Positions 1 to 64,000 of a stretch of DNA of 64,000 nt are shown in pieces. The notes beneath the pieces were generated by a model, which had not been told where the DNA came from, did no database searches, and saw only the letters and a list, made by a program, of their open reading frames with translations. A program made the position numbers and the translations under genes. Source of the stretch: Flavihumibacter profundi (GTDB taxonomy: Bacteria > Bacteroidota > Bacteroidia > Chitinophagales > Chitinophagaceae). The stretch's first letter is position 1. Every line of letters starts with the position of its first letter. The stretch spans positions 620,001-684,000 of the forward strand of contig NZ_JAIQXE010000002.1 of assembly GCF_020076305.1 (NCBI RefSeq), given 5' to 3'.

Positions 1-585
1 GGTTTCCTTGGCTGTTTTAGTAGCTTCTTTTACAGCTGCAATTTGCTGTTGTTGCTGTACAGTTGTATTTGATTGTTGCTGCAACCATATCAGTCCGGTA
101 ACCAGTATTAAAGCGGCCGCAACTGCATACCTTATCCACAGTGCAATTAGCGGGCGGCGTTCTGTTTCGGTGGTCCTGTAAAGAAGTGATTTGTCTGGAA
201 ATTGAATTTGGGTATCTGGCTGGAATTTGGCTTGCAGGATCAGTTCAAATTCTTCCTGGCACTCAGGATGTTTGTAAACAAACTGTTCAGTTGCTGCTTT
301 TTCTTCATTAGTTAATTCATCATCTGCATACTGAACAAAATAACTTTCATAATTGGTCGGGTTCACCAGGCTTTGGGTATCAGTTGTCCTGAACAGGCTT
401 TCTTTATCCAGGAATACGGGCATATGCTCAATAGGCAATACAGTTTGCAAAATCATTTCCAACTCGGCTTTCAGGTCGGTATGCTCTGCAACGAACGCGT
501 CTACAGCCTGTTTTTGTGCTGCTGATAATTCATTATCGGCATATAACAGGAAAAATTCTTCGTAATTATTTCTATTGATGTTCAT
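1..585 (-). CDS. anti-sigma-factor-like membrane protein, C-terminus outside window
   Basis: The reading frame starts at the ATG whose complement is at 583-585 and stays open to base 1, so 195 N-terminal residues are visible. Two homologous blocks of about 75 residues occur in tandem: each starts NYE-x-(Y/F)F, has a YAD(N/D)EL motif, an acidic helix, and ends DK(E)SL(F/Y)R. A single membrane segment follows at about residues 152-168, then a Gln-rich stretch. It lies 22 bp downstream of an ECF sigma gene on the same strand. That context and the cytoplasmic-domain/membrane-segment plan suggest an anti-sigma or sigma-linked regulator. No His/Cys zinc motif of classical ZAS anti-sigma factors is visible, so the role is inferred from position. 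Confidence 0.7.
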   Translation of the reverse strand, partial: MNINRNNYEEFFLLYADNELSAAQKQAVDAFVAEHTDLKAELEMILQTVLPIEHMPVFLDKESLFRTTDTQSLVNPTNYESYFVQYADDELTNEEKAATEQFVYKHPECQEEFELILQAKFQPDTQIQFPDKSLLYRTTETERRPLIALWIRYAVAAALILVTGLIWLQQQSNTTVQQQQQIAAVKEATKTAKET

Positions 586-607
586 GATTATTCTTTTTAG
601 GAAGACC

Positions 608-1093
608 TTAAATCACATTTTCCGGTTTTACCAGGTAGTTCTTCAATTGTATCCTGGCCCTGTGCAGGTAAACTTTTACCTGGCTCTCGCTCAATGCAGT
701 GATTTTGCCTATTTCTTCATAAGAATATCCTTCATAATCTTTTAATAAAACCAGGCTGCGTTGTGTTTCACTCAATTTCGAAAGGGCTTCTTCCAATACC
801 TTTTTCAAATTATTAGCCGGTTTGTTGGAAATACTGACATGCTCCTGGAATTCGTCTCTTAAAACCACCCGTTTAACTTTTCTAAGGTGATCAATCATCT
901 GGTGATACGCTACGGTAAAAAGGTAACTTTTGCTTTTATCATACGAAACTTCTTCTCGGTGTTGCCACATTTTTTCAAATGCCGTTTGTACAACATCCTT
1001 CGCATCTTCCTCGTGGCGGAGGTTTTTCAGGATAAACCGGTATACATTATCCGAGTATATCCGCACACATTCGTTATATTCCCTTTCCGTCAT
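608..1093 (-). CDS. ECF-type RNA polymerase sigma factor
   Basis: The 161-residue protein has the two-domain layout of extracytoplasmic-function sigma factors. Region 2 is at about residues 8-76 (helix with RHEEDAKDVVQTAFEKMW, then the DNA-melting stretch ending in IDHLRK). Region 4 is at about 104-152 (LSETQRSLVLLKDYEGYSYEE followed by the HTH ending in VYLHRAR). It would direct core RNA polymerase to a dedicated promoter set. The downstream partner on the same strand is the anti-sigma-like membrane protein ending outside the window, as in typical Bacteroidota sigma/anti-sigma operons. Its regulon cannot be read from the sequence. Confidence 0.93.
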   Translation of the reverse strand: MTEREYNECVRIYSDNVYRFILKNLRHEEDAKDVVQTAFEKMWQHREEVSYDKSKSYLFTVAYHQMIDHLRKVKRVVLRDEFQEHVSISNKPANNLKKVLEEALSKLSETQRSLVLLKDYEGYSYEEIGKITALSESQVKVYLHRARIQLKNYLVKPENVI

Positions 1094-1149
1094 AATCAGT
1101 TTCGTTGAATTTTCTGCATGGTTTATTAATTATACGTACAGCCGACCCC

Positions 1150-1157
1150 TAAAGTTA
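1150..1157 (-). promoter_or_regulatory. candidate -7 element for the sigma factor gene
   Basis: On the minus strand the bases read TAACTTTA, seven of eight matches to the Bacteroidota -7 consensus TAnnTTTG. The position would give a leader of about 50 nt before the sigma start at 1093. No convincing -33 element was found. Confidence 0.35.
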
Positions 1158-1166
1158 CAATACCGC

Positions 1167-1193
1167 AAAAAAAATCCAGCTTTAGGCTGGATT
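1167..1193 (-). terminator. rho-independent terminator of the small gene upstream
   Basis: Read on the minus strand, AATCCAGC pairs with GCTGGATT (8 bp) around a 5-nt loop, followed by a run of T. It lies about 30 bp after the stop of the small minus-strand gene at 1223-1447, and before the sigma gene promoter, so it separates the two transcripts. Confidence 0.75.
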
Positions 1194-1222
1194 AGCTGGA
1201 AACCTGTAATATTCCTGTCTCC

Positions 1223-1447
1223 TTATAATCGGGCAGAAAGCAGATTTTCTGCCATGGAATCCCAAATAATGGATCTGCCGGCATTGGAATTGGATGGTTT
1301 TGCAGCCGGGCAATCTTTTATTCCTCTGCAGCATTGTTTTTTAGGGGCCGCCGGGATCGGTTCAGGGGCTGTTGTTTTGTAAAAAGCCAATGATAAAAGA
1401 ACCAAACCTGTGGCAACCCAACTTTTCAATAAGCGCTGCAGTTTCAT
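1223..1447 (-). CDS. small secreted or membrane-anchored protein, function unknown
   Basis: From the ATG at 1447 the product is 74 residues: a basic N-terminus (MKLQRLLKSW), a hydrophobic segment at about residues 10-21, a Pro/Ala linker, then a Cys motif CCxGxxDC and a polar tail. An in-frame ATG three codons upstream (1456) is also possible. A terminator immediately downstream on the same strand supports it as an independently transcribed real gene. I do not recognise the family. The paired cysteines after an export-type segment suggest an exported, disulfide-containing or metal-binding peptide, but this is inference. Confidence 0.5.
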   Translation of the reverse strand: MKLQRLLKSWVATGLVLLSLAFYKTTAPEPIPAAPKKQCCRGIKDCPAAKPSNSNAGRSIIWDSMAENLLSARL

Positions 1448-1577
1448 AAATAGCATTTTTAATATGACGTAAGTTATACTTGCCTGGTTACACCTTAAGG
1501 TAAAAAAAGTCATACCAGTTTAAGCCGTGGGCAAGGCAATCGATTTCAGAAATGCGTTCCATGGCTCCTTTCTTTCC

Positions 1578-1585
1578 TATTTTTG
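1578..1585 (+). promoter_or_regulatory. -7 promoter element of the kbl gene
   Basis: TATTTTTG matches the Bacteroidota -7 consensus TAnnTTTG exactly. The kbl ATG is at 1604, so the leader would be only about 12-15 nt. This supports the ATG at 1604 over the in-frame TTG at 1583, which lies inside the element. Confidence 0.55.
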
Positions 1586-1603
1586 TGCCCTAAACAATTG
1601 TTC

Positions 1604-2791
1604 ATGAACGAAAAATTTGTGCAACGCATAGCTGCTGAACTGGAAGAAATAAAAGAAGCCGGATTATTCAAATCAGAGCGGATTATTACCAGTGAACAGG
1701 GTCCTGAAATAACGGTTAATGGCAAAAAAGTGCTGAATTTCTGTGCTAACAATTACCTTGGATTATCGAGTAATCCGAAAGTTATTGAAGCTGCCCATAA
1801 AGCAATTGATACACATGGCTACGGGATGAGTAGTGTTCGTTTTATTTGCGGTACACAGGATATCCACAAGACCCTTGAAAAAAAGATTGCCGAATTCCTT
1901 GGTACGGAAGATACCATCCTGTATGCAGCGGCTTTTGATGCAAACGGGGGCGTTTTTGAACCTTTATTCGGGGAAACTGATGCGATTATCTCGGATGAGC
2001 TCAACCATGCTTCCATCATTGACGGTATCCGCCTGTGTAAAGCACAACGTTTTCGGTATAAACACAATGATATGGCCGATCTGGAAGCCAAATTGTTGGA
2101 AGCAAAAAGCGCGCGCAGCAGAATAATAGTTACCGATGGATCATTCAGTATGGATGGTACCATTGCGCAACTGGATAAAATTTGTGACCTGGCCGACAAG
2201 TATGATGCCATTACAATGATTGATGAATGCCATTCTTCCGGTTTCCTGGGTAAAACAGGCCGGGGTACCCATGAATACAGGGGTGTAATGGGAAGGATTG
2301 ATATCATTACAGGAACCCTGGGCAAGGCTCTTGGAGGTGCTTCCGGGGGATTTACCAGTGGCCGGAAAGAAATTATTGAAATGCTGCGCCAAAGAAGCAG
2401 GCCTTACCTGTTCAGCAATACTGTCGCACCTTCTATTGTTGGCGCATCAATTGCAGTGCTTGATATGTTGAGCAGCACTACGGAACTGCGCGATAAACTG
2501 GAATTTAATACACGGTATTTCAGGGATAAAATGACAAAAGCCGGATTTGATATTAAGCCCGGCGACCATCCTATTGTGCCGATCATGCTATATGACGCCA
2601 AAATTGCCCAGCAATTCGCTTCCCGACTTTTAGAAGAAGGGATTTACGTAATTGGATTCTTCTTCCCGGTTGTACCGAAAGGGCAGGCAAGGATCAGGGT
2701 ACAGTTGAGTGCAGCTCACACCCAGCAACACCTGGATGCCGCGATTGCAGCTTTTACCAGGGTTGGTAAGGAGTTGGGGGTTATAAAGTAA
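1604..2791 (+). CDS. kbl: glycine C-acetyltransferase (2-amino-3-ketobutyrate CoA ligase)
   Basis: PLP-dependent enzyme of the alpha-oxoamine synthase family that interconverts 2-amino-3-oxobutyrate plus CoA and glycine plus acetyl-CoA, the second step of threonine degradation. The 395-residue length matches Kbl. Visible motifs are the N-terminal LFKSERIITSEQ and NFCANNYLGL stretches typical of Kbl, the DECHSSGFLG cofactor-binding segment, and the Schiff-base lysine in GTLGKALGGASGG. Start chosen at the ATG at 1604 because homologues begin with a similar short helix and a promoter element precedes it. No threonine dehydrogenase is next to it. A serine palmitoyltransferase or AONS assignment is less likely, given the Kbl-type N-terminus. 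Confidence 0.93.
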   Translation: MNEKFVQRIAAELEEIKEAGLFKSERIITSEQGPEITVNGKKVLNFCANNYLGLSSNPKVIEAAHKAIDTHGYGMSSVRFICGTQDIHKTLEKKIAEFLGTEDTILYAAAFDANGGVFEPLFGETDAIISDELNHASIIDGIRLCKAQRFRYKHNDMADLEAKLLEAKSARSRIIVTDGSFSMDGTIAQLDKICDLADKYDAITMIDECHSSGFLGKTGRGTHEYRGVMGRIDIITGTLGKALGGASGGFTSGRKEIIEMLRQRSRPYLFSNTVAPSIVGASIAVLDMLSSTTELRDKLEFNTRYFRDKMTKAGFDIKPGDHPIVPIMLYDAKIAQQFASRLLEEGIYVIGFFFPVVPKGQARIRVQLSAAHTQQHLDAAIAAFTRVGKELGVIK

Positions 2792-2794
2792 TAG

Positions 2795-2849
2795 GTGAGT
2801 GGTAAACGGTAAGCCTTGAGAATTCTTTCTTTTACCGTTTACCGTTCAC
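2795..2849. repeat. imperfect inverted repeat of heptamer-like units between convergent genes
   Basis: An 18-base left arm (2795-2812) is nearly the reverse complement of 2832-2849 with two mismatches. The core unit GGTAAAC/GGTAA has a period of seven. It lies between the 3' ends of kbl and ridA, and the ridA stop codon falls within the right arm. Probable function is a bidirectional transcription stop or a mobile hairpin related to the arrays at 43465 and 52865. Confidence 0.6.
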
Positions 2850-3226
2850 TTCATAGCTATCATCGATATTTCCACGTTCACATTCCTGGGAAGTTCCTTC
2901 ACGGCAACAGTTTCACGTGCGGGAAAATCACCGGAAAAGTATCGTCCATAAACCTCATTTACAGTGCTGAATAAGCTCATGTCACTTAAAAAAATGGTTG
3001 TCTTTACTACATTGCTGAAATCCATTCCGGCTTCCTGCAAAACGGACTTCAGGTTTTGCATTACCTGGTGGGTTTCTCCCAATGTATCGGTGTTTTCTAA
3101 ATTACCTGTCGCGGGATTGATAGCTATCTGCCCCGAAATAAATAAAAAATTTCCGGCCTGAACGGCCTGGTTATAGGGGCCGATGGGCGCTGGGGCATTA
3201 GTTGTGTTGATGATCTTTTTTTCCAT
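2846..3226 (-). CDS. ridA: RidA family enamine/imine deaminase
   Basis: A 126-residue protein when started at the ATG at 3226 (MEKKIINTTNAPAPIGPYNQAV), the usual RidA length and N-terminus. It hydrolyses reactive enamine/imine intermediates released by PLP enzymes, forming a 2-oxoacid and ammonia. Characteristic segments are IGPYNQAVQAGNFLFISGQI and the C-terminal FPARETVAVKELPRNVNVEI, with the arginine that binds the substrate carboxylate. It is convergent with the PLP enzyme kbl and divergent from the gene at 3259. A -7-type promoter ends four bases before the start codon. Confidence 0.92.
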   Translation of the reverse strand: MEKKIINTTNAPAPIGPYNQAVQAGNFLFISGQIAINPATGNLENTDTLGETHQVMQNLKSVLQEAGMDFSNVVKTTIFLSDMSLFSTVNEVYGRYFSGDFPARETVAVKELPRNVNVEISMIAMK

Positions 3227-3230
3227 GCCA

Positions 3231-3255
3231 CAAAAATAATTGCTTTGTACTTTTG
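3231..3255. promoter_or_regulatory. back-to-back -7 elements for ridA and the divergent gene
   Basis: Minus-strand TATTTTTG at 3231-3238 ends 4 nt before the ridA ATG. Plus-strand TACTTTTG at 3248-3255 ends 3 nt before the ATG at 3259. Both match TAnnTTTG exactly. Such spacing implies leaderless transcripts, or that the true starts lie slightly downstream. Confidence 0.45.
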
Positions 3256-3258
3256 GCC

Positions 3259-3900
3259 ATGTTTGTTTCTGCAATAACTGTTGCAATTCTTTCAAAGGCT
3301 ATACATGAGCCTTTTCCTTCAACCTGTGCATATCCTATTGAAATAGTGCACTATAATGATTTTGAGCAGTTTATACATGCTAAAGCCCGGTTGTATATCG
3401 ATTGTGCATTTGAACCGGATCCAAACCGAATAGCAGCATTACAATCATTATTACCAGAACCTGTGTTGATTAATGCTGTGGACTATGCAGCAGGTCCTAA
3501 TGAAAAGGGAGTGATTCGATTTAATGGCTGGCCGGGATTTGGATACAAGCCGGTTCTTGAATTAGCGGGGAATGGAGAGGAGTTACCAGAATCACTGTTA
3601 CAATTTGCAATGGCTTGCGGGTTAACCTGTATCCAGGTTCCGGATAAAATTGGCCTGGTTAGGCCCCGGGTAGTTTCCATGATCATTAATGAAGCTTACT
3701 TTACCTTGGCCGAAGGCGTCAGTACAAGGCATGAAATCGATACTGCTATGAAACTGGGAACTAATTATCCTTTCGGGCCATTTGAATGGGGAGAAAAAAT
3801 TGGCCTTCAAAGGATCGTCCGTTTGCTGGTAAAATTGGCCGAAACGGATAGTAAATACCAGCCGGCACCAAATTTATTAAACGCTTCTCAACTACCCTGA
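3259..3900 (+). CDS. degenerate 3-hydroxyacyl-CoA dehydrogenase-like protein
   Basis: The 213-residue product ends in a recognisable 3-hydroxyacyl-CoA dehydrogenase C-terminal domain (about residues 130-195): RPRVVSMIINEAYFTLAEGV, EIDTAMKLGTNYPFGPFEW, GLQRI. The preceding part resembles only the second half of the Rossmann domain. The N-terminal GxGxxG dinucleotide loop and the expected 280-residue length are missing. It may therefore bind acyl-CoA or dimerise without being an NAD-dependent dehydrogenase. Its stop overlaps the tsaB start by one base (TGATG), so the two are translationally coupled. Start at 3259 is the first ATG. A promoter element directly upstream leaves some doubt. Confidence 0.7.
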   Translation: MFVSAITVAILSKAIHEPFPSTCAYPIEIVHYNDFEQFIHAKARLYIDCAFEPDPNRIAALQSLLPEPVLINAVDYAAGPNEKGVIRFNGWPGFGYKPVLELAGNGEELPESLLQFAMACGLTCIQVPDKIGLVRPRVVSMIINEAYFTLAEGVSTRHEIDTAMKLGTNYPFGPFEWGEKIGLQRIVRLLVKLAETDSKYQPAPNLLNASQLP

Positions 3901-4577
3901 TGGCAAGAATTTTAATTATAGACACAGCCGTAGATATTGGCGGAATTTGTCTCTGTGAAGGGCCTGAACCGATTGCGGAAATGCGGAATGATACCCAGAA
4001 AGAGCAGGCTGGCTGGTTGCAACCGGCTATCGCAAAGCTTTTAAAAAGTGAAGGAACTAGGCTGGAAGAACTGGATGCCATTGCCGTTTCTGCAGGTCCG
4101 GGTTCATATACTGGTTTAAGGGTTTCTATGGCAACGGCAAAGGGACTATGTTATGCTTTGTCAAAGCCATTAATTGCGATGAATACCTTAAGAATTATGG
4201 CCATTTCAGCAAAAAAACAGCTGCAGGGAGAACTCATGTATTGTCCTATGATTGATGCAAGAAGGATGGAGGTTTTTTCATCACTTTTTGATAATCAATT
4301 GGTTGAAATATTGCCTCCCCAGGCACTTGTACTTGAAACCAACAGCTTTGATCATTGGCTTGCCTTGGGGCCTATTTGCTTTTTTGGCAATGGGGCTGAA
4401 AAGTATAAAAACCTGTTAAAAAACGACCTGGCGATTTTTAAAAAGCTGCCGGCTTGTGTAGCCGATGGGGCCGTTTTAGCCGCAGAAATGTATGCCAAAA
4501 AGGAATTTTCAGACCTGGCATATGCCGAGCCATTTTACGTTAAGGCATTTTACAGCCATCTAAGTGTAAATTCCTGA
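3900..4577 (+). CDS. tsaB: tRNA threonylcarbamoyladenosine biosynthesis protein TsaB
   Basis: ASKHA-fold partner of TsaD, needed with TsaC and TsaE to make N6-threonylcarbamoyladenosine at position 37 of ANN-decoding tRNAs in the cytoplasm. The 225-residue length fits. The hallmark AVSAGPGSYTGLRVSMATAKG segment is at about residues 61-81, and the N-terminal ILIIDTA strand matches the family. The gene begins within the stop codon of the dehydrogenase-like gene. No other t6A gene is in the window. Confidence 0.93.
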   Translation: MARILIIDTAVDIGGICLCEGPEPIAEMRNDTQKEQAGWLQPAIAKLLKSEGTRLEELDAIAVSAGPGSYTGLRVSMATAKGLCYALSKPLIAMNTLRIMAISAKKQLQGELMYCPMIDARRMEVFSSLFDNQLVEILPPQALVLETNSFDHWLALGPICFFGNGAEKYKNLLKNDLAIFKKLPACVADGAVLAAEMYAKKEFSDLAYAEPFYVKAFYSHLSVNS

Positions 4578-4599
4578 TGCATTTTAAAAAATTCGTATG

Positions 4600-4607
4600 T
4601 AAATTTG
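4600..4607 (+). promoter_or_regulatory. -7 promoter element for the ArsR-type regulator
   Basis: TAAATTTG matches TAnnTTTG exactly, 53 nt upstream of the start at 4661 and 22 nt after the tsaB stop. Confidence 0.45.
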
Positions 4608-4660
4608 CAGGCTAAGGTTAAGGCATAAACATTGATTTTTTAAAAATCCAATTTTCAAAC

Positions 4661-5002
4661 ATGAACACAGTAGCAGGAAATTTTCTAATGGTAAACGAGG
4701 TAGAGGGCCCTGAAATGAAAGTAGATTTCTTACATGTTAAAAAGGCGGCTCAGACCCTAAGGGCAATGAATCACAAACTTCGCCAGCAAATAATGAAGTT
4801 GCTGGAAGAAAATGACAAACTGACCGTAACTGAAATTTATGTTCGGTTAAGGCTGGAGCAGTCAGTAGCTTCCCAGCATCTGGCCATTCTTCGCAGGGCA
4901 GGTATTGTAAAAACGGAGCGTGATGGGAAATTCATCTATTACCGTTTAAATGAATCTCGCATTGTTGAAATCAGTCGATGTGTTGAAGATATTATTAATT
5001 AA
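4661..5002 (+). CDS. ArsR/SmtB-family winged-helix transcriptional regulator
   Basis: A 113-residue protein with the ArsR fold at about residues 25-105: AMNHKLRQQIMKLL, the recognition helix region LEQSVASQHLAILRRAGIV, and the beta-wing KTERDGKFIYYRLN. The only cysteine is near the C-terminus (about residue 107), so neither a canonical metal site nor the two-cysteine persulfide sensor of BigR/SqrR is present. The ligand is unknown. It has its own promoter element and is followed by a strong terminator, so it is probably monocistronic. Confidence 0.85.
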   Translation: MNTVAGNFLMVNEVEGPEMKVDFLHVKKAAQTLRAMNHKLRQQIMKLLEENDKLTVTEIYVRLRLEQSVASQHLAILRRAGIVKTERDGKFIYYRLNESRIVEISRCVEDIIN

Positions 5003-5025
5003 TCCTTCTCTTTAAACTGATTATT

Positions 5026-5060
5026 AAAAAACAGCGGGACAGGTTCCCCGCTGTTTTTTG
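5026..5060 (+). terminator. rho-independent terminator after the ArsR-type gene
   Basis: A 13-bp stem (AAAAAACAGCGGG at 5026-5038 with CCCGCTGTTTTTT at 5047-5059) around an 8-nt loop ends in a T run. It is symmetric enough to act in both directions, but the downstream gene is also plus strand. Confidence 0.9.
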
Positions 5061-5082
5061 ATTTTTAACCGCTCAGAATTAA

Positions 5083-6495
5083 ATGTTTATGTTTATCAAG
5101 CAATTGTATACTTCCTGTATAAGTGAAGCAGCTTATTATATTGAAAGTGAAGGTGAAGCGGCAATTATTGATCCATTGAGAGACATTTCAGTGTATTTGG
5201 AACTTGCCGATTCAAGGAATGCCAGGATCCGGTACATTTTTGAAACACATATTCATGCTGATTTTATAAGCGGTCATTTAGACCTGGCCAAAGTAACAGG
5301 GGCGCCTATAGTTTTTGGCCCGGATACCGATACCCGTTACCCTATCATAAAAACAATAGATGGCGAAAGGCTTCAACTGGGTGCAGTTAGCTTTGAAGTG
5401 CTGCATACACCCGGCCATACCCTTGAATCTTCCTGCTTTTTACTTAGGGATGAAATGGACCTGCCAAATGCTGTTTTCACAGGCGATACCCTTTTTGTTG
5501 GCGACGTTGGCAGGCCTGACCTTAGCAGCGGAGATATGTCCAAAGAAGAACTTGCATCCTTATTGTATGATTCACTTGCCACCAAAATCTCTTCATTGCC
5601 AGATAACGTAATTGTTTATCCGGCCCATGGGCAAGGCAGCATTTGTGGTAAGGAACTGGGCCCAGAGACATTCAGTACAATTGGCGAGCAGAAGAAATGC
5701 AATTATGCCCTGAAGGTACACAGCCGGGAAGAGTTTATACGCATAGTGACAGAAGGCTTAGCCGACCCTCCGCAGTATTTTCCTATTAATGCACGCATAA
5801 ATAAAATTGGTTACGGTCCTATGGAAGATGTTTTGAAAAGAGGATTGCAGCCCTTAAGTGTTTCTGATTTCTCAAAAAAATCTGGCAGTGAAAACATTAT
5901 CCTCCTGGATACCCGTCCTTCGGATCAGTTCGGATTGGGATTTATCCCAGAATCAATCAGCATTGGTCTTGATGGAAGGTATGCTGAATGGGCTGGCAGT
6001 TTATTGCCATTTGATACACATATTATTATGGTTTGCCCCGAAGGCAACGAGGAAGAATCAATTATCCGCCTGGCCAGGGTAGGTTTTGAAAATATTTGCG
6101 GATACCTCAAAGGTGGGTTTACCTCCTGGCAAAAAGCAGGAATGCCCATAGATTTGATTATAGATGTGGAAGCAGATGAACTGGCCATGGATATACCACA
6201 TGACCCCAATTTATTGGTCGTAGATGTCCGCAAGCCTGCGGAATTTGCCGAAGGGCATGTACTTGGGGCAATGAATCTTACTCTTGCTGATATGAACGAC
6301 CCTGCCTCCATGGCACAGTTTGAGGACCACCATAATATTTACCTGCATTGTGAAGGAGGATACCGTAGCGTTATTGCTGCTTCCCTTTTAAAAAGACAGG
6401 GAATTCATAATATCCGAAATATTACCGGCGGCTGGAAAGCCATTAAAGAACAATCCGGGATCGAATTTGAAAAGGAAGCCAGTATGTTGAATTAA
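5083..6495 (+). CDS. metallo-beta-lactamase-fold hydrolase with two rhodanese domains (persulfide dioxygenase-like)
   Basis: The N-terminal domain (about residues 1-245) is of the glyoxalase II/ETHE1 type with the metal motif ETHIHADFISGH, then HTPGHT and FTGDTLFVGD. Two rhodanese domains follow, at about 255-355 and 365-465. The first has its cysteine in VCPEGNEEES and the second in HCEGGYRS, so both active-site loops keep Cys. Proteins of this plan oxidise glutathione or other persulfides to sulfite, or transfer sulfane sulfur, in the cytoplasm. An alternative start is the ATG at 5089. It follows an ArsR-type gene, but a terminator separates them. Confidence 0.88.
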   Translation: MFMFIKQLYTSCISEAAYYIESEGEAAIIDPLRDISVYLELADSRNARIRYIFETHIHADFISGHLDLAKVTGAPIVFGPDTDTRYPIIKTIDGERLQLGAVSFEVLHTPGHTLESSCFLLRDEMDLPNAVFTGDTLFVGDVGRPDLSSGDMSKEELASLLYDSLATKISSLPDNVIVYPAHGQGSICGKELGPETFSTIGEQKKCNYALKVHSREEFIRIVTEGLADPPQYFPINARINKIGYGPMEDVLKRGLQPLSVSDFSKKSGSENIILLDTRPSDQFGLGFIPESISIGLDGRYAEWAGSLLPFDTHIIMVCPEGNEEESIIRLARVGFENICGYLKGGFTSWQKAGMPIDLIIDVEADELAMDIPHDPNLLVVDVRKPAEFAEGHVLGAMNLTLADMNDPASMAQFEDHHNIYLHCEGGYRSVIAASLLKRQGIHNIRNITGGWKAIKEQSGIEFEKEASMLN

Positions 6496-6499
6496 TATT

Positions 6500-7165
6500 T
6501 TAAAAACTGACAATTCCATTTCTGATCGCAAAAGTTACCAGCCCAACCCTGGTTTTCAGGTGTAACTTGTCGAATAAAGAATCGCGGTACCCATCAATAG
6601 TACGCGGGCTCAGGTACATTTTAGTGGCAATTTCTTTGTAGGTCAGTTCTGTGCAGGCATACCGAAGGAATTCCAGTTCACGGTCATTGAGAACCGAAAG
6701 CGGATTAGCAGATTCAAAGAATTCCAGGTCTTCATACTTGTTGATGGTATGGATTAAACGGCCGGTAACCATTTCAGAATAATAATAACCTTTTTCCATC
6801 AGTGCATCCATTGCATATTTAAAGTCAGCAGGTTCGCAGTACTTCATAATATACCCGCGCACGCCAGCTTTGAACATCCTAATAATGGCATTTTCGGTAT
6901 CATACATTGATAAAGCGAGAGTTCGTACGCCGGGGTAATTCCGTTTTAACAAGCTGGTGGCTTGATAACCATCCATTTCAGGCATGTTTATGTCCATTAA
7001 TACAAGGTCGGGCAGTTTGCCAGGATCCAACTGGTTTATCAGGTCTTTACCATTGGATGCTTCGAAAAGCACTTCATAATCTTCAAATCCATCTACCATT
7101 GATGCCAAACCCTTGCGTAAAAGTATATGGTCATCTACTAGTACTACTTTGTAAGGCTGTTTCAT
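6500..7165 (-). CDS. NarL/LuxR-type two-component response regulator
   Basis: The receiver domain occupies about residues 4-125, with the acidic pair in VDDH, the phospho-acceptor Asp in LVLMDINMPEMDG and the switch region ending VRGYIMKY. The LuxR-type HTH is at about 155-218 (LNDRELEFLRYACTELTYKE, SPRTIDGYRDSLFDKL). It would bind DNA when phosphorylated by a histidine kinase, none of which is encoded nearby, so it is an orphan regulator here. It converges on the metallo-beta-lactamase gene with only four bases between the stops. Confidence 0.92.
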   Translation of the reverse strand: MKQPYKVVLVDDHILLRKGLASMVDGFEDYEVLFEASNGKDLINQLDPGKLPDLVLMDINMPEMDGYQATSLLKRNYPGVRTLALSMYDTENAIIRMFKAGVRGYIMKYCEPADFKYAMDALMEKGYYYSEMVTGRLIHTINKYEDLEFFESANPLSVLNDRELEFLRYACTELTYKEIATKMYLSPRTIDGYRDSLFDKLHLKTRVGLVTFAIRNGIVSF

Positions 7166-7262
7166 GTTTGTATTTTTTTACTTTTAATAATTCGGGACGG
7201 AATTTTTAAGCAGTAAATCAAGTATGATACGGATTAGTGATTGGTGGCAAAAGGAAGATGGA

Positions 7263-8195
7263 TTAAACAGAAATGGTTTCGTAAGGATTTATAGTTTTTT
7301 CGGGTGCTGGCTGGATATCAATCCAGCGGGCATGGTAATCGGGCTTCCAGGGTTTCTTCCACCGTCGATGACTCCATAACCACATTTCGGGATGCTCCCG
7401 GATCACTTTTTCCAGGAAATCACGGTACCTGCGGGTGATTTCTCCTTCAGGCAGATCTGCCGGCGTTTCAGTTGCCAACTGCACATGAAGGTAATAGTGA
7501 CCTCTTTTGGTTTGGGTAATATTGATAAAGACCACCGGAATGTTACCTGCCCTTGCTCCTTTTTCAGGTCCGGAAATAAATGGTGATGGCATGCCAAAGA
7601 AATTCAGCCACCAGGCTCTTTCAATATCACCTGGTACCTGGTCTGCAATTAATCCAAGCAGGTATTGTGAATTACGATATGGAAACATGCTTTTTCGCAT
7701 ATCGGTTGCAGGTATTAAAATAGTGCCGAAACGGCTCCTGATCTTTTTGAAAATCCTGTCCAAAGCCTTGTTTTTCAGGGGCATATAAACCCCCAGTAAC
7801 GGGTATTTGCAATAAAATGCATAGCCCAGGTTTCCCATTTCCCAGTTGAAATTATGGCCCATATGTACCTGGCAGCGCAGTCCTTTATCATAGAGTGCAT
7901 TTAATACTTCAAATTCACCTTTAATGCGCTTCATCAGGAATTCCCTGCTTGCCGAAAACAGCTTGATGGTTTCAATAAAGGTATCGGTGAAGTTTTTCTG
8001 GAACTTACTGGCAATGCCATCACGTTCCTTTTTTGTTTTTTCAGGAAATGCTATGGCAAGGTTAGAATTAATAACATTTTTACGGTACCCAAATACGCTA
8101 AAGAGGAGCCAGCATGCAAAATCACTGATCCCATACAATACCCACATTGGTAACAGGGAAAAAAGGTAAAAAAATCCATAAACCAGATAATACAT
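7263..8195 (-). CDS. LpxL/HtrB-family lysophospholipid or lipid A acyltransferase
   Basis: A 310-residue inner-membrane acyltransferase with a hydrophobic N-terminus (about residues 1-35) and the catalytic HxxxxE motif in GHNFNWEMGNLGYAF (about residues 113-118). Conserved PADQVPG-like and RxxxF blocks follow. The family transfers acyl chains to lipid A precursors or ornithine/amino lipids on the cytoplasmic face. It lies 85 bp after nadB on the same strand. The exact acceptor cannot be decided from sequence. Confidence 0.88.
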   Translation of the reverse strand: MYYLVYGFFYLFSLLPMWVLYGISDFACWLLFSVFGYRKNVINSNLAIAFPEKTKKERDGIASKFQKNFTDTFIETIKLFSASREFLMKRIKGEFEVLNALYDKGLRCQVHMGHNFNWEMGNLGYAFYCKYPLLGVYMPLKNKALDRIFKKIRSRFGTILIPATDMRKSMFPYRNSQYLLGLIADQVPGDIERAWWLNFFGMPSPFISGPEKGARAGNIPVVFINITQTKRGHYYLHVQLATETPADLPEGEITRRYRDFLEKVIREHPEMWLWSHRRWKKPWKPDYHARWIDIQPAPEKTINPYETISV

Positions 8196-8280
8196 TGTCG
8201 CTTACTTGTTTTACAAATGTAATGGTCAATACCTGGAGTAAAGAATTCCCTGGGGGGAGAAAAACACGGTATTTTAAAGG

Positions 8281-9882
8281 TTACAGTACAATATTTTGCA
8301 ATAGTTTGCTCTTTTCCGGGTAATCGGTATTAAAATGCAGGCCGCGGCTTTCCTTCCTGAACTGAGCACCTTTTACAATCAGGTAGGCTACGCTGATCAT
8401 ATTCCTGAGTTCTCCCAACTGTGGCGAAAGCTTGGTGGTTTGGTACAATTGTTCAGTTTCAGTCCAAAGCAGGTCTAATCTTTTCATCGCTCTTTCAAGG
8501 CGCACATTTGTGCGTACAATACCTACATAATCGCTCATCAGCAATTGTAATTCCTTTAGGCTCTGGGTTATCAGGATCATTTCCCGGGGGTCAGTGGTTC
8601 CGGTTGTATCCCAGTCTGGTATGAGATCCGGAGCTAATAATTCGGTATGGTTTTTTGCTGCTTCTTCAAATGCCCGGTGACCGAAAACCATAGCCTCGAG
8701 CAGGGAATTACTGGCCAGCCTGTTGGCTCCATGAAGTCCTGTGGAAGCGCATTCCCCGGCCGCAAACAGGTTTCGGATAGAAGTTTTGCCCCATTCATCA
8801 GTTTTAATGCCCCCGCAGCTATAATGGGCAGCAGGCGCAACAGGGATCATTTGTTGGCTTACATCTATTCCGATGGATAGGCACTTTTCAAAAATATTGG
8901 GAAAATGATGCAGGAATTTATCCTTGTCCATATGCCTGCAGTCCAGGTACACATATTCGGTACCGTTAATTTTCATTTCGCTATCAATTGCACGTGCAAC
9001 AATATCACGGGGGGCAAGGTCTTTTCGGTCATCGTACCTTTCCATAAAGGCCTCACCTTTCTTATTACGCAATATGCCACCATCACCCCGAACAGCTTCA
9101 GTAATCAGGAATGCCTGTCCGCCAATACCTGGTTCATACAAGGCCGTTGGATGAAACTGGATGAATTCCATGTTTTCAATCCGGCCTTTAGCCCGGTAAA
9201 CCATGGCAACACCATCTCCGGTCGCAATAGACGGGTTGGTGGTGGACCGGTATACCTGGCCGTTGCCACCAGTGGCCAGAAGTGTTGTTCCGGCCAGTAT
9301 TTTTTCGATCTGGTTATTGGTGGTGTTTAGGGCGTAAACGCCATAGCACTGGATATCGGGGGTAGCTTTTGTAACCAGGTAACCAAGGTGGTGCTGGGTA
9401 ATAAGCTCAATTACAAACCAGTGTTTGATGAATTCAATATTTGGGTATTCTTTTACTTTTTCTATCAGGACCCGCTCCATTTCTTTTCCTGTAACATCCT
9501 TATGGTGCAGGATGCGGTATTCGCTGTGCCCGCCTTCCATACCCAGGGCATATTCGCCATCATCCTTTTTGTCAAATTGAGCACCCCAGTTGATCAGTTC
9601 ACTGATTCTTTCTACCCCTTCTTTTACCACGATCTCAACAACTTTCGGGTTACAAAGGCCATCACCCGCAATCAGGGTATCATTAATATGCTTTTCAAAA
9701 CTGTCGTTCTCAAAATCGGTTACTCCCGCTATACCGCCCTGTGCATATTTCGTGTTGGTTTCATCAGCGGAAGCTTTTGTAACAACGGTAATTTTTTTAT
9801 TGGGAAAACGGTCCGCCATTTTGAGGGCATAAGTGAGTCCCGCTATGCCCGAACCAATCACCAGGTAATCTGTTTGTTTCAT
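8281..9882 (-). CDS. nadB: L-aspartate oxidase
   Basis: FAD-dependent oxidation of L-aspartate to iminoaspartate, the first step of de novo NAD synthesis. The 533-residue protein begins with the dinucleotide-binding VIGSGIAGLTYAL. It shows TKYAQGGIAGVT, the substrate-domain EGGHSEYRILHHKD, and the FAD-contacting GLHGANRLASNSLLEAMVFG. The C-terminal helical domain is intact. It begins 5 bp after the YhhN-family gene, so it belongs to the minus-strand operon running from 12352. nadA and nadC are not in the window. Confidence 0.95.
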   Translation of the reverse strand: MKQTDYLVIGSGIAGLTYALKMADRFPNKKITVVTKASADETNTKYAQGGIAGVTDFENDSFEKHINDTLIAGDGLCNPKVVEIVVKEGVERISELINWGAQFDKKDDGEYALGMEGGHSEYRILHHKDVTGKEMERVLIEKVKEYPNIEFIKHWFVIELITQHHLGYLVTKATPDIQCYGVYALNTTNNQIEKILAGTTLLATGGNGQVYRSTTNPSIATGDGVAMVYRAKGRIENMEFIQFHPTALYEPGIGGQAFLITEAVRGDGGILRNKKGEAFMERYDDRKDLAPRDIVARAIDSEMKINGTEYVYLDCRHMDKDKFLHHFPNIFEKCLSIGIDVSQQMIPVAPAAHYSCGGIKTDEWGKTSIRNLFAAGECASTGLHGANRLASNSLLEAMVFGHRAFEEAAKNHTELLAPDLIPDWDTTGTTDPREMILITQSLKELQLLMSDYVGIVRTNVRLERAMKRLDLLWTETEQLYQTTKLSPQLGELRNMISVAYLIVKGAQFRKESRGLHFNTDYPEKSKLLQNIVL

Positions 9883-9887
9883 TGTTT

Positions 9888-10592
9888 TTACAATTTACTT
9901 TTCAGTGCCATTCGTTCATTTATTGCCTGTTCAGTGCAAAGCTGCGCGCCTTTTACAATGGTTAATTGTGCCAGTATATAGGTGGTCATCACGGCCAGTG
10001 AGGCACCTGTAAAAGGTATTATAAAGGCATTTATGGCCAGCAGGCTGTCTGATAAGATAAACAGCGCTGCACCTGTAATGCATAAAAGACCGCTGCCCGA
10101 TTTCCTGATAGAGAATGCATGATAAGCTGAGGCGAACATGGCAGCTATCACAAATGCGTAAATGAAAACAGGTGGTTTCAGGGTATTATTAAGGTGGGGT
10201 GCCAGGAAAAAATAAAATATGCCTACATACAGGCTTAAGGCAACCAGGATATAAATATTCCAGGCTGGCATCTTCGATTGACCGGTGCGGATGAATGTAA
10301 AAAAAAAGATATAACAAAGATGGGCCAGCAGAAAAGAACCTAGTCCGGCCATAAAATACTGGTCTCCTTCATTCATAAGGAAAATATCACCCAGCCACGA
10401 GAAAAAAATTGCCGTACTTATCCAATGGCGGACTTTAGCTCCTTTATTTGCAGTAAACAGGAACCACACCAGCAGTATAATCATCAGCAGGGGCTTGGTG
10501 ATAAAACGAATAGTTTCCCACCCGGCCAAAATGGCCAAACCATGCAATACTGCGGTTAAGCCATACCCATACAGCCATCCTTTTGCCTGCAT
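9888..10592 (-). CDS. YhhN-family (lysoplasmalogenase-like) membrane protein
   Basis: A 234-residue polytopic protein with about eight membrane segments. It has the YhhN/TMEM86 signature around FFSWLGDIFLM and GLGSFLLAHLCYIFFF. Characterised relatives hydrolyse the vinyl ether of lysoplasmalogens, but bacterial substrates are mostly unproven. The start codon overlaps the stop of the upstream lipoprotein gene by one base (TAATG), so the two are translationally coupled. Confidence 0.82.
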   Translation of the reverse strand: MQAKGWLYGYGLTAVLHGLAILAGWETIRFITKPLLMIILLVWFLFTANKGAKVRHWISTAIFFSWLGDIFLMNEGDQYFMAGLGSFLLAHLCYIFFFTFIRTGQSKMPAWNIYILVALSLYVGIFYFFLAPHLNNTLKPPVFIYAFVIAAMFASAYHAFSIRKSGSGLLCITGAALFILSDSLLAINAFIIPFTGASLAVMTTYILAQLTIVKGAQLCTEQAINERMALKSKL

Positions 10593-11371
10593 TAGTATTG
10601 AATTATTATTTCCAGGTTTTGCGGAGAATCCAACGCAATGGTAAGGTCATTTAATAATGTCACAGTTTTTTTATCGGCAGAAAGTGTTGCCCGTGGATTG
10701 CTGACATTTTTTGCAGGGCGAGGCAGTTTTACCAAAAGGTTCATCTGCATATCGCCCATCATGGCCATCATGCCTTTTGATTCCTGAACTTTTGGGTCAT
10801 TGGCAATACTATCGAACCTCATTTTATTGAGGGTTCTGCTGTATTTGTTTTTTGAAATTTCAACATCGTACATCGTGCCAATTTTCTCAATACCGCCGTC
10901 GCTTTCATTTTCTGCTCCCGCATTATTGCTGTTAGGGTTCAATCCTTTCAGCACATTTCCCATAACGCCATTTTGATTCATTGCGGAATACAATTTATTG
11001 GCTTCGTTAAGATTTTTAAACGGATAATTCATATCCATTTTAAATACGTTTTCCTTAACATCGAGGTTCATATGCAGTTTCCCGTTTCGTAACAATGCTT
11101 TATTTTCTGCACTGATATCTTTCGCAGTATCTACAAGGTCTTTCATCATTATGGTAGTATCCATTGCTTTATCCATCCCTTCCTTAGCCAGGTCTTCAGG
11201 TGAAGAAAAACTCTTCAGCATTTCAAAAAGCTTCCCCATATCGGTATGCACGGTCATTTGCCCGGATCCGTCTTCTTTCAGGTCAACTTCTTCGTCAATC
11301 TGGATGCAGGCGGTAAAGCAAACCGCAATTAAAGCCGCTAACAACAATTTGTATTTAAACATGATTCTCAA
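10592..11371 (-). CDS. lipoprotein of unknown function
   Basis: A 259-residue protein with a lipoprotein signal peptide: basic start, hydrophobic LLLAALIAVCF, lipobox FTAC. The mature part opens with acidic residues and a repeated 'VDLKEDGSGQMTVHTDM' type beta strand, seen in Bacteroidota surface lipoproteins. No catalytic motif is visible. The second in-frame ATG (11362) also gives a good signal peptide. It sits in an operon, 18 bp after the epimerase-like gene and overlapping the YhhN gene. Confidence 0.75.
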   Translation of the reverse strand: MRIMFKYKLLLAALIAVCFTACIQIDEEVDLKEDGSGQMTVHTDMGKLFEMLKSFSSPEDLAKEGMDKAMDTTIMMKDLVDTAKDISAENKALLRNGKLHMNLDVKENVFKMDMNYPFKNLNEANKLYSAMNQNGVMGNVLKGLNPNSNNAGAENESDGGIEKIGTMYDVEISKNKYSRTLNKMRFDSIANDPKVQESKGMMAMMGDMQMNLLVKLPRPAKNVSNPRATLSADKKTVTLLNDLTIALDSPQNLEIIIQY

Positions 11372-11389
11372 TTAAAATGGTGGTGCAAT

Positions 11390-12352
11390 TTATGCGCTTT
11401 CCCCGGTTTTTACCTGGTAATGCAGGGTCATCGCTTTTTCCATGCCGGGATCCAGTAACAATAATCCCATCTTATTGTTGAAACTGTCCGGGGCGGCAGA
11501 CAGGTTTTCAATTGCCAGGCTTGCCCTGTCATCGGGGGTGTAAATTTGCAGGTAAGGATAATTTTCGTCGGTAATAAAACACAGGCTTATCCCTTCTGCA
11601 GGATTACTGAATACACAAACTGGTTGCCCGGCATTTTCATCCAGCAAAAAACAGTTATCCAGTTTTGTTTCCCCCAATTGTTTAGGTGTTAAGTAATCCG
11701 AATATGGTTTGGTATGGCCGGTGGGTATAAGTTTATCATCAAACTCTACGATTGCAGCGGAGGGAAATTGTAAAAAACAGTCATTTACCGGGGCATTCAG
11801 CCTGAAGTAGGGATGCCAGCCATCTGCCATAGGAATGGTTATGTCACTATCGTTTTTAAGGATCGTCTGTAATTGCAGGGTTTGGTCTGGAAACAGGGTA
11901 TACCGGATGGTGCAGGTATATGCAAAAGGGTAACCAGGGTCGTCTTTGTTGTATTTATAGGTAAAATCCGCTGAAGCCATGAAGTCGGTGACTGTTTCAT
12001 TACTGACTTCGAATTTTTTATTAAACAGTAGTCCGTGTATGGCAGAACCATCCGGAAACTTGTCCGCAAATTCATACAATTGTCCGCCCCAGGTATATTG
12101 CCCGTTTTTAATACGACAGGCGAACGGTGAAAGCTTACTGCTTCGGTAGCTCCTGTTTAATATCCGGTTGATTTCTTCAGCGGATTGGTAGTTACTCATA
12201 ATATTAAATGGGCCGTTTTTCAGTGGCACTTCGAAGGCGTGTAACATTGCGCCATGGTCGGGAACGATTGAAGCGGTAACTGTACGGCTATCATCATGCA
12301 GGTTTACCAGTGGAATACCATTGGTTACAGTATGGGAAATTCGAAAACTCAT
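11390..12352 (-). CDS. aldose 1-epimerase-family protein
   Basis: A 320-residue protein of the galactose mutarotase-like superfamily: N-terminal VPDHGAMLHAFEVPL, the central IHGLLFNKKF with the catalytic-type His, the GWHPYFRL motif (second His), and a C-terminal region with the expected acidic residue. It would interconvert alpha and beta anomers of a hexose or hexose phosphate. It is the first gene of the minus-strand operon and is divergent from the beta-lactamase gene across 66 bp. A second, unrelated-looking member lies at 34131-35015. Confidence 0.82.
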   Translation of the reverse strand: MSFRISHTVTNGIPLVNLHDDSRTVTASIVPDHGAMLHAFEVPLKNGPFNIMSNYQSAEEINRILNRSYRSSKLSPFACRIKNGQYTWGGQLYEFADKFPDGSAIHGLLFNKKFEVSNETVTDFMASADFTYKYNKDDPGYPFAYTCTIRYTLFPDQTLQLQTILKNDSDITIPMADGWHPYFRLNAPVNDCFLQFPSAAIVEFDDKLIPTGHTKPYSDYLTPKQLGETKLDNCFLLDENAGQPVCVFSNPAEGISLCFITDENYPYLQIYTPDDRASLAIENLSAAPDSFNNKMGLLLLDPGMEKAMTLHYQVKTGESA

Positions 12353-12394
12353 AGAACAAAACTACCATAAATGCACTTCAAATCACTCTTCCCC

Positions 12395-12402
12395 TAACTT
12401 TG
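12395..12402 (+). promoter_or_regulatory. -7 promoter element of the class D beta-lactamase gene
   Basis: TAACTTTG matches TAnnTTTG exactly and ends 16 nt before the ATG at 12419, giving a very short leader. Confidence 0.55.
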
Positions 12403-12418
12403 CGCCACAATAATTTGT

Positions 12419-13237
12419 ATGCGATATTTATCCGGCTTTGTTTTTGGGCTCCTGGTTTTGACTTCCTGTTCACCAAATAGTGTTAAAGAGGAGAAGGACC
12501 TGGAAAAGTATTTTTCTGCGCAGCAGGTAACAGGGGTCTTCGGGCTGTTTGACAATGCACAGGGTAGTTTTATATTAAGTGACCGCAAGCGGTTTAAAGA
12601 TAGCGCTTACCTGCCAGCTTCAACTTTCAAGGTGGTTAATGCTTTAATTGGACTGGAAACAGGTATAGTAAAGGATGACAGTACGGTTATTCCCTGGGAT
12701 GGCGTTACCCGCAAGGTGCCGGAATGGAACCAGGACCTTAGTATGTACCGGGCTTTCAGGGTTTCTGATGTGCCCTGGTTCCAGGAACTGGCCAGGCGGA
12801 TAGGAAAAGACACCATGCAACACTGGTTGGATACGCTGGGTTATGCAAGCAGGTATGGAAGAGCGGTAATAAACAGGAAGGATTCATTTTGGCTCGATAA
12901 CAGTATTAAGATTACCCCTGATGAGCAACTTGGACTCATGAAAAAGCTTTATTTCAACCAATTGCCTTTTCAGCGCCGCACATGTGATATCGTAGGGAGG
13001 ATGATGCTTATGGAGGACAATACCAATTACCGCCTTAGCTATAAGACTGGCTGGGGAAATGCAGAAAACGGGGATGCCCTCGCCTGGGTAGTTGGGTGGA
13101 TTGAAGAAAATAAGCACCCCTACTTTTTCGTTTTACAATTGAGATCGGCCGATCCCAATGCTGATATAACCGCAATAAGAATGAAAGTACTGAAAGGCAT
13201 CCTGGAAGAGCTTGGTTTTATGAAGGGGAAAAAATAG
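12419..13237 (+). CDS. class D (OXA-type) beta-lactamase, lipoprotein form
   Basis: A 272-residue serine hydrolase with a lipoprotein signal (VLTSC, Cys17). Class D motifs are in order: S68-T-F-K71 with the nucleophile and the lysine that is carbamylated in the family, S116-D-V118, Y146-G-R148 where most OXA enzymes have YGN, the FWLDNSIKITPDEQ segment containing the usual Trp, and K209-T-G. It would hydrolyse beta-lactams in the periplasm, or respond to them. A BlaR-type sensor role is unlikely because no membrane sensor domain is attached. The Asn-to-Arg change in the third motif may alter the substrate range. It has its own promoter and no adjacent regulator. Confidence 0.9.
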   Translation: MRYLSGFVFGLLVLTSCSPNSVKEEKDLEKYFSAQQVTGVFGLFDNAQGSFILSDRKRFKDSAYLPASTFKVVNALIGLETGIVKDDSTVIPWDGVTRKVPEWNQDLSMYRAFRVSDVPWFQELARRIGKDTMQHWLDTLGYASRYGRAVINRKDSFWLDNSIKITPDEQLGLMKKLYFNQLPFQRRTCDIVGRMMLMEDNTNYRLSYKTGWGNAENGDALAWVVGWIEENKHPYFFVLQLRSADPNADITAIRMKVLKGILEELGFMKGKK

Positions 13238-13296
13238 CCCTCTGTGATGCGGTAATTGGCGTTTTTTTTGCCATACATTGTATTAAAAACCTGCCC

Positions 13297-14295
13297 TTGT
13301 TCCGATTTGAACATCCTTATTTGTTTCTTGCATTGGCCCTTTTGCCGGTGTTGGGTATTTTATACCTTGGTGTCTTGCGCTGGAAAAAGATAGTATCCCG
13401 AAAAATTGGCGACCCGGAATTGGTCCTGTTGCTGATCCGGAATTTTTCACCCCGCCGTTACCTGGTCAAATTTATTTTAGCCGCGCTCGCCCTGGTCTTC
13501 CTGGTCATCGCAGCGGCTAATCCACAAACGAAAGGGAAAAGTGGCCCCATTAGTCGGAAGGGACTCGATTTGATGATTGTTTTGGACGTAAGCAAGAGTA
13601 TGCTTGCCCAGGATATCAAGCCGAATCGCCTTGAAAGGTCCCGCCAGCTGGTGAGCCTGATCATTGACCAGTTGTCTGAAAACCGGATTGGGCTGATCTG
13701 GTTTGCGGGAAGGGCTTATTTGCAAATGCCCCTGACTACAGATGCTTCCGCTGCGAAAATGTACCTTCAAAATGCCAGTCCGGATGCTGTTCCTACACAG
13801 GGCACAGTTATTGGGGAAGCCCTTAAAATGGCAGGTGCGGCATTTAACAGCCAGGAGAAAAAGTATAAGGCGGTTATTTTGGTCTCTGATGGTGAAGACC
13901 ATGACCCGGAGGCACTTAAAATGGCGAAAAGCCTGGCGGCGAGCGGCGTTATGATCAATACGGTGGGTGTTGGATCACCGGAAGGAGCCACTATTTTTGA
14001 CCCATCCACCCAGGATACCAAGCGTGATGCCAGCGGCAATACGGTGATCAGCAAGCTCAATGAGCCGCAGTTGCGTGATCTGGCCCAAACCGGCAATGGC
14101 GTATATGTATATCTTCAGGACCCCGCAGCAGCAGTTGCTACCCTAAGGACGCAATTGGCCACCATTGGACAAAAGCAATTGGAAGACGAATCTTTTGTAC
14201 AATACAATACCTATTATTTTTATGCATTAGCCATAGTATTGCTGCTATTGCTTGCAGAAATTTTTTTACCGGAAAGGAAACCGATGCCCGCATGA
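13297..14295 (+). CDS. von Willebrand factor A-domain membrane protein, BatB-like
   Basis: A 332-residue protein with an N-terminal hydrophobic segment, a second at about residues 58-75, a VWA domain at about 90-270 with the MIDAS motif DVSKS and downstream Thr/Asp positions (SDGED), and a C-terminal membrane segment. The probable start is TTG at 13297. The encoded FRFEHPYLF opening is typical of Bat proteins, and no ATG lies upstream in frame after a stop. It overlaps the next gene by four bases. Bat proteins occur with MoxR ATPases in Bacteroidota aerotolerance loci, but here only the BatB/BatC pair is present. Confidence 0.87.
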   Translation: MFRFEHPYLFLALALLPVLGILYLGVLRWKKIVSRKIGDPELVLLLIRNFSPRRYLVKFILAALALVFLVIAAANPQTKGKSGPISRKGLDLMIVLDVSKSMLAQDIKPNRLERSRQLVSLIIDQLSENRIGLIWFAGRAYLQMPLTTDASAAKMYLQNASPDAVPTQGTVIGEALKMAGAAFNSQEKKYKAVILVSDGEDHDPEALKMAKSLAASGVMINTVGVGSPEGATIFDPSTQDTKRDASGNTVISKLNEPQLRDLAQTGNGVYVYLQDPAAAVATLRTQLATIGQKQLEDESFVQYNTYYFYALAIVLLLLLAEIFLPERKPMPA

Positions 14296-14924
14296 GAAAA
14301 ATGATCATCACCTTGCTTATTTTATTTCCGTTAGCCGCGCGGGTGCAGGCCCAGAATCCGGCTATCCGGGAAGGGAACAAGTTATACAGGGAAGGGCGTT
14401 TTGACGATGCGCTTGCAGCATACGACAAAGCTGCTAAGAAAAATCCCGATAATTTAACGGCAGCCTATAACCGAACAAATACCCTGGCAAGGAAGGGCGA
14501 TAAGGAGGGAGCGATGAAAGGTTATGACCAGCTTCTTGCCAACGCGAAGGACCCCGCTATCCAGCAAAGGGCATATTATGATATGGGTGTATTGCACCAG
14601 CAACAGCAGCAACTTGACGAAAGTATTACCGCCTGGAAATCAGCGTTGAAACTCGATCCTGACGATAAACAAACACGCGATAACCTGGAGAAAGCGATAA
14701 GGGAGAAAAAAAAGCAGGAACAGGAAAAAGAGCAGAAAAAAGACCAGAAACAACAGAATGATAAAAAAGAGCAGGAAAAACCCAAACCTGAGCCGCAGCA
14801 AAGCAAACTGAACCAAAAAGAAGTGGAACAGTTGCTGAAAGCCCTGGAGCAGAGGGAGAAAGAAGTACAAAAAAAGCTGCAGCAGCGGGCGGCAAGTTCC
14901 AGCCAGCCTGAAAAGGATTGGTAG
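14292..14924 (+). CDS. tetratricopeptide-repeat protein, BatC-like
   Basis: A 210-residue exported protein with a signal peptide (ending around VQAQ), two to three TPR units at about residues 28-130 (for example FDDALAAYDKAAKKNPDNLT and DESITAWKSALKLDPDD), and a long Lys/Glu/Gln-rich charged tail. Its ATG overlaps the TGA of the VWA gene. It probably binds the VWA partner at the membrane. BatD and BatE, which usually follow, are absent. Confidence 0.85.
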   Translation: MRKMIITLLILFPLAARVQAQNPAIREGNKLYREGRFDDALAAYDKAAKKNPDNLTAAYNRTNTLARKGDKEGAMKGYDQLLANAKDPAIQQRAYYDMGVLHQQQQQLDESITAWKSALKLDPDDKQTRDNLEKAIREKKKQEQEKEQKKDQKQQNDKKEQEKPKPEPQQSKLNQKEVEQLLKALEQREKEVQKKLQQRAASSSQPEKDW

Positions 14925-14954
14925 GTGCACCAAACATCTGCCCCCAACTATTGT

Positions 14955-14962
14955 TATGTTTG
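14955..14962 (+). promoter_or_regulatory. -7 promoter element of ispG
   Basis: TATGTTTG matches TAnnTTTG exactly, 19 nt before the ATG at 14982. It supports that start rather than the in-frame codon at 14925. Confidence 0.5.
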
Positions 14963-14981
14963 CAGCTCAAAATATGTTCTC

Positions 14982-17000
14982 ATGCAACTTTACAGCGCAT
15001 CGCTGACGGATTATAAAAGGTTAATGACAAAGGAAGTAAAGGTTGGCGACCTCTTGCTTGGCAATGGAAACCCTATTCGCATTCAAACCATGACCACAAC
15101 GGATTCGATGGATACAATGGCAACGGTTGCGCAAACTATCCGATGCATTGAAGCAGGGGCGGAATTGGTGAGGATCACTGCTCCCAGTAAAAAAGAAGCC
15201 GAAAATTTATTGTTGATTAAAAATGAATTGCGCCGGCAGGGGTATACAACACCACTTGTGGCGGATATCCATTTTACGCCAAATGCTGCTGAGATTGCTG
15301 CGCGTATAATTGAAAAGGTAAGGGTGAATCCGGGTAATTATGTAGATAAGAAAAAATTTGAGCAGATTGATTATACAGATGCGGAATATGCTGAAGAAAT
15401 CGATCGCATACGGGACCGTTTCACGCCCCTGGTAAAGATTTGCAGGGAGTATGGTACCGCGATGCGGATAGGCACTAACCATGGGTCTTTGAGTGACCGC
15501 ATTATGAGCAGGTATGGTGATACGCCGATGGGAATGGTGGAAAGTGCAATGGAATTCCTGCGTATTTCCCGCAATGAAAATTACCACAATATTGTGCTGA
15601 GCATGAAGTCTTCCAACCCGCAGGTAATGGTACAGGCATACCGGATGCTTATCCATACAATGTATACTGAATTCGGGGAAATTTATCCTTTGCACCTGGG
15701 TGTTACCGAAGCCGGGGATGGTGAGGATGGCAGGATAAAATCTGCCATAGGAATAGGTTCCCTGCTGGAGGATGGTATCGGTGATACTATACGGGTATCA
15801 CTTACCGAAGATCCTGAGTTTGAGATCCCGGTTTGCCGCGACCTGGTTAAGCGCTATGACCGCTTAAAACAGTATGGTTCTTTTGCTGGACAAGTGCCGG
15901 CTATTGATACCGGGACTTTAAAATATTCTCCTTTTGAATATCGCCGCCGCAACAGTTTTGCGGTAGATAACATCGGTGGTAAACATGTGCCGGTAGTTAT
16001 TGCAGACTTAAGTAAGATTGAAAAAATCAAACCGGAAAACTTGTCCGGGATAGGCTATGGATATGATGCAGATACCGATAAATGGCATATTGGGGATGCA
16101 GCTGCAGATTATATTTTTACCGGTCACCAGTTGCTTGACTTTTCCTTACCCGGCACTTTAAAAGTTATTGTTTATCCTGCTGCATGGGAACTGGCAGCAG
16201 ATAAATCAAAGTATTTCCCCATATACCAGGACAGTGGTTTTGTTGCTGCTGATGAGCGGAGCGCGCACCTGAATTTTGTAATGGTGGATTGTTTTAATGA
16301 TGCTATTTCCGGCAATGATTACACCTGGCTAGACCAGTTGGCCAATGACCCAACCGTGGTGATTTGCCTTAGCAGTAAAAATTTGAATGCACTGCAATCT
16401 GTTCGCAGGATGTTTGTGGAATTACTTGACCGCGAAATCAGGAACCCGGTGGTGCTCATTACAGACAGCAATTGGCAAACCCCCGATGACCACCTGATCC
16501 ATTTTGCTACTGAAACCGGTGCATTATTATTGGATGGCTTTGGTGATGGCATTTGCCTTGGTTACGCCAGTGGTTCGAAACTGGAAAATATGCAGGTTTC
16601 CGGCAGGACCTATTTGCCTGTGAAAGATGTATTCCAGTTTACCAACAATACCGCTTTTTCAATATTGCAGGCTACGCGGACACGCATTTCAAAAACGGAA
16701 TATATTTCTTGCCCAAGCTGCGGCCGTACTTTATTTGACCTGCAGGAGACTACAGCGCGAATCCGTGCAGTGACCAACCACCTGAAAGGTGTTAAAATTG
16801 CCATAATGGGCTGTATTGTGAATGGTCCGGGTGAAATGGCCGATGCTGATTTCGGTTATGTGGGAAGTGGTCCGGGAAAAATCACATTATATAAAGGTAA
16901 GGAGGTAGTGAAGCGAAATGTAGACAGTGCAATAGCCGTAGATGAACTAATCAAACTGCTTAAGGAAAACGAAGCCTGGGTTTCCCCACCCGCCGGGTAA
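14982..17000 (+). CDS. ispG: 4-hydroxy-3-methylbut-2-enyl-diphosphate synthase, long form
   Basis: Converts methylerythritol cyclodiphosphate to HMBPP in the non-mevalonate isoprenoid pathway. The 672-residue length corresponds to the three-domain form of Bacteroidota, Chlamydia and plants, with an inserted domain at about residues 290-560 between the TIM barrel and the iron-sulfur domain. The barrel is recognisable by RITAPSKKEAENLL and RIGTNHGSLSDRI. The [4Fe-4S] ligands are in SCPSCGRTLFDL and the IMGCIVNGPGE segment near the C-terminus. Its stop codon lies inside a GC-rich palindrome, and the last residues (SPPAG) are encoded by it. No other MEP-pathway gene is nearby. Confidence 0.95.
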   Translation: MQLYSASLTDYKRLMTKEVKVGDLLLGNGNPIRIQTMTTTDSMDTMATVAQTIRCIEAGAELVRITAPSKKEAENLLLIKNELRRQGYTTPLVADIHFTPNAAEIAARIIEKVRVNPGNYVDKKKFEQIDYTDAEYAEEIDRIRDRFTPLVKICREYGTAMRIGTNHGSLSDRIMSRYGDTPMGMVESAMEFLRISRNENYHNIVLSMKSSNPQVMVQAYRMLIHTMYTEFGEIYPLHLGVTEAGDGEDGRIKSAIGIGSLLEDGIGDTIRVSLTEDPEFEIPVCRDLVKRYDRLKQYGSFAGQVPAIDTGTLKYSPFEYRRRNSFAVDNIGGKHVPVVIADLSKIEKIKPENLSGIGYGYDADTDKWHIGDAAADYIFTGHQLLDFSLPGTLKVIVYPAAWELAADKSKYFPIYQDSGFVAADERSAHLNFVMVDCFNDAISGNDYTWLDQLANDPTVVICLSSKNLNALQSVRRMFVELLDREIRNPVVLITDSNWQTPDDHLIHFATETGALLLDGFGDGICLGYASGSKLENMQVSGRTYLPVKDVFQFTNNTAFSILQATRTRISKTEYISCPSCGRTLFDLQETTARIRAVTNHLKGVKIAIMGCIVNGPGEMADADFGYVGSGPGKITLYKGKEVVKRNVDSAIAVDELIKLLKENEAWVSPPAG

Positions 17001-17026
17001 TAACCGGCGGGTACTTCCCGGCGGGT
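16988..17026. repeat. GC-rich palindromic repeat, copy 1, with an extra half unit
   Basis: ACCCGCCGGGT at 16988-16998 and its near-complement AACCGGCGGGT at 17002-17012 flank a 3-nt centre. A further CCCGGCGGGTG half unit follows at 17017-17026. The core recurs at 24562-24606 and 26798-26832. It lies between convergent genes and could terminate transcription in both directions. Confidence 0.75.
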
Positions 17027-17029
17027 GAA

Positions 17030-17587
17030 TTAGTCACCTGATCTTTTCAGCATTGCCCGCTGGTAGCTCCTTACACCATAACTTTTTACTTTAGGCAGGG
17101 TGCTGTCACGGCCACCGGATATGGCAATTGGTTTTTCCTGCACGTTATAAAATTCCACTAAAAGACTATCACCCGACAGGTAATAGGTATTCAAAATAGT
17201 ATTTCCCGCAACAGTGAAACTGCCGCAAAAACGGTCGCCAACCAGGAATTGATCCAGTATAATACTATTCCGTTCATCAATGAGCCAATGCCCTTTCGAT
17301 TTGTCGAACGGCTTCAGGATATAGGGCCGGTTATCTTCTTGTTTGTCGCCATAAATTAGTCGCCAGGAATATTGGTCCGTACTGTCTCCTGAAAGTATAT
17401 GTAATTCCATGTTTACCGATTGCCGTTTATTGGTGCCCTGGTACCAATCGAGGGTGCCTTTCCATTTGCCCAACCAGTTTTGGGGAAACTCCTTATTCCC
17501 GGCCGGCTGGGTGTATGCCAGTAAAGGAGAAAAGGTTAATAAAAGCAGCTTAAGCGTTAGCCTTATTTTTTTTAATGCCAATGGCAT
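17030..17587 (-). CDS. secreted protein of unknown function
   Basis: The 185-residue product has a signal peptide (LKLLLLTFSPLLAYT) and a beta-rich mature region containing NWLGKWKGTLDWYQ, resembling small lipocalin-like ligand-binding domains of Bacteroidota. No catalytic motif is evident. It starts 11 bp after the TonB receptor gene on the same strand, so it is likely the last gene of that operon. Function unknown. Confidence 0.65.
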   Translation of the reverse strand: MPLALKKIRLTLKLLLLTFSPLLAYTQPAGNKEFPQNWLGKWKGTLDWYQGTNKRQSVNMELHILSGDSTDQYSWRLIYGDKQEDNRPYILKPFDKSKGHWLIDERNSIILDQFLVGDRFCGSFTVAGNTILNTYYLSGDSLLVEFYNVQEKPIAISGGRDSTLPKVKSYGVRSYQRAMLKRSGD

Positions 17588-17598
17588 ATTTTTTTATG

Positions 17599-19791
17599 CT
17601 AGATACGGATCATAATTGTAAAACAAAAATTCCTTCCGTCGGATGGCCAAATGCCAGGACCAGGATAGAAAGCCGGCCTTTTAGTGAAGTAATCTTTGTT
17701 GGTAAGATTGCTGATACTAATACGGGCTTCCAGGTTTTTTGAAAAATGGTAGCCAGCATTCAGATCAATGATATTGTAAGATGGAACAATTCCGACTGCA
17801 CCTGTTCGTGGCGCTGGTGCAACAGTATTTAACGGATCAGCGAAGGATTCACTGGTAAAACTCATTAAACCGGAAATATTGAATTTTTCATAACGGAATG
17901 TCACACCATTCCGACTAATTAAATCGGGAGCACTTTCAACTTTATTTCCGCTGATGTCAATATTTTCCAGGCCCGATTTAACGGTTGCAGTTGTATAACG
18001 GGCATGGATAATTGCTGTTGAGGTGAAAATGGACAATCCCGTTTTTCTGCCCAGCATCCAGTCAGCCTGGATAAAAAACTCCCCGCCTATAGTCAGCGAG
18101 TTGCCGATATTTGTGCGATAGGTATAGAATTCGCCCTGGTCACCAGTTTGGATAAGTGTTCCAAACCTGTTTTTATAGTTTAGGACATACCCGTTGATAT
18201 CCCAGCTAATGAATTTTCGGCTTCCCCTGAAACCTAGTTCTGCATTATATCCTTTTGAATCCTTAATATTTGGGTCAACTTTTTCATATGTTGATGCGGG
18301 TATGATATCCTTGAAAATCATAGGCCGGTAAGCCTGGGAAGCACCACCATAAAATTCCGTAAACTTACCCGGCTTATAGGAGATATTTAGTCCAAGTAAT
18401 GGGAACTGGTGTTTAATGGTAACAGGCAACTCGTTATCCGGGTAATAGGTAATTTGACCGCTCATATCTGTTTGGCCCATTTCTAAACGGACACCTGTAC
18501 CAACGGATAGGCTTTTTGATAATTGCAGCCTGTTTTCGGCAAATAGGGCAATGTTTTTTGTTTTAAAATGCAAGTCCCTTCCCCAGCCTGGTGTTACAAG
18601 GGTTAAGTCGAAATCGGAACCAGTAGTGCCTTTACCCAATTGGTTACGATGCAGGTCATTGTTCATATATTGTATCCCTGCCGTTAATGCGCTGATTTGT
18701 TTCCCTGAATGGTATTCCTGTAAAATTCTTAGTTCTGTTGTATAGCTATTGAAATGGTCAATATCCACCTGGCGGTTGCTGTATTGAAGGGTTAGGGGAT
18801 TTATGCTGTCTTTAATATTTGCTGGTTTATCAAAGAGCACACTATTGCGGGTTCCCAATACGGCAGAGCTGGTGAATTGTAATCGGGTAAGCTTTGAAAT
18901 TTGCCAGTTTAAGTTAATGGAGGGGATATGGATATCAGGATTGAAATAGTTCCGGTTTCGTGTTGACTGGGTTGGGTCTTCTTTAAAAAGACTATCATTC
19001 AATTGGCCGGGAATCTTATATAGGTATGCAGATCTCGACCACTCCAGCCGAAGGGAAAAATCCCTGTTAGGTGTATAATCTATTGCAATACTTTGATTTT
19101 CTGATTCAGTATGTTCATTATCGCGATAGCCATTTCTTGACTTTCGGCTCATATATGCATAGTACCGGAATTTACCCAGTTTTCCACCTATAGCATTATA
19201 GGTGCTAAGTAAATTAAATGAGCCTGCATTATTAATACTCTCAAAATTGAAAGCTTTTGAACTGTCGCCCTGCTTTGAAACATAATTCAACATCCCTCCG
19301 AATTGGGCGCCGTATTGCAAGGAACCTGTTCCCCTTACCAATTCAATTCTTTCTATACTTTCCAATGGCATACTAAAATGACTGGCGGGATAGCCATACA
19401 AATCTGAGTTGGTAATTATCCCATCTTTGCGGATGTTGAATTCCCAGCCCCGATGCGGGTCCAGGCCCCTGGTTGCGATATTGATCTGGTTTCCTGACCC
19501 ATCCATGTCGTAAACGAAAACACCCGGAATTTTTGCGAATACCTGCCTTCCGATTTTATCGGGCAGGTTTGAAGGTGCCTGGGCCAGGTTTATAGATTCT
19601 GATTTTTTTCCGGAAAATATAAATGTTCCTTTAATATCTGGTAATTTCCCAACCAGGTTTTGCTTTTGGAAGGCGGTAATTGAGATACTGTCCAGGACTT
19701 TAATACTAACCGTAGTATCCACTTGATTTTTTTCCTGGGCCATTAGTTGAGAGCCTAAGACAACAAGAAAAGTTGTTGTAATTTTCCTCAT
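17599..19791 (-). CDS. TonB-dependent receptor, FecA-like
   Basis: A 730-residue outer-membrane receptor with a signal peptide ending near LMAQ. A short N-terminal extension replaces the usual carboxypeptidase-like domain. The plug is at about residues 70-180 (IATRGLDPHRG, SIERIELVRGTGSLQYGAQFGG), and a 22-strand barrel runs to the C-terminus. FecA-type receptors import ferric citrate or similar complexes. It is downstream of two vanadium-haloperoxidase-like genes on the same strand, with a hairpin in between. It resembles the receptor at 54997-57186 in plug sequence and length. The ligand is unknown. Confidence 0.9.
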   Translation of the reverse strand: MRKITTTFLVVLGSQLMAQEKNQVDTTVSIKVLDSISITAFQKQNLVGKLPDIKGTFIFSGKKSESINLAQAPSNLPDKIGRQVFAKIPGVFVYDMDGSGNQINIATRGLDPHRGWEFNIRKDGIITNSDLYGYPASHFSMPLESIERIELVRGTGSLQYGAQFGGMLNYVSKQGDSSKAFNFESINNAGSFNLLSTYNAIGGKLGKFRYYAYMSRKSRNGYRDNEHTESENQSIAIDYTPNRDFSLRLEWSRSAYLYKIPGQLNDSLFKEDPTQSTRNRNYFNPDIHIPSINLNWQISKLTRLQFTSSAVLGTRNSVLFDKPANIKDSINPLTLQYSNRQVDIDHFNSYTTELRILQEYHSGKQISALTAGIQYMNNDLHRNQLGKGTTGSDFDLTLVTPGWGRDLHFKTKNIALFAENRLQLSKSLSVGTGVRLEMGQTDMSGQITYYPDNELPVTIKHQFPLLGLNISYKPGKFTEFYGGASQAYRPMIFKDIIPASTYEKVDPNIKDSKGYNAELGFRGSRKFISWDINGYVLNYKNRFGTLIQTGDQGEFYTYRTNIGNSLTIGGEFFIQADWMLGRKTGLSIFTSTAIIHARYTTATVKSGLENIDISGNKVESAPDLISRNGVTFRYEKFNISGLMSFTSESFADPLNTVAPAPRTGAVGIVPSYNIIDLNAGYHFSKNLEARISISNLTNKDYFTKRPAFYPGPGIWPSDGRNFCFTIMIRI

Positions 19792-19804
19792 ACGTTATCA
19801 ATAA

Positions 19805-19839
19805 GGGTAGCCATATTTTATTTAAAAATATGGCTACCC
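19805..19839. repeat. 15-bp inverted repeat between haloperoxidase and receptor genes
   Basis: GGGTAGCCATATTTT (19805-19819) and its exact complement (19825-19839) enclose a 5-nt loop. It lies in the 68-bp gap before the receptor start on the minus strand. No T run follows on that strand, so an attenuator, RNA stabiliser or operator is as likely as a terminator. Confidence 0.6.
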
Positions 19840-19859
19840 AATGCTTGAATCATTAATTT

Positions 19860-21419
19860 CTATTCAGCGCCATCTGACTCAGCACGCTGAATCGCATAGT
19901 TGCCGACATTTTTTCCGGTAACCAAACCTACATTACAATCGCTCCTGTAATGTATACCACCATAAACGCGTGACATAGAGGCTTCATTGGCCATATCCAT
20001 ATATGCACCTGCCCGTGAAGGAATGATATGACCAAGGATGGTCGCCGCTGCACCACTGAATGTAGAATGCCCCGATATATAACTTGGAAAATTCGGGATG
20101 CCGGTAAGTGTTTTAATCCGGGGATCAAGCTGGGTGGGCCTTGGGTTATAATAATAATACTTGGTATCCCAGCAAACAATTGCAGCGTCCATTAAAGCCA
20201 TATTCAGGAGTGCCATGTTCCTTGCCCAGCGCACTTCACTGAAATTTTCCCTGATAAAGTCATCTGAGGCAATGGCATCCCAATGCCCCGGGGGTGTATA
20301 AGTGGCAACACCATCGGCCCAGAAATGGACAATCCTGATATTCTCGCGACTTGGATTGTTGATATAATTATACACTTCTTCGGTTTCATGTTTCATCTTT
20401 TCGCTGTTAACCGAAGGTGGTGGGTCAGGCCTGAGTGCAATGACAGTGAGGGAGTCAAAAAGGAATGTTTTCACTTTGCCAAAAGCTGGCAACATAGGAG
20501 GCCTTTGGGGTATTTCAAAACTGCGCCAGGGGGTATCACCACGGGCTATGCAATCATTTTCAAGTTTTGACCACATTGCCTGGTTGCCTGCTGCTGCCCC
20601 CGCACGGTCGGTCCTTGCCCTTGCAACAAATTTCTGGGCGACTGCTTTACCTAATAATTCGCCGGCTTCAATATCGCTTCTCACATTTGCCCCCGCAATG
20701 ATCCGCGACATTTTGTGTTGTTCCGCTTTCATCTGGATATAATCCTGGTCGCCAGGGAAAAGCAGTTTAAGCATTTCCACTGCAGCTCCGGCTATCACTG
20801 CATCTTCGGATGGGTAAGAAGGCAGGTCTGATTGTGGTACCAAAACCTGCAGTGAGCTGTCCACTTTATATGGCGCCTTCCTGTTGTATAGTTTTTTATA
20901 ATACCAGGCTGTTACCAGTGCGTCATACTGTGCCGCACTTACGTAAGCGTAAGCCCTGGCTGCATAAGGCGGATTTGAAAATGGAAATTGCGGGTAGGCC
21001 AGTGGGTTATTAGCACTTGGGAAAGGATAAGTGCCATCCGGATTCTGGTAAGGTGGCAGGTTGTGTTTGGCAACGAGTTCCCGCAACAGTTCATTCCAGC
21101 GAAGCACGCCGCCAGCCGACCAGTATTTCACGATGTCTTTTTCTTCCTGGGTTAAATTGGCCTGTGTAGCTTTAATTTCATTGATCTGGGCAATATAATC
21201 CGGTGAATTGGTGGGAATAGGCGCCGCCACTGCTATATCAGTTGGGCTACCAATAAGAATTGGTTTCCAGTCCCCTGCATCTGCATCTGTATTTGCAGGT
21301 TGTAATGCGGGCAGGTTTGCCGTTCTTTCATGGATGTCTTTTGAACAGGCTATTATTAAAAGGGTTGCCAACAAGGTGAGCATCCCTGTAATGCGAATTT
21401 TCTTTTTCATACTAAGCAC
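19860..21419 (-). CDS. vanadium-dependent haloperoxidase/PAP2-superfamily lipoprotein
   Basis: A 519-residue protein with a lipoprotein signal (LLATLLIIAC). The C-terminal half carries all three vanadate/phosphate-binding motifs of the superfamily: K-x6-RP in KYYYYNPRP, PSYISGHS, and SRVYGGIHYRSD. It could be a haloperoxidase oxidising halides with peroxide, or an acid phosphatase. The motif set alone does not decide. The ATG at 21410 is an equally good start. It lies 2 bp after the outer-membrane protein gene, in an operon with a second member of the family. Confidence 0.85.
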   Translation of the reverse strand: MLSMKKKIRITGMLTLLATLLIIACSKDIHERTANLPALQPANTDADAGDWKPILIGSPTDIAVAAPIPTNSPDYIAQINEIKATQANLTQEEKDIVKYWSAGGVLRWNELLRELVAKHNLPPYQNPDGTYPFPSANNPLAYPQFPFSNPPYAARAYAYVSAAQYDALVTAWYYKKLYNRKAPYKVDSSLQVLVPQSDLPSYPSEDAVIAGAAVEMLKLLFPGDQDYIQMKAEQHKMSRIIAGANVRSDIEAGELLGKAVAQKFVARARTDRAGAAAGNQAMWSKLENDCIARGDTPWRSFEIPQRPPMLPAFGKVKTFLFDSLTVIALRPDPPPSVNSEKMKHETEEVYNYINNPSRENIRIVHFWADGVATYTPPGHWDAIASDDFIRENFSEVRWARNMALLNMALMDAAIVCWDTKYYYYNPRPTQLDPRIKTLTGIPNFPSYISGHSTFSGAAATILGHIIPSRAGAYMDMANEASMSRVYGGIHYRSDCNVGLVTGKNVGNYAIQRAESDGAE

Positions 21420-21421
21420 GT

Positions 21422-22399
21422 TTATTGGTTAGCAGCTGATTTTTTTGATGCTTTATTAAAGTAAAAGGCATAGAAAATGCCTCCGTTTATGGAGGTTGCC
21501 TGTCCCATATTCCTTCCATCAATTACATAGTTAGCTCCTGCCAGAAAAGACAGGTTGGTGTGTTGTGGAAGGGTAAACTTCAGGTTAATACCAAGACTTG
21601 TTGCATCCATATTATTGCTTGGGAAGGGCATATTGTTGCGTGTAATATCGTAGCCTCCCAAAGTAGTCCAGTTAGTCAGTAAACCCTCGGCGATCAGGTA
21701 TTTGCCCCTGTAACCTGCCCGCAGCTGGTAGTTGGCGGCATCGGGCATATTTACTTCATTGGTTAAATGCATTTGGGTATCATAGTATGACGTACGGTCA
21801 ATGGAAATATTACCACGAACCACATACGCTGCACTTGCTGTAGCAAATATCCTGTTCCTTACATAATCAACCATAACGCGACCGGTAAAGTTGGTGCTGC
21901 CCAAACCAATTGATAGTGGCATGAAATCAACTACATAATTATTAAGTGGTGTTGAAATTCCGCCGACCAGCAAAAGGGCTAATTTGTTTTCGCCGGAATT
22001 ATATTTAAAGGCTTTCCATTTTACGTTCAGGGATATATCCTGTACGCCTTGCAATCCGTGTAAGGTACCAGCACTGGCATTAGTCCATACATAAGGTGCG
22101 CCGACCATAACATTCAGTGAGTTGGTGATGCCATAATTGGCCATGAACATTAAAGCATTTGTGGTAACGGTACCAAGGTTTTCGTTATTTCGTTTTAAGG
22201 TTCCTTCCCAGTAGTCTTTCCAGTAAGAATGGCTGTAATTGAATCCGGCGCAGAACTGGTTTTTATTCATCATAATAGCATCCACTTCCGTTTGCGCTGA
22301 TGCAGGATGAATAAAAAATTGAAAAGATAGCAATAGGAGTACAGTTATAAGCTTCCCGGTTTTAAGCCGGGAGGCTTTATATAAAATTATTGATAACAT
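21422..22399 (-). CDS. outer-membrane beta-barrel-like protein
   Basis: A 325-residue protein with a signal peptide (residues about 17-36, ending ASAQ) and alternating hydrophobic beta strands throughout. These include ALMFMANYGITNSLNVMVGAPYVW, a pattern seen in phenol-degradation-type/transporter-like barrels of Bacteroidota. It probably sits in the outer membrane. It lies between two vanadium-haloperoxidase-like genes, is nearly contiguous with the downstream one, and is probably co-transcribed with them. Substrate unknown. Confidence 0.7.
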   Translation of the reverse strand: MLSIILYKASRLKTGKLITVLLLLSFQFFIHPASAQTEVDAIMMNKNQFCAGFNYSHSYWKDYWEGTLKRNNENLGTVTTNALMFMANYGITNSLNVMVGAPYVWTNASAGTLHGLQGVQDISLNVKWKAFKYNSGENKLALLLVGGISTPLNNYVVDFMPLSIGLGSTNFTGRVMVDYVRNRIFATASAAYVVRGNISIDRTSYYDTQMHLTNEVNMPDAANYQLRAGYRGKYLIAEGLLTNWTTLGGYDITRNNMPFPSNNMDATSLGINLKFTLPQHTNLSFLAGANYVIDGRNMGQATSINGGIFYAFYFNKASKKSAANQ

Positions 22400-22529
22400 G
22401 GTTTGTCTATAAGCGATTAAGAAATGGTTTTAAGCCGGATGCCATTACCATAGGTTGAAGCATTGCCGGTGTAAAATGGTTAGTCAGTTAAAACATGGCT
22501 ATGTTTAAATGCCTAATACATTTTTTGGT

Positions 22530-23879
22530 TTACTTTTTCAGTGTGAGCCGGGACACAACAAGCTCACCTATTTTCCTGCCTGATGCAGCGCCCAGCTCAT
22601 TGTCGAAGCGGAAATGGATTCCACCGTACAGCCTTGACATTGCGGCTTCTTTTGCAGCATTGCGGAAGGAGGTTATTTCCCTGTTGCCGATACCGAATTC
22701 CAGGAGTGATGTATCTGTGAAATGTAATTTATCTCCAAATACACTGGTCATAGTTTCGGCAGCAGCTGCAGAAACAGTACCATGTCCGCTTGGGAATGAC
22801 GGGAATGGCGGAGTCTGGATATAAGGCCTCCACTCCGGATCAATATGCTGGTTGATCACGGTTTCGGGGCGGATATAATTGTATTTGTATTTTCCTTCCC
22901 AACAACCAATGAAAGCATCAAAAAGGGTGATGGCTGTTTTCGCATATGCAGCTACGGTAGTATTGAAATCCGCTCCCGCTGATTTTGCAGCGATACCTAC
23001 AATGTTCATCCAGTGTCCGGGCGGTGAGAATTTTTTAGTGGCAAACATAACATGCCCGCTTACATTCATCTTGAACGGGTTGTCGTCCCAGAAATCAGCG
23101 ATATGTTTTTGTTCGTCAGTAAGGCTGTCGCCTATTTGTTTCACTTCCATAACTGATTTGTAAAAAACTCCATTTTTGTCCTTCATGTTGTAGGCAGGGG
23201 GTGCTTCTGCCCGGCACATTGATGCGCTATCCAGTACCATAGGCCTTATTTCTGACCAATGGGGTTCTATTGCCTGGGCATACATAGGCGGCGTTGGTAC
23301 CCAACGACCGGAATCTGTATTCACGGTGTAACGGGTTGCTGACCTTGTTTGCGCATAATTGTCGCCTTTAGACCAGGCCAGGATACGAGCCGCAATTGTA
23401 TCTGCAAAGACGCGTGAACCCTGCTGTTTTTTTTCAGGCATGCCAAGGCTATCGGCCATATGGAGCAGTTCGTCATAGTAATCCATCATACTTCCTTCCG
23501 GAAAGGTAACCGCATTGCCCACTTTGGTAAAAGCCAGCAGGGCAGCCAGGTGAAAATCAATATTTGCCGTATCTGCCGGTTTTGGCAAAGCCGGTAAGTG
23601 CTTGATTTGTCCAGCCAGGCTTTGGTAATGTGCAGGATCACCCGCGGCAACAACCTCATAGGCGGCGATTGTTGCGTAGGCGTAGTTACGGCTGGCAATC
23701 ATCGGCGGAAAATTATTTTCCAGTACAACATTGTTCAGCTTTTTCACGGTTGCACAAAACAATAATGGGTCATTCAGTACTGCCGCAGATTTATCAGGGG
23801 AAGTACATGAAGTGGCTAATAGCAGGGCGAAAAAACACAAGCCCAGGCTAGCACGATAGAACTGCTTCATTTTGGTCAT
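22530..23879 (-). CDS. vanadium-dependent haloperoxidase/PAP2-superfamily lipoprotein (second copy)
   Basis: A 449-residue lipoprotein (lipobox LLATSC, cysteine near residue 25) with the complete three-motif site: K-x6-RP in KYKYNYIRP, FPSFPSGHGT, and SRLYGGIHFRFD. It is the first gene of the minus-strand cluster that also contains the barrel protein, the longer paralogue and a FecA-like receptor. Low overall similarity to the 519-residue paralogue outside the site suggests an old duplication or separate acquisition. An alternative start is the ATG at 23870. Confidence 0.85.
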   Translation of the reverse strand: MTKMKQFYRASLGLCFFALLLATSCTSPDKSAAVLNDPLLFCATVKKLNNVVLENNFPPMIASRNYAYATIAAYEVVAAGDPAHYQSLAGQIKHLPALPKPADTANIDFHLAALLAFTKVGNAVTFPEGSMMDYYDELLHMADSLGMPEKKQQGSRVFADTIAARILAWSKGDNYAQTRSATRYTVNTDSGRWVPTPPMYAQAIEPHWSEIRPMVLDSASMCRAEAPPAYNMKDKNGVFYKSVMEVKQIGDSLTDEQKHIADFWDDNPFKMNVSGHVMFATKKFSPPGHWMNIVGIAAKSAGADFNTTVAAYAKTAITLFDAFIGCWEGKYKYNYIRPETVINQHIDPEWRPYIQTPPFPSFPSGHGTVSAAAAETMTSVFGDKLHFTDTSLLEFGIGNREITSFRNAAKEAAMSRLYGGIHFRFDNELGAASGRKIGELVVSRLTLKK

Positions 23880-23969
23880 AGATTAATAGCAATATTTCCT
23901 TTTGGGTTAATTTCCCAAAGGACTGTTGCTGACAGCCTTGAAATGATTATAAAATGGTTACGGAGTGAA

Positions 23970-24536
23970 TCAGCTGTTATCCGGGGGCTGTTCCTGGGGG
24001 GATTGATAATTGCAGGGCAGATAATCATTGAATTGATTATACGCGATGTCTTTTTGTGTAAAAGAAGGTGTATAAGTAGCCGTGCTTTCGTTAACAAGGC
24101 ATTCTGTCAGGATATTTTTAAAAGTGATTGTTTGCTTGGCTGGCAATTGCTTTCCTGATGAGCTTGTATGCTGCAGGTCATTAACCAGTTTGAAAAATTC
24201 ATCCCGTGCATTATTAAGGTGTGTAGCCTGGGCATTGGGGATGCAACGCATTTCAAGGGAGTCGTTGAAAATTCTCCGTTCCACGTATTGGTATTTCATA
24301 CCGCCTATGGTCACTTCCCCTTTTACCCTTTCAAAAATTGGTGAGTTGGTATAATATGGGAGATTTTCAACGGGCAATTTGATGGTAATAAGGGCCTCTT
24401 CATCGTAATGATGATCATCGAGCCTTGTGTTCAAATGTTTGCTGGCGCTATCTTCCAGGTAAGTGAATACGAAACGGTATCCGCCCCAATTGAACAGCAG
24501 CAAACCCACAATTATTATGGCCACCAGTTTTCTCAC
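23970..24536 (-). CDS. membrane-anchored protein of unknown function
   Basis: A 188-residue product with one N-terminal hydrophobic segment (LVAIIIVGLLLFNWGGYRFV) followed by a polar extracytoplasmic domain with two cysteines (about residues 98 and 145) and a Pro/Gln-rich end. No recognised domain. It follows the two multi-pass protein genes on the same strand, but a strong palindromic terminator lies between, so it is probably transcribed separately. Confidence 0.65.
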   Translation of the reverse strand: MRKLVAIIIVGLLLFNWGGYRFVFTYLEDSASKHLNTRLDDHHYDEEALITIKLPVENLPYYTNSPIFERVKGEVTIGGMKYQYVERRIFNDSLEMRCIPNAQATHLNNARDEFFKLVNDLQHTSSSGKQLPAKQTITFKNILTECLVNESTATYTPSFTQKDIAYNQFNDYLPCNYQSPQEQPPDNS

Positions 24537-24561
24537 AAGCGAGAAAGGTAATAAAAAAATC

Positions 24562-24606
24562 AGTTCAATGCACCCGCCGGGTATTACCCGGCGGGTGCAT
24601 TGAACT
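24562..24606 (-). terminator. perfect 22-bp palindrome acting as terminator (GC-rich repeat, copy 2)
   Basis: The left arm at 24562-24583 is the exact reverse complement of 24585-24606 around a single central base. The inner part is the ACCCGCCGGGT...ACCCGGCGGGT core shared with 16988 and 26798. On the minus strand it follows the stop codon of the gene at 24605 and is succeeded by GATTTTTTTA, so it has the form of a rho-independent terminator. Confidence 0.85.
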
Positions 24607-25783
24607 AAAACTCCCCGCTGGCACCTCCGCCGCCAAAGTTTCCACCTCCGAACCGGGTATCAGAACCTGCCGGAGATTGGGCTTGTGGTATTTGTCCGGC
24701 CAGTCCGGCGGCGATAAAAAAAGCTTCATTAAATAAGAGGTCTGATTGTCCGGGAATTGACTGGTCCGTAAATTTAGAATTGTTGATTTTCAAGTATTTA
24801 ATAATACCAAAGGCAATGGCGGCCAACAGTATTCCATATAAAACAGCAGCGATTTCATGGTCAACAGGGTTTTCATGGACCTGAAGGAAAAAGAAAAAGG
24901 CAATAACAAGGACAATGCCTATCCTGATCCATGGCCTGGCTTTGATTTTAAGGCCATACAGCAGGAAAATTAAAGGAACAATAAAAGTCCATCCCCAATA
25001 AAACCAGGATAGTGAAAGTGAGTTTTGTTGCCCCGCTGAATCAAAATTCATGTCAAAGATCAGATGTTCAACAGTATAATAGTGTAATGAGGCGTAAGTG
25101 CCTATAACCGCTGCATACTCCACCAACCTTAAACCACTGTGGTAAAAGGCAAGTTTGTTCTTTTTTTGTAATCCTCTTGCCAAAAAAAAGACGCTGATCA
25201 TAGTTGCTGCCAATAAAAAAAATAATAATTGTGAAGGACCTTGTTTGAAGTTGGTATATAAATTATAGATGAAATAACCCCAGGATGCCAAAGCTAACAA
25301 CACTGACAACCGGTCGAGATACCTGGAAAAAGCGACGCTGTATAAAACAAGGGATATTATAGAAAGTATCAATTGTGTAAGGTTTTCAGGTCCTTCAATT
25401 TTAAAACCAAAATAAATAAGCACATAGATTATGCTTGAGTGCAGCAGAATATCATCTACCCCAGACCTGTAGTGATGCCTATTCCGGATCATCCATTCAA
25501 GAACTATAATGGAAATTACGGCCATCAACAAAGCAAGTATTTCTGGTGATTGGGCATCTGTTGCCAGTAATGCGAGTCCCAATAAAGCAGCGGATGCAAC
25601 CTGTGTAAGTATACCCAGCCCGATTCGCAGGAAAATATTCGGGGAATAGAATTGTACGGGATATTCTTTTTGTATGCCGAGTTTTTCTATTTCAGTTATG
25701 AATCCCGACCTGTTTGCTTGTTCTGCTATGCCCTGAAGCTCAAGTTTTTGTAAATCGGAATTATTATAGGCTAGCATTGGCAT
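24605..25783 (-). CDS. multi-pass membrane protein of unknown function
   Basis: A 392-residue protein with about ten hydrophobic segments and a Gly-rich C-terminus (GGGNFGGGGASGEF), similar to the tails of some TPM/DUF2207-type membrane proteins. The start overlaps the end of the upstream DUF2157-like gene by 20 bases (an ATG six bases later is also possible), so the two are translationally coupled and probably form a complex. Its stop is within the palindromic terminator. No enzymatic motif seen. Confidence 0.72.
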   Translation of the reverse strand: MPMLAYNNSDLQKLELQGIAEQANRSGFITEIEKLGIQKEYPVQFYSPNIFLRIGLGILTQVASAALLGLALLATDAQSPEILALLMAVISIIVLEWMIRNRHHYRSGVDDILLHSSIIYVLIYFGFKIEGPENLTQLILSIISLVLYSVAFSRYLDRLSVLLALASWGYFIYNLYTNFKQGPSQLLFFLLAATMISVFFLARGLQKKNKLAFYHSGLRLVEYAAVIGTYASLHYYTVEHLIFDMNFDSAGQQNSLSLSWFYWGWTFIVPLIFLLYGLKIKARPWIRIGIVLVIAFFFFLQVHENPVDHEIAAVLYGILLAAIAFGIIKYLKINNSKFTDQSIPGQSDLLFNEAFFIAAGLAGQIPQAQSPAGSDTRFGGGNFGGGGASGEF

Positions 25784-26756
25784 TCATTTTCTTGTTAAGC
25801 TGTGTTAGCCAATAAGCCAGTCCTACCCCCGTACTTAAATAATAAAAAAGATTTGCATATACCTGGTCGTTTCCCGGTTGCAATAAGCTGAATAACTTAT
25901 CGGACAAGGTGTACGACAGGCCCACATAACAATACAGGCAGGTTATGACAAGGTAGTAAAATGACTTTTCACGGAATGCTTTTTTATAGTGGAATAAACC
26001 CACCAGTAATAACAGTAATAACCATACCAGGTATAAATTCTCAAACATGATTATTCCGGCTATTCCTGACAAAAAAAGGGCATAGGATCCGAATTGATGG
26101 TATATATTTTCAAAATGTGCTTTGATACCTCTTTTTTTTACTGCAATTGCTACTAAAACAAGGAAAATGCCAAGCAAAAAGGCTGCGATTATATTTTCCT
26201 TTTTATTGAGTTCGGCTATGCCGTAAAAGGTTTTTATGTTGATATTAATTCCTACCCAGGCTGCCAGGTTTATAATACCCAGGCTCAGCACTCCTTTGTG
26301 GTCGAAGTAATAAGCGAAGGCAAATAGCAACACCATGGGAATGAAAGTGGCCAGTCCAAGGCGATGCCCGAAAAATTGAAATTGTGACTGCAGGTAAGCA
26401 ATTAAAATGAGCAACAAAAGGCAACCTAACAGTACTATATAATCGAAAAGTATGGGTGATATTGTTTTTTCCCCAGCCTTTAGTTTGGGGCGTTTCCAAA
26501 AACAATAGCCAAAGCAAGCCAGGCAACTCGCCAATAAGCTGATTATAATTGCCACGTGACCGATCTGGCCTATATGTTTATAAACCAATACACCCGTACC
26601 GCTACTGATCAGTAAAATGCCAAGGTATAAAATAGCGCGCAGTTCATTATGCAGGCTTAAAGAATGATGACCAGCGTAAAACTGTTTCAATTTTTCCAGC
26701 GAAGCCTCACTGACCAGGCCCCGTCGGAAAAGATTTTCAAAGAAAGCCAGGGCCAT
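25764..26756 (-). CDS. DUF2157-like multi-pass membrane protein
   Basis: A 330-residue protein. The N-terminal soluble segment of about 40 residues (FRRGLVSEASLEKLKQFYAG) precedes a run of about ten membrane segments, beginning AILYLGILLISSGTGVLVY, as in the DUF2157 family. Function is unknown for the family. It is the first gene of a two-gene transcription unit divergent from icmF. Confidence 0.75.
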   Translation of the reverse strand: MALAFFENLFRRGLVSEASLEKLKQFYAGHHSLSLHNELRAILYLGILLISSGTGVLVYKHIGQIGHVAIIISLLASCLACFGYCFWKRPKLKAGEKTISPILFDYIVLLGCLLLLILIAYLQSQFQFFGHRLGLATFIPMVLLFAFAYYFDHKGVLSLGIINLAAWVGININIKTFYGIAELNKKENIIAAFLLGIFLVLVAIAVKKRGIKAHFENIYHQFGSYALFLSGIAGIIMFENLYLVWLLLLLLVGLFHYKKAFREKSFYYLVITCLYCYVGLSYTLSDKLFSLLQPGNDQVYANLFYYLSTGVGLAYWLTQLNKKMNANASL

Positions 26757-26797
26757 ATAATATGTTTATATGACAGTTAAAATACAACTTATTTCTT

Positions 26798-26832
26798 CAT
26801 TTACCCGCCGGGTAATACCCGGCGGGTAAATG
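26798..26832. repeat. perfect 17-bp palindrome (GC-rich repeat, copy 3)
   Basis: CATTTACCCGCCGGGTA (26798-26814) and its exact complement (26816-26832) flank a single A. The central 25 bases equal the core of the other two copies, but the outer symmetric bases differ. It sits between divergent genes, just upstream of the icmF promoter element, so here it is unlikely to be a terminator. Confidence 0.8.
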
Positions 26833-26844
26833 ACCTGCAGGTTG

Positions 26845-26852
26845 TACCTTTA
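26845..26852 (+). promoter_or_regulatory. candidate -7 element of icmF
   Basis: TACCTTTA has seven of eight matches to TAnnTTTG, ending 25 nt before the ATG at 26878 and 12 nt after the palindrome. Confidence 0.4.
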
Positions 26853-26877
26853 TCAACCAATTGAAACTCCACGATTT

Positions 26878-29800
26878 ATGGGTTATTCACCTAAACATAA
26901 GGTTCGGATTGTAACGGCAGCTTCTTTATTCGACGGGCATGATGCAGCTATAAACATCATGCGCCGTATTCTACAGGCTAAAGGTGCCGAGATTATCCAC
27001 CTTGGCCATAACCGTTCTGTGCTGGAAATTGTGGAAGCGGCCATTGAGGAAGATGTTCAGGGTATCGCAATAACCAGTTACCAGGGTGGACACGTAGAGT
27101 TTTTCAAATACATGAAAGACCTGCTCGATCAAAATGGTTGCGGGCATATCAAAATATTCGGGGGCGGGGGCGGAACAATTCTGCCTGAAGAGATCAGGGA
27201 ATTGCAACAATATGGCATCACCCGCATTTATTCACCCGACGACGGCCGGCATATGGGCCTGGAAGGCATGATTGAAGATGTAATCAAACAGTGTGACTTC
27301 CAGCTCAATGGAAGCGGAGGCTATAAAAGCCCAATGACCCTGGGTGAACTAAAGGATGTAAGGGCTATCGCAAGGCAAATAACCATTGCTGAAAATAGTA
27401 ACAAGGCCGCAGCCCCCGGAAATAAATACCGTCAAAGGCCGGTATTGGGTATTACCGGAACAGGCGGTGCTGGTAAATCATCTGTAACCGATGAGATTGT
27501 ACGCCGGTTTTTGAGCAATTTCGCTGATAAAACCATCGCGGTCATTTCTGTAGACCCCTCAAAAAAGAAAACCGGTGGCGCTTTGCTGGGTGATCGTATC
27601 AGGATGAATAGTATCAGTTCTCCCCGCGCCTATATGCGTTCCCTCGCCACGCGTGATGACAATACAGCACTCAGCGCATATGTACAGGATGCAATTGATA
27701 TCTGCACTGTTGCCGGCTATGACCTCATTATTCTGGAAAGTGCGGGCGTCGGCCAAAGTGATGCTTCCATACTGGATTTCTGTGATGTCAGCCTCTATGT
27801 TATGACGCCGGAATACGGTGCAGCATCACAGCTCGAAAAAATTAATATGCTCGATTATGCCGACATCGTTGCCATTAATAAGTTTGATAAAAACGGTGCG
27901 CTGGATGCCCTGCATGACGTCCGCAAACAATATAAACGCAACCATAACCTGTTCACTGCAAAAGATGAGGACCTGCCTATTGTCGGGACCATTGCCGCGC
28001 AATTCAATGATGCGGGCATTAATGAATTATTTGAAAAGCTGGTGGGCACTATCGAAACAAAAACAGGCACCAGGTTTGGCGATCTGGCCTTTCACCGGCA
28101 TACAAAAGACACTTCAGCAAAATCGCAGGTTATCCCCCCGAAAAGGGTCCGGTATCTCTCTGAAATAGCTGATAGCAACCGCGCATACGACACCTGGGCA
28201 AAAGAGCAGGCTGTCATTGCCTCTAAATTATACCAGGTTAACGGCGTTATAGGGGAAAAAGAAACAAGTTCCATTCCCGAATTAAAAGAATTACAAAACC
28301 GCCTGCTCAATCAATTGCACCCCGATTGTAAAAAACTGGTTGATGCATGGCCTGCATTAGTGGAGAAATACAACAAACCATTTTTTGAATATGAAGTGCG
28401 GGGAAAAGTGATCAGGCAGGCCCTTACCACACGGTCGCTCAGCGGCACAGCGGTAAAAAAACTTGTGCTTCCCCGTTATAAAGACTGGGGCGATATCCTG
28501 CTTTGGCAATTGCAGGAAAATGTGCCGGGCGAATTTCCGTACACAGCAGGTGTATTTGAATTAAAGCGCCAGGGCGAAGACCCGACCCGCATGTTTGCAG
28601 GGGAAGGCGGACCGGAAAGAACCAACAAGCGGTTTCATTATGTTTCCCAAGGCCAGCCCGCAAAGCGGTTATCAACAGCTTTTGATTCGGTTACCCTTTA
28701 CGGTGAAGATCCCGATTACCGTCCGGATATTTATGGAAAAATAGGTAACAGCGGTGTTAGTATCGCTACGGTTGATGATGCTAAAAAATTATACAGCGGA
28801 TTTGACCTTTGTGATCCAAAAACATCGGTAAGCATGACCATCAACGGCCCGGCTCCGATCCTCCTTGCTTTTTTCATGAACGCGGCGATCGACCAGGCCT
28901 GTGAGAAATACCTCGCTGCATATCCATCAGCTACCCTGCATGAGTCTTTCGAAGCAAAGTTCAGGCATTGTATCAAGCCCATTTATTATAACCCTGCTTC
29001 CCCGGAGCGCTTGCCAGAAGGCAATAATGGCCTTGGCCTAACCCTGCTGGGAATGAGTGGCGATGAAGTATTGCCGGTTGATGTTTATAACCAGATTAAG
29101 GCAGAAGCGCTTAGCCAGGTTCGCGGTACCGTACAGGCTGATATCCTGAAGGAAGACCAGGCGCAGAACACCTGCATTTTTTCCACAGAATTTGCCTTGA
29201 AGCTTATGGGCGATGTACAGGCTTATTTTATCCGGGAAAAAGTGAGGAATTTTTACAGTGTTTCCATCAGCGGGTACCATATTGCTGAGGCCGGCGCCAA
29301 CCCGATTACCCAGCTTGCCTTTACCTTGTCTAACGGTTTTACCTATGTGGAATATTACCTCAGCCGTGGAATGCATATTGATGATTTCGCGCCCAACCTG
29401 AGTTTCTTTTTCAGTAACGGCATGGATCCTGAATATAGTGTTATCGGTCGTGTGGCTCGCCGGATCTGGGCTAAAGCGATGAAATTAAAATACAAAGGGA
29501 ACGACCGCAGCCAGAAACTGAAGTACCATATCCAGACATCGGGCCGGTCGCTTCACGCCCAGGAAATTGATTTTAATGATATCCGTACTACCCTGCAGGC
29601 CCTGTATGCCATTTATGACAATTGCAATTCGCTCCATACCAATGCCTATGATGAAGCCATCACAACACCTACCGAAGAAAGTGTACGAAGGGCAATGGCC
29701 ATCCAATTGATCATCAACCGCGAACTGGGCAGTGCAAAAACGGAAAACTTCATCCAGGGATCCTTCCTGGTTGAAGAAATGACTGACCTCGTGGAGGAAG

Positions 29801-30222
29801 CCGTGCTGGCAGAGTTTGACCGCATTAACGAAAGGGGCGGAGTACTTGGCGCTATGGAAAGAATGTACCAACGCAATAAAATCCAGGAAGAAAGCCTGGA
29901 ATATGAAATGCAAAAACATACCGGCGACCTGCCAATTATTGGCGTCAATACCTTCCTTAATAAAAAGGGCTCGCCTACAATTATTCCCAACGAAGTCATC
30001 AGGAGCACAAAGGAAGAAAAAGAACAGCAGATCATAAACCTGCAGGCATTCTGGAAAAGGAATGAAGGCAAATCTGAAATGGCCCTGAAAAGACTTAAGG
30101 AAGTGGCTATTAGTAATGGCAACCTTTTCGCAGAATTAATGGAAACCGTGAAATATTGTTCACTTGGACAAATTACCCATGCCTTATATGAAGTAGGCGG
30201 ACAATACCGCAGGAACATGTAA
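26878..30222 (+). CDS. icmF: fused isobutyryl-CoA mutase (IcmF)
   Basis: Coenzyme-B12 enzyme interconverting isobutyryl-CoA and n-butyryl-CoA (some members act on pivalyl-CoA), with its own G-protein chaperone. The 1114-residue length and domain order fit: B12-binding domain at about residues 8-140 with the DGHD cobalt-ligand motif, a MeaB-like GTPase at about 185-400 with the P-loop GTGGAGKSS, and the TIM-barrel mutase at about 540-1110 ([26 protein letters not shown]). The start at 26878 fits homologues; the in-frame ATG at 26830 lies inside a palindrome. The following gene starts 39 bp downstream and may be co-transcribed. Confidence 0.94.
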
Positions 30223-30261
30223 TAAAATAGCCTAGATTCATGCCCTCAAAATCACTCACTG

Positions 30262-33200
30262 ATGAAACAGTTCTTCCTGTTACTAAGTATACTGGTTGCA
30301 TTAAACTCCTATGCGCAACCGAAAAAGAAAACCACCACACAAAAAAGCAAATCTGAACTGGCTTCAGCAGATGCCGGCGAACCGGATCCTGCTGAATTGA
30401 TGAAAGCAGTAAAATGGCGCAATATCGGTCCGTTCCGGGGCGGTCGCTCAGTGGCCGTTTCAGGAGTAAAAGGGAATGACCAAACCTATTACATGGGTAC
30501 CACCGGAGGCGGTGTCTGGAAAACAACCGATGGCGGTCAAAGCTGGGTAAATATTTCTGATGGATTTTTCACCACTGGTTCAGTTGGTGCCATTGCTGTT
30601 TCTGCTTCCGACCCAAATATTGTTGTGGTAGGCATGGGCGAACATGCTCCCCGCGGAGTGATGACTTCATACGGTGACGGCGTGTACAAGAGTACCGATG
30701 CGGGCAAGACCTGGAAGAAAATAGGCCTCGAACTGACCCGCCAGATCTCTGCTATCAGGATCCATCCAACCAATCCCGATATTATTTATGTGGCTGCCCA
30801 GGGCGCTATCAACGGCCCTACAAAAGACCGAGGCATTTACATGAGTACCGACGGCGGCGTTAGCTGGAAAAATATTTTGTATGTGGATGAAAATACGGGC
30901 TGCGCAGATCTAAGCATGGATATGACCAACCCCAGGATTTTATATGCCGCAATGTGGGAGTACCACCGTTTGCCCTGGGAAATAAAAAGCGGCGGGCCTG
31001 GAAGTAACCTGTACAAATCAACCGACGGCGGACTAACCTGGGCAAAACTGGAAAACGGGCTACCGGCCCAAAAGGGAAAAATGGCCATTGAAGTTTGCAG
31101 GTCAAATCCTAATAAAGTTTATGCACTGGTGGAAAGCGATACCCAAAAAGAACTGGGTGGTTTATTTGCCAGCTATGATGCCGGTAAATCGTTTAACCGT
31201 GTGAGTAAGGACCACCGGTTAACCCAACGTGCCTGGTATTATATTGAAATTGCCGTGGATCCAAAAAATGATAATGTATTGTATGTTTTCAACTCACCCG
31301 GACTCAAATCTGATGATGGTGGGAAAACCTGGTCCTATATTAGCGGCACCCATGGCGATTTTCACCAACTCTGGATCAATCCTGATAACCCTGAAAACAT
31401 GATCATCGCCAATGACGGTGGCGCTGCAGTCAGCTTTAACGGCGGTAAAATCTGGAGCACGCAAGACAACCAGCCCACTGCACAATTCTACCGGGTTAAT
31501 GCCGATAACCGTTTCCCTTATTATTTATATGCCGGTCAACAAGACAATACCTCGGTTATGATCGCAAGCCGTAATCCGGGTGGATACCGCATCGGCGAAA
31601 GGGAATGGACATTCAGTGCCGGAGGGGAAAGCGCCTTCCTGGCTTTTGATCCCGATAATCCAAAATATGTAATGGGTGGCAGTTACCAGGGAACTATTGA
31701 CCTGCACGACCAGGATATTAAGGAAGGCAAAGGTGTAATGGTTGCACCCATCCAATACCAGAGCCTTCAACCGAAGAACATGAAGTACCGTTTTAACTGG
31801 AATGCCCCGATTATCTGGTCGATGCATGAGCCCAATACTTTTTACCATGCCGGTAACCGCTTGTTTAAAACCAGTAATATGGGTAAGAGCTGGACGGTTG
31901 TTTCTCCTGACCTGACCCGCCACGACACTGCTAAAATGGGCATGAGTGGTATCCCTTATACCAATGAAGGCGCTGGTGGTGAAAACTATGCCACGCTTGC
32001 TTATGTAAAAGAATCGCCCCATGAAAAAGGCGTGATCTGGACCGGCAGTGATGACGGGTTGGTTTACCTGACCCGCGATAACGGGGCTAACTGGGCAAAT
32101 GTTACGCCAGCCGGCCTGCCAGAATGCCTTGTGAACAGCATCGAAGTGTCGCCCCATGATAAAGCAACAGCCTACATTGCCTGCACCCGCTACAAATGGA
32201 ATGATTATTCACCCATGCTTTTCAGGACCACCGATTATGGAAAGACCTGGACGCGCATTAATAATGGCATTGCGCCCAATGCATATACCCGTGTAATCCG
32301 GGAAGATGACCAGCAAAAAGGCCTACTGTATGCAGGGACAGAAACCGGTTTCTATATTTCATTTAATAGCGGAGATGCCTGGACGCAACTGCAGCTGAAC
32401 CTCCCTGTTACACCAATAACTGATTTGAAAGTTCACCAGGGTAACCTGCTTGCTTCAACCATGGGAAGGGCTTTCTGGATACTGGATGACTTGTACATGC
32501 TGAGGAATTTTGCAGCCATAAAATCAGGTAAAGCAGTTCAGTTCTATGGCCCGGCTTCAGTGTACCGCACCAGTGGAGGCAGCATACTGGATGGACCTTC
32601 ACACGATGAAGAAGAAGGGGCAAGCGCAGCTTTTAGTGGCGTAAATGCGCCTTCGGGAGCTGTATTTTATTATTATATCCCAAAAGGCTCTGATAGCCTT
32701 CGTGTGAGTTTAACCATCACCAATGAAAAAGGGGAAACTGTAAGGAGTTTTGCTGATAGTGCAAATCCGAAATTTGTCGGCTTTCCCGGCGGACCTTCAC
32801 CTGAACCAACCCTTGTACGTAAAGCCGGACTGAACCGCTTTGTCTGGGACCAGCGATACCCGATTTTACCAGGTGTGCCCACTGTCTTTATTGAAGGTAG
32901 TTACGAAGGCCATAAATCACCTCCGGGTAAGTATACCGCCACATTGAAAGTTGGTACGACCGTTCAAAAATGGGCTTTCACCATTTTGCCTGACCCAAGA
33001 ATCAAAGCTGCTACAGCAGATTACCAGGAACAGCATGAATACCTCACCCGCACAGAAAACGGCGTTAGGGATATTCATCAGTCGGTATTAAAAATGCGGG
33101 TGGCAAAAGACCAGGTAACGCAATTGATCAGCGTAATCGGCAATGATGACCGTTATACAGAAGCAAAAAAATCAGCACAGGCCTTATTGGCCCGGATGAA

Positions 33201-33480
33201 TAAATGGGAGGATGAACTGGTGCAGAATAAAGCACAAAGCAATGACGATATCATCAATTATATCAACAGGTTAAGTGCCGATTATATTTTCCTGAAAGGG
33301 GAAATGGATGTTAATATTCCCTTTGTTACTGATGGACAAAAAGAGCAACTGAATGTGCTTGACGGTAACTGGAAACCATTGAAAGATGAATATGATGGCA
33401 TTGTAAAATCGGGATTGGCTGAACTAAATGCGGTGTGCAGGAAACTGGGCATTGAAAGGGTGATTATGCCTTCAGAATAA
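30262..33480 (+). CDS. secreted VPS10/sortilin-like BNR-repeat protein
   Basis: A 1072-residue exported protein with a signal peptide ([16 protein letters not shown]). A large beta-propeller region of about 700 residues contains many Asp-box/BNR motifs of the type S-x-D-x-G-x-x-W ([36 protein letters not shown]). A C-terminal section of about 300 residues contains beta-rich and helical parts. Such proteins are called VPS10 or sialidase-like glycosyl hydrolases in Bacteroidota, but sialidase catalytic residues are not evident. Substrate unknown. Confidence 0.85.
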
Positions 33481-33490
33481 TTAATGGTGC

Positions 33491-33919
33491 ATGGAAAAAA
33501 AGAAACCTGAGATAGACATTGTGAATGAAGTGTTGGAAGAGTGCATCATGGCCTACCCGGTCTCTTCATTTGTGATCAGCTTGTATAAGCAATACCTGCA
33601 GCGGGGAAGTTTAAGCAAGAAGCAGTTGCAGGGTTTATTTGGTAAAGCCGAAAAAATAAAGGACCTCAACCCGGGAAAGCTGGCTACCCTGGAAGCCCTG
33701 ATTATGCGTATGCCTACACGGATAAAATCTGTACCACCGGAAATAAAACCGATGTACCAGAAAGATCCTGTTGCCGGCGAACTGATAGATGCAATTTTGT
33801 CTAAGTATCCGCAACACAAGACGGCCCTGTTTTTAAAAGCAAAATATGATAACAATGAACAGTTGTCGGCTGTTGAAATGGCCGACCTGAAAAGGTTTGC
33901 GAAGAACCTGAAGGTGTAG
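33491..33919 (+). CDS. small helical protein of unknown function
   Basis: A 142-residue, lysine-rich, mostly helical cytoplasmic protein with no cysteine-pair or catalytic motif. Two related segments (ECIMAYPVSSFVISLYKQYL and DAILSKYPQHKTALFLKAKY) suggest an internal repeat of a TPR-like hairpin. It starts 10 bp after the VPS10-like gene and is probably in its operon. I do not recognise the family. Confidence 0.65.
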   Translation: MEKKKPEIDIVNEVLEECIMAYPVSSFVISLYKQYLQRGSLSKKQLQGLFGKAEKIKDLNPGKLATLEALIMRMPTRIKSVPPEIKPMYQKDPVAGELIDAILSKYPQHKTALFLKAKYDNNEQLSAVEMADLKRFAKNLKV

Positions 33920-34084
33920 CTCTGATTTTTTAAAGAGACGTACAAAATAATTGACGTCGCTGAACCCGATGTTTGCCTGGGGCAGGTGATGGGTTGTAAA
34001 TTTTATATGAATGCCGACCAGTTTGATTATTGGGGTGTTTAGCGAAGCCGGATTAAATGACCTCGAACCAATATCTGCCAGCAA
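33920..34084 (-). pseudogene. remnant of an AraC-family regulator (C-terminal HTH only)
   Basis: The minus strand of this short gap encodes IGFSDVNYFVRLFKK, which matches the second HTH of AraC-family activators. The residues before it are only weakly similar to the first HTH, and the frame is broken upstream. No sensor domain is present. I read it as the decayed 3' end of a deleted regulator gene. Confidence 0.45.
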
Positions 34085-34130
34085 TGCCGGTAGTAAGGAT
34101 GGAAGATCTTAATATTGTGGCATTATTAAA

Positions 34131-35015
34131 ATGCCCACTATGGTAACGCTTCAAAACGATTTTCTTAGGGTTAAGATCCATCCCAAAGGCGCAGAATTGC
34201 AGGAACTGGTTAGTGCCGAAACAGGGATTAATTATATGTGGAGTGGTGATCCCGCGTATTGGGGTAAATTTTCGCCGGTCTTGTTTCCTATAGTCGGCGA
34301 ACTCAAGGACAATAAGTATAGCTATAACGGCAAACAATATTCGCTGGCAAGGCATGGTTTCGCGCGCGACCGGGTTTTTTCTGTTGAACAACCTGATCAA
34401 TCATCTGCTGTATTCACCTTGAACGATGATGCGGAAAGCCGAATGGTTTACCCGTTTGCATTCCGCCTGCAATTGCGGTATCGCCTGCTACAGGACCAGC
34501 TGGCATGCAGTTATAGTGTATTAAATACAGGCGATGACCGCCTTTGGTTTTCGGTTGGTGCGCATCCTGCATTTGCAGTGCCGCTGCCCATTAATAACCC
34601 TGGGACAAACTATGATGACTATTCGCTGGTTTTTAACCGGTCAACCGAATTGAGCCGCTTCAAACTGAAGGGCGGATTGATAACCGATACAACTGAAAAG
34701 ATAGCATTGAAAGATGGCAGGCTGCCATTAACGAAATCCCTTTTTGCGGAAGATGCCCTTGTGTTAAAAAATTTACCCGATACGGAAATCAGGCTGGAAT
34801 GCAGCAAGCACCCGCATGGTATAAAATTCGCATGGGAAGGGTTTCCTTTTTTCGGCATCTGGGCTGCTCCAAATGCGCCTTTTGTTTGCCTGGAACCCTG
34901 GTGTGGAATTGCTGACCATGTTAACCATGACCAGCAATTGACCACCAAGGAAGGCATCCAATCCCTCTTACCCGGCGGGGAATTTATTCGCCAATGGCAG
35001 GTGGATTGTTTTTAG
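34131..35015 (+). CDS. aldose 1-epimerase-family protein
   Basis: A 294-residue galactose mutarotase-fold protein of the LacX/YeaD-like branch: KIHPKGAELQELVS, WGKFSPVLFPIVGELKDN, ARHGFARDRVF (first His), VGAHPAFAVP (second His), CLEPWCGIADH near the end (acidic catalytic position). It probably interconverts sugar anomers in the cytoplasm. An ATG three codons later is an alternative start. It is preceded by the AraC-like remnant and convergent with a TonB receptor gene. Confidence 0.87.
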   Translation: MPTMVTLQNDFLRVKIHPKGAELQELVSAETGINYMWSGDPAYWGKFSPVLFPIVGELKDNKYSYNGKQYSLARHGFARDRVFSVEQPDQSSAVFTLNDDAESRMVYPFAFRLQLRYRLLQDQLACSYSVLNTGDDRLWFSVGAHPAFAVPLPINNPGTNYDDYSLVFNRSTELSRFKLKGGLITDTTEKIALKDGRLPLTKSLFAEDALVLKNLPDTEIRLECSKHPHGIKFAWEGFPFFGIWAAPNAPFVCLEPWCGIADHVNHDQQLTTKEGIQSLLPGGEFIRQWQVDCF

Positions 35016-35019
35016 TTTT

Positions 35020-37743
35020 TTATAAAGTGAAGCTTAACCTAGCAAAGAAATAAGTCCCGTTCGCACCCATCTGTACCGGGGCATATTTGAATACCCCAAA
35101 ATAACTGTTCGCATACACCTGTTTGTCGGGATACACATTCAACAGGTTATTGGCACCTATGGTTGCAGAAAGGCTTTTCGAAATGGCATAAGATACAGTA
35201 AGGTCAGTAACCACTTTGCCTTTATGCTCCTGCAATTCCCCAAACGGATAACCATTGCGGGTCACTTTGCCAAAATAAGTGAATCGCAGCATATTGGTGA
35301 ATTTGCCGAGGTGGTGGTTGATCGCAAGGCTACCCTTGGTCCTGGGTGTATAGGTTTCGATGATGGACCTTTCCACCGGACCGAAGAAAATATCTTCCTG
35401 TCCCTTCAGCGCATCAGGGATATGCAGGGTATTTCCCACTTTGTTTTCATTGTAATTGCCTGCTAGAATAACATCAAACCTGTTTTTGCCTGCATTGAAA
35501 TTGTAGGAAGCCACAAGGTCTATTCCAGTGGTGGTTGTGTTCACTGCGTTTGCAAAAAATCGGGCAGAAGCTACGCCATAAGGCTTCAGCAGGTCCTGGA
35601 TTTCCGGAACAGGCTCGCCATAGGCATCATACCCGAAATTACCGGTAAGGGCTATGCGGTTGTCAATTTTGATCAGGTATCCGTCAACGCTTACCCTGAG
35701 GTGACTATTGGGGGAGAGGGTGAATCCGGCACTGGCATTCACAGATGTTTCTTCTTTCAGTTTAGGGATACCTAAGCCTTTGGCCACTTCGCTGTTATTC
35801 GGGAAGAAACCAGATTGCCCGAGTTTTCCATCGGGCAGGATATCTGTACTGCTATAGCTGAAATATTGCTGGTGAAGGCTTGGGGCCCGGAATCCGGTAC
35901 TTACCGCACCACGGAGTCCGAATGCATCAGTGAACTGGTACCGAAGGGCCAGTTTGCCATTAAGTGTGCCACCAAAATCACTGTATTGTTCAAAGCGGGC
36001 AGCGCCTGCTACCAGGAATTTCTTCGTAATGTCAATTTCCCCATCGGCATAAAAGGCAATATTGTTACGGCTTACTTTGGTGGCATCCCTTGGTGCGAAA
36101 CCAACAAATGACTGGGCGCCCCCGGCATAATCCAGCAGGCTTGAGTCAATGATGGTAGTTCCATCTGCACTATATGCATAATTTCTCCAGGATGCTTCCT
36201 CGCCGGCCTTGATCTGGTATTGGTCGATCCTGAATTCTGTACCGAAAGCGAGGTTCAACCCGGATGCAACAGTCGGGAAGAATTTTTTTATATCTGCATT
36301 GATGGTGTTCTGCGTGAAAGCGTGACTGCCGCTTTTGAAAGTAGTCGGACTTTTTTCGCGAAGCGTAGCATTGTTTGTATTGGCCGTCGTGTATTCGAAG
36401 CTGTTATGCCCAAATGTATTGGAGATATCCAGTTTCCAATCGGAGGGCAGCTGGAGGCGCACCCCGGCAGCGATAGACTGGTCCCAGATTGCAGATTGTG
36501 TGGAAGGCTGGAAGCCATTGGGGAAAATAGATTCAACCACATTGCTTGTTTCGCTGGGCAGGCGGCGGAAACCAAACCCGTCGCCATGACGGTAGTTGAT
36601 TCCGCTGAAAGCATAGAATTCGTGTTGCTGGTTTTTACCGAAAGGAAGGGCCAGGTTCGCGAATGCGGAGCCATTACGGATACGGGCATCTCCTACGGCA
36701 AAGTCATGGTCATCGCGGGTCAGCTTGCGGGCAGAAAGCACACTGTCGTCATAAGCCCTTGAAGCTGCCGGGTTTTCTGTAAAATCATACGCGAAAAAAT
36801 TACCCAGCGCGCTTTGGTCGTAAATGATCAGGTCGTGGTGTTGGGTGCGGTTAGTGCGGTCGCGGTACAACATATCGCCGGTCAGGTTCAGGTAACCCCC
36901 GTTTTTTCCCAGCGACCAACCTTTATTCAGGTTAAGCTGCGCGGTTCCGCCATCCCCTTTAGAGGTTGCTCCCCCGGTAACATTGACGTTCAGGTCGTGG
37001 TTGTTCTTCTTCAGCACAACGTTGATTACACCTGCAATTGCATCGGAGCCGTATTGCGCAGCTGCCCCATCGCGTAAAACTTCAATGCGCTCAATGGCAG
37101 CAGCCGGAATTGTATTCAGGTCAGTTCCAACACTGCCGTTACCAACAGTACCCTGGTAGTTTACGAGGGAAGTGGTATGCCTGCGTTTACCATTCACCAG
37201 CACCAATACCTGGTCAGGACCTAATCCGCGGAGGCTTGCCGGATCAATATGTTCTGTTCCGTCGGCTGAGGACTGGCGATTGGAATTAAAGGATGGTGCC
37301 AGGTAGGTAAGTGCCTGGTTGAGGTCGTATTGTGGCAGTATTTTAGTGGCATTCCGAAAATCAATTATATCGACCGGAACGGCAGATTTCAGGCCACTGC
37401 GGCTTGACCTCGACCCGACAACAGTTACCTCATTAAGGAAATTATTCACAGCCTGGAGTTGGACATTAAGTTCTGTTGAAGCACCATTGGCATTTACCAC
37501 GGTATCGCGGTAACCAATAGCCGAAATCGTCAGCGTTTTGCTTTCTGCCGGGTTTAGCGTTAATGAAAAGCGGCCTTCATTGTCGGTTGTGGTGGCGCTT
37601 TTGCGCGTATTATCCACTATCGATGCACCTGCCAGGGGTTCCCCGGAGTTCCCGCGGACAGTCCCGGAAACTTTTACCGGTTGCGCCTGCAGGAATGCAG
37701 GGAAAATAACTGTTGCTAAAAGAAGCGTTAGGATTGGTCTCAT
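35020..37743 (-). CDS. TonB-dependent receptor with carboxypeptidase-like regulatory domain
   Basis: A 907-residue outer-membrane receptor. Order: signal peptide (VIFPAFLQAQ), CarboxypepD-reg-like domain at about residues 22-105, plug at about 115-235 (LRGLGPDQVLVLVNGKRRH, AIERIEVLRDGAAAQYGSDA), then barrel ending in the terminal aromatic-rich strand FFARLSFTL. It is not flanked by a SusD gene, so a polysaccharide system is unlikely. It starts 2 bp after the exported SAM-hydrolase-like gene on the same strand, so the two are co-transcribed. The receptor at 48486-51284 shares its plug. Ligand unknown. Confidence 0.92.
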   Translation of the reverse strand: MRPILTLLLATVIFPAFLQAQPVKVSGTVRGNSGEPLAGASIVDNTRKSATTTDNEGRFSLTLNPAESKTLTISAIGYRDTVVNANGASTELNVQLQAVNNFLNEVTVVGSRSSRSGLKSAVPVDIIDFRNATKILPQYDLNQALTYLAPSFNSNRQSSADGTEHIDPASLRGLGPDQVLVLVNGKRRHTTSLVNYQGTVGNGSVGTDLNTIPAAAIERIEVLRDGAAAQYGSDAIAGVINVVLKKNNHDLNVNVTGGATSKGDGGTAQLNLNKGWSLGKNGGYLNLTGDMLYRDRTNRTQHHDLIIYDQSALGNFFAYDFTENPAASRAYDDSVLSARKLTRDDHDFAVGDARIRNGSAFANLALPFGKNQQHEFYAFSGINYRHGDGFGFRRLPSETSNVVESIFPNGFQPSTQSAIWDQSIAAGVRLQLPSDWKLDISNTFGHNSFEYTTANTNNATLREKSPTTFKSGSHAFTQNTINADIKKFFPTVASGLNLAFGTEFRIDQYQIKAGEEASWRNYAYSADGTTIIDSSLLDYAGGAQSFVGFAPRDATKVSRNNIAFYADGEIDITKKFLVAGAARFEQYSDFGGTLNGKLALRYQFTDAFGLRGAVSTGFRAPSLHQQYFSYSSTDILPDGKLGQSGFFPNNSEVAKGLGIPKLKEETSVNASAGFTLSPNSHLRVSVDGYLIKIDNRIALTGNFGYDAYGEPVPEIQDLLKPYGVASARFFANAVNTTTTGIDLVASYNFNAGKNRFDVILAGNYNENKVGNTLHIPDALKGQEDIFFGPVERSIIETYTPRTKGSLAINHHLGKFTNMLRFTYFGKVTRNGYPFGELQEHKGKVVTDLTVSYAISKSLSATIGANNLLNVYPDKQVYANSYFGVFKYAPVQMGANGTYFFARLSFTL

Positions 37744-37745
37744 GG

Positions 37746-38669
37746 TTATTTATTTTTTGGTGCTGTTTTTTGGATGGTTACAATCCAGTTTCCGCCGCTG
37801 CTTACAGCATGTTTTTTAGCGAAGCTGCCCTGGTTTATGCCAAATGCAAATTGCAACAGGCTGTTGGCATAGGCAACCGGCTGGCCGGGTGCCACTGCTG
37901 AAAATGTGGTTGCGAATGGCATGACACCGGAGTATAAAAGCTTTTTATTATTGAACACCGAAACTTTAAGCTGATCGCCATACCGGATCCCGTTTTCTTT
38001 AAGCAGGGACAAAGGAATATTCGTCCAAACGTTGCCGTATTGCACGTCAAGTACCGGGATGGTTCCGCTGAAAATGCCTTTGTCGAAGCGGGCGGGCTGG
38101 TAGGGGATCTTTACAATATCAACAGGTAAAGCAGGACCTACTTCTTCGTACCGGATCACTCCGGCCGCCAACCGCGCCCCGGTATAGGCATACACATCAC
38201 GGCCGTGGAAAGTGTAGGATTCATCCGAACCTTTCAGCCTGTTTACCTTTTCATCAATCTGCCTCAGGGAGTCGATGCCAATCGTTTCGGCCAGAAGGGT
38301 AAGTGTGCCGTTGTCGGGCGTAACAATATACTGGCCGGTATGGATTTTGGCGACCACCGATTTGCGGACAGACCCGACCCCCGGGTCAACTACCGAAACG
38401 AAAACAGTACCGGCGGGCCAATAGGCAACAGTTTGTTGCAGCCTGTAAGCGGCCTGCCAAATATCAAAAGCAGGAATTTCATGGGTCAGGTCAAACTGTT
38501 TAAGCTGCGGGGAAACACCAAAAGCTACCCCTTTCATTGCGGAAACGGCGCCATCTTTCAGGCCAAAATCAGTCTGGAAAACCAGTGCGCCATTCTGCGA
38601 CCAGCCGCTGAAAGGGCACAAAACATAAAAAACCAGCAACAGGGTGCAGAGGATAATTCTTTGTTTCAT
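37746..38669 (-). CDS. SAM hydroxide adenosyltransferase (DUF62 family) with signal peptide
   Basis: A 307-residue member of the SAM-dependent chlorinase/fluorinase/hydrolase family. Known members split S-adenosylmethionine with water to adenosine and methionine. Family marks are VFQTDFGLKDGAVSAMKG, the VSVVDPGVGS motif, YIVTPDNGTLT, and a C-terminal SAM-binding beta domain. Unusually for a family using a cytoplasmic metabolite, it starts with a clear signal peptide (LLLVFYVLCPFSGWS, cleavage near residue 25), which predicts a periplasmic or outer-membrane location. The 2-bp spacing to the downstream TonB receptor indicates one transcript. Confidence 0.88.
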   Translation of the reverse strand: MKQRIILCTLLLVFYVLCPFSGWSQNGALVFQTDFGLKDGAVSAMKGVAFGVSPQLKQFDLTHEIPAFDIWQAAYRLQQTVAYWPAGTVFVSVVDPGVGSVRKSVVAKIHTGQYIVTPDNGTLTLLAETIGIDSLRQIDEKVNRLKGSDESYTFHGRDVYAYTGARLAAGVIRYEEVGPALPVDIVKIPYQPARFDKGIFSGTIPVLDVQYGNVWTNIPLSLLKENGIRYGDQLKVSVFNNKKLLYSGVMPFATTFSAVAPGQPVAYANSLLQFAFGINQGSFAKKHAVSSGGNWIVTIQKTAPKNK

Positions 38670-38770
38670 ATATGATTTATTCGGGGTGCAAACTTAGGAA
38701 TATTCAGTCTATAAACTTTATAGGAAATGTATAGTGTTCAACCATAGATTGCCCTTGCCCCCTTTTGCAC

Positions 38771-38778
38771 TATCTTTA
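38771..38778 (+). promoter_or_regulatory. -7 promoter element of the DEAD-box helicase gene
   Basis: TATCTTTA has seven of eight matches to TAnnTTTG, 25 nt before the GTG start at 38804. It makes the in-frame TTG at 38765 impossible as a start. Confidence 0.45.
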
Positions 38779-38803
38779 CGGGAATAAGAAATGTAATTTA
38801 TTT

Positions 38804-40207
38804 GTGAAGTTTAGTGAATTGTCCCTCGATCCGGGACTAATGGAAGGGATCGAAGCCACAGGATACATAACCCTAACCCCTATTCAGGAAAAAGTGATGC
38901 CGACCATCCTGGCCGGCCGTGATATTATAGCCTCTGCCCAAACCGGTACAGGTAAAACAGCTGCTTTCCTGCTCCCGGTTTTAAGTAAACTGATTGAACA
39001 CCGGCATGAAGGCCATACCAGTGGTATTATCATAGTCCCCACCCGCGAACTGGCTGTGCAGATAGCGCAGGCAGTGGAAGGGATGGCCTATTTTACCCCT
39101 ATCAGCAGTATTGCCATTTATGGTGGTGGAGACGGGAATGCCTTTGTGCAGGAAAAACAGGCCCTACAAAAAGGGGTAGACCTGGTAATCTGTACGCCGG
39201 GTAAACTGATTGCCCACCTGAATATGGGCTATGTGAAGTTTGATGAATTGCAATACCTGGTGCTGGATGAAGCCGACAGGATGCTGGACATGGGCTTCCA
39301 TGACGACATCATGCGCATTATCAGGCAGTTGCCGGCGAAAAGGCAGAGCCTGCTCTTTTCTGCCACCATGCCGGAAAAAATCCGCAGCCTGGCTAAAAAG
39401 ATTTTGAAGGACCCTGTTGAAGTGAATATTGCTTTGTCGAAGCCGCCTGAAAAGATTGACCAGAAAGCCTATGTTGTGTATGAACCCCAGAAGGATGCGC
39501 TGATCCAGCATATTATCCGGGAAACACCCCACCGCAGCCTGATCATTTTCTGTTCCCGCAAGCAAACGGTGAAGCAGCTTACACAAACCTTAAAACGCGC
39601 CAATTTAAATGTGGCAGAAATCCATTCCGACCTGGAACAATCCGAGCGCGAAGACCTGTTGCAGGGCTTCAAAAGCGGGCGGATCCCGGTAATTGTGGCC
39701 ACAGATGTATTGTCGAGGGGTATTGATATTGATACTATTGATGTTGTTGTGAATTATGATGTTCCTCATGACGGGGAAGATTATGTACACCGTATTGGCC
39801 GGACAGCCAGGGCAGAAAAAGAAGGAAAGGCGTTCACCCTGGTTAGTGACAAAGAGATTGGCCGGTTTTCCCGGATTGAATCCCTGATCGGCAAGGTAGT
39901 GGAGAAAGCGCCTGTGCCCCCTGAATTGGGAAAAGCCCCGGAATATATCGTGCACCGCAGGTCAGGTGGTGGCCATCGTGCCGAACACCAGGGCGGTCAC
40001 AGGCAGGCAGGCGGCGGACACCATATTGCCAGGCCAAAACATTCCGGGCAGGGCCATCGCCAGGAAAATGGTCGCCACAATGAAAGCGGGCCGCGCCCTG
40101 AAAGGGCACCTCGAACTGAAGGAACGCAACGACCGGAAGGAAGCCAGCGTACCGGGGTACCTAAGAAAATTGAAAAGAGAAATCCATCAGGCGGCGGCGA
40201 CGCTTAA
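38804..40207 (+). CDS. DEAD-box ATP-dependent RNA helicase
   Basis: A 467-residue RhlE-like helicase: Q motif (GYITLTPIQ), Walker A AQTGTGKT, PTREL, DEAD in VLDEADRM, SAT, then the second RecA domain with HRIGRTAR. A basic, His/Gly/Arg-rich tail of about 90 residues probably binds RNA. The start is taken as GTG at 38804 (KFSELSLDPGLM), which fits the family N-terminus and follows a promoter element. It likely remodels ribosomal or messenger RNA. It lies 20 bp upstream of the amidase gene. Confidence 0.92.
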   Translation: MKFSELSLDPGLMEGIEATGYITLTPIQEKVMPTILAGRDIIASAQTGTGKTAAFLLPVLSKLIEHRHEGHTSGIIIVPTRELAVQIAQAVEGMAYFTPISSIAIYGGGDGNAFVQEKQALQKGVDLVICTPGKLIAHLNMGYVKFDELQYLVLDEADRMLDMGFHDDIMRIIRQLPAKRQSLLFSATMPEKIRSLAKKILKDPVEVNIALSKPPEKIDQKAYVVYEPQKDALIQHIIRETPHRSLIIFCSRKQTVKQLTQTLKRANLNVAEIHSDLEQSEREDLLQGFKSGRIPVIVATDVLSRGIDIDTIDVVVNYDVPHDGEDYVHRIGRTARAEKEGKAFTLVSDKEIGRFSRIESLIGKVVEKAPVPPELGKAPEYIVHRRSGGGHRAEHQGGHRQAGGGHHIARPKHSGQGHRQENGRHNESGPRPERAPRTEGTQRPEGSQRTGVPKKIEKRNPSGGGDA

Positions 40208-40227
40208 CAAATGCCTCTTGTTTTGCT

Positions 40228-41034
40228 ATGAAGGTATTCAGCGCGTATACTTTACTGTTGATTGGTGCAGCCACCATTTTTGCCTGCAGCCGCCAGCCGT
40301 TTGCAAAAACGAATAAGGCGCAAAAAAAGCAGGTTAAAAGCTTTACCAGGAAACTACGGCAATTTCCTCCAGATAACAGCCTGGATAACGGGGAATATTG
40401 GGTAGGCACCACCAATTTTAGTATGCGCAAACCCAATTATGTGGTTATTCACCATACTGCGCAGGATAGTTGTGGCCAAACCCTCAAAACCTTTACCACG
40501 CCCCGTACACAGGTGAGTGCGCATTATGTGATCTGCAAGGATGGCACCATTCACCAGATGCTGAATGATTACCTGCGTGCACACCACGCCGGTGTGGCTA
40601 AATGGGGCAATGCGACCGATCTGAATTCATCCAGCATTGGCATTGAACTGGATAATAACGGGTTTGAAGATTTTGACCCAAGGCAACTCAACAGCCTTTA
40701 CCGGTTGCTGGATACCCTGAAGCAGCGGTATAATATTCCGGCTGCAAATTTTGTAGGGCATGGTGATATTGCACCAACCCGCAAGAATGACCCCAATTGG
40801 CGTTTTCCCTGGAAAGACCTGGCAGACCGTGGTTTTGGTACCTGGTATAAAGATACGAGCATGCTGCAGGTTCCTAACGGTTTCGACCACCTGATAGCGC
40901 TGCGCCTTGTTGGTTATGATGTGAAAGACAGCACAGCGGCAATCCTGGCGTTTAAGCGGCATTGGTTGCAGGATACCACGGCTGTGATGACCCCTGTGGC
41001 TGAGAAAATATTATTCGGACTGATCAGCCAGTAA
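40228..41034 (+). CDS. N-acetylmuramoyl-L-alanine amidase, lipoprotein
   Basis: A 268-residue amidase_2/PGRP-type zinc hydrolase that cleaves the MurNAc-L-Ala bond. The N-terminus is a lipoprotein signal (LLIGAATIFAC). The first zinc His is in YVVIHHTAQ, the second in the VGHGDIAPTRKNDPNW region with the Asp ligand, and VSAHYVICKDGTIHQM is the family core. It would act at the periplasmic face in cell-wall recycling, which fits the MurNAc-kinase-like gene at 51402. Its 3' end overlaps the convergent phosphoesterase gene by 11 bases. Confidence 0.92.
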   Translation: MKVFSAYTLLLIGAATIFACSRQPFAKTNKAQKKQVKSFTRKLRQFPPDNSLDNGEYWVGTTNFSMRKPNYVVIHHTAQDSCGQTLKTFTTPRTQVSAHYVICKDGTIHQMLNDYLRAHHAGVAKWGNATDLNSSSIGIELDNNGFEDFDPRQLNSLYRLLDTLKQRYNIPAANFVGHGDIAPTRKNDPNWRFPWKDLADRGFGTWYKDTSMLQVPNGFDHLIALRLVGYDVKDSTAAILAFKRHWLQDTTAVMTPVAEKILFGLISQ

Positions 41035-42163
41035 TTTTACCGGCCAGTTCAACCAGGTGGATTTCATCTGCAACTATCCTGGTGGGCACACCTTCTTTTT
41101 TACCCCATTTTACAAGGCGCATATACCCTTCGGCAATTTCAATTCCGGTTATATCTCCATCTGCATAACAACAACAGCCGGCATTGAAATAGCTGGGTTT
41201 CATGCTTTGGTACGACTGGTTCACGTAGTCATATTCGCGGCGGCGCCGGGGTATTTCGGCCAATATGGTATTGATAGCAGCTTCATCATTTTTTGACCTG
41301 GCCGCTTCCAGTTGCAGGTACAGGCTTTCAAGGTGGGTAAGGGAATTGAAAACCGGCTGGTGGGTATGCCCGGTAACCAGCACCAGGTTTTCCTGCACCG
41401 CGCTCCACTCATACATGAATTGGTTATGGAGGGTTTTGTTTTCCTCATTGCAGGACGGTGTGTTGGTATTGATTTCCAGGAAGGATTGTAAAGGCCCCCA
41501 GATATAACTCACAAACCATTTGCTGAAAGCGTTTCCATCGCTTTGCGAGTCGCCCTGGTGCCCGTGGGTACAGAAGATGTCGAGATTCCCGTTGGGTAAA
41601 TTTGCCCGCAAAACTGCGCCGGCATGCGCTTTTAGTGGCATCTTGTAAATACTTTTCAAAACCGCGCTGGCCAGCAGGTCATAGCCCCAATAGAGATCGT
41701 GATTGCCAAAAAGTTTTATGAAGGCATTCCTTTCAAGGAATTTCCCTTCAGCCTCAAAGCAGGCTTTGTTCGATTTGATGACGGCGGGTAAAATATTTTC
41801 CCAGAGCTCTTCACTGTCGCCCAGGTTGAGGTAATAAAATTTCCTTTTGTTGTAATGATCCAGTGCTGCCAGGAAATTCTCTTCGCAGTTGGCGAAATCA
41901 TCGGAGCCATCGCGGGTCCCTTTGTGCATGTCTGAAAAAATGATGATAGGATTTTCATCGGGATGGAAATTGACCAGAGGCCCCATTTTTCCGGGTTCCC
42001 GGGTAATAGACCGGTAGAGTTCACTCAGTGCCGCATTCACATTTTCCTGTTTTGGCGCCGAGGAAATTCTGTTGGCTGTCCAGGTAACCGGCCGTGTGAG
42101 TAAGGTCCTGGCTATGCCCCTGAAAAATTCAGTAGCGGATGAACTTTTTTTTCGCTTTTGCAT
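41024..42163 (-). CDS. calcineurin-like metallophosphoesterase
   Basis: A 379-residue protein with every metal motif of the superfamily: FSDMHKG (D-x-H), NLGDSEE (GD), FGNHDLYW (GNHD), CTHGHQGD and GHTHQPVF. No signal peptide, so cytoplasmic. Substrate not predictable; relatives cleave UDP-sugar lipids, nucleotides or phosphoproteins. It is downstream of umuC on the same strand by 26 bp and may belong to the same transcript. Confidence 0.87.
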   Translation of the reverse strand: MQKRKKSSSATEFFRGIARTLLTRPVTWTANRISSAPKQENVNAALSELYRSITREPGKMGPLVNFHPDENPIIIFSDMHKGTRDGSDDFANCEENFLAALDHYNKRKFYYLNLGDSEELWENILPAVIKSNKACFEAEGKFLERNAFIKLFGNHDLYWGYDLLASAVLKSIYKMPLKAHAGAVLRANLPNGNLDIFCTHGHQGDSQSDGNAFSKWFVSYIWGPLQSFLEINTNTPSCNEENKTLHNQFMYEWSAVQENLVLVTGHTHQPVFNSLTHLESLYLQLEAARSKNDEAAINTILAEIPRRRREYDYVNQSYQSMKPSYFNAGCCCYADGDITGIEIAEGYMRLVKWGKKEGVPTRIVADEIHLVELAGKITG

Positions 42164-42189
42164 AGATCAGGAAGTTACTGAATTGCGCT

Positions 42190-43464
42190 TTATCGTACTT
42201 CAAATAATTCTTTCCAGCGGGTGGTGTACCTCGGGCTGATGAGCTCCTGGCGCATTTTCCAGGAACGTTCCAGTCCAGAGGCGGCATACTTCACCATTTC
42301 ATTCCCCTGGCTGAAATTTATATTGTCAACTGCCAGCATCAGTTGTTTTAATTGTGCTTTGGGGTCTTTTGCGAATAAGTTTCCCTGGATGGTTTCTTCA
42401 GGTACCAGCCCGCCGAGCAATATGCCGGCTTTCAGGTATTTAGGGCCATCCCGGAAAAGGGTTTCCACTAACGGCATGGCATAGCTGATCAGCTCATTGG
42501 TTAAAGCGCTGGGTTTGGGCAGGCGGACACTGAGGCTGTGTCTTTTGGGATGGTAGGTGAACCTGTTGTCGGCCGCTGTGACCAGGTAGACTTCCAGGAA
42601 AGCTGCGGCGCTTTGCTGGCGGCGTAATTTTTCTGCCGCCCTGGCTGTATAGGTGGCCACAGCTTCGCGGACATCCTGCAAAGCATAAACAGGTTTGCCG
42701 AACATGCGGGATGTGCCGATCATTTGTTTTTTTTCGAGGGGATCTTTCATGGTGAGGCATGGATCGCCATTTAATTCCCTGATGAGCCTTTGCCCGACTA
42801 CCCCACCCATATTTTTCCTTGCCCATTCCAGGGGCATCTGGCTTAGGGTGAGGGCAGATTCAATGCCCAGTTGCCGCATTTTTTCTGCATAACGGTAACC
42901 AATACCCCAAATTTCACCTACTTCGGTTTGCGACAGGGCCTCCCTGGTTTCGGCATTCGTATTCAGGATATAAATACAACCGCTTTTCTCCTTGTTTTTT
43001 TTCGCCAGCCTGTTGGCTACTTTACACAAAACTTTCGTCTTTGCGATACCGATAGATACCTTAATGCCGGTCCAGGTTTCTACAGTTTGCCTGATATTGA
43101 TTGCCAGGTTTTCGAGTTCATTTTCGGGCAGGTTTTGCAGGCTCACAAAAGCTTCATCAACAGAATAAACTTCAACATTGCCGGCCCCCATCAGTTGCCG
43201 CAAACTATCCATCACCCGCATGCTCAGGTCGCCATAGAGGGCATAATTGGAAGAGAATACAGCAACATTTTTTTCCCTGATGAGGTCGCGGCATTGAAAA
43301 TAAGGGGCACCCATGGCTATGCCCAGGGCTTTTGCCTCATCGCTGCGGGCAATGACACAGCCATCGTTATTACTTAAGACAACAACGGGCCTGCCTTCCA
43401 GCGAAGGACGGAACAACCGTTCGCAGGAGCAGTAGAAAGAGTTGCAGTCGATGAGGGCGAGCAT
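42190..43464 (-). CDS. umuC: Y-family DNA polymerase, UmuC subunit of Pol V
   Basis: A 424-residue translesion polymerase: [19 protein letters not shown] with the first metal Asp, [15 protein letters not shown], the catalytic [10 protein letters not shown], a helix-hairpin-helix region ([22 protein letters not shown]), a little-finger domain, and a UmuC-type C-terminal extension. It copies past DNA lesions with low fidelity when partnered with UmuD. Its start is 7 bp after a heptamer array that fills the whole 156-bp gap from umuD. The partner UmuD lacks its catalytic dyad (see that entry). Confidence 0.93.
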
Positions 43465-43620
43465 GGTGGGGGGGAATGGTGAATGGTGAATAGTGAATGG
43501 GGAATGGTGAATGGGGAATGGGGAATGGGGAATGGTGAATAGTGAATTGGAAGAAAGCCGAGACCCGATTCCCTATCCCCTTCCGCCCATTCACTATTCA
43601 CTATTCACCATTCACTATAT
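43465..43620. repeat. heptamer repeat array forming a long inverted repeat
   Basis: About eleven units of (G/A)(G/T)GGAAT or (G/A)GTGAAT occur at 43471-43547. After a 40-bp spacer, about four complementary ATTCAC(C/T) units occur at 43589-43617. Transcripts of either strand could fold into a long hairpin. The array occupies the whole intergenic gap between umuD and umuC. Similar arrays are at 52865-52951 and, diverged, 2795-2849. Confidence 0.85.
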
Positions 43621-44055
43621 TCATACCCCATGCACCACATAAGTAACCACCCCCCAGATACTAAATTCCTCGCAGGAGGGATCTATATCTATCGGTGCAA
43701 GCCGGTTGGTTTCAGGGATCAGCCGCATCTTGTTGAAGTTTTTTTCAAACCGCCTGATGAGCATATCCCCGTTCAATACGGCTATCACAATTTTTCCGCT
43801 TTGCGGTTTGATGGAACGGTCAACAATTACGAGGTCGCCGTCGTGGATACCGGCCCCGATCATGGCTTCACCGCTCACCCGTAAAAAAAATGTGGCCGGT
43901 TTATTCCTGATCAGCTGCTCGTTGAGATCGATGCCCCTTTCGGCATAATCATCGGCCGCGGCCCCGAAACCAGTAGCATTGGCGGTTCTCACCTGTTGCT
44001 GGTCAAAGGATTTGCTGCCTTTATAGGTAGATGTAAATAAGTTATCGATGTCCAT
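43621..44055 (-). CDS. umuD: UmuD-like S24-family protein with substituted catalytic residues
   Basis: A 144-residue homologue of UmuD/LexA-type S24 proteins, colinear with E. coli UmuD from the GF-x-AAADDY-x-ERGIDLN segment to the C-terminal FSIWGVVTYVVHGV. The catalytic Ser60 position is Ala64 (SGEAM, codon GCC), the Lys97 position is Arg101 (MLIRRF, codon AGG), and the cleavage pair C24-G25 corresponds to T28-G29. Self-cleavage to UmuD' is therefore not expected. The fold may serve as a constitutive UmuD'-like partner of UmuC or as a DNA-damage regulator without autoproteolysis. It is the first gene of a minus-strand unit, starting 28 bp from a palindromic operator candidate. Confidence 0.88.
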   Translation of the reverse strand: MDIDNLFTSTYKGSKSFDQQQVRTANATGFGAAADDYAERGIDLNEQLIRNKPATFFLRVSGEAMIGAGIHDGDLVIVDRSIKPQSGKIVIAVLNGDMLIRRFEKNFNKMRLIPETNRLAPIDIDPSCEEFSIWGVVTYVVHGV

Positions 44056-44074
44056 AAAAAAATATTTGGAGATG

Positions 44075-44110
44075 CTAAAATACTTAGTAAATTTATACTA
44101 AATAAATTGG
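44075..44110. promoter_or_regulatory. bidirectional promoter with palindromic operator between umuD and the 2H-like gene
   Basis: The perfect inverted repeat TTAGTA-N6-TACTAA lies at 44084-44101. Just outside it, in mirror positions, are a minus-strand TATTTTAG (44075-44082) and a plus-strand TAAATTGG (44103-44110), each seven of eight to the -7 consensus TAnnTTTG. The palindrome is 28 bp from the umuD start and 27 bp from the 44129 start. A dimeric repressor bound there would cover both promoters. Confidence 0.6.
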
Positions 44111-44128
44111 CCGCTTAAATATTTGTTT

Positions 44129-44788
44129 ATGGAAAAATCAGGGGATACGGCCGTGGCTGACATTCACCATGGTCTTGTGCAGGGGATGGGGATTTTCCGG
44201 GAACGCGGGCTATGCCAATACCAGTTGGTGATTAATCCGCCGCGGGAAATTCTGCAGCACCTGGAAGAAGAGCAGGCTTATGCTAACCAGGCATTTGGCG
44301 CTGCCGTTTTCTCGAAAGGGCCATGGCAGCTTTTGCTGGCCAGCTTTATGGCCAAGGAGGAAATGGAAGAAACCCTGTTGCGCTGGTTGCACCGGATTAT
44401 TGGGCAGCAGGAAGCATTTTCAGTATGCTTCAATAACTATGGCAGTATGCCAGGTTATCCGCTATATGTAAGGGTGCAGGACCCGGGCCCATTCAGGGGG
44501 CTGGCTGAAGGGTTAAGGATTATTGATGGACTGCTAAAGGGAAATGGCTGTCCGGGTATTGCAATCAACCACCATCCGCGAATCCTGTTGGCTCCGCAAA
44601 TTGACCCAAAGCAGGAAATGGAAGTGTTACTAGATTTTTCCGGCAGGACATTCAGGGCGGATATGGAAGTGGAAGAAATTGGCCTGCTGAAAGAAAATAG
44701 CCTTGCTGGCGAAAAAGGATTGGTGAGTCGCCTGATGCTTTCCCCAAAGGGACTTACCCGGACCGATCATTATGGAAATAAAGATTAA
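44129..44788 (+). CDS. 2H-phosphoesterase/2'-5' RNA ligase-like protein, degenerate (A)
   Basis: A 219-residue protein resembling the bilobal 2H fold: an N-terminal CQYQLVINPPREILQHLEEE strand-helix, then the position of the first H-x-T replaced by GPWQLLLASF, and the second motif region NHHPRILLA, which keeps His but lacks the Thr/Ser two residues later. Catalytic phosphodiesterase or ligase activity is therefore doubtful. It is followed by a paralogue after 10 bp and then a radical SAM gene, forming an operon divergent from umuDC. Start chosen at the ATG at 44129. Confidence 0.6.
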   Translation: MEKSGDTAVADIHHGLVQGMGIFRERGLCQYQLVINPPREILQHLEEEQAYANQAFGAAVFSKGPWQLLLASFMAKEEMEETLLRWLHRIIGQQEAFSVCFNNYGSMPGYPLYVRVQDPGPFRGLAEGLRIIDGLLKGNGCPGIAINHHPRILLAPQIDPKQEMEVLLDFSGRTFRADMEVEEIGLLKENSLAGEKGLVSRLMLSPKGLTRTDHYGNKD

Positions 44789-44798
44789 ATGACATCAA

Positions 44799-45446
44799 AT
44801 GGAAACAATGCAAAGTACAACGGAAGTAAACCAATATGGAAGCCTGGTATCACTGCAAGGATACCAGGTATATGAATACCAGTTGGTATTGGTATTGCCT
44901 GAAGCCTTAAAAGAAAAGTTGCGGAAGGTAAAGCTGCAATTTGCAGAACAGTTCGACATGCCATCAGCAAAATCTTCGGCGATCATGTTGCCCCTGGTGA
45001 AATTTAAACAGCGGCAATTGCTGGAACAAAAGCTCAGGCATTCCCTGCAGCAATTGATCATGGGATGGCAACCTTTTCCTGTAAACCTGAAAGGCTTTGC
45101 CAGCCAGCCATCCCATTCCATTTATATTCCCGTAACCAGCAAAAATCATTTGCAGCAGTGTACAAAGTCGCTGAAGACCATACAACATTTCCTGCGGCCC
45201 GATAAAGACCAGGCAGCCTTCTTTCCGGGTGAGCACCAGGTCATAGTCGCTTCCCGGTTAAAACCCGGAATTTATGATAAAGCCTGGAAACAATATGCTG
45301 CTAAGCAGTTTACGGCTCAATTCATGGCAGAAGCTGCCTTATTGCTGAAACGCAGGCCTGGCGAGCTGCACTGGCAAATCGCGCAACGCTTTGAATTCAG
45401 GAACCTGCCCGTTGGCATAAGGCAGGCCAGTTTGTTTGAAGCATGA
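44799..45446 (+). CDS. 2H-phosphoesterase/2'-5' RNA ligase-like protein, degenerate (B)
   Basis: A 215-residue protein with the same layout as its upstream neighbour: VYEYQLVLVLPEALKEKLRKV, first motif region SSAIMLPLVKF without His, central beta strand SHSIYIPV, second region GEHQVIVASRL with a lone His, and C-terminal ELHWQIAQRFEF. Both H-x-T motifs are incomplete, so it may bind rather than cleave RNA or cyclic phosphates. Its TGA overlaps the ATG of the radical SAM gene, so the two are translationally coupled. A tandem duplication with the preceding gene is the simplest origin. Confidence 0.6.
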   Translation: METMQSTTEVNQYGSLVSLQGYQVYEYQLVLVLPEALKEKLRKVKLQFAEQFDMPSAKSSAIMLPLVKFKQRQLLEQKLRHSLQQLIMGWQPFPVNLKGFASQPSHSIYIPVTSKNHLQQCTKSLKTIQHFLRPDKDQAAFFPGEHQVIVASRLKPGIYDKAWKQYAAKQFTAQFMAEAALLLKRRPGELHWQIAQRFEFRNLPVGIRQASLFEA

Positions 45447-46495
45447 AACAACAAAAAAAAGGGCGGGGTGCCCAGATTAATACCAGCAACCGGTTTAACC
45501 AGCAAACTGCCAGCCGGGAACATGTTGAAGCCATTGACGACTGGACCGAGCCCGATCCGGCTACACGCTATATTGAACAGGTAGCTAAAAGCCTGGTGAA
45601 TAAGGTGGATAGTGTGGACGTGAATATGTTTTACAGCATGAACCCTTACCAGGGTTGTGAACATGGTTGTGTTTACTGCTATGCCCGGAATTCGCATGAG
45701 TATTGGGGCTATAGCGCCGGACTTGATTTTGAAAGGAATATCATCATAAAGAAGAATGCGCCTGAACTGCTCAGGAAATTCCTGCTGAAACCCGGATGGG
45801 AATGTTTGCCGATTTCCATCAGCGGAAATACCGATTGTTACCAGCCGGCAGAGCAGAAATATCGTATTACCCGAAGGCTGCTGGAAATATGCAATGAATT
45901 TAACCAGCCTATTGGCATAATCACAAAAAATGCCGGTGTATTGCGCGATAAGGATTTGTTGTCGGAAATGGGCAAGCGCAGCCTGGCCACTGTAATTGTT
46001 TCGGTTACCAGCCTCGATGAAAACCTGCGTAGAGCTATGGAACCAAGAACGACAACAACAGCACAGCGGCTCCGTGTCGTGAGGGAATTGAATGAATCGG
46101 GCGTAAGGGCAGGGGTAATGCTGGGACCTATGATCCCGGGATTAAACGACCATGAAATGCCTTCCATTTTGGCCGCTGCCGCAAAAGCCGGCGCCCAATT
46201 CGCCGGTTATAATTTCGTGCGCCTGAACGGTGCTGTAAAATTGATTTTTCACGACTGGCTCTATACTAATTTCCCGGACAGGGCCGACAAGGTTTGGCAC
46301 AGCATCGAAGAGGGGCATGGCGGTCAGGTGAACGATAGCCGCTTCGGTACACGGATGCGGGGTGAAGGGGAAGTGGCCGACTTATTAAGCCAGCAATTCA
46401 AAAAATTCTGTAAACATTTCCACCTTAACGAATCCCGCTGGGAATTAGATACTTCTTCCTTTCGCAGGCCCGGTCTGCAAATAAAAATGTTTTGA
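45443..46495 (+). CDS. PA0069-family radical SAM protein (SplB-like)
   Basis: A 350-residue radical SAM enzyme. The [4Fe-4S] motif C-x3-C-x2-C is in GCEHGCVYCYARNSHEYWG (about residues 72-80), followed by the SISGNTDCYQPAE and GIITKNAGVLRD strands of the TIM barrel and the C-terminal FRRPGLQIKMF. This branch is related to spore photoproduct lyase, but its reaction is unproven. The Ala-rich stretch at about 243-250 is normal. Overlap with the 2H-like gene and shared regulation with umuDC suggest a nucleic-acid repair role (inference). Confidence 0.85.
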   Translation: MKQQKKGRGAQINTSNRFNQQTASREHVEAIDDWTEPDPATRYIEQVAKSLVNKVDSVDVNMFYSMNPYQGCEHGCVYCYARNSHEYWGYSAGLDFERNIIIKKNAPELLRKFLLKPGWECLPISISGNTDCYQPAEQKYRITRRLLEICNEFNQPIGIITKNAGVLRDKDLLSEMGKRSLATVIVSVTSLDENLRRAMEPRTTTTAQRLRVVRELNESGVRAGVMLGPMIPGLNDHEMPSILAAAAKAGAQFAGYNFVRLNGAVKLIFHDWLYTNFPDRADKVWHSIEEGHGGQVNDSRFGTRMRGEGEVADLLSQQFKKFCKHFHLNESRWELDTSSFRRPGLQIKMF

Positions 46496-46547
46496 CACCG
46501 AATTTTGCTTAACTTATGATAATTATTCATCAAGTGAAAGCGCGGTT

Positions 46548-47273
46548 ATGGGTATAGTTCAAAAGGTGCTGGATAAATATGACAATTGGGGATACCAATT
46601 AAAAAATAAGGGCGTTTCAAGGATTATCCAGGAAAAGGCCTTTGAATATGGCTATAAATTAAAGTTCAAATCTATAGGGGTTAACCATACAAGTTTTATA
46701 AAAAATGTAGAGGAGAGCTGTGCAAAAGCGACCCATAAGGATGTGGTCAGGAATGAAGCCTCCTATTTCTATTACATATTCAAGGGACTAAAAAATCTTG
46801 CCGTTGAATATTCCCAACTTAGTTTGCTGGATTTTGGCTGTGGCTCTGGCAGGATATTGTCTGTTGGAATGGTAAAGGGGTTTAAGAAAGTTGTAGGTGT
46901 TGATATCGATGAACAATCAGCGCAGAAAGCCATGCACAATTGTAAGATTTTGCAGGAAAAGGGTTTTACAACGCCCTATGAAGTTTATTGCGATGATGCA
47001 ACCAGGTTTCCTATCCCGGCCGGTACTAACCTGATTTACCTTTTTAATCCATTCGGTGATAAAACCATGAAGGAGGTAATTGAAAAAATCATCAGTTACT
47101 GCAGGGGAAACAGGCAGGATGTTTATATAATCTATTATTTTCCCTTGCTGCGCCATCTTTTTGATGCAACCGGTTTATTCTCCACCATTTTTTCAAGCCA
47201 GTACAAAAACAAGAATACTGATATTATTATTTACAAGATCGGCGCGGAAGACAATAAATTTTACTTTTCATAA
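46548..47273 (+). CDS. class I SAM-dependent methyltransferase
   Basis: A 241-residue Rossmann-type methyltransferase with motif I LLDFGCGSGRIL (about residues 89-100), motif II VVGVDIDE and a motif IV-like NLIYLFNPFGDK. The Asn-Pro-Phe could suit an amino or ring nitrogen substrate, but this is weak. Substrate unknown. It is separated from the radical SAM gene by 52 bp with no terminator seen. Confidence 0.82.
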   Translation: MGIVQKVLDKYDNWGYQLKNKGVSRIIQEKAFEYGYKLKFKSIGVNHTSFIKNVEESCAKATHKDVVRNEASYFYYIFKGLKNLAVEYSQLSLLDFGCGSGRILSVGMVKGFKKVVGVDIDEQSAQKAMHNCKILQEKGFTTPYEVYCDDATRFPIPAGTNLIYLFNPFGDKTMKEVIEKIISYCRGNRQDVYIIYYFPLLRHLFDATGLFSTIFSSQYKNKNTDIIIYKIGAEDNKFYFS

Positions 47274-47315
47274 TTCCGGGGTAATCATCTAGATTTCCGG
47301 AAACTAAGTTTTGGC

Positions 47316-48398
47316 ATGCCACAGTTTTCAATTGACCCCAATATTGCCAGGGCAAAGACCCTTGACACCAGCTTTTATATCGATCCCAAATATTTTGAAT
47401 CAGCGAGAGAGCGAATTTTTTCGCCATCCTGGCAATTCATCGGAACAACCGACCAGGCTAAGGAAAGCGGCGATTGTATTCCATTTTTCCTTCTTGAGAA
47501 TTACCTGGATGAACCGCTGGTACTAACGAAGGATAAATCGGGAAAGCTGAATTGCCTTTCAAATGTTTGTACCCATCGTGGAAACCTCATTGCCTATGAG
47601 TCTTGTAAAACCAGCCAGCTTCGTTGTAAATACCATGGCCGGCTTTTTGACCTTGATGGCCGCTTCCGCTCAATGCCCGAGTTTAAAGAAGTGGAAGATT
47701 TTCCAACCGCTGCAGACGACCTGAAACAACTCCCGGTTTTTCAATGGGGCAAATTGTTATTCACTTCCCTTAACCCGCTGGTGCCTGCGGAAACTTATTT
47801 CAGGGAAATGATCGACAGGGTTGGCTGGTTGCCCCTGGACAAGCTTGTATTCCGTGCTGATCTTTCAAAGGATTATACCGTAAATGCGAGCTGGGCGCTG
47901 TATTGCGAAAATTACCTGGAAGGGTTCCATATACCTTTTGTCCATGCCGGCCTCAATGCGGTATTGGATTTTGGCGAGTACAGTACCGAAGTGTTTAAAT
48001 ATTGCAACCTGCAAATTGGTATCGGCAAAAAAGGGGATAGCTGTTTTGATTTGCCTGCTGATTCTCCTGATTATGGAAAGGAAGTTGCAGCCTATTATTT
48101 CTGGGCCTTCCCGAATATGATGTTTAATTTTTATCCATGGGGACTGTCTTTTAACCTGGTGCAACCAATTTCACCTTCTGTATGTAAAGTCTCTTTCCTG
48201 AGTTTTGTATATGACGAAAGCCGCCTGGGAATGGGCGCGGGCAGCGGATTGGACACTGTTGAACACGAAGATGAAGAAGTGGTGGAACAGGTGCAGCGGG
48301 GCATCAGGTCACGATTTTATAGCCATGGCCGGTATTCCGTTAAGCATGAAAAAGGGACTCACCATTTTCATTCGCTCATCGCACAGTTTATGGGCTGA
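47316..48398 (+). CDS. Rieske non-haem iron oxygenase, alpha subunit
   Basis: A 360-residue protein with an N-terminal Rieske domain (CTHRGNLIA ... CKYHGRLFDLDG, the C-x-H and C-x2-H ligands at about residues 85-107) and a C-terminal catalytic domain with the mononuclear iron His pair in ENYLEGFHIPFVHAGL. It resembles ring-hydroxylating dioxygenases and quaternary-amine monooxygenases such as those acting on choline, carnitine or stachydrine. No reductase or ferredoxin gene is adjacent. A strong bidirectional terminator follows. Confidence 0.9.
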   Translation: MPQFSIDPNIARAKTLDTSFYIDPKYFESARERIFSPSWQFIGTTDQAKESGDCIPFFLLENYLDEPLVLTKDKSGKLNCLSNVCTHRGNLIAYESCKTSQLRCKYHGRLFDLDGRFRSMPEFKEVEDFPTAADDLKQLPVFQWGKLLFTSLNPLVPAETYFREMIDRVGWLPLDKLVFRADLSKDYTVNASWALYCENYLEGFHIPFVHAGLNAVLDFGEYSTEVFKYCNLQIGIGKKGDSCFDLPADSPDYGKEVAAYYFWAFPNMMFNFYPWGLSFNLVQPISPSVCKVSFLSFVYDESRLGMGAGSGLDTVEHEDEEVVEQVQRGIRSRFYSHGRYSVKHEKGTHHFHSLIAQFMG

Positions 48399-48423
48399 TC
48401 CAGGAAGCCCTGCTGTTAAGCAT

Positions 48424-48457
48424 AAAAAAAGTCCGCGGTTTTGCCGCGGACTTTTTT
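48424..48457. terminator. bidirectional rho-independent terminator
   Basis: An A run (48424-48430), an 8-bp GC stem GTCCGCGG/CCGCGGAC with a 5-nt loop, and a T run (48452-48457). It lies between the convergent Rieske and TonB-receptor genes. Confidence 0.93.
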
Positions 48458-48485
48458 ATACCCCAATGGGTAATGTATGCTGCTA

Positions 48486-51284
48486 TTATAATTTGAATCC
48501 CACGCGTACAAACATCCTCAATCCGTTTGAACCCATTTGTACCGCATCCCATGGACCGCCGGTTTCATTATTGTAAGCCCAGCCTTTTGCTCCGGGTGCA
48601 AAACTCATATCGGGGTGGATATTGAGGAAATTGTCAACGCCCCAGTACAATCCCAGTTTTTTGTTGAACTGGTAAGACATATAAATATCCGGCACCACCT
48701 TGCCGCCATAAACATACTGGTCTTTCACTTTTGCACCACCTGCATCAGCCGGTACATAGGCATAAAGGTCACCGCGCTCAAACGGCGGATTGAAATCTTC
48801 TGCTGTGCCATCTCCATAACCCAACAAAGTTTGCTTGCCGAAATATGTCAGGCGAAGGCCAACGCCAAATTTCTCCCAGTTATGCTCGAGTGTTAACCCG
48901 AATTTTGCATTGGGTGCTGAAGCCAGGATGAATGCTTTTTCCCTTTCAGAAAGAAAAGTAGCCTGCAGGTCTTGTGTGCCGTTCAATTTATCGGGAACGT
49001 TTACTTTGTCGATGGTCATATGCTGGATATTTCCAGTCAGCAAGGCACGTATTGTACGTTTGCCGATTTTTTTATTGTACTCCAGTACGATATCAACACC
49101 GGTATTGGTGGTATTTACCGCATTTGCGAAAAATTGTGCAAGCGCTACATCCAGGTTTTTCATGGCATTGGTAAGGCTTGTATCGAGCCCTTCGTCAGTT
49201 GCACTAAACTGTCCTGATAATACCACGCGGTCTTTTACCTGCACCCAATAGCCATCTACTGTAAGGGATAAGCCCTGTGCTAATTTGGTCGTGAAACCAA
49301 GGCTTGCATTCTGGGATTTTTCCTGTGTCAGTTTCGGGATGCCTGCTGCTGCCGTTATCGGGCTATAGTTAGGTGCAATTTTTACTTCTTTTATATCAGC
49401 GCCCTGCACAGTGGTGAAGGTGGAAGAGAAGTTGATCTGTTGCAGTGAAGGTGCGCGGAAGCCCGTGCTGTAAGAACCACGGATATTAAAATTCTTAGCG
49501 AGTTTATAGCGTGTGGCAACTTTATAATTAAACGTGGTTCCAAAATCGCTGTAATTCTCCAGCCTTATTGCGGTACCCACCAGCCATTTTTTGGTGATAT
49601 CAATTTCAGCATCGGCATAACCACCAACCACAGACCGGGTAGCATTCACAACATCTGCAGGCTGGTAGCCAGGGAAGCCCTGTGAGCCACCTGCTTTTGC
49701 ACCTGTTGGATCATAGTTCTTGTAAGAAGCTTCTTCGCCTGATTTGATCTTGTAATTCTCGAACCGGTACTCCGCACCGAAAGAGAGGTTCAGTCCCTGG
49801 GCTATATTATCGTATGCCCTGGTCATACTGGCATTAACGGTGTTTTGCAGGAAGCTGAAACCGCCATCGTCAAAATGGGTTTGGGTGGCTCCTTTTGAAG
49901 CATTAAAAGTTTTGTCGCCATAAAAATGAAAATCATTTACGCCAAGGCTGTTGCTGATATCCCAATCCCATTTACCGACTACACCTTTAAATCCGGCTGC
50001 AATGGAATAATCATTGATTTTCGTTTGTATATGGGGGTTGTAGTAGGTTTCACCGTCGGAAGTTGTTTGCATGATCCCGGGAACATCAATCCTGGCACCG
50101 CTTTCATCGGTAGGGAAACGGTCCGGGCGGGCTGACCAGTTACGGGTGAATGCGTAGGAATCTGATGACTTGGCATTAAATCCGCCAAAAGAATAGAAAG
50201 TGCTGTTGCCGATTGCTTTTGGCAGTTCCGCATTATAGAATATGCCACCGGCTGTCAGTGACGCATCACCATTAGCGCGGCGGTAAATATTGGTGGGTAA
50301 CCAGTCTTTATCAGTTTCCTTGGTGGTTAAGGTCTGGCGAAAGGTTTTGCCGTTGGTCAGGAAATTACCGGTGAAATTGATGAAACCATCGTTCTTCAGG
50401 GCAACGCCATAATTCAGGTTGGCATTGAAGGCATTGCCATCAATTTTATTGCCATACACATATTGACCGAGTTCCTTTTTCAAAGCCGGATTGTATTTGC
50501 CATCCATATAGGCCGACCAACCTACATCTCCTGATAATACACCGGTGTTCTTTTTCAGTATGATGTTAATTACACCGGCAATAGCATCGGAGCCATATTG
50601 CGCTGAGGCGCCATCGCGCAAAATTTCAACGCGGTCAATAGCGCCAATAGGTAAAGCACTCAGGTCGGTACCTGAGTTACCCCGGCCACGTGAGCCGAAT
50701 ACCGCAATAAATGCTGTCTGGTGCCTGCGTTTACCATTCACCAATACAAGGGTCTGATCCGGACCGAGTCCGCGGAGGGTAGCCAGGTCAATATGATCGG
50801 CGCCATCGCTACCGCTTTGCTTGTTATAGTTGAAGGAAGGCGCAGCGTAGTTGATAATGGAAGTAAGGTCCATCCGCGCTGTCGGCAGTGATACCTGTGC
50901 CACATTTACAACATCAACCGGTACCGGGGTTTCAATTTTCACCCTTCCGGCGCGGCGTGTACCCACCAGCACTACACCACTGAGGTCGGTGATGCTGGGC
51001 TCCAGGTTTATAGTAAGGTCTGTTTGGCTGCCCACACTAACCTCGCGGTTTGTATATCCGACCATTGTGATTTCCAAAAGGTCTGTGGGTAGGGCTTTAA
51101 GCGCAAATAAACCCGAGGCATTGGTTACAGTCCCCAGGTTGCTGGATTTTATTTTTACCGAAACACCCTGCAACGGGGCGCCGGTTTTTCCATCCGTAAT
51201 TTTTCCGCGAATCATGGTTTGTGCATACGAATATGCTGTACTCAGAAGGATGAGTACAAGCATAAGCAGTCTGGTTGGTTTCAT
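48486..51284 (-). CDS. TonB-dependent receptor with carboxypeptidase-like regulatory domain (paralogue)
   Basis: A 932-residue outer-membrane receptor from the ATG at 51284 (signal peptide LMLVLILLSTAYSYAQ). It has the regulatory domain at about residues 22-100 and a plug with LRGLGPDQTLVLVNGKRRHQ and AIDRVEILRDGASAQYGSDA, closely like the receptor at 35020-37743. The barrel ends RMFVRVGFKL. No SusD partner. Upstream and divergent is the amino-sugar kinase fusion; downstream is the convergent Rieske gene. Ligand unknown. Confidence 0.92.
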   Translation of the reverse strand: MKPTRLLMLVLILLSTAYSYAQTMIRGKITDGKTGAPLQGVSVKIKSSNLGTVTNASGLFALKALPTDLLEITMVGYTNREVSVGSQTDLTINLEPSITDLSGVVLVGTRRAGRVKIETPVPVDVVNVAQVSLPTARMDLTSIINYAAPSFNYNKQSGSDGADHIDLATLRGLGPDQTLVLVNGKRRHQTAFIAVFGSRGRGNSGTDLSALPIGAIDRVEILRDGASAQYGSDAIAGVINIILKKNTGVLSGDVGWSAYMDGKYNPALKKELGQYVYGNKIDGNAFNANLNYGVALKNDGFINFTGNFLTNGKTFRQTLTTKETDKDWLPTNIYRRANGDASLTAGGIFYNAELPKAIGNSTFYSFGGFNAKSSDSYAFTRNWSARPDRFPTDESGARIDVPGIMQTTSDGETYYNPHIQTKINDYSIAAGFKGVVGKWDWDISNSLGVNDFHFYGDKTFNASKGATQTHFDDGGFSFLQNTVNASMTRAYDNIAQGLNLSFGAEYRFENYKIKSGEEASYKNYDPTGAKAGGSQGFPGYQPADVVNATRSVVGGYADAEIDITKKWLVGTAIRLENYSDFGTTFNYKVATRYKLAKNFNIRGSYSTGFRAPSLQQINFSSTFTTVQGADIKEVKIAPNYSPITAAAGIPKLTQEKSQNASLGFTTKLAQGLSLTVDGYWVQVKDRVVLSGQFSATDEGLDTSLTNAMKNLDVALAQFFANAVNTTNTGVDIVLEYNKKIGKRTIRALLTGNIQHMTIDKVNVPDKLNGTQDLQATFLSEREKAFILASAPNAKFGLTLEHNWEKFGVGLRLTYFGKQTLLGYGDGTAEDFNPPFERGDLYAYVPADAGGAKVKDQYVYGGKVVPDIYMSYQFNKKLGLYWGVDNFLNIHPDMSFAPGAKGWAYNNETGGPWDAVQMGSNGLRMFVRVGFKL

Positions 51285-51382
51285 GCTGTCAGGTATTTTA
51301 ATGAATATAAGAAAATCTGTACAAATCAATATTTCCAGCAGGGCTGTTAACCCATGTTAAAAAGGGTTGCCCGGGGAAATCT

Positions 51383-51390
51383 TATCTTTG
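51383..51390 (+). promoter_or_regulatory. -7 promoter element of the kinase/RapZ-C fusion gene
   Basis: TATCTTTG matches TAnnTTTG exactly and ends 11 nt before the ATG at 51402, giving a leader of only a few bases. It also shows that the in-frame ATG at 51354 is upstream of the promoter. Confidence 0.6.
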
Positions 51391-51401
51391 GCCGCGAATA
51401 T

Positions 51402-52868
51402 ATGGAACAAATAATATCAGCTATTAAAGCCTTATGGCAGGAGTGGGCCGGAACTGAAGCAAAAGAAGTTACGATACTGCCCCAAAGCGGCAGCGACCGC
51501 ATTTATTACCGGGTAACCGGACCGGATAACAAAACCGTTATCGCCACTTATAATGAGCACCTTAAGGAAAACCAGACTTTCATTTCATTTTCAAAGGCAC
51601 TGCAATCGAAAGGATGCCCGGTGTGTAATGTATTAAAGGTAAACGTTGCAGGGAATATTTACCTGCAGGAAGATTTCGGCGACGTTTCCCTGCTCAACCT
51701 GCTGGAAAAGCATGGCTATACAGACTATATCTACGGACTGTTCCAGCAGAGCCTCCGGGAGCTGGCACACCTTCAAATTATAGGGGGAAGCGCCATAAAC
51801 TATGATGATTGCCTTACCACCCATGAATTTGGCAAGCAGGCCATCATGAGCGACCTACTGTATTTTAAGTACTATTTCCTCGATACGCTTAAGTACCCTT
51901 ATGACAAGCAGGCCCTGCTGAATGATTTTGAGGCCCTGAGTACTTACCTCACCCATACCGGGAACAAGCATTTTATGTTCCGTGATTTCCAGAGCCGGAA
52001 TATCATGGTGAAAGATGACAAGGTTCATTTTATCGATTACCAGGGCGGCATGCGGGGCGCCCTGCAATATGATGTGGCTTCCCTGCTTTGGCAGGCCCGC
52101 GCTGAATTGCCCGATGACTGGAAGAATTCGCTGTTGACTTATTATATTGACGAGGCCGGCAAATATTTGTCCCATCCCCTGGATGCTGCTTTATTTACTG
52201 CGCAGTATAATGGTTATGTGCTGATCAGGTTGTTGCAGGTTTTGGGTGCTTATGGATTCAGGGGCTTCTTCCAGCGGAAGGCACAGTTCCTGACCAGTAT
52301 TCCCCTTGCCCTCCGTAACCTGAAATGGTTCACCGATAACCGGAGAATGGGCATTTCGGTGCCTGAATTTGACCGCTGCCTGGAATTCTGTACCAGTGCG
52401 GAAATAATGGCTCGTTTTGAGCCGCTTAAGGCCGATGAGAACACCCCGCTGGTGGTGCAGATCCATAGTTTTTCTTTCCGGAAAGGGATCCCTGCCGACA
52501 GTTCCGGAAATGGCGGTGGCTTTGTGTTTGATTGCCGTGGCATCCTGAACCCGGGTAGGATCGAGGAATTTAAAACCCAGACCGGAAGAGATAAAGCTGT
52601 TAAGGATTTCCTGGAGCAGCGGACCAACATGCCCGATTTCCTGAACAGCGTTTTTGATATGGTGGATATCAGCGTAACCGATTATATCAAACGCGGATTC
52701 GGCAGCCTGCAGGTGAATTTTGGCTGCACCGGCGGACAACACCGCAGTGTTTACGCTGCCGATGCCCTTGCCCGGCACCTAAGGAATAAATTTGGTGTTC
52801 GCATAGAACTGAAGCATATTGAGCAGGAAGCTAAGAATTGGATTAACCTGACTTATAAAGTAGAGTGA
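51402..52868 (+). CDS. amino-sugar (AmgK-like) kinase fused to a RapZ C-terminal domain
   Basis: The N-terminal part of this 488-residue protein (about residues 1-335) is an aminoglycoside-phosphotransferase-fold kinase with the catalytic loop FRDFQSRNIM at about 192-201 and the metal-binding FIDYQGG at about 209-215, as in AmgK, which phosphorylates MurNAc and GlcNAc at C1. The C-terminal part (about 349-487) is a RapZ C-terminal domain: SFSFRKGIPADSSG, VFDCRGILNPGRI, and GCTGGQHRSVYAADALARHL. In E. coli that domain binds glucosamine-6-phosphate. The RapZ P-loop domain is absent. The next gene is a MurU-like nucleotidyltransferase, which supports a cell-wall sugar salvage role. The stop lies in the first unit of a heptamer array. 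Confidence 0.85.
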   Translation: MEQIISAIKALWQEWAGTEAKEVTILPQSGSDRIYYRVTGPDNKTVIATYNEHLKENQTFISFSKALQSKGCPVCNVLKVNVAGNIYLQEDFGDVSLLNLLEKHGYTDYIYGLFQQSLRELAHLQIIGGSAINYDDCLTTHEFGKQAIMSDLLYFKYYFLDTLKYPYDKQALLNDFEALSTYLTHTGNKHFMFRDFQSRNIMVKDDKVHFIDYQGGMRGALQYDVASLLWQARAELPDDWKNSLLTYYIDEAGKYLSHPLDAALFTAQYNGYVLIRLLQVLGAYGFRGFFQRKAQFLTSIPLALRNLKWFTDNRRMGISVPEFDRCLEFCTSAEIMARFEPLKADENTPLVVQIHSFSFRKGIPADSSGNGGGFVFDCRGILNPGRIEEFKTQTGRDKAVKDFLEQRTNMPDFLNSVFDMVDISVTDYIKRGFGSLQVNFGCTGGQHRSVYAADALARHLRNKFGVRIELKHIEQEAKNWINLTYKVE

Positions 52869-52951
52869 ATGGTGAATGGTGAATAGTGAATAGGAAGACC
52901 GGCCTCCCATTCACCATTCACCATTCACTATTCACTATTCACCATTCACTA
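52865..52951. repeat. heptamer repeat array forming an inverted repeat
   Basis: Four GTGAAT(G/A)G-type units at 52865-52894 face about six complementary ATTCAC(C/T)-type units at 52908-52950 around a GC-rich loop. The array starts inside the stop codon of the kinase fusion gene and ends three bases before the start of the nucleotidyltransferase gene. Confidence 0.85.
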
Positions 52952-52953
52952 CT

Positions 52954-53670
52954 ATGAAAGCAATGATCTTCGCAGCCGGGCTCGGAACCCGGTTCAAACC
53001 CTGGACAGACGAGCATCCCAAGGCACTGGCCCTGGTGAATGGCAAACCGCTGTTGCAGCGGAATATTGAATATTTACAACGCTTTGGCATAACCGAAGTG
53101 GTGGTGAATGTGCACCATTTTGCCAACCAGGTTATTGCTGCCATAGAAAAAAATAAGGGCTGGGGCAGTAAGGTTACCATCAGCGATGAAACAGGCGAAG
53201 TGCTGGAAACAGGGGGCGGATTATTAAAGGCAAGGCCGCTGCTGGAAGGCAATGAACCCTTTGTAACCATCAATGCCGATATCCTCACCGACCTGGATTT
53301 GAATAAACTGCTGGCCTTCCATAAAGCACAGCAATCCTTAATCAGTTTTGGCATCACCAACCGCAAGACCTCCCGCTATTTTTTATTTGATGAAACAAAC
53401 CGGCTCTGCGGCTGGACGAATACCCGGACGGGCGAACAGCGTATAGCCATCGAAAAACCCGGCCTGCATCCCATGGCCTATAGTTGTGTGGTGGTATTTG
53501 AGCCGGCCGTGTTCCCGCTCATCAGGCAAAGGGGAAAATTCTCCCTGGTAGATACCTACCTCGATCTTGCTCCCGACCACCGCATTATGGGGTTCGACCA
53601 TACCGGCGACCGCCTGGTGGATGTGGGCAAACCCGAAAGCGTTGTTGAGGCAGAAGCAATGTTTGCCTGA
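52954..53670 (+). CDS. sugar-1-phosphate nucleotidyltransferase, MurU-like
   Basis: A 238-residue nucleotidyltransferase: MIFAAGLGTRFKPWTDEHPKA with the G-x-G-T-R-x-x-P-type signature, EVVVNVHHFANQV, TGGGLLKA, and INADILTDLDL with the metal-binding Asp. Pairing with an AmgK-like kinase fits conversion of MurNAc-1-phosphate to UDP-MurNAc, bypassing de novo synthesis. Other hexose-1-phosphates cannot be excluded. The heptamer array just upstream probably contributes to the leader of the bicistronic mRNA. Confidence 0.88.
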   Translation: MKAMIFAAGLGTRFKPWTDEHPKALALVNGKPLLQRNIEYLQRFGITEVVVNVHHFANQVIAAIEKNKGWGSKVTISDETGEVLETGGGLLKARPLLEGNEPFVTINADILTDLDLNKLLAFHKAQQSLISFGITNRKTSRYFLFDETNRLCGWTNTRTGEQRIAIEKPGLHPMAYSCVVVFEPAVFPLIRQRGKFSLVDTYLDLAPDHRIMGFDHTGDRLVDVGKPESVVEAEAMFA

Positions 53671-53679
53671 GTATATTTT

Positions 53680-54861
53680 TTACACCTTCACATACCACTT
53701 CTTCCTGTCCATATACCAGGCGACGGACCAGAAAATTATTATGATGATTATGGCGTACAGCAGTGAGCCGTTTTCAGGTTTATCACTCACCGGTTTGCAG
53801 AGATTTTCATAGAACCAGCCCAGGGGACCAGTGTATTTTGGCTGGCCCTGTTCATCAAGGCCATTGGCTATCCTGATCAATGCCAGGGTTTTTGGAACCA
53901 ATGCGCTTAATACGAAAATGAACAGCGGGTTCTTCCCGAAGACATCAAAAAAGCGGCTCCAGTAGCCTTTCCAGCCATGGAATTCAATGAGCTGGATAAA
54001 GGTGGCAAGGGCCATGGTTGCCAGTCCGCTTGTATACAATACATAAGAGCTGGTCCAGATTTTTTTATTGATCGGGAAGACCATGCCCCAGGCCATGCCG
54101 GTTATCCACAACACGATGCCAGCCACGAAAAGATTGGCAACCATACCGGTATTCTTGCCTTTCTGCCGGATATAATCCCCCACCAAAAACCCGAAAATGA
54201 CCTGCGCTATGGCAGGAATAGTACTGGCAATGCCTTCCGGGTCGAAAGGAACTCCCTCGCCCTTGTACAGATGGTCAGTACCCAGCAGGGCGCGGTCGAG
54301 ATGCGTCCCCCAGAAACCCTCCAGGCTAAAGGGATCAAGGGAACCATCAGGGGCCGGATAGCCCGATAAACCTGTAACAATCCAATAGCCCAGTAAAATC
54401 AGCGCCGCGGCGTAAAAAGCGCCCCTCACTTTAAAAAAATAAATCAGCAGGGCGGCGAATGTATAAGCCAGGGCAATGCGTTGCAGCACGCCGAAAATGC
54501 GCAGGGTGGAAAACGGCTTGCCCACGAGCAGGTCGCCATCCCATTTGATAAAAGGGTACCAGTTCAGCAGGAGCCCGATACCGAAGATCAGTACACCGCG
54601 CTTAAGGATTTTCGTTAGGGCAGCTGCATGGCCCATCTGCTCCATTTTGGGTAGTACAAAAGCCAGTGCATTACCAACCGCAAAAAGGAAAAAAGGGAAA
54701 ACGAGGTCGGTAGGTGTGCAGCCTTCCCAGGCGGCGTGTTTCAACGGACTGTAGATATAACTCCAGCTGCCCGGGTTGTTGACGAGGATCATCAGGCAAA
54801 CGGTGGCGCCGCGGAATACATCGAGGGCATAGAAGCGATGGGAAGGGGCAGTTGCAGGCAA
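53680..54861 (-). CDS. DUF5009/heparan-N-acetyltransferase-like membrane protein
   Basis: A polytopic protein with about ten membrane segments and the opening HRFYALDVFRGATVCLMILVNNPGSW, then GCTPTDLVFPFFLFAVGNALAF, typical of the DUF5009/HGSNAT-like family (N-acetyl transfer to amino sugars, also called NagX in some bacteria). The frame extends to an ATG at 54996, but that start would abut the divergent receptor gene and its leader. The TTG at 54861, seven codons before the conserved start, gives the usual length (393 residues). Position next to kinase and MurU-like genes supports an amino-sugar role. Confidence 0.8.
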   Translation of the reverse strand: MPATAPSHRFYALDVFRGATVCLMILVNNPGSWSYIYSPLKHAAWEGCTPTDLVFPFFLFAVGNALAFVLPKMEQMGHAAALTKILKRGVLIFGIGLLLNWYPFIKWDGDLLVGKPFSTLRIFGVLQRIALAYTFAALLIYFFKVRGAFYAAALILLGYWIVTGLSGYPAPDGSLDPFSLEGFWGTHLDRALLGTDHLYKGEGVPFDPEGIASTIPAIAQVIFGFLVGDYIRQKGKNTGMVANLFVAGIVLWITGMAWGMVFPINKKIWTSSYVLYTSGLATMALATFIQLIEFHGWKGYWSRFFDVFGKNPLFIFVLSALVPKTLALIRIANGLDEQGQPKYTGPLGWFYENLCKPVSDKPENGSLLYAIIIIIIFWSVAWYMDRKKWYVKV

Positions 54862-54996
54862 GGGGCAGTATTTTACTTTGAAAATAAGCTTTTTACCGAA
54901 AGCATATATTCCGCATTTCGATAACTGTTTTCCCGATTCTGTAAGCCGGTTTTGTCCTACGACCGCAATTTTGCACCCAATATTATAGGAAGGCAT

Positions 54997-57186
54997 ATGT
55001 TTAAAAATTTATTATCAGTGAGTTTGCTCCTGCTGGCGGGTTTCTGCAGCCAGGCGCAAAAGGATACCGCTAAAGTGCAAAAGGATTCTGCAAAAGTTTT
55101 AGAGGAAGTATTGATTAAGGGCTACCGGACGGTGAATGGCGTCGGCCATATGCTGGAGCTAAAGGAAGGGATCATTTATGCTGGCAAGAAAAATGAAGTG
55201 ATCATCACCGACAGCCTCGACGCCAACAAGGCCATTAATAATACCCGGCAGATCCTGGGCAGGATACCCGGACTGAATATTGTTGAAACCGAAAGCAGCG
55301 GCTTTACCGCCAATGGCATTGCAACCCGTGGCCTTAATCCATCGCAAAGCGTGGAAATGAATACCCGCCAGAACGGGTACTCGATCAGCGCCGATGTTTA
55401 CGGCTATAATGAAGCCTATTACCTTCCGCCGATGGAAGGGGTGAACCGGATTGAAATGGTGCGCGGCGCAGCCTCCCTGCAGTTCGGGCCACAGTTCGGC
55501 GGACTGGTGAATTATGTTACGAAAGACGCCCCTGCCAATAAGCCCCTGGAGTTCAATACCGCATTAACCATGGGAAGCTTTGGCCTTTTTAATTCCTATA
55601 ATTCCCTGGGCGGAACCTCGGGTAAATGGAGTTACATAGGCGCAATGCAATACCGGCGGATGGAAGGCTATCGCCCGAACAGCCAGCAGACCCAGGTTTC
55701 CGGGTTCGGGAAGATCCAGTATGCTGTATCTGATAAACTGAAAGTGGGCGCAGAATATTCCCTGCTCCGCAACAAGATCCAGATGCCGGGTGGCCAGACC
55801 GACAGTATGTTTGCCGCCGATCCAAAAACTTCAGTCCGGGCGCGGAACTGGCTGGAAAGTCCCTGGAACGTGGTAACAGCTTACCTCAATTATACCCCAT
55901 CAAAAAGGACAACCCTCAGTATAAAATCTTCCTACCTCTTCAGCAGCCGCTCGCTGGTTTGGCGCAATGAAGACGGGGGCCCTGAAGCCCTGGATGAGAT
56001 TGACCCGGCTACCAATGCCTATGTTCCGCGCGAAGTGGGAATGGAGAAAATGCGCAATACCAACACGGAAATCAGGCTTTCCCACCAGTACCAGCTGGGC
56101 AGCCAGTTGTCTACCATTGCCGGCGGATTGCGCTATAGTTATTCCTGGTTTAAACAGCAGGGTGGCGGCGAGGGGACAACTGGCAGTGATTTCGACCTTA
56201 GTATTACCGGTGGCTGGGGATATGATTTCGATTTCACCACCACCAACCTGGCCCCATTCGTGGAAAATATATTCCGGATCGGTGAACACTTTACGGTTAC
56301 TCCCGGTTTCCGGTTCGAATACCTGAACAGCACGGCAAAAGGATACCGTATTGATGAACTGGATAAATTAATCGCCGACCAGTCCCGTAACCGGTATATC
56401 CCGCTATTCGGTACCGGTTTCGAATACAAGCCCGGGTCCAATACCAGCGTGTATGCCAATATCAGCCAGGCTTACCGGCCTATTGAATACAGCCAGCTGA
56501 CGCCGTTCGGGGTAACCTCGAAAATTGACCCGAACATGAAAGATGCCAGCGGATTCAATGCCGACCTGGGTTACAGGGGCACCATCCGCAATATCCTGAA
56601 CTTCGACCTGGGCCTGTTTTACATGGCCTATAATAATCGAATAGGCGTTGTCGTGATGAAGGACCCGCAAACCGGCAATGAATATAGTTACCGGACGAAT
56701 ATCGCCAACAGTGTACACCAGGGCGTGGAAAGCTATGTGGAGTTTAACATCCTGAAATACTTTAAGCCCTCCTCCAAAAAAGGCATCAGCATTTTTAATT
56801 CCTTTGCCTTTATCGATGCCCGGTACCAGTCGGGTCCATACAAAGGCAAGCGGGTGGAAACAGCCGCCAGGACCGTGAACCGGATTGGGCTGGTGTATAG
56901 CAGTCCGCACCTGACCGGCACCTTCCAGTTCAACAAGGTGGGCGATGCCTTTGGGGATGCCTCCAATGCAATGACCAGCAGCGACCCGGTAGCAGGTTAT
57001 ATCCCGGCATATACGGTACTGGACCTGAGCGGCACCTATAAGATCAATCAGTACGCAATAAAGGCAGGGGTGAATAACCTGGCCAACCAGGCCTATTTTA
57101 CCCGCCGGACCGATGAATATCCCGGACCGGGCATCATACCAGCCGTTGGAAGAAGTTTTTATATCGGGCTGTCGGTAAAACTCTAA
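54997..57186 (+). CDS. TonB-dependent receptor, FecA-like (paralogue)
   Basis: A 729-residue outer-membrane receptor from the ATG at 54997 (signal peptide LLSVSLLLLAGFCSQAQ). Plug motifs are GLNPSQSVEMNTRQNGYSIS, NRIEMVRGAASLQFGPQFGG and NYVTKDA; the barrel ends SFYIGLSVKL. Like the receptor at 17599-19791 it lacks the carboxypeptidase-like domain and matches it in the plug. It is followed after 3 bp by a di-haem peroxidase gene, so the pair is an operon. A ferric-complex ligand is likely by family, not proven. Confidence 0.92.
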   Translation: MFKNLLSVSLLLLAGFCSQAQKDTAKVQKDSAKVLEEVLIKGYRTVNGVGHMLELKEGIIYAGKKNEVIITDSLDANKAINNTRQILGRIPGLNIVETESSGFTANGIATRGLNPSQSVEMNTRQNGYSISADVYGYNEAYYLPPMEGVNRIEMVRGAASLQFGPQFGGLVNYVTKDAPANKPLEFNTALTMGSFGLFNSYNSLGGTSGKWSYIGAMQYRRMEGYRPNSQQTQVSGFGKIQYAVSDKLKVGAEYSLLRNKIQMPGGQTDSMFAADPKTSVRARNWLESPWNVVTAYLNYTPSKRTTLSIKSSYLFSSRSLVWRNEDGGPEALDEIDPATNAYVPREVGMEKMRNTNTEIRLSHQYQLGSQLSTIAGGLRYSYSWFKQQGGGEGTTGSDFDLSITGGWGYDFDFTTTNLAPFVENIFRIGEHFTVTPGFRFEYLNSTAKGYRIDELDKLIADQSRNRYIPLFGTGFEYKPGSNTSVYANISQAYRPIEYSQLTPFGVTSKIDPNMKDASGFNADLGYRGTIRNILNFDLGLFYMAYNNRIGVVVMKDPQTGNEYSYRTNIANSVHQGVESYVEFNILKYFKPSSKKGISIFNSFAFIDARYQSGPYKGKRVETAARTVNRIGLVYSSPHLTGTFQFNKVGDAFGDASNAMTSSDPVAGYIPAYTVLDLSGTYKINQYAIKAGVNNLANQAYFTRRTDEYPGPGIIPAVGRSFYIGLSVKL

Positions 57187-57189
57187 AAC

Positions 57190-58299
57190 ATGAACCGATT
57201 CCGAATACCCAAAATAATAGCAGTACTGGTCGTCCTGGTGGTCATAGCAGCAGCCTGCGCCAAGGATAAAAATGAGCTCACCGTGGTGCCTGTTGACAAG
57301 GTTCAGCTGGGCCGGTTGATCTTTTTTGATACCACCCTTTCAAATCCCGTAGGGCAATCCTGCGCCAGTTGCCATTCCCCGGCGGTTGCCTTCAGCGACC
57401 CCCTGCATCGGATCAGTCCGGAAGGCGCCATCAGTGGCCGATTTACAAATCGTAACAGTCCATCTATAGCTTATACGCAATTTGCGCCGGCATTTCATTT
57501 TGAACCGGCGGATTCCGTATATGTGGGTGGTTTTTTCCTGGATGGCCGGGTGAATTCCCTGGAAGAGCAGGCCGTGAAGCCATTCCTCAACCCGCTGGAG
57601 ATGAACAATGCCAATGCAGCCATGCTGGTGGCAAAACTGCAGGCAGCGGCTTATTATCCCTTCTTCAAAAAGGTGTACGGGGAAGCCAGGGATGCCGGGC
57701 AGGCCTTCGGGCAGGTGACGGATGCCCTAGCGCAGTTCGAAAGGTCAAGGGAACTGAACCCCTTCAGTTCCAAATACGATGCCTACCTCAACGGGAAAGC
57801 AGTGCTTACCGAGCAGGAAGCCAGGGGGCTGGTCCTGTTCAATGATCCGGGCAAGGGCAATTGTGCGGCCTGCCATCCGTCGGCAGCAGATGAGGACCTT
57901 GGCAAAGCATTGTTTACCGATTATACCTACGATAATATCGGTGTGCCAAAAAATCCCGGTAACCCCTTCTATACCGTAGCAAAAGAATTCAACCCGCGGG
58001 GTGCAGCAGCGCTGGACCGGGGACTGGGTGGCTTTCTTGGCGATGCGGCCTTTAATGGCCAGTTCAAGGTACCGGGCCTCCGCAACGTAGCCCTTACGGC
58101 CCCGTATTTCCACAACGGGTTTTTCAATACGCTGGAAGAGGTCGTACATTTTTACAACAGGCGCGATGTGGAAGCCTTTCCAGCACCAGAGTTCCCGGCA
58201 AGCGTGAACCGGGCGGAAATGGGCAACCTGGGGCTAAGCGATAAGGAAGAAGCCGATATCGTTGCTTTCCTGAAAACTTTATCTGACGGCTACCAATAA
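57190..58299 (+). CDS. di-haem cytochrome c peroxidase/MauG-family lipoprotein
   Basis: A 369-residue periplasmic-side protein with a hydrophobic N-terminus ending in a lipobox (IAAAC). Two c-type haem motifs are visible: CASCH (about residues 58-62) and CAACH (about 229-233). The family core includes TNRNSPSIAYTQFAP, FLDGRVNSLEEQA, PFLNPLEMNN and the C-terminal PGLRNVALTAPYFHNG. It reduces hydrogen peroxide or carries out MauG-type oxidation. Adjacency to a FecA-like TonB receptor suggests iron-linked redox chemistry at the cell surface. Confidence 0.93.
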   Translation: MNRFRIPKIIAVLVVLVVIAAACAKDKNELTVVPVDKVQLGRLIFFDTTLSNPVGQSCASCHSPAVAFSDPLHRISPEGAISGRFTNRNSPSIAYTQFAPAFHFEPADSVYVGGFFLDGRVNSLEEQAVKPFLNPLEMNNANAAMLVAKLQAAAYYPFFKKVYGEARDAGQAFGQVTDALAQFERSRELNPFSSKYDAYLNGKAVLTEQEARGLVLFNDPGKGNCAACHPSAADEDLGKALFTDYTYDNIGVPKNPGNPFYTVAKEFNPRGAAALDRGLGGFLGDAAFNGQFKVPGLRNVALTAPYFHNGFFNTLEEVVHFYNRRDVEAFPAPEFPASVNRAEMGNLGLSDKEEADIVAFLKTLSDGYQ

Positions 58300-58342
58300 G
58301 CGCGTTCAAATTAAAGCCGGATTTTTATAGCTTCGTGCGACA

Positions 58343-58840
58343 ATGGAAACGAAAATTCACCCCACTGCAGTTGTAGATGCCGGTGCCGAGGTTGGCGCCG
58401 GAACGCGGATCTGGCATTTCAGTCACCTTATGCCCGGAGCCGTGGTAGGCGAGAACTGCAATATCGGCCAGAATACCTTTATCGACAACAATGTGCAGGT
58501 AGGCAATGGCTGCAAGATCCAGAACAATGTATCGCTGTATAACGGGGTAGTGCTGGAGGATGATGTATTTGTAGGACCGTCTGTGGTCTTCACCAATGTG
58601 ATCAACCCGCGCGCATTTATAGAGCGCAAATCAGAATTCAGACCAACCCTTATAGCAAAAGGAGCCAGTATTGGCGCAAACGTTACCATAGTATGCGGGG
58701 TAAGGATAGGCGAATATGCCCTGATAGGAGCAGGCGCCGTGGTAACCAAGGATGTTCCGCCCTATGCTTTGGTAGTGGGAAACCCGGCCAGGGTTATAGG
58801 GTCGGTGGACAAGGAAGGGAACCGGGTGAGCCCTTTATAG
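58343..58840 (+). CDS. left-handed beta-helix acetyltransferase (WbpD/WlbB-like)
   Basis: A 165-residue hexapeptide-repeat protein: [54 protein letters not shown], and [20 protein letters not shown]. Members N-acetylate UDP-3-amino sugars used in lipopolysaccharide or capsule. This fits the exopolysaccharide operon 3.4 kb downstream, although the gene is monocistronic here. The stop lies in a triplicated 20-bp direct repeat. Confidence 0.88.
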
Positions 58841-58900
58841 GATGCATGAGCCCTTTATTTACTATTATGAGCCCATTATTTGGGGAAAAAGAGTCCTTTA

Positions 58901-59548
58901 TTAATCGCCTTCCGGAAATGGTAAAAGAATATATTTTATCCCCGCACCCCATCCGGACACCGCGATAATACCCCTGCTGACCAGGTTCCGCAAATCGCGG
59001 GTAGCAGTTGCTTTTGATACTTTATTGACTTGCTGGTAAATGAAATTGGTAAGTTCCTGGTTGTGGGCGAGGATTTCCAATGCCAGGATCTGGCGCTCTG
59101 CCAGATCAAACGAAATCCGGTAACGATCCATTAATTCCTCCGCAGCCCGGGCCCGTTCCGCGGGGCTGTTGTTTTTCATAAACTGTTGAATACTATAGTG
59201 ATAGACAGAGGAGTAGCGGGTCTTTTTATTGGATTTCAACTTTTTTTTCATTTCTGCTGACAATAAAGGGTCAGCGATAACAGACTGCGCATAATCGACC
59301 GCTTCCCTGAAAATGTTATTACTTTGTCGTTGCCGAAGTGATAATCTTACATTGCTGCGATCGGGGTACTTTGTAATAAAAGTATTATTATTTTGGTTTC
59401 TGAAGACAAACTCGTTACCGAATTTACCCGAGTAATTCTGGGTCAGCCGGTTATTAATATTTTTAGCCAAAGGAGGGTTTTTTTTAAATATACTGATTTT
59501 AGTATAACCGGGCTTGCCGTCCTTTTGCCGTTTTTGGGCCGTTTTCAT
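58901..59548 (-). CDS. winged-helix protein with a conserved Bacteroidota N-terminal domain
   Basis: A 215-residue protein. The N-terminal half (GNEFVFRNQNNNTFITKYPD ... FREAVDYAQSVIADPLL) matches a short domain often encoded alone in Bacteroidota. The C-terminal part (about residues 150-212) is a winged helix like that at the end of Fic proteins (VSKATATRDLRNLVSRGIIA). It lies between wlbB-like and glycosidase-like genes. Target and effector unknown; a regulator of the locus is possible. Confidence 0.65.
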   Translation of the reverse strand: MKTAQKRQKDGKPGYTKISIFKKNPPLAKNINNRLTQNYSGKFGNEFVFRNQNNNTFITKYPDRSNVRLSLRQRQSNNIFREAVDYAQSVIADPLLSAEMKKKLKSNKKTRYSSVYHYSIQQFMKNNSPAERARAAEELMDRYRISFDLAERQILALEILAHNQELTNFIYQQVNKVSKATATRDLRNLVSRGIIAVSGWGAGIKYILLPFPEGD

Positions 59549-59721
59549 GGCGATATTCTCAATGTCAGCTCAGCACCATCTCCATGCTTTCTCAGTACTT
59601 CTATAGTTTACACTTTTCCGGCAAAAATCTTCCCGGGTAATTTCGAGGTAACAAATAATAAAATTCTTACACGGTTCCTGCGGCCGCTGTAGTAGCTTTT
59701 CACCATCAATCCCATTGTCTT

Positions 59722-61881
59722 ATGCGAAAGATTTTCTGCACTGCCCTGATAGCGATCAGTTGTATCCATACTGCAAACAGCCAGACGCCCGGCAAGGATT
59801 GGATCCTCGGCCAGGTGCCTTCAAAAGCCGCCATTACCCTCGCCCCCAACGGCAAGGACCTGGTGCTGGATAACGGGCTCCTGCGCAGGAGTTTCCGGTT
59901 GAGTCCCGCCGTAGCCTGCACGGAATTCCAGAACCTCAGCAACGGGCAGCAGCTGCTCCGGGCCATATCCCCCGAAGCCAGGCTGGTGATAAACGGGAAG
60001 GTTTACGAAATCGGGGGACTGGCCGGTCAAAGAGAAAAAGCCTACCTGAAGCCCGCCTGGATCGATACCCTTAAGGCCGCTAATGGCGATTTCCAACTCG
60101 AGGAATGGACCACCCGGCCCCTGGAACCCCTGCTAAACTGGAAACCCGCAGGCTGGATGCCTTCCGGGGTGAAGCAACCTTCAGGACAGGAACTACAACT
60201 GCGGTTCCGGGCAACGGCACCCGCCCTGGAGGGCCTGCAGGTGGTGATCCACTACAACCTCTACGACGGTATCCCCCTGGTTGAAAAATGGCTGACGCTC
60301 AACAATACAGGAAATATTGCCTTCCACCTCAACCGGGTAAGCAATGAAGTGCTGGCCCTGGTGGAAGAAGAATCGGCGGTAGTAGGCAGCCCGGAGCAGA
60401 TGGCCAAGCCCCAGGGCATTTATGTGGAAACCAATTATGCCTTTAACAACGCCATGCGCTATGCCCTCAGCGACCAGACCACGCACTGGAAGACGGATAG
60501 CAGCTACACATCGCAGGTGAACTATAATTACCAGACCCCCTGCATCCTGGAAGTGTACCCCGATAAGGCCCCGGGCATTAACCTGCAGCCGGGGGAAGAT
60601 TTTGAATCGGTGCGCAGTTTTGAACTGCTGCAGGACAGCTACGACCGCGAGCGGCGCGGACTGGCGGTGCGCAGCATGTACCGGACCATTGCGCCCTGGA
60701 CCCTGGCCAATCCCATTTTCATGCACCTGGTGAGCCAGCATGATGAAGAAGTGAAACGTGCTGTAGACCAGTGCGCGGCAACCGGCTATGAAGCCCTGAT
60801 ATTAAGTTTCGGGAGCCACCTCGATATGGAAGACAGTTCAGCCGCCAATATTGCCCGCTGGAAAAGCCTGGCCGACTATGCCCATTCGAAGGGGATCAGG
60901 ATCGGCGGGTATTCGCTGTTCAGTTCGCGGAGGATCAGTGAGGAAGACGATGTGATCAACCCGGTAACCGGCAAAACCGGCGGGGCTTTTTTTGGCAACG
61001 CGCCCTGTTTCGGCAGCAAATGGGGACTGGCCTACCGCGATAAAATAAAGTACTTCTTTACCCGGACCGGCTTCAATATCTGGGAAAATGACGGTCCCTA
61101 TCCCGGGGATGTATGCGCTTCGACCAGTCACCCTGGCCATAAGGGCCTTGATGATTCACAGTGGCGGCAGATGGAAATCCAGAAAGAACTGTACCATTGG
61201 CTGAATGAGCGGGGCGTGTATATCAATGCGCCCGACTGGTATTTCCTGGATGGTACGCACAAAATAGCCGTAGGCTACCGGGAGGTGAATTTCTCGCTGC
61301 CGCGTGAAAACCAGCAACTGCTGAACCGCCAGAACATCTATGACGGCACCTGGGAGAAAATACCTTCGATGGGCTGGGGATTTGTGCCGCTGACCAGGTA
61401 CCAGGGCGGCGGGCCAGAAGCCGTGCTGGAGCCCCTGTCGGAGCACCTGAAAGACTACGAACAGCTGATGATGCAGTATTACGGGGCCGGGATACAGGCC
61501 TGTTACCGCGGTCCGCGCCTCTACGATACCGATACCACCCGCCGGGTAGTGACCGGGGTGGTGAACTGGTATAAAAAGTACCGCGAGATCCTGAACAGCG
61601 ATATAATCCACCTGCGGCGGGCCGACGGCCGCGACTGGGACGGGATACTCCATGTAAACCCGGCGCTGAAATCAAAGGGTTTGCTGATGGTGTACAATCC
61701 CCTGCCCGAAGCAATAACCAGGACGATAAAGGTGCCCCTGTATTACACGGGTATCGACAGGGTAGCGATGATCAGGGAAAAAGAGGGTGTGCCCAGGAAG
61801 TATTTCCTGGACCGGGATTATACGGTAGCGCTGACGATCAGGCTGGAACCGGGGGGCTATTCGTGGTGGGAAATAGAGTGA
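59722..61881 (+). CDS. secreted alpha-galactosidase-like glycoside hydrolase
   Basis: A 719-residue exported protein (signal peptide FCTALIAISCIHTANSQ). The N-terminal beta-sandwich at about residues 25-310 (DNGLLRRSFRL, GIPLVEKWLTL) precedes a TIM-barrel-like region at about 320-620 with conserved acidic/aromatic strands (ALILSFGSHLD, FNIWENDGPYPG, VYINAPDWYFLDGT). A short C-terminal beta domain ends the protein. The candidate catalytic residues are the Glu/Asp of IWENDG and the Asp of the DWYF/DGT strand. Linkage not predicted. The gene is visibly more GC-rich than the exopolysaccharide genes after it. Confidence 0.7.
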   Translation: MRKIFCTALIAISCIHTANSQTPGKDWILGQVPSKAAITLAPNGKDLVLDNGLLRRSFRLSPAVACTEFQNLSNGQQLLRAISPEARLVINGKVYEIGGLAGQREKAYLKPAWIDTLKAANGDFQLEEWTTRPLEPLLNWKPAGWMPSGVKQPSGQELQLRFRATAPALEGLQVVIHYNLYDGIPLVEKWLTLNNTGNIAFHLNRVSNEVLALVEEESAVVGSPEQMAKPQGIYVETNYAFNNAMRYALSDQTTHWKTDSSYTSQVNYNYQTPCILEVYPDKAPGINLQPGEDFESVRSFELLQDSYDRERRGLAVRSMYRTIAPWTLANPIFMHLVSQHDEEVKRAVDQCAATGYEALILSFGSHLDMEDSSAANIARWKSLADYAHSKGIRIGGYSLFSSRRISEEDDVINPVTGKTGGAFFGNAPCFGSKWGLAYRDKIKYFFTRTGFNIWENDGPYPGDVCASTSHPGHKGLDDSQWRQMEIQKELYHWLNERGVYINAPDWYFLDGTHKIAVGYREVNFSLPRENQQLLNRQNIYDGTWEKIPSMGWGFVPLTRYQGGGPEAVLEPLSEHLKDYEQLMMQYYGAGIQACYRGPRLYDTDTTRRVVTGVVNWYKKYREILNSDIIHLRRADGRDWDGILHVNPALKSKGLLMVYNPLPEAITRTIKVPLYYTGIDRVAMIREKEGVPRKYFLDRDYTVALTIRLEPGGYSWWEIE

Positions 61882-61908
61882 GGGGTGGGTACATCATCCT
61901 GATTTCCT

Positions 61909-61916
61909 TATATTTG
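61909..61916 (+). promoter_or_regulatory. -7 promoter element of the exopolysaccharide operon
   Basis: TATATTTG matches TAnnTTTG exactly, 28 nt after the glycosidase stop. The first gene starts 352 nt downstream, so a long untranslated leader is made. Confidence 0.6.
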
Positions 61917-62268
61917 CGAAAGGAAGGGTGTGGTACCTGGCAGCCCTTCGCTGGACCCTTAAAAAATTTTCTGTGAGAGTAGAGCTGACTGTGTTAGCGG
62001 ATCATATTGGTATTTATAATTTTTAGTGACGAAGGCATCGGAGGCCCGTAAAATGGCCTTCCTTGCCTTCGACGCTTTTTAGGTCACTGGTAGTAGCAAA
62101 AAATATATCCTGAACCCTGAAAATTAGTATCATTGCAGGAACTGTAAATGCTGTTTTGATTGAATTAATGTGTTGATAATCAATTAACAGTATTTAGAGC
62201 AGCAGATGGTATTAAAAACAGTGCCTTTCCTGGTGTAAAAATTGCCCTGGGACTGAGGAGGCGAAGCT
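61917..62268 (+). promoter_or_regulatory. structured 5' leader of the upxY-wza-wzc operon
   Basis: This 352-nt gene-free stretch holds a GAAGGG/CCCTTC hairpin at 61923-61949, then the larger hairpin and T run at 62025-62088 described separately, then an AT-rich segment before the UpxY start. In Bacteroides capsule loci such leaders are the site where UpxY proteins prevent early termination. No other gene is visible. Confidence 0.6.
62025..62088 (+). terminator. conditional terminator hairpin in the exopolysaccharide leader
   Basis: CGAAGGCA (62030-62037) pairs with TGCCTTCG (62064-62071), extended inside by GGAGGCC/GGCCTTCC, and is followed by GACGCTTTTTAG. An outer AGTGAC/GTCACT pair (62025-62030 and 62083-62088) overlaps the stem and T run, so it could form an alternative fold. 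This layout fits a terminator that is overridden by the UpxY protein encoded just downstream. Confidence 0.6.
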
Positions 62269-62799
62269 ATGACCATGACGACCGAACAAACCACAAAATA
62301 CTGGTATGCTTTATACACCAAGCCCCGCTGGGAGAAGAAGGTACATGAGCTGATGCGCCAAAGAGGGATGGAGAGTTATTGCCCGTTGAATAAAGTACGC
62401 AAGAAGTGGAGTGACCGCTATAAGATTGTAGAAGAGCCCCTGTTTAAAAGTTATGTGTTTATAAGGGCGGGTGAGCAGGAAAGGAATACGGTAAGATTTG
62501 TTGAAGGGGTGGTAAATTTCGTGTATTGGTTGGGGAAACCTGCTGTGGTGCGTGATGAAGATATTGAGAAAATCAAGCGGTTCTTAAATGAATATGGTGA
62601 TGTTTTGGTTGAACCGATTGAAAATTTGAAGCCGGGAACAGACGTTATAATAACTTCCGGCGTTTTTATGGACCAGTCGGCCAAAGTAGTGTCGGATAGA
62701 AACAAAACCGTTATTTTGGAAATAGTAAGCCTCGGTTGCCGCCTAGTAGCGCAGGTACCGAAGGAGCAGGTGATGCCGGTTGGCAGAGCTGATAAATGA
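62269..62799 (+). CDS. UpxY-family NusG-like transcription antiterminator
   Basis: A 176-residue NusG paralogue: NGN domain at about residues 10-105 (YWYALYTKPRWEKKVHELM, YCPLNKVRKKWSDRYK, LFKSYVFIR) and a KOW-type C-terminal domain at about 120-170 (LKPGTDVIITSGVFMDQSAKV). UpxY proteins bind RNA polymerase at leaders of their own capsule operons and allow transcription to proceed. The gene lies after the structured leader and before the export genes, the typical first position. Confidence 0.92.
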   Translation: MTMTTEQTTKYWYALYTKPRWEKKVHELMRQRGMESYCPLNKVRKKWSDRYKIVEEPLFKSYVFIRAGEQERNTVRFVEGVVNFVYWLGKPAVVRDEDIEKIKRFLNEYGDVLVEPIENLKPGTDVIITSGVFMDQSAKVVSDRNKTVILEIVSLGCRLVAQVPKEQVMPVGRADK

Positions 62800-62812
62800 A
62801 TAAGCAACCATA

Positions 62813-63622
62813 ATGTATAGACGATTTTTACAACTGGCCATGCTAATGGCCATTGCTGTTTTGATAGCGGCCTGCGGTGGGGCAAAGCAAGCGAAAAAGG
62901 ATTTACTGTATTTACAGCAAGGCACATTAGATACAATACCAAATCTTAATGTTCCACTCAAGGAAGGCCATATTCAAAAAGATGATATTTTAAGCATAGT
63001 GGTATATAGTGACAATCCTGAAGCCACAGCCATTTATAACCAGCCATCCACAGGAGGTGGGGCTAAAACAAGTTCTGGTGATCAGACTACTATGTCTAAA
63101 ACAGCAGGTTACCTTGTAGATCAGCGGGGAAACATCAGGTTTCAAACAATTGGACTTTTACATGTAGAAGGTATGACGAGGGCTGAATTAATGGATACAC
63201 TAAGTAAAAAGTTGACAGTATACCTGACCAATCCATTTGTTGATGTGAGGTTTATGAACAATCGAATTACTGTAATAGGTGAAGTAAGCAGACCAGGGGT
63301 CTTTAGTTTGCCAAATGAGAAAGTAAATATTCTTGAAATAATTGGAATGGCAGGAGATATAACCATTTATGGTAGAAAGGATAAAGTATTAATCATAAGG
63401 GAGGAAAATGGCAAAAGAACCTTTGGAACTCTCGATCTAAGAAGAACAGATATCTTTCAATCGCCATACTTTTATTTGCAACAAAATGATATGGTTCTGG
63501 TAGAGCCAACAAGTAAGAAACCTACAGCTACTGAACAGGAACAAATGCGTAAGTTGACCATGATTACTGCGTTTGCAACCCTCGTTTCAACATTGTCAAT
63601 CCTGATTACTTTATTTAAGTAA
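62813..63622 (+). CDS. polysaccharide export protein, Wza-like lipoprotein
   Basis: A 269-residue outer-membrane polysaccharide export protein. It has a lipoprotein signal (AVLIAAC) and a polysaccharide-export domain at about residues 45-155 (IQKDDILSIVVYSDNPEATA, YLVDQRGNIRFQTIG). An SLBB-like segment follows (NRITVIGEVSRPGVFSLPNE), and a C-terminal membrane-spanning stretch (ITAFATLVSTLSILITLF) takes the place of the amphipathic helix of E. coli Wza. It begins 13 bp after the UpxY gene. It would form the outer-membrane channel for the polymer made by the locus beyond the window. Confidence 0.93.
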   Translation: MYRRFLQLAMLMAIAVLIAACGGAKQAKKDLLYLQQGTLDTIPNLNVPLKEGHIQKDDILSIVVYSDNPEATAIYNQPSTGGGAKTSSGDQTTMSKTAGYLVDQRGNIRFQTIGLLHVEGMTRAELMDTLSKKLTVYLTNPFVDVRFMNNRITVIGEVSRPGVFSLPNEKVNILEIIGMAGDITIYGRKDKVLIIREENGKRTFGTLDLRRTDIFQSPYFYLQQNDMVLVEPTSKKPTATEQEQMRKLTMITAFATLVSTLSILITLFK

Positions 63623-63634
63623 TAATCTCAAAGA

Positions 63635-64000
63635 ATGCCTGAAATTAATACAGAAGAAAATAAGAGTACAATCCCCACACCGAAGGAGTTATTGCTTCGA
63701 TACCTTCCATTTCTTCCATGGATAATCCTTTCGCTAGTCGTTTGCCTTGCACTTGCCTGGGTTAAGCTAAGGTATTCTTCACCAATTTATGTTGTATATG
63801 GTAAGGTACTTGTTAAAAATGATAACCCATACGACAATAATAATGGCAAGTTCAGCAATCTATTTGGGATGCCAGATGATAACACCAATTTGAATAATGA
63901 AATCGAGATCATTAAAAGCAGGTTCATATCTGCAAGGGTGATAAGATCATTAGGCCTCGAACAACAATATGCGATTAAAGGGAAGATTTTAACTTCTGAT
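63635..64000 (+). CDS. Wzc-like chain-length/tyrosine kinase protein, 3' part outside window
   Basis: The first 122 residues are visible: a polar start, a membrane segment (FLPWIILSLVVCLALAWVKL at about residues 26-45), then a Wzz-type periplasmic region (SSPIYVVYGKVLVKNDNPYD) with a conserved NEIEIIKSRFI helix. This matches the N-terminus of bacterial tyrosine kinase/chain-length regulators that pair with Wza-like proteins. The kinase domain is beyond the window. It starts 12 bp after the export gene. Confidence 0.85.
   Translation, partial: MPEINTEENKSTIPTPKELLLRYLPFLPWIILSLVVCLALAWVKLRYSSPIYVVYGKVLVKNDNPYDNNNGKFSNLFGMPDDNTNLNNEIEIIKSRFISARVIRSLGLEQQYAIKGKILTSD

Follow-up and report, generated by a model that had tools for sequence, protein, structure and literature searches.

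In E. coli RapZ, the C-terminal domain (CTD) is reported to bind GlcN6P with a KD of 10 nM (PMC7073468). The sulphate/malonate pocket of this domain is lined by H190, T248, G249, H252, and R253, with C247 close by and not contacting the ligand (PMC5737377, PMC9841335). His190 is described as required for RapZ activity, and Islam et al. report that C247S and C247A both abolish activity, that the -SH may be catalytic, and that crystallising the RapZ CTD with GlcN6P revealed what is probably a transformed product (PMC9841335). Khan and Goerke likened the pocket to a PTP loop that might hydrolyse GlcN6P (PMC7199280), and phosphatase activity has been reported for the B. subtilis homologue YvcJ (PMC7525490). 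The basic C-terminal tail of E. coli RapZ binds RNA (PMC7525490) and is described as confined, together with GlmY/GlmZ, to Enterobacteriaceae (PMC7073468). A second set of described systems concerns muramic-acid salvage, where AnmK is given as the source of MurNAc-6P, and MurQ or the MupP/AmgK/MurU route as the means of its removal (PMC13046382, PMC13041923). In Pseudomonas, the HAD-family phosphatase MupP converts MurNAc-6P to MurNAc in the step before AmgK (PMC5371407, PMC13046382), and the MupP/AmgK/MurU route is reported to confer intrinsic fosfomycin resistance (PMC5371407). Tannerella forsythia has the kinase MurK (PMC7670621), and a characterised AmgK from the same species was employed in PMC13041923.

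Within the window, that is, the whole stretch of 64,000 nucleotides of Flavihumibacter profundi DNA analysed here, a single chain of 488 amino acids (51402-52868, + strand) joins an AmgK-like kinase of the APH fold to a RapZ-type CTD, and a MurU-like gene follows on the same strand. The features are as follows:

51402..52421, + strand: AmgK-like anomeric sugar kinase domain, aa 1-340 (Pfam APH, APH fold; R-D-F-Q-S-R-N with D195 and N200, and I-D-Y-Q with D212, conserved)
52452..52823, + strand: RapZ C-terminal domain (PF22740, PapZ_C), aa 351-474 (Pfam, a genome-wide match at the same place, and the predicted CTD structure)
52503..52520, + strand: fusion-type loop S-G-N-G-G-G before FDCR, aa 368-373 (alignments A2 and A5)
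52725..52748, + strand: Cys-X5-Arg-Ser loop C442-T-G-G-Q-H-R448-S449, candidate phosphate-binding/nucleophile loop (alignments, motif counts, and model)
52864..52950, no strand assigned: inverted repeat of GTGAATR heptamers in the gap between fusion and murU, a possible attenuator or a simple/dispersed intergenic repeat
52954..53670, + strand: MurU-like MurNAc-1-phosphate uridylyltransferase, the next gene (NCBIfam NF045761, Pfam NTP_transferase)

The open reading frame of the fusion spans 51354..52868 (+ strand, 504 aa), and we set the start of the 488-residue protein at the ATG at 51402 because the related proteins of alignment A1 start there or close by. Pfam APH matched aa 26-249 (2.1e-08, 34.7 bits against a cut-off of 23.2) and PF22740 matched aa 351-474 (5.1e-33, 114.3 bits against a cut-off of 27), which, with the single conserved frame, bore out the claim of an earlier, sequence-only reading that an AmgK-type kinase is fused here to the RapZ CTD. 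The NCBIfam AmgK model scored 54.9 bits (7.1e-15), far below its cut-off of 550, and a second AmgK model reached 28.3 against 500. D195, N200, and D212, which we take to be the catalytic Asp and Asn residues of an APH-fold kinase, were invariant in alignments A1 (20 sequences) and A3 (42 sequences). AlphaFold2, run on a 42-sequence alignment, modeled the full protein with a mean pLDDT of 90.2 and a pTM of 0.74; the best Foldseek match of this model was 3csv, an APH-family structure, and the 50 matches listed were kinase-type entries, so the CTD was also modeled and searched by itself.

The same reading had placed the CTD here without its P-loop partner, and our scans agreed. The NCBIfam RapZ model covered the window protein only with its positions 153-275 of 278 (5.3e-29, 101.6 bits, under the cut-off of 244), and the Pfam and NCBIfam scans reported no P-loop family in the protein, where APH stands in place of the N-terminal Walker domain. 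The two scans likewise gave no match to a HAD family in the protein. The window genome, given as 100% complete, contained one PF22740 match, the fusion itself, so it has no separate canonical RapZ. A canonical RapZ broken by a frameshift was considered and ruled out by the single PF22740 match in the window genome and by the conservation of the fusion frame in relatives.

The neighboring gene is MurU-like, as had also been claimed from the sequence: NF045761 is its best-scoring family (1.6e-39, 136.1 bits) despite lying under the cut-off of 250, and NTP_transferase matched at 3.6e-16. An AmgK-type kinase carrying the CTD and standing beside a MurU-like gene points to a role in MurNAc salvage. 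The gap of about 85 bases between the two genes is occupied by a long GTGAATR hairpin (arms 52864-52895 and 52905-52936, 91% complementary; RNA fold of -49.5 kcal/mol, z -9.95). A comparable heptad array with inverted copies lies at window positions 43472-43615. Convergent with murU, the window encodes at 53680-54996 (- strand) a membrane protein resembling NagX/HGSNAT (glucosamine N-acetyltransferase; NCBIfam 1.1e-47, below cut-off).

A survey of Bacteroidota for the fusion and its linkage to murU, which the sequence-only reading had proposed, was carried out on a phylum sample of 296 genomes (window genome included) and found PF22740 in 36 of them. Twenty-seven of these carried one-frame kinase-CTD fusions, seven encoded the kinase, the CTD, and MurU in three neighboring genes, and two had CTD genes without a kinase within the 16 kb taken; murU adjoined 21 of the fusions and all 7 split forms, 28 of the 36 in total. 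The two stand-alone CTD genes (L056:7938-8348 and L059:7786-8208, both on the - strand) belong to genomes G180 and G271, which are AnmK-positive and MurQ-negative and have the kinase elsewhere in the genome.

Beyond the phylum sample, we examined the best 80 of 585 confirmed relatives, where the 585 may include canonical RapZ. Among the matches listed, relatives came from Bacteroidota, Ignavibacteria, Calditrichia, Acidobacteriaceae, Elusimicrobia, and Delongbacteria. Seventy-nine of these best 80 were one-frame fusions, and one (L141) was split into three genes. The fusion is therefore no frame artefact, given that kinase and CTD share one frame in 27 of 36 PF22740-positive phylum-sample genomes and in 79 of the best 80 of 585 relatives. 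Its kinase motif R-D-x-Q-x-[RK]-N was matched by the initial pattern in 77 of the best 80, and inspection showed it in the remaining 3. The murU gene lay directly downstream in 54 of the best 80 (45 by the rule of the script, 7 with a further-overlapping stop-to-stop frame, plus L141 and L132); among the remaining 26, several stopped at contig ends, and in two a MurU-like gene was encoded on the other strand. In one case (L132:6962-9280, + strand, Bacteroidaceae MAG RGIG7470), kinase, RapZ CTD, and MurU formed one frame of 773 residues. The order of kinase, CTD, and murU was thus kept whether they occurred as a fusion plus a gene, as three genes, or as one frame. Upon clustering the open reading frames within 5 kb of 115 loci, only the MurU-type cluster was widespread (77 loci, by single linkage, such that other nucleotidyltransferases may be inside), while the next clusters reached 8 loci. 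Within the flanks taken, some of them short, neither AnmK nor NamZ was found near the CTD at any of the 115 loci (L031-L145).

A tree of the kinase domain (123 rows, built by a quick method without bootstrap, with a warning of long branches) placed the window kinase with the Chitinophagaceae fusions and had the split form arise at three separate points amid the fusions, an arrangement forced by well-supported branches. As judged from this tree, the fused or split state changed at least three times with the gene order constant. An older fusion that later split looks the likelier course, the direction of change being unproven under the midpoint root.

The pocket of the CTD was conserved in a pattern of its own. 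Four residues of the CX5RS loop (Cys, His, Arg, and Ser) were invariant in alignments A1, A3, and A5, and CX5R[ST] occurred in 36 of 36 phylum-sample CTDs (window included) and in all of the best 80 of 585 relatives, which sums to 116 of 116 for two sets that overlap, as at least two relatives match a sampled protein exactly over the kinase domain. The equivalent of RapZ His190 is Gly in the window protein and an invariant Gly (NPG) across the same three alignments, and the equivalent of RapZ K170 is Arg in the window protein. Compared with E. coli RapZ, whose row in alignment A2 is assumed to be correct, the fusion-type loop has five inserted residues (GNGGG); the GGG was invariant in 42 of 42 sequences of A5. 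With the CTGGxHRS pocket loop kept while H190 is replaced by Gly, the ligand of the CTD is likely phosphorylated, and it need not be GlcN6P. In the full-length model, the CX5RS loop is placed between strand 435-442 and helix 448-464. The CTD alone was predicted by AlphaFold2 with a pLDDT of 90.8 and a pTM of 0.87. This model matched the E. coli RapZ-CTD structure 5o5s with a Z of 19.4 (rmsd 1.6 Å over 123 residues, 34% identity). Its matches to PTPs, 3s4o (Z 6.1; 101 residues, 3.7 Å) and 7ncy (Z 5.2; 84 residues, 3.2 Å), were at background level: the other matches listed, PFKs and PTPs alike, ranged from Z 5.1 to 6.6, with PFK at about 6 and designed P-loop folds at a similar level.

The distribution of the CTD was compared with those of AnmK and MurQ in a pooled set of 510 genomes from three overlapping and phylogenetically uneven samples, with no row dropped: the phylum sample (296), a sample of family f16 (57, of which 16 shared with the phylum sample), and a sample of the window's class (207, of which 34 shared). 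A sample of the order, PF22740-positive in 5 of 5 genomes, was too small to use. MurQ was scored as present at a best E below 1e-40 to TIGR00274, which held for 211 of 296 and 191 of 207 genomes (203 and 165 passed the curated cut-off); in the phylum sample, a gap separated the weakest match accepted (3.0e-51) from the strongest one rejected (5.5e-12). In the pooled set, the CTD was present in 21 of 24 AnmK+MurQ- genomes versus 16 of 365 AnmK+MurQ+ genomes (Fisher 8e-22, relatedness ignored), counts that include weak AnmK calls in G216 (1.2e-10), G347 (4.5e-10), and G430 (5.2e-17) and one CTD call on a partial match (G464). The 21 genomes represent 10 families, and the three exceptions, G495 (98% complete), G501, and G502 (both 96%), represent three other families. 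Taken by sample, the corresponding counts were 12 of 12 versus 14 of 195 in the phylum, 2 of 2 versus 1 of 19 in family f16, and 9 of 12 versus 4 of 187 in the class.

There was no overall enrichment of AnmK with the CTD in the phylum sample (26 of 36 CTD-positive versus 181 of 260 CTD-negative genomes), and a simple co-occurrence of AnmK and CTD was dropped on these numbers; only the AnmK+MurQ- pattern held. AnmK was absent from 28 of the 65 CTD-positive genomes of the pooled set, including 17 of 20 in family f16, a count that speaks against the simple model, and 7 of the 8 AnmK-negative genomes of the class sample carried the CTD. Five of the 28 have MurQ, and another source of MurNAc-6P probably exists in those five, since MurQ is present there without AnmK. 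CTD, AnmK, and MurQ occurred together in 16 genomes, among them that of the window, where recycling via the fusion would be one of two routes because all three coexist.

Kinases of the same family but lacking the CTD were found in 64 of the 296 phylum-sample genomes and in two families, with 63 in f17 (weak matches, 70-144 bits) plus G009, and AnmK was present in 0 of these 64 genomes. At all six f17 loci examined (L149-L153 and L155; Pfam on two loci, phmmer on all six), the kinase was followed by murU, NamZ, and an SSF transporter (sodium:solute symporter) in an apparent operon, and the genomes have neither AnmK nor MurQ. NamZ, an exo-muramidase, likely supplies free MurNAc in these operons, which would make them a salvage unit that works without the CTD. 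The CTD is missing in the one family in which a free-MurNAc supply was seen; this is one lineage, not many.

We propose, at close to an even chance, that the window protein is a bifunctional muramic-acid salvage enzyme, with the CTD as a MurNAc-6P phosphatase and an anomeric kinase feeding MurU. The RapZ-type CTD would hydrolyse MurNAc-6-phosphate to MurNAc, with Cys442 of the CX5RS loop as the nucleophile and Arg448 as the phosphate binder, and would thereby take the job that MupP has in Pseudomonas. The N-terminal AmgK-like domain would phosphorylate MurNAc at the anomeric position to MurNAc-1-phosphate, which the adjoining MurU would turn into UDP-MurNAc; in net terms, one chain would shift the phosphate from C6 to C1. 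We infer both catalytic activities, the identity of the substrate, and the order of the steps.

Several lines of evidence favor this phosphatase assignment. CX5R[ST] occurs in every CTD of both sequence sets, and its Cys is invariant even though in RapZ it lies near, and not among, the ligand contacts; the published likeness of RapZ to a PTP loop, the C247 mutants, and the phosphatase activity of YvcJ point the same way. A phosphatase fused to, or encoded between, AmgK and MurU matches the MupP step. The CTD tracks AnmK+MurQ- genomes, and the CTD-less kinases stand in genomes of which none has AnmK, with NamZ at the f17 loci. Other observations weaken it. The 28 CTD-positive genomes without AnmK would need another source of MurNAc-6P, G495, G501, and G502 lack the CTD despite being AnmK+MurQ-, 16 AnmK-positive genomes have both CTD and MurQ, and in structure the CTD resembles PTPs no more closely than background matches do. 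Moreover, as the kinase accompanied the CTD in 36 of 36 PF22740-positive phylum-sample genomes, the pattern could reflect the kinase instead, and a HAD phosphatase could do the hydrolysis. A wider proposal is more tentative: RapZ-type CTDs may form a family of cysteine-dependent hexosamine-6-phosphate phosphatases that includes, as part of the MurNAc kinase chain, the missing MurNAc-6P phosphatase of anabolic cell-wall recycling in Bacteroidota and neighboring phyla, and E. coli RapZ may be a derivative recruited for RNA control.

The sequence-only reading had instead suggested a kinase under allosteric control by an amino-sugar phosphate. This idea, in which the CTD would switch the kinase on or off by binding GlcN6P, GlcNAc-6P, or MurNAc-6P without turnover, survives best among the alternatives, and we rate it as rather unlikely. 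It draws on the 10 nM KD of the E. coli domain for GlcN6P (PMC7073468), on the fusion of the CTD to a kinase, and on the retention of the CTD in the 28 AnmK-less genomes, where a sensor of a common metabolite still makes sense. The replacement of His190 by Gly alongside an invariant Cys argues against it, and it does not predict the strong link to AnmK+MurQ- genomes. GlcN6P is, furthermore, a general cell-wall precursor, yet the kinases of the f17 free-MurNAc operons have no CTD. That the CTD senses GlcN6P in particular is doubtful, given the loss of His190, the invariant CX5RS loop, and a distribution that fits MurNAc-6P catalysis better than a general GlcN6P sensor.

The CTD might also be a phosphatase or binder for another hexosamine phosphate (GlcNAc-6P or GlcN6P), with the kinase feeding GlcNAc-1P to UDP-GlcNAc and MurNAc-6P not the main ligand. 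NCBIfam names AmgK enzymes MurNAc/GlcNAc kinases, and this assignment would account for the CTD-positive genomes without AnmK; it becomes improbable in view of the conserved neighbor, which is MurU-like, and of the MurQ/AnmK pattern, which points to MurNAc-6P. That the CTD is a structural or dimerisation remnant of an old fusion without a ligand role would suit a fused state that appears old and clustered on the kinase tree, but we regard it as very improbable, with pocket residues that are invariant and a CTD that, at three points of that tree, has its own gene next to that of the kinase. The earlier suggestion of an RNA regulator, here a moonlighting adaptor like E. coli RapZ, has in its favor that RapZ contacts RNA through a domain of the family to which the CTD belongs, and is weakened to near-negligible probability by the missing P-loop half, which precludes a RapZ tetramer of the known kind, by the absence of His190, and by a fusion end that lacks the basic RNA-binding tail (A2 inspected against the consensus quoted in PMC7525490), a tail described as Enterobacteriaceae-restricted with GlmY/GlmZ (PMC7073468).

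If the MurNAc-6P phosphatase assignment is true, it names the enzyme that removes MurNAc-6P in AnmK+MurQ- bacteria (24 of 510 genomes, 13 families), places the CTD in the route that gives Pseudomonas its reported intrinsic fosfomycin resistance (PMC5371407), and makes it testable whether the RapZ CTD is an enzyme, as two papers suggest. With the CTD linked by fusion to a single pathway, its substrate can be guessed and assayed. Two Parabacteroides loci carry the fusion (L106 and L129) and belong to Tannerellaceae, the family of Tannerella forsythia; if the AmgK of T. forsythia is also a fusion, kinase activity of the type would already have been shown. A literature search, with subscription journals mostly outside it, listed no publication on a kinase-RapZ CTD fusion. 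The parts are known families; their joining, the spread, the split forms, and the MurQ pattern are what this analysis adds.

Compared with the described systems, the window fusion shares the PF22740 CTD and the CX5RS loop with RapZ of E. coli and YvcJ of B. subtilis, and differs from them in the APH kinase that replaces the P-loop domain, the Gly in place of His190, the GNGGG insertion, and the lack of the basic tail. With the CX5R(S/T) cysteine phosphatases (PTP/DSP), the CTD has in common the signature loop between a strand and a helix, a likeness already in print for RapZ, while its overall fold matches them only at background Z. Like AmgK of Pseudomonas, it has an APH-type kinase beside a murU-like gene, but the kinase scores far below the equivalog cut-offs and carries the CTD. 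The closest parallel in proposed function is the MupP-AmgK-MurU route of Pseudomonas and Caulobacter, for which the same three steps are proposed here, MurQ being absent in part of the CTD carriers; MupP is a HAD phosphatase, whereas in the fusion a RapZ-type domain joined to the kinase would carry out its step, the likeness to MupP lying in the proposed function only.
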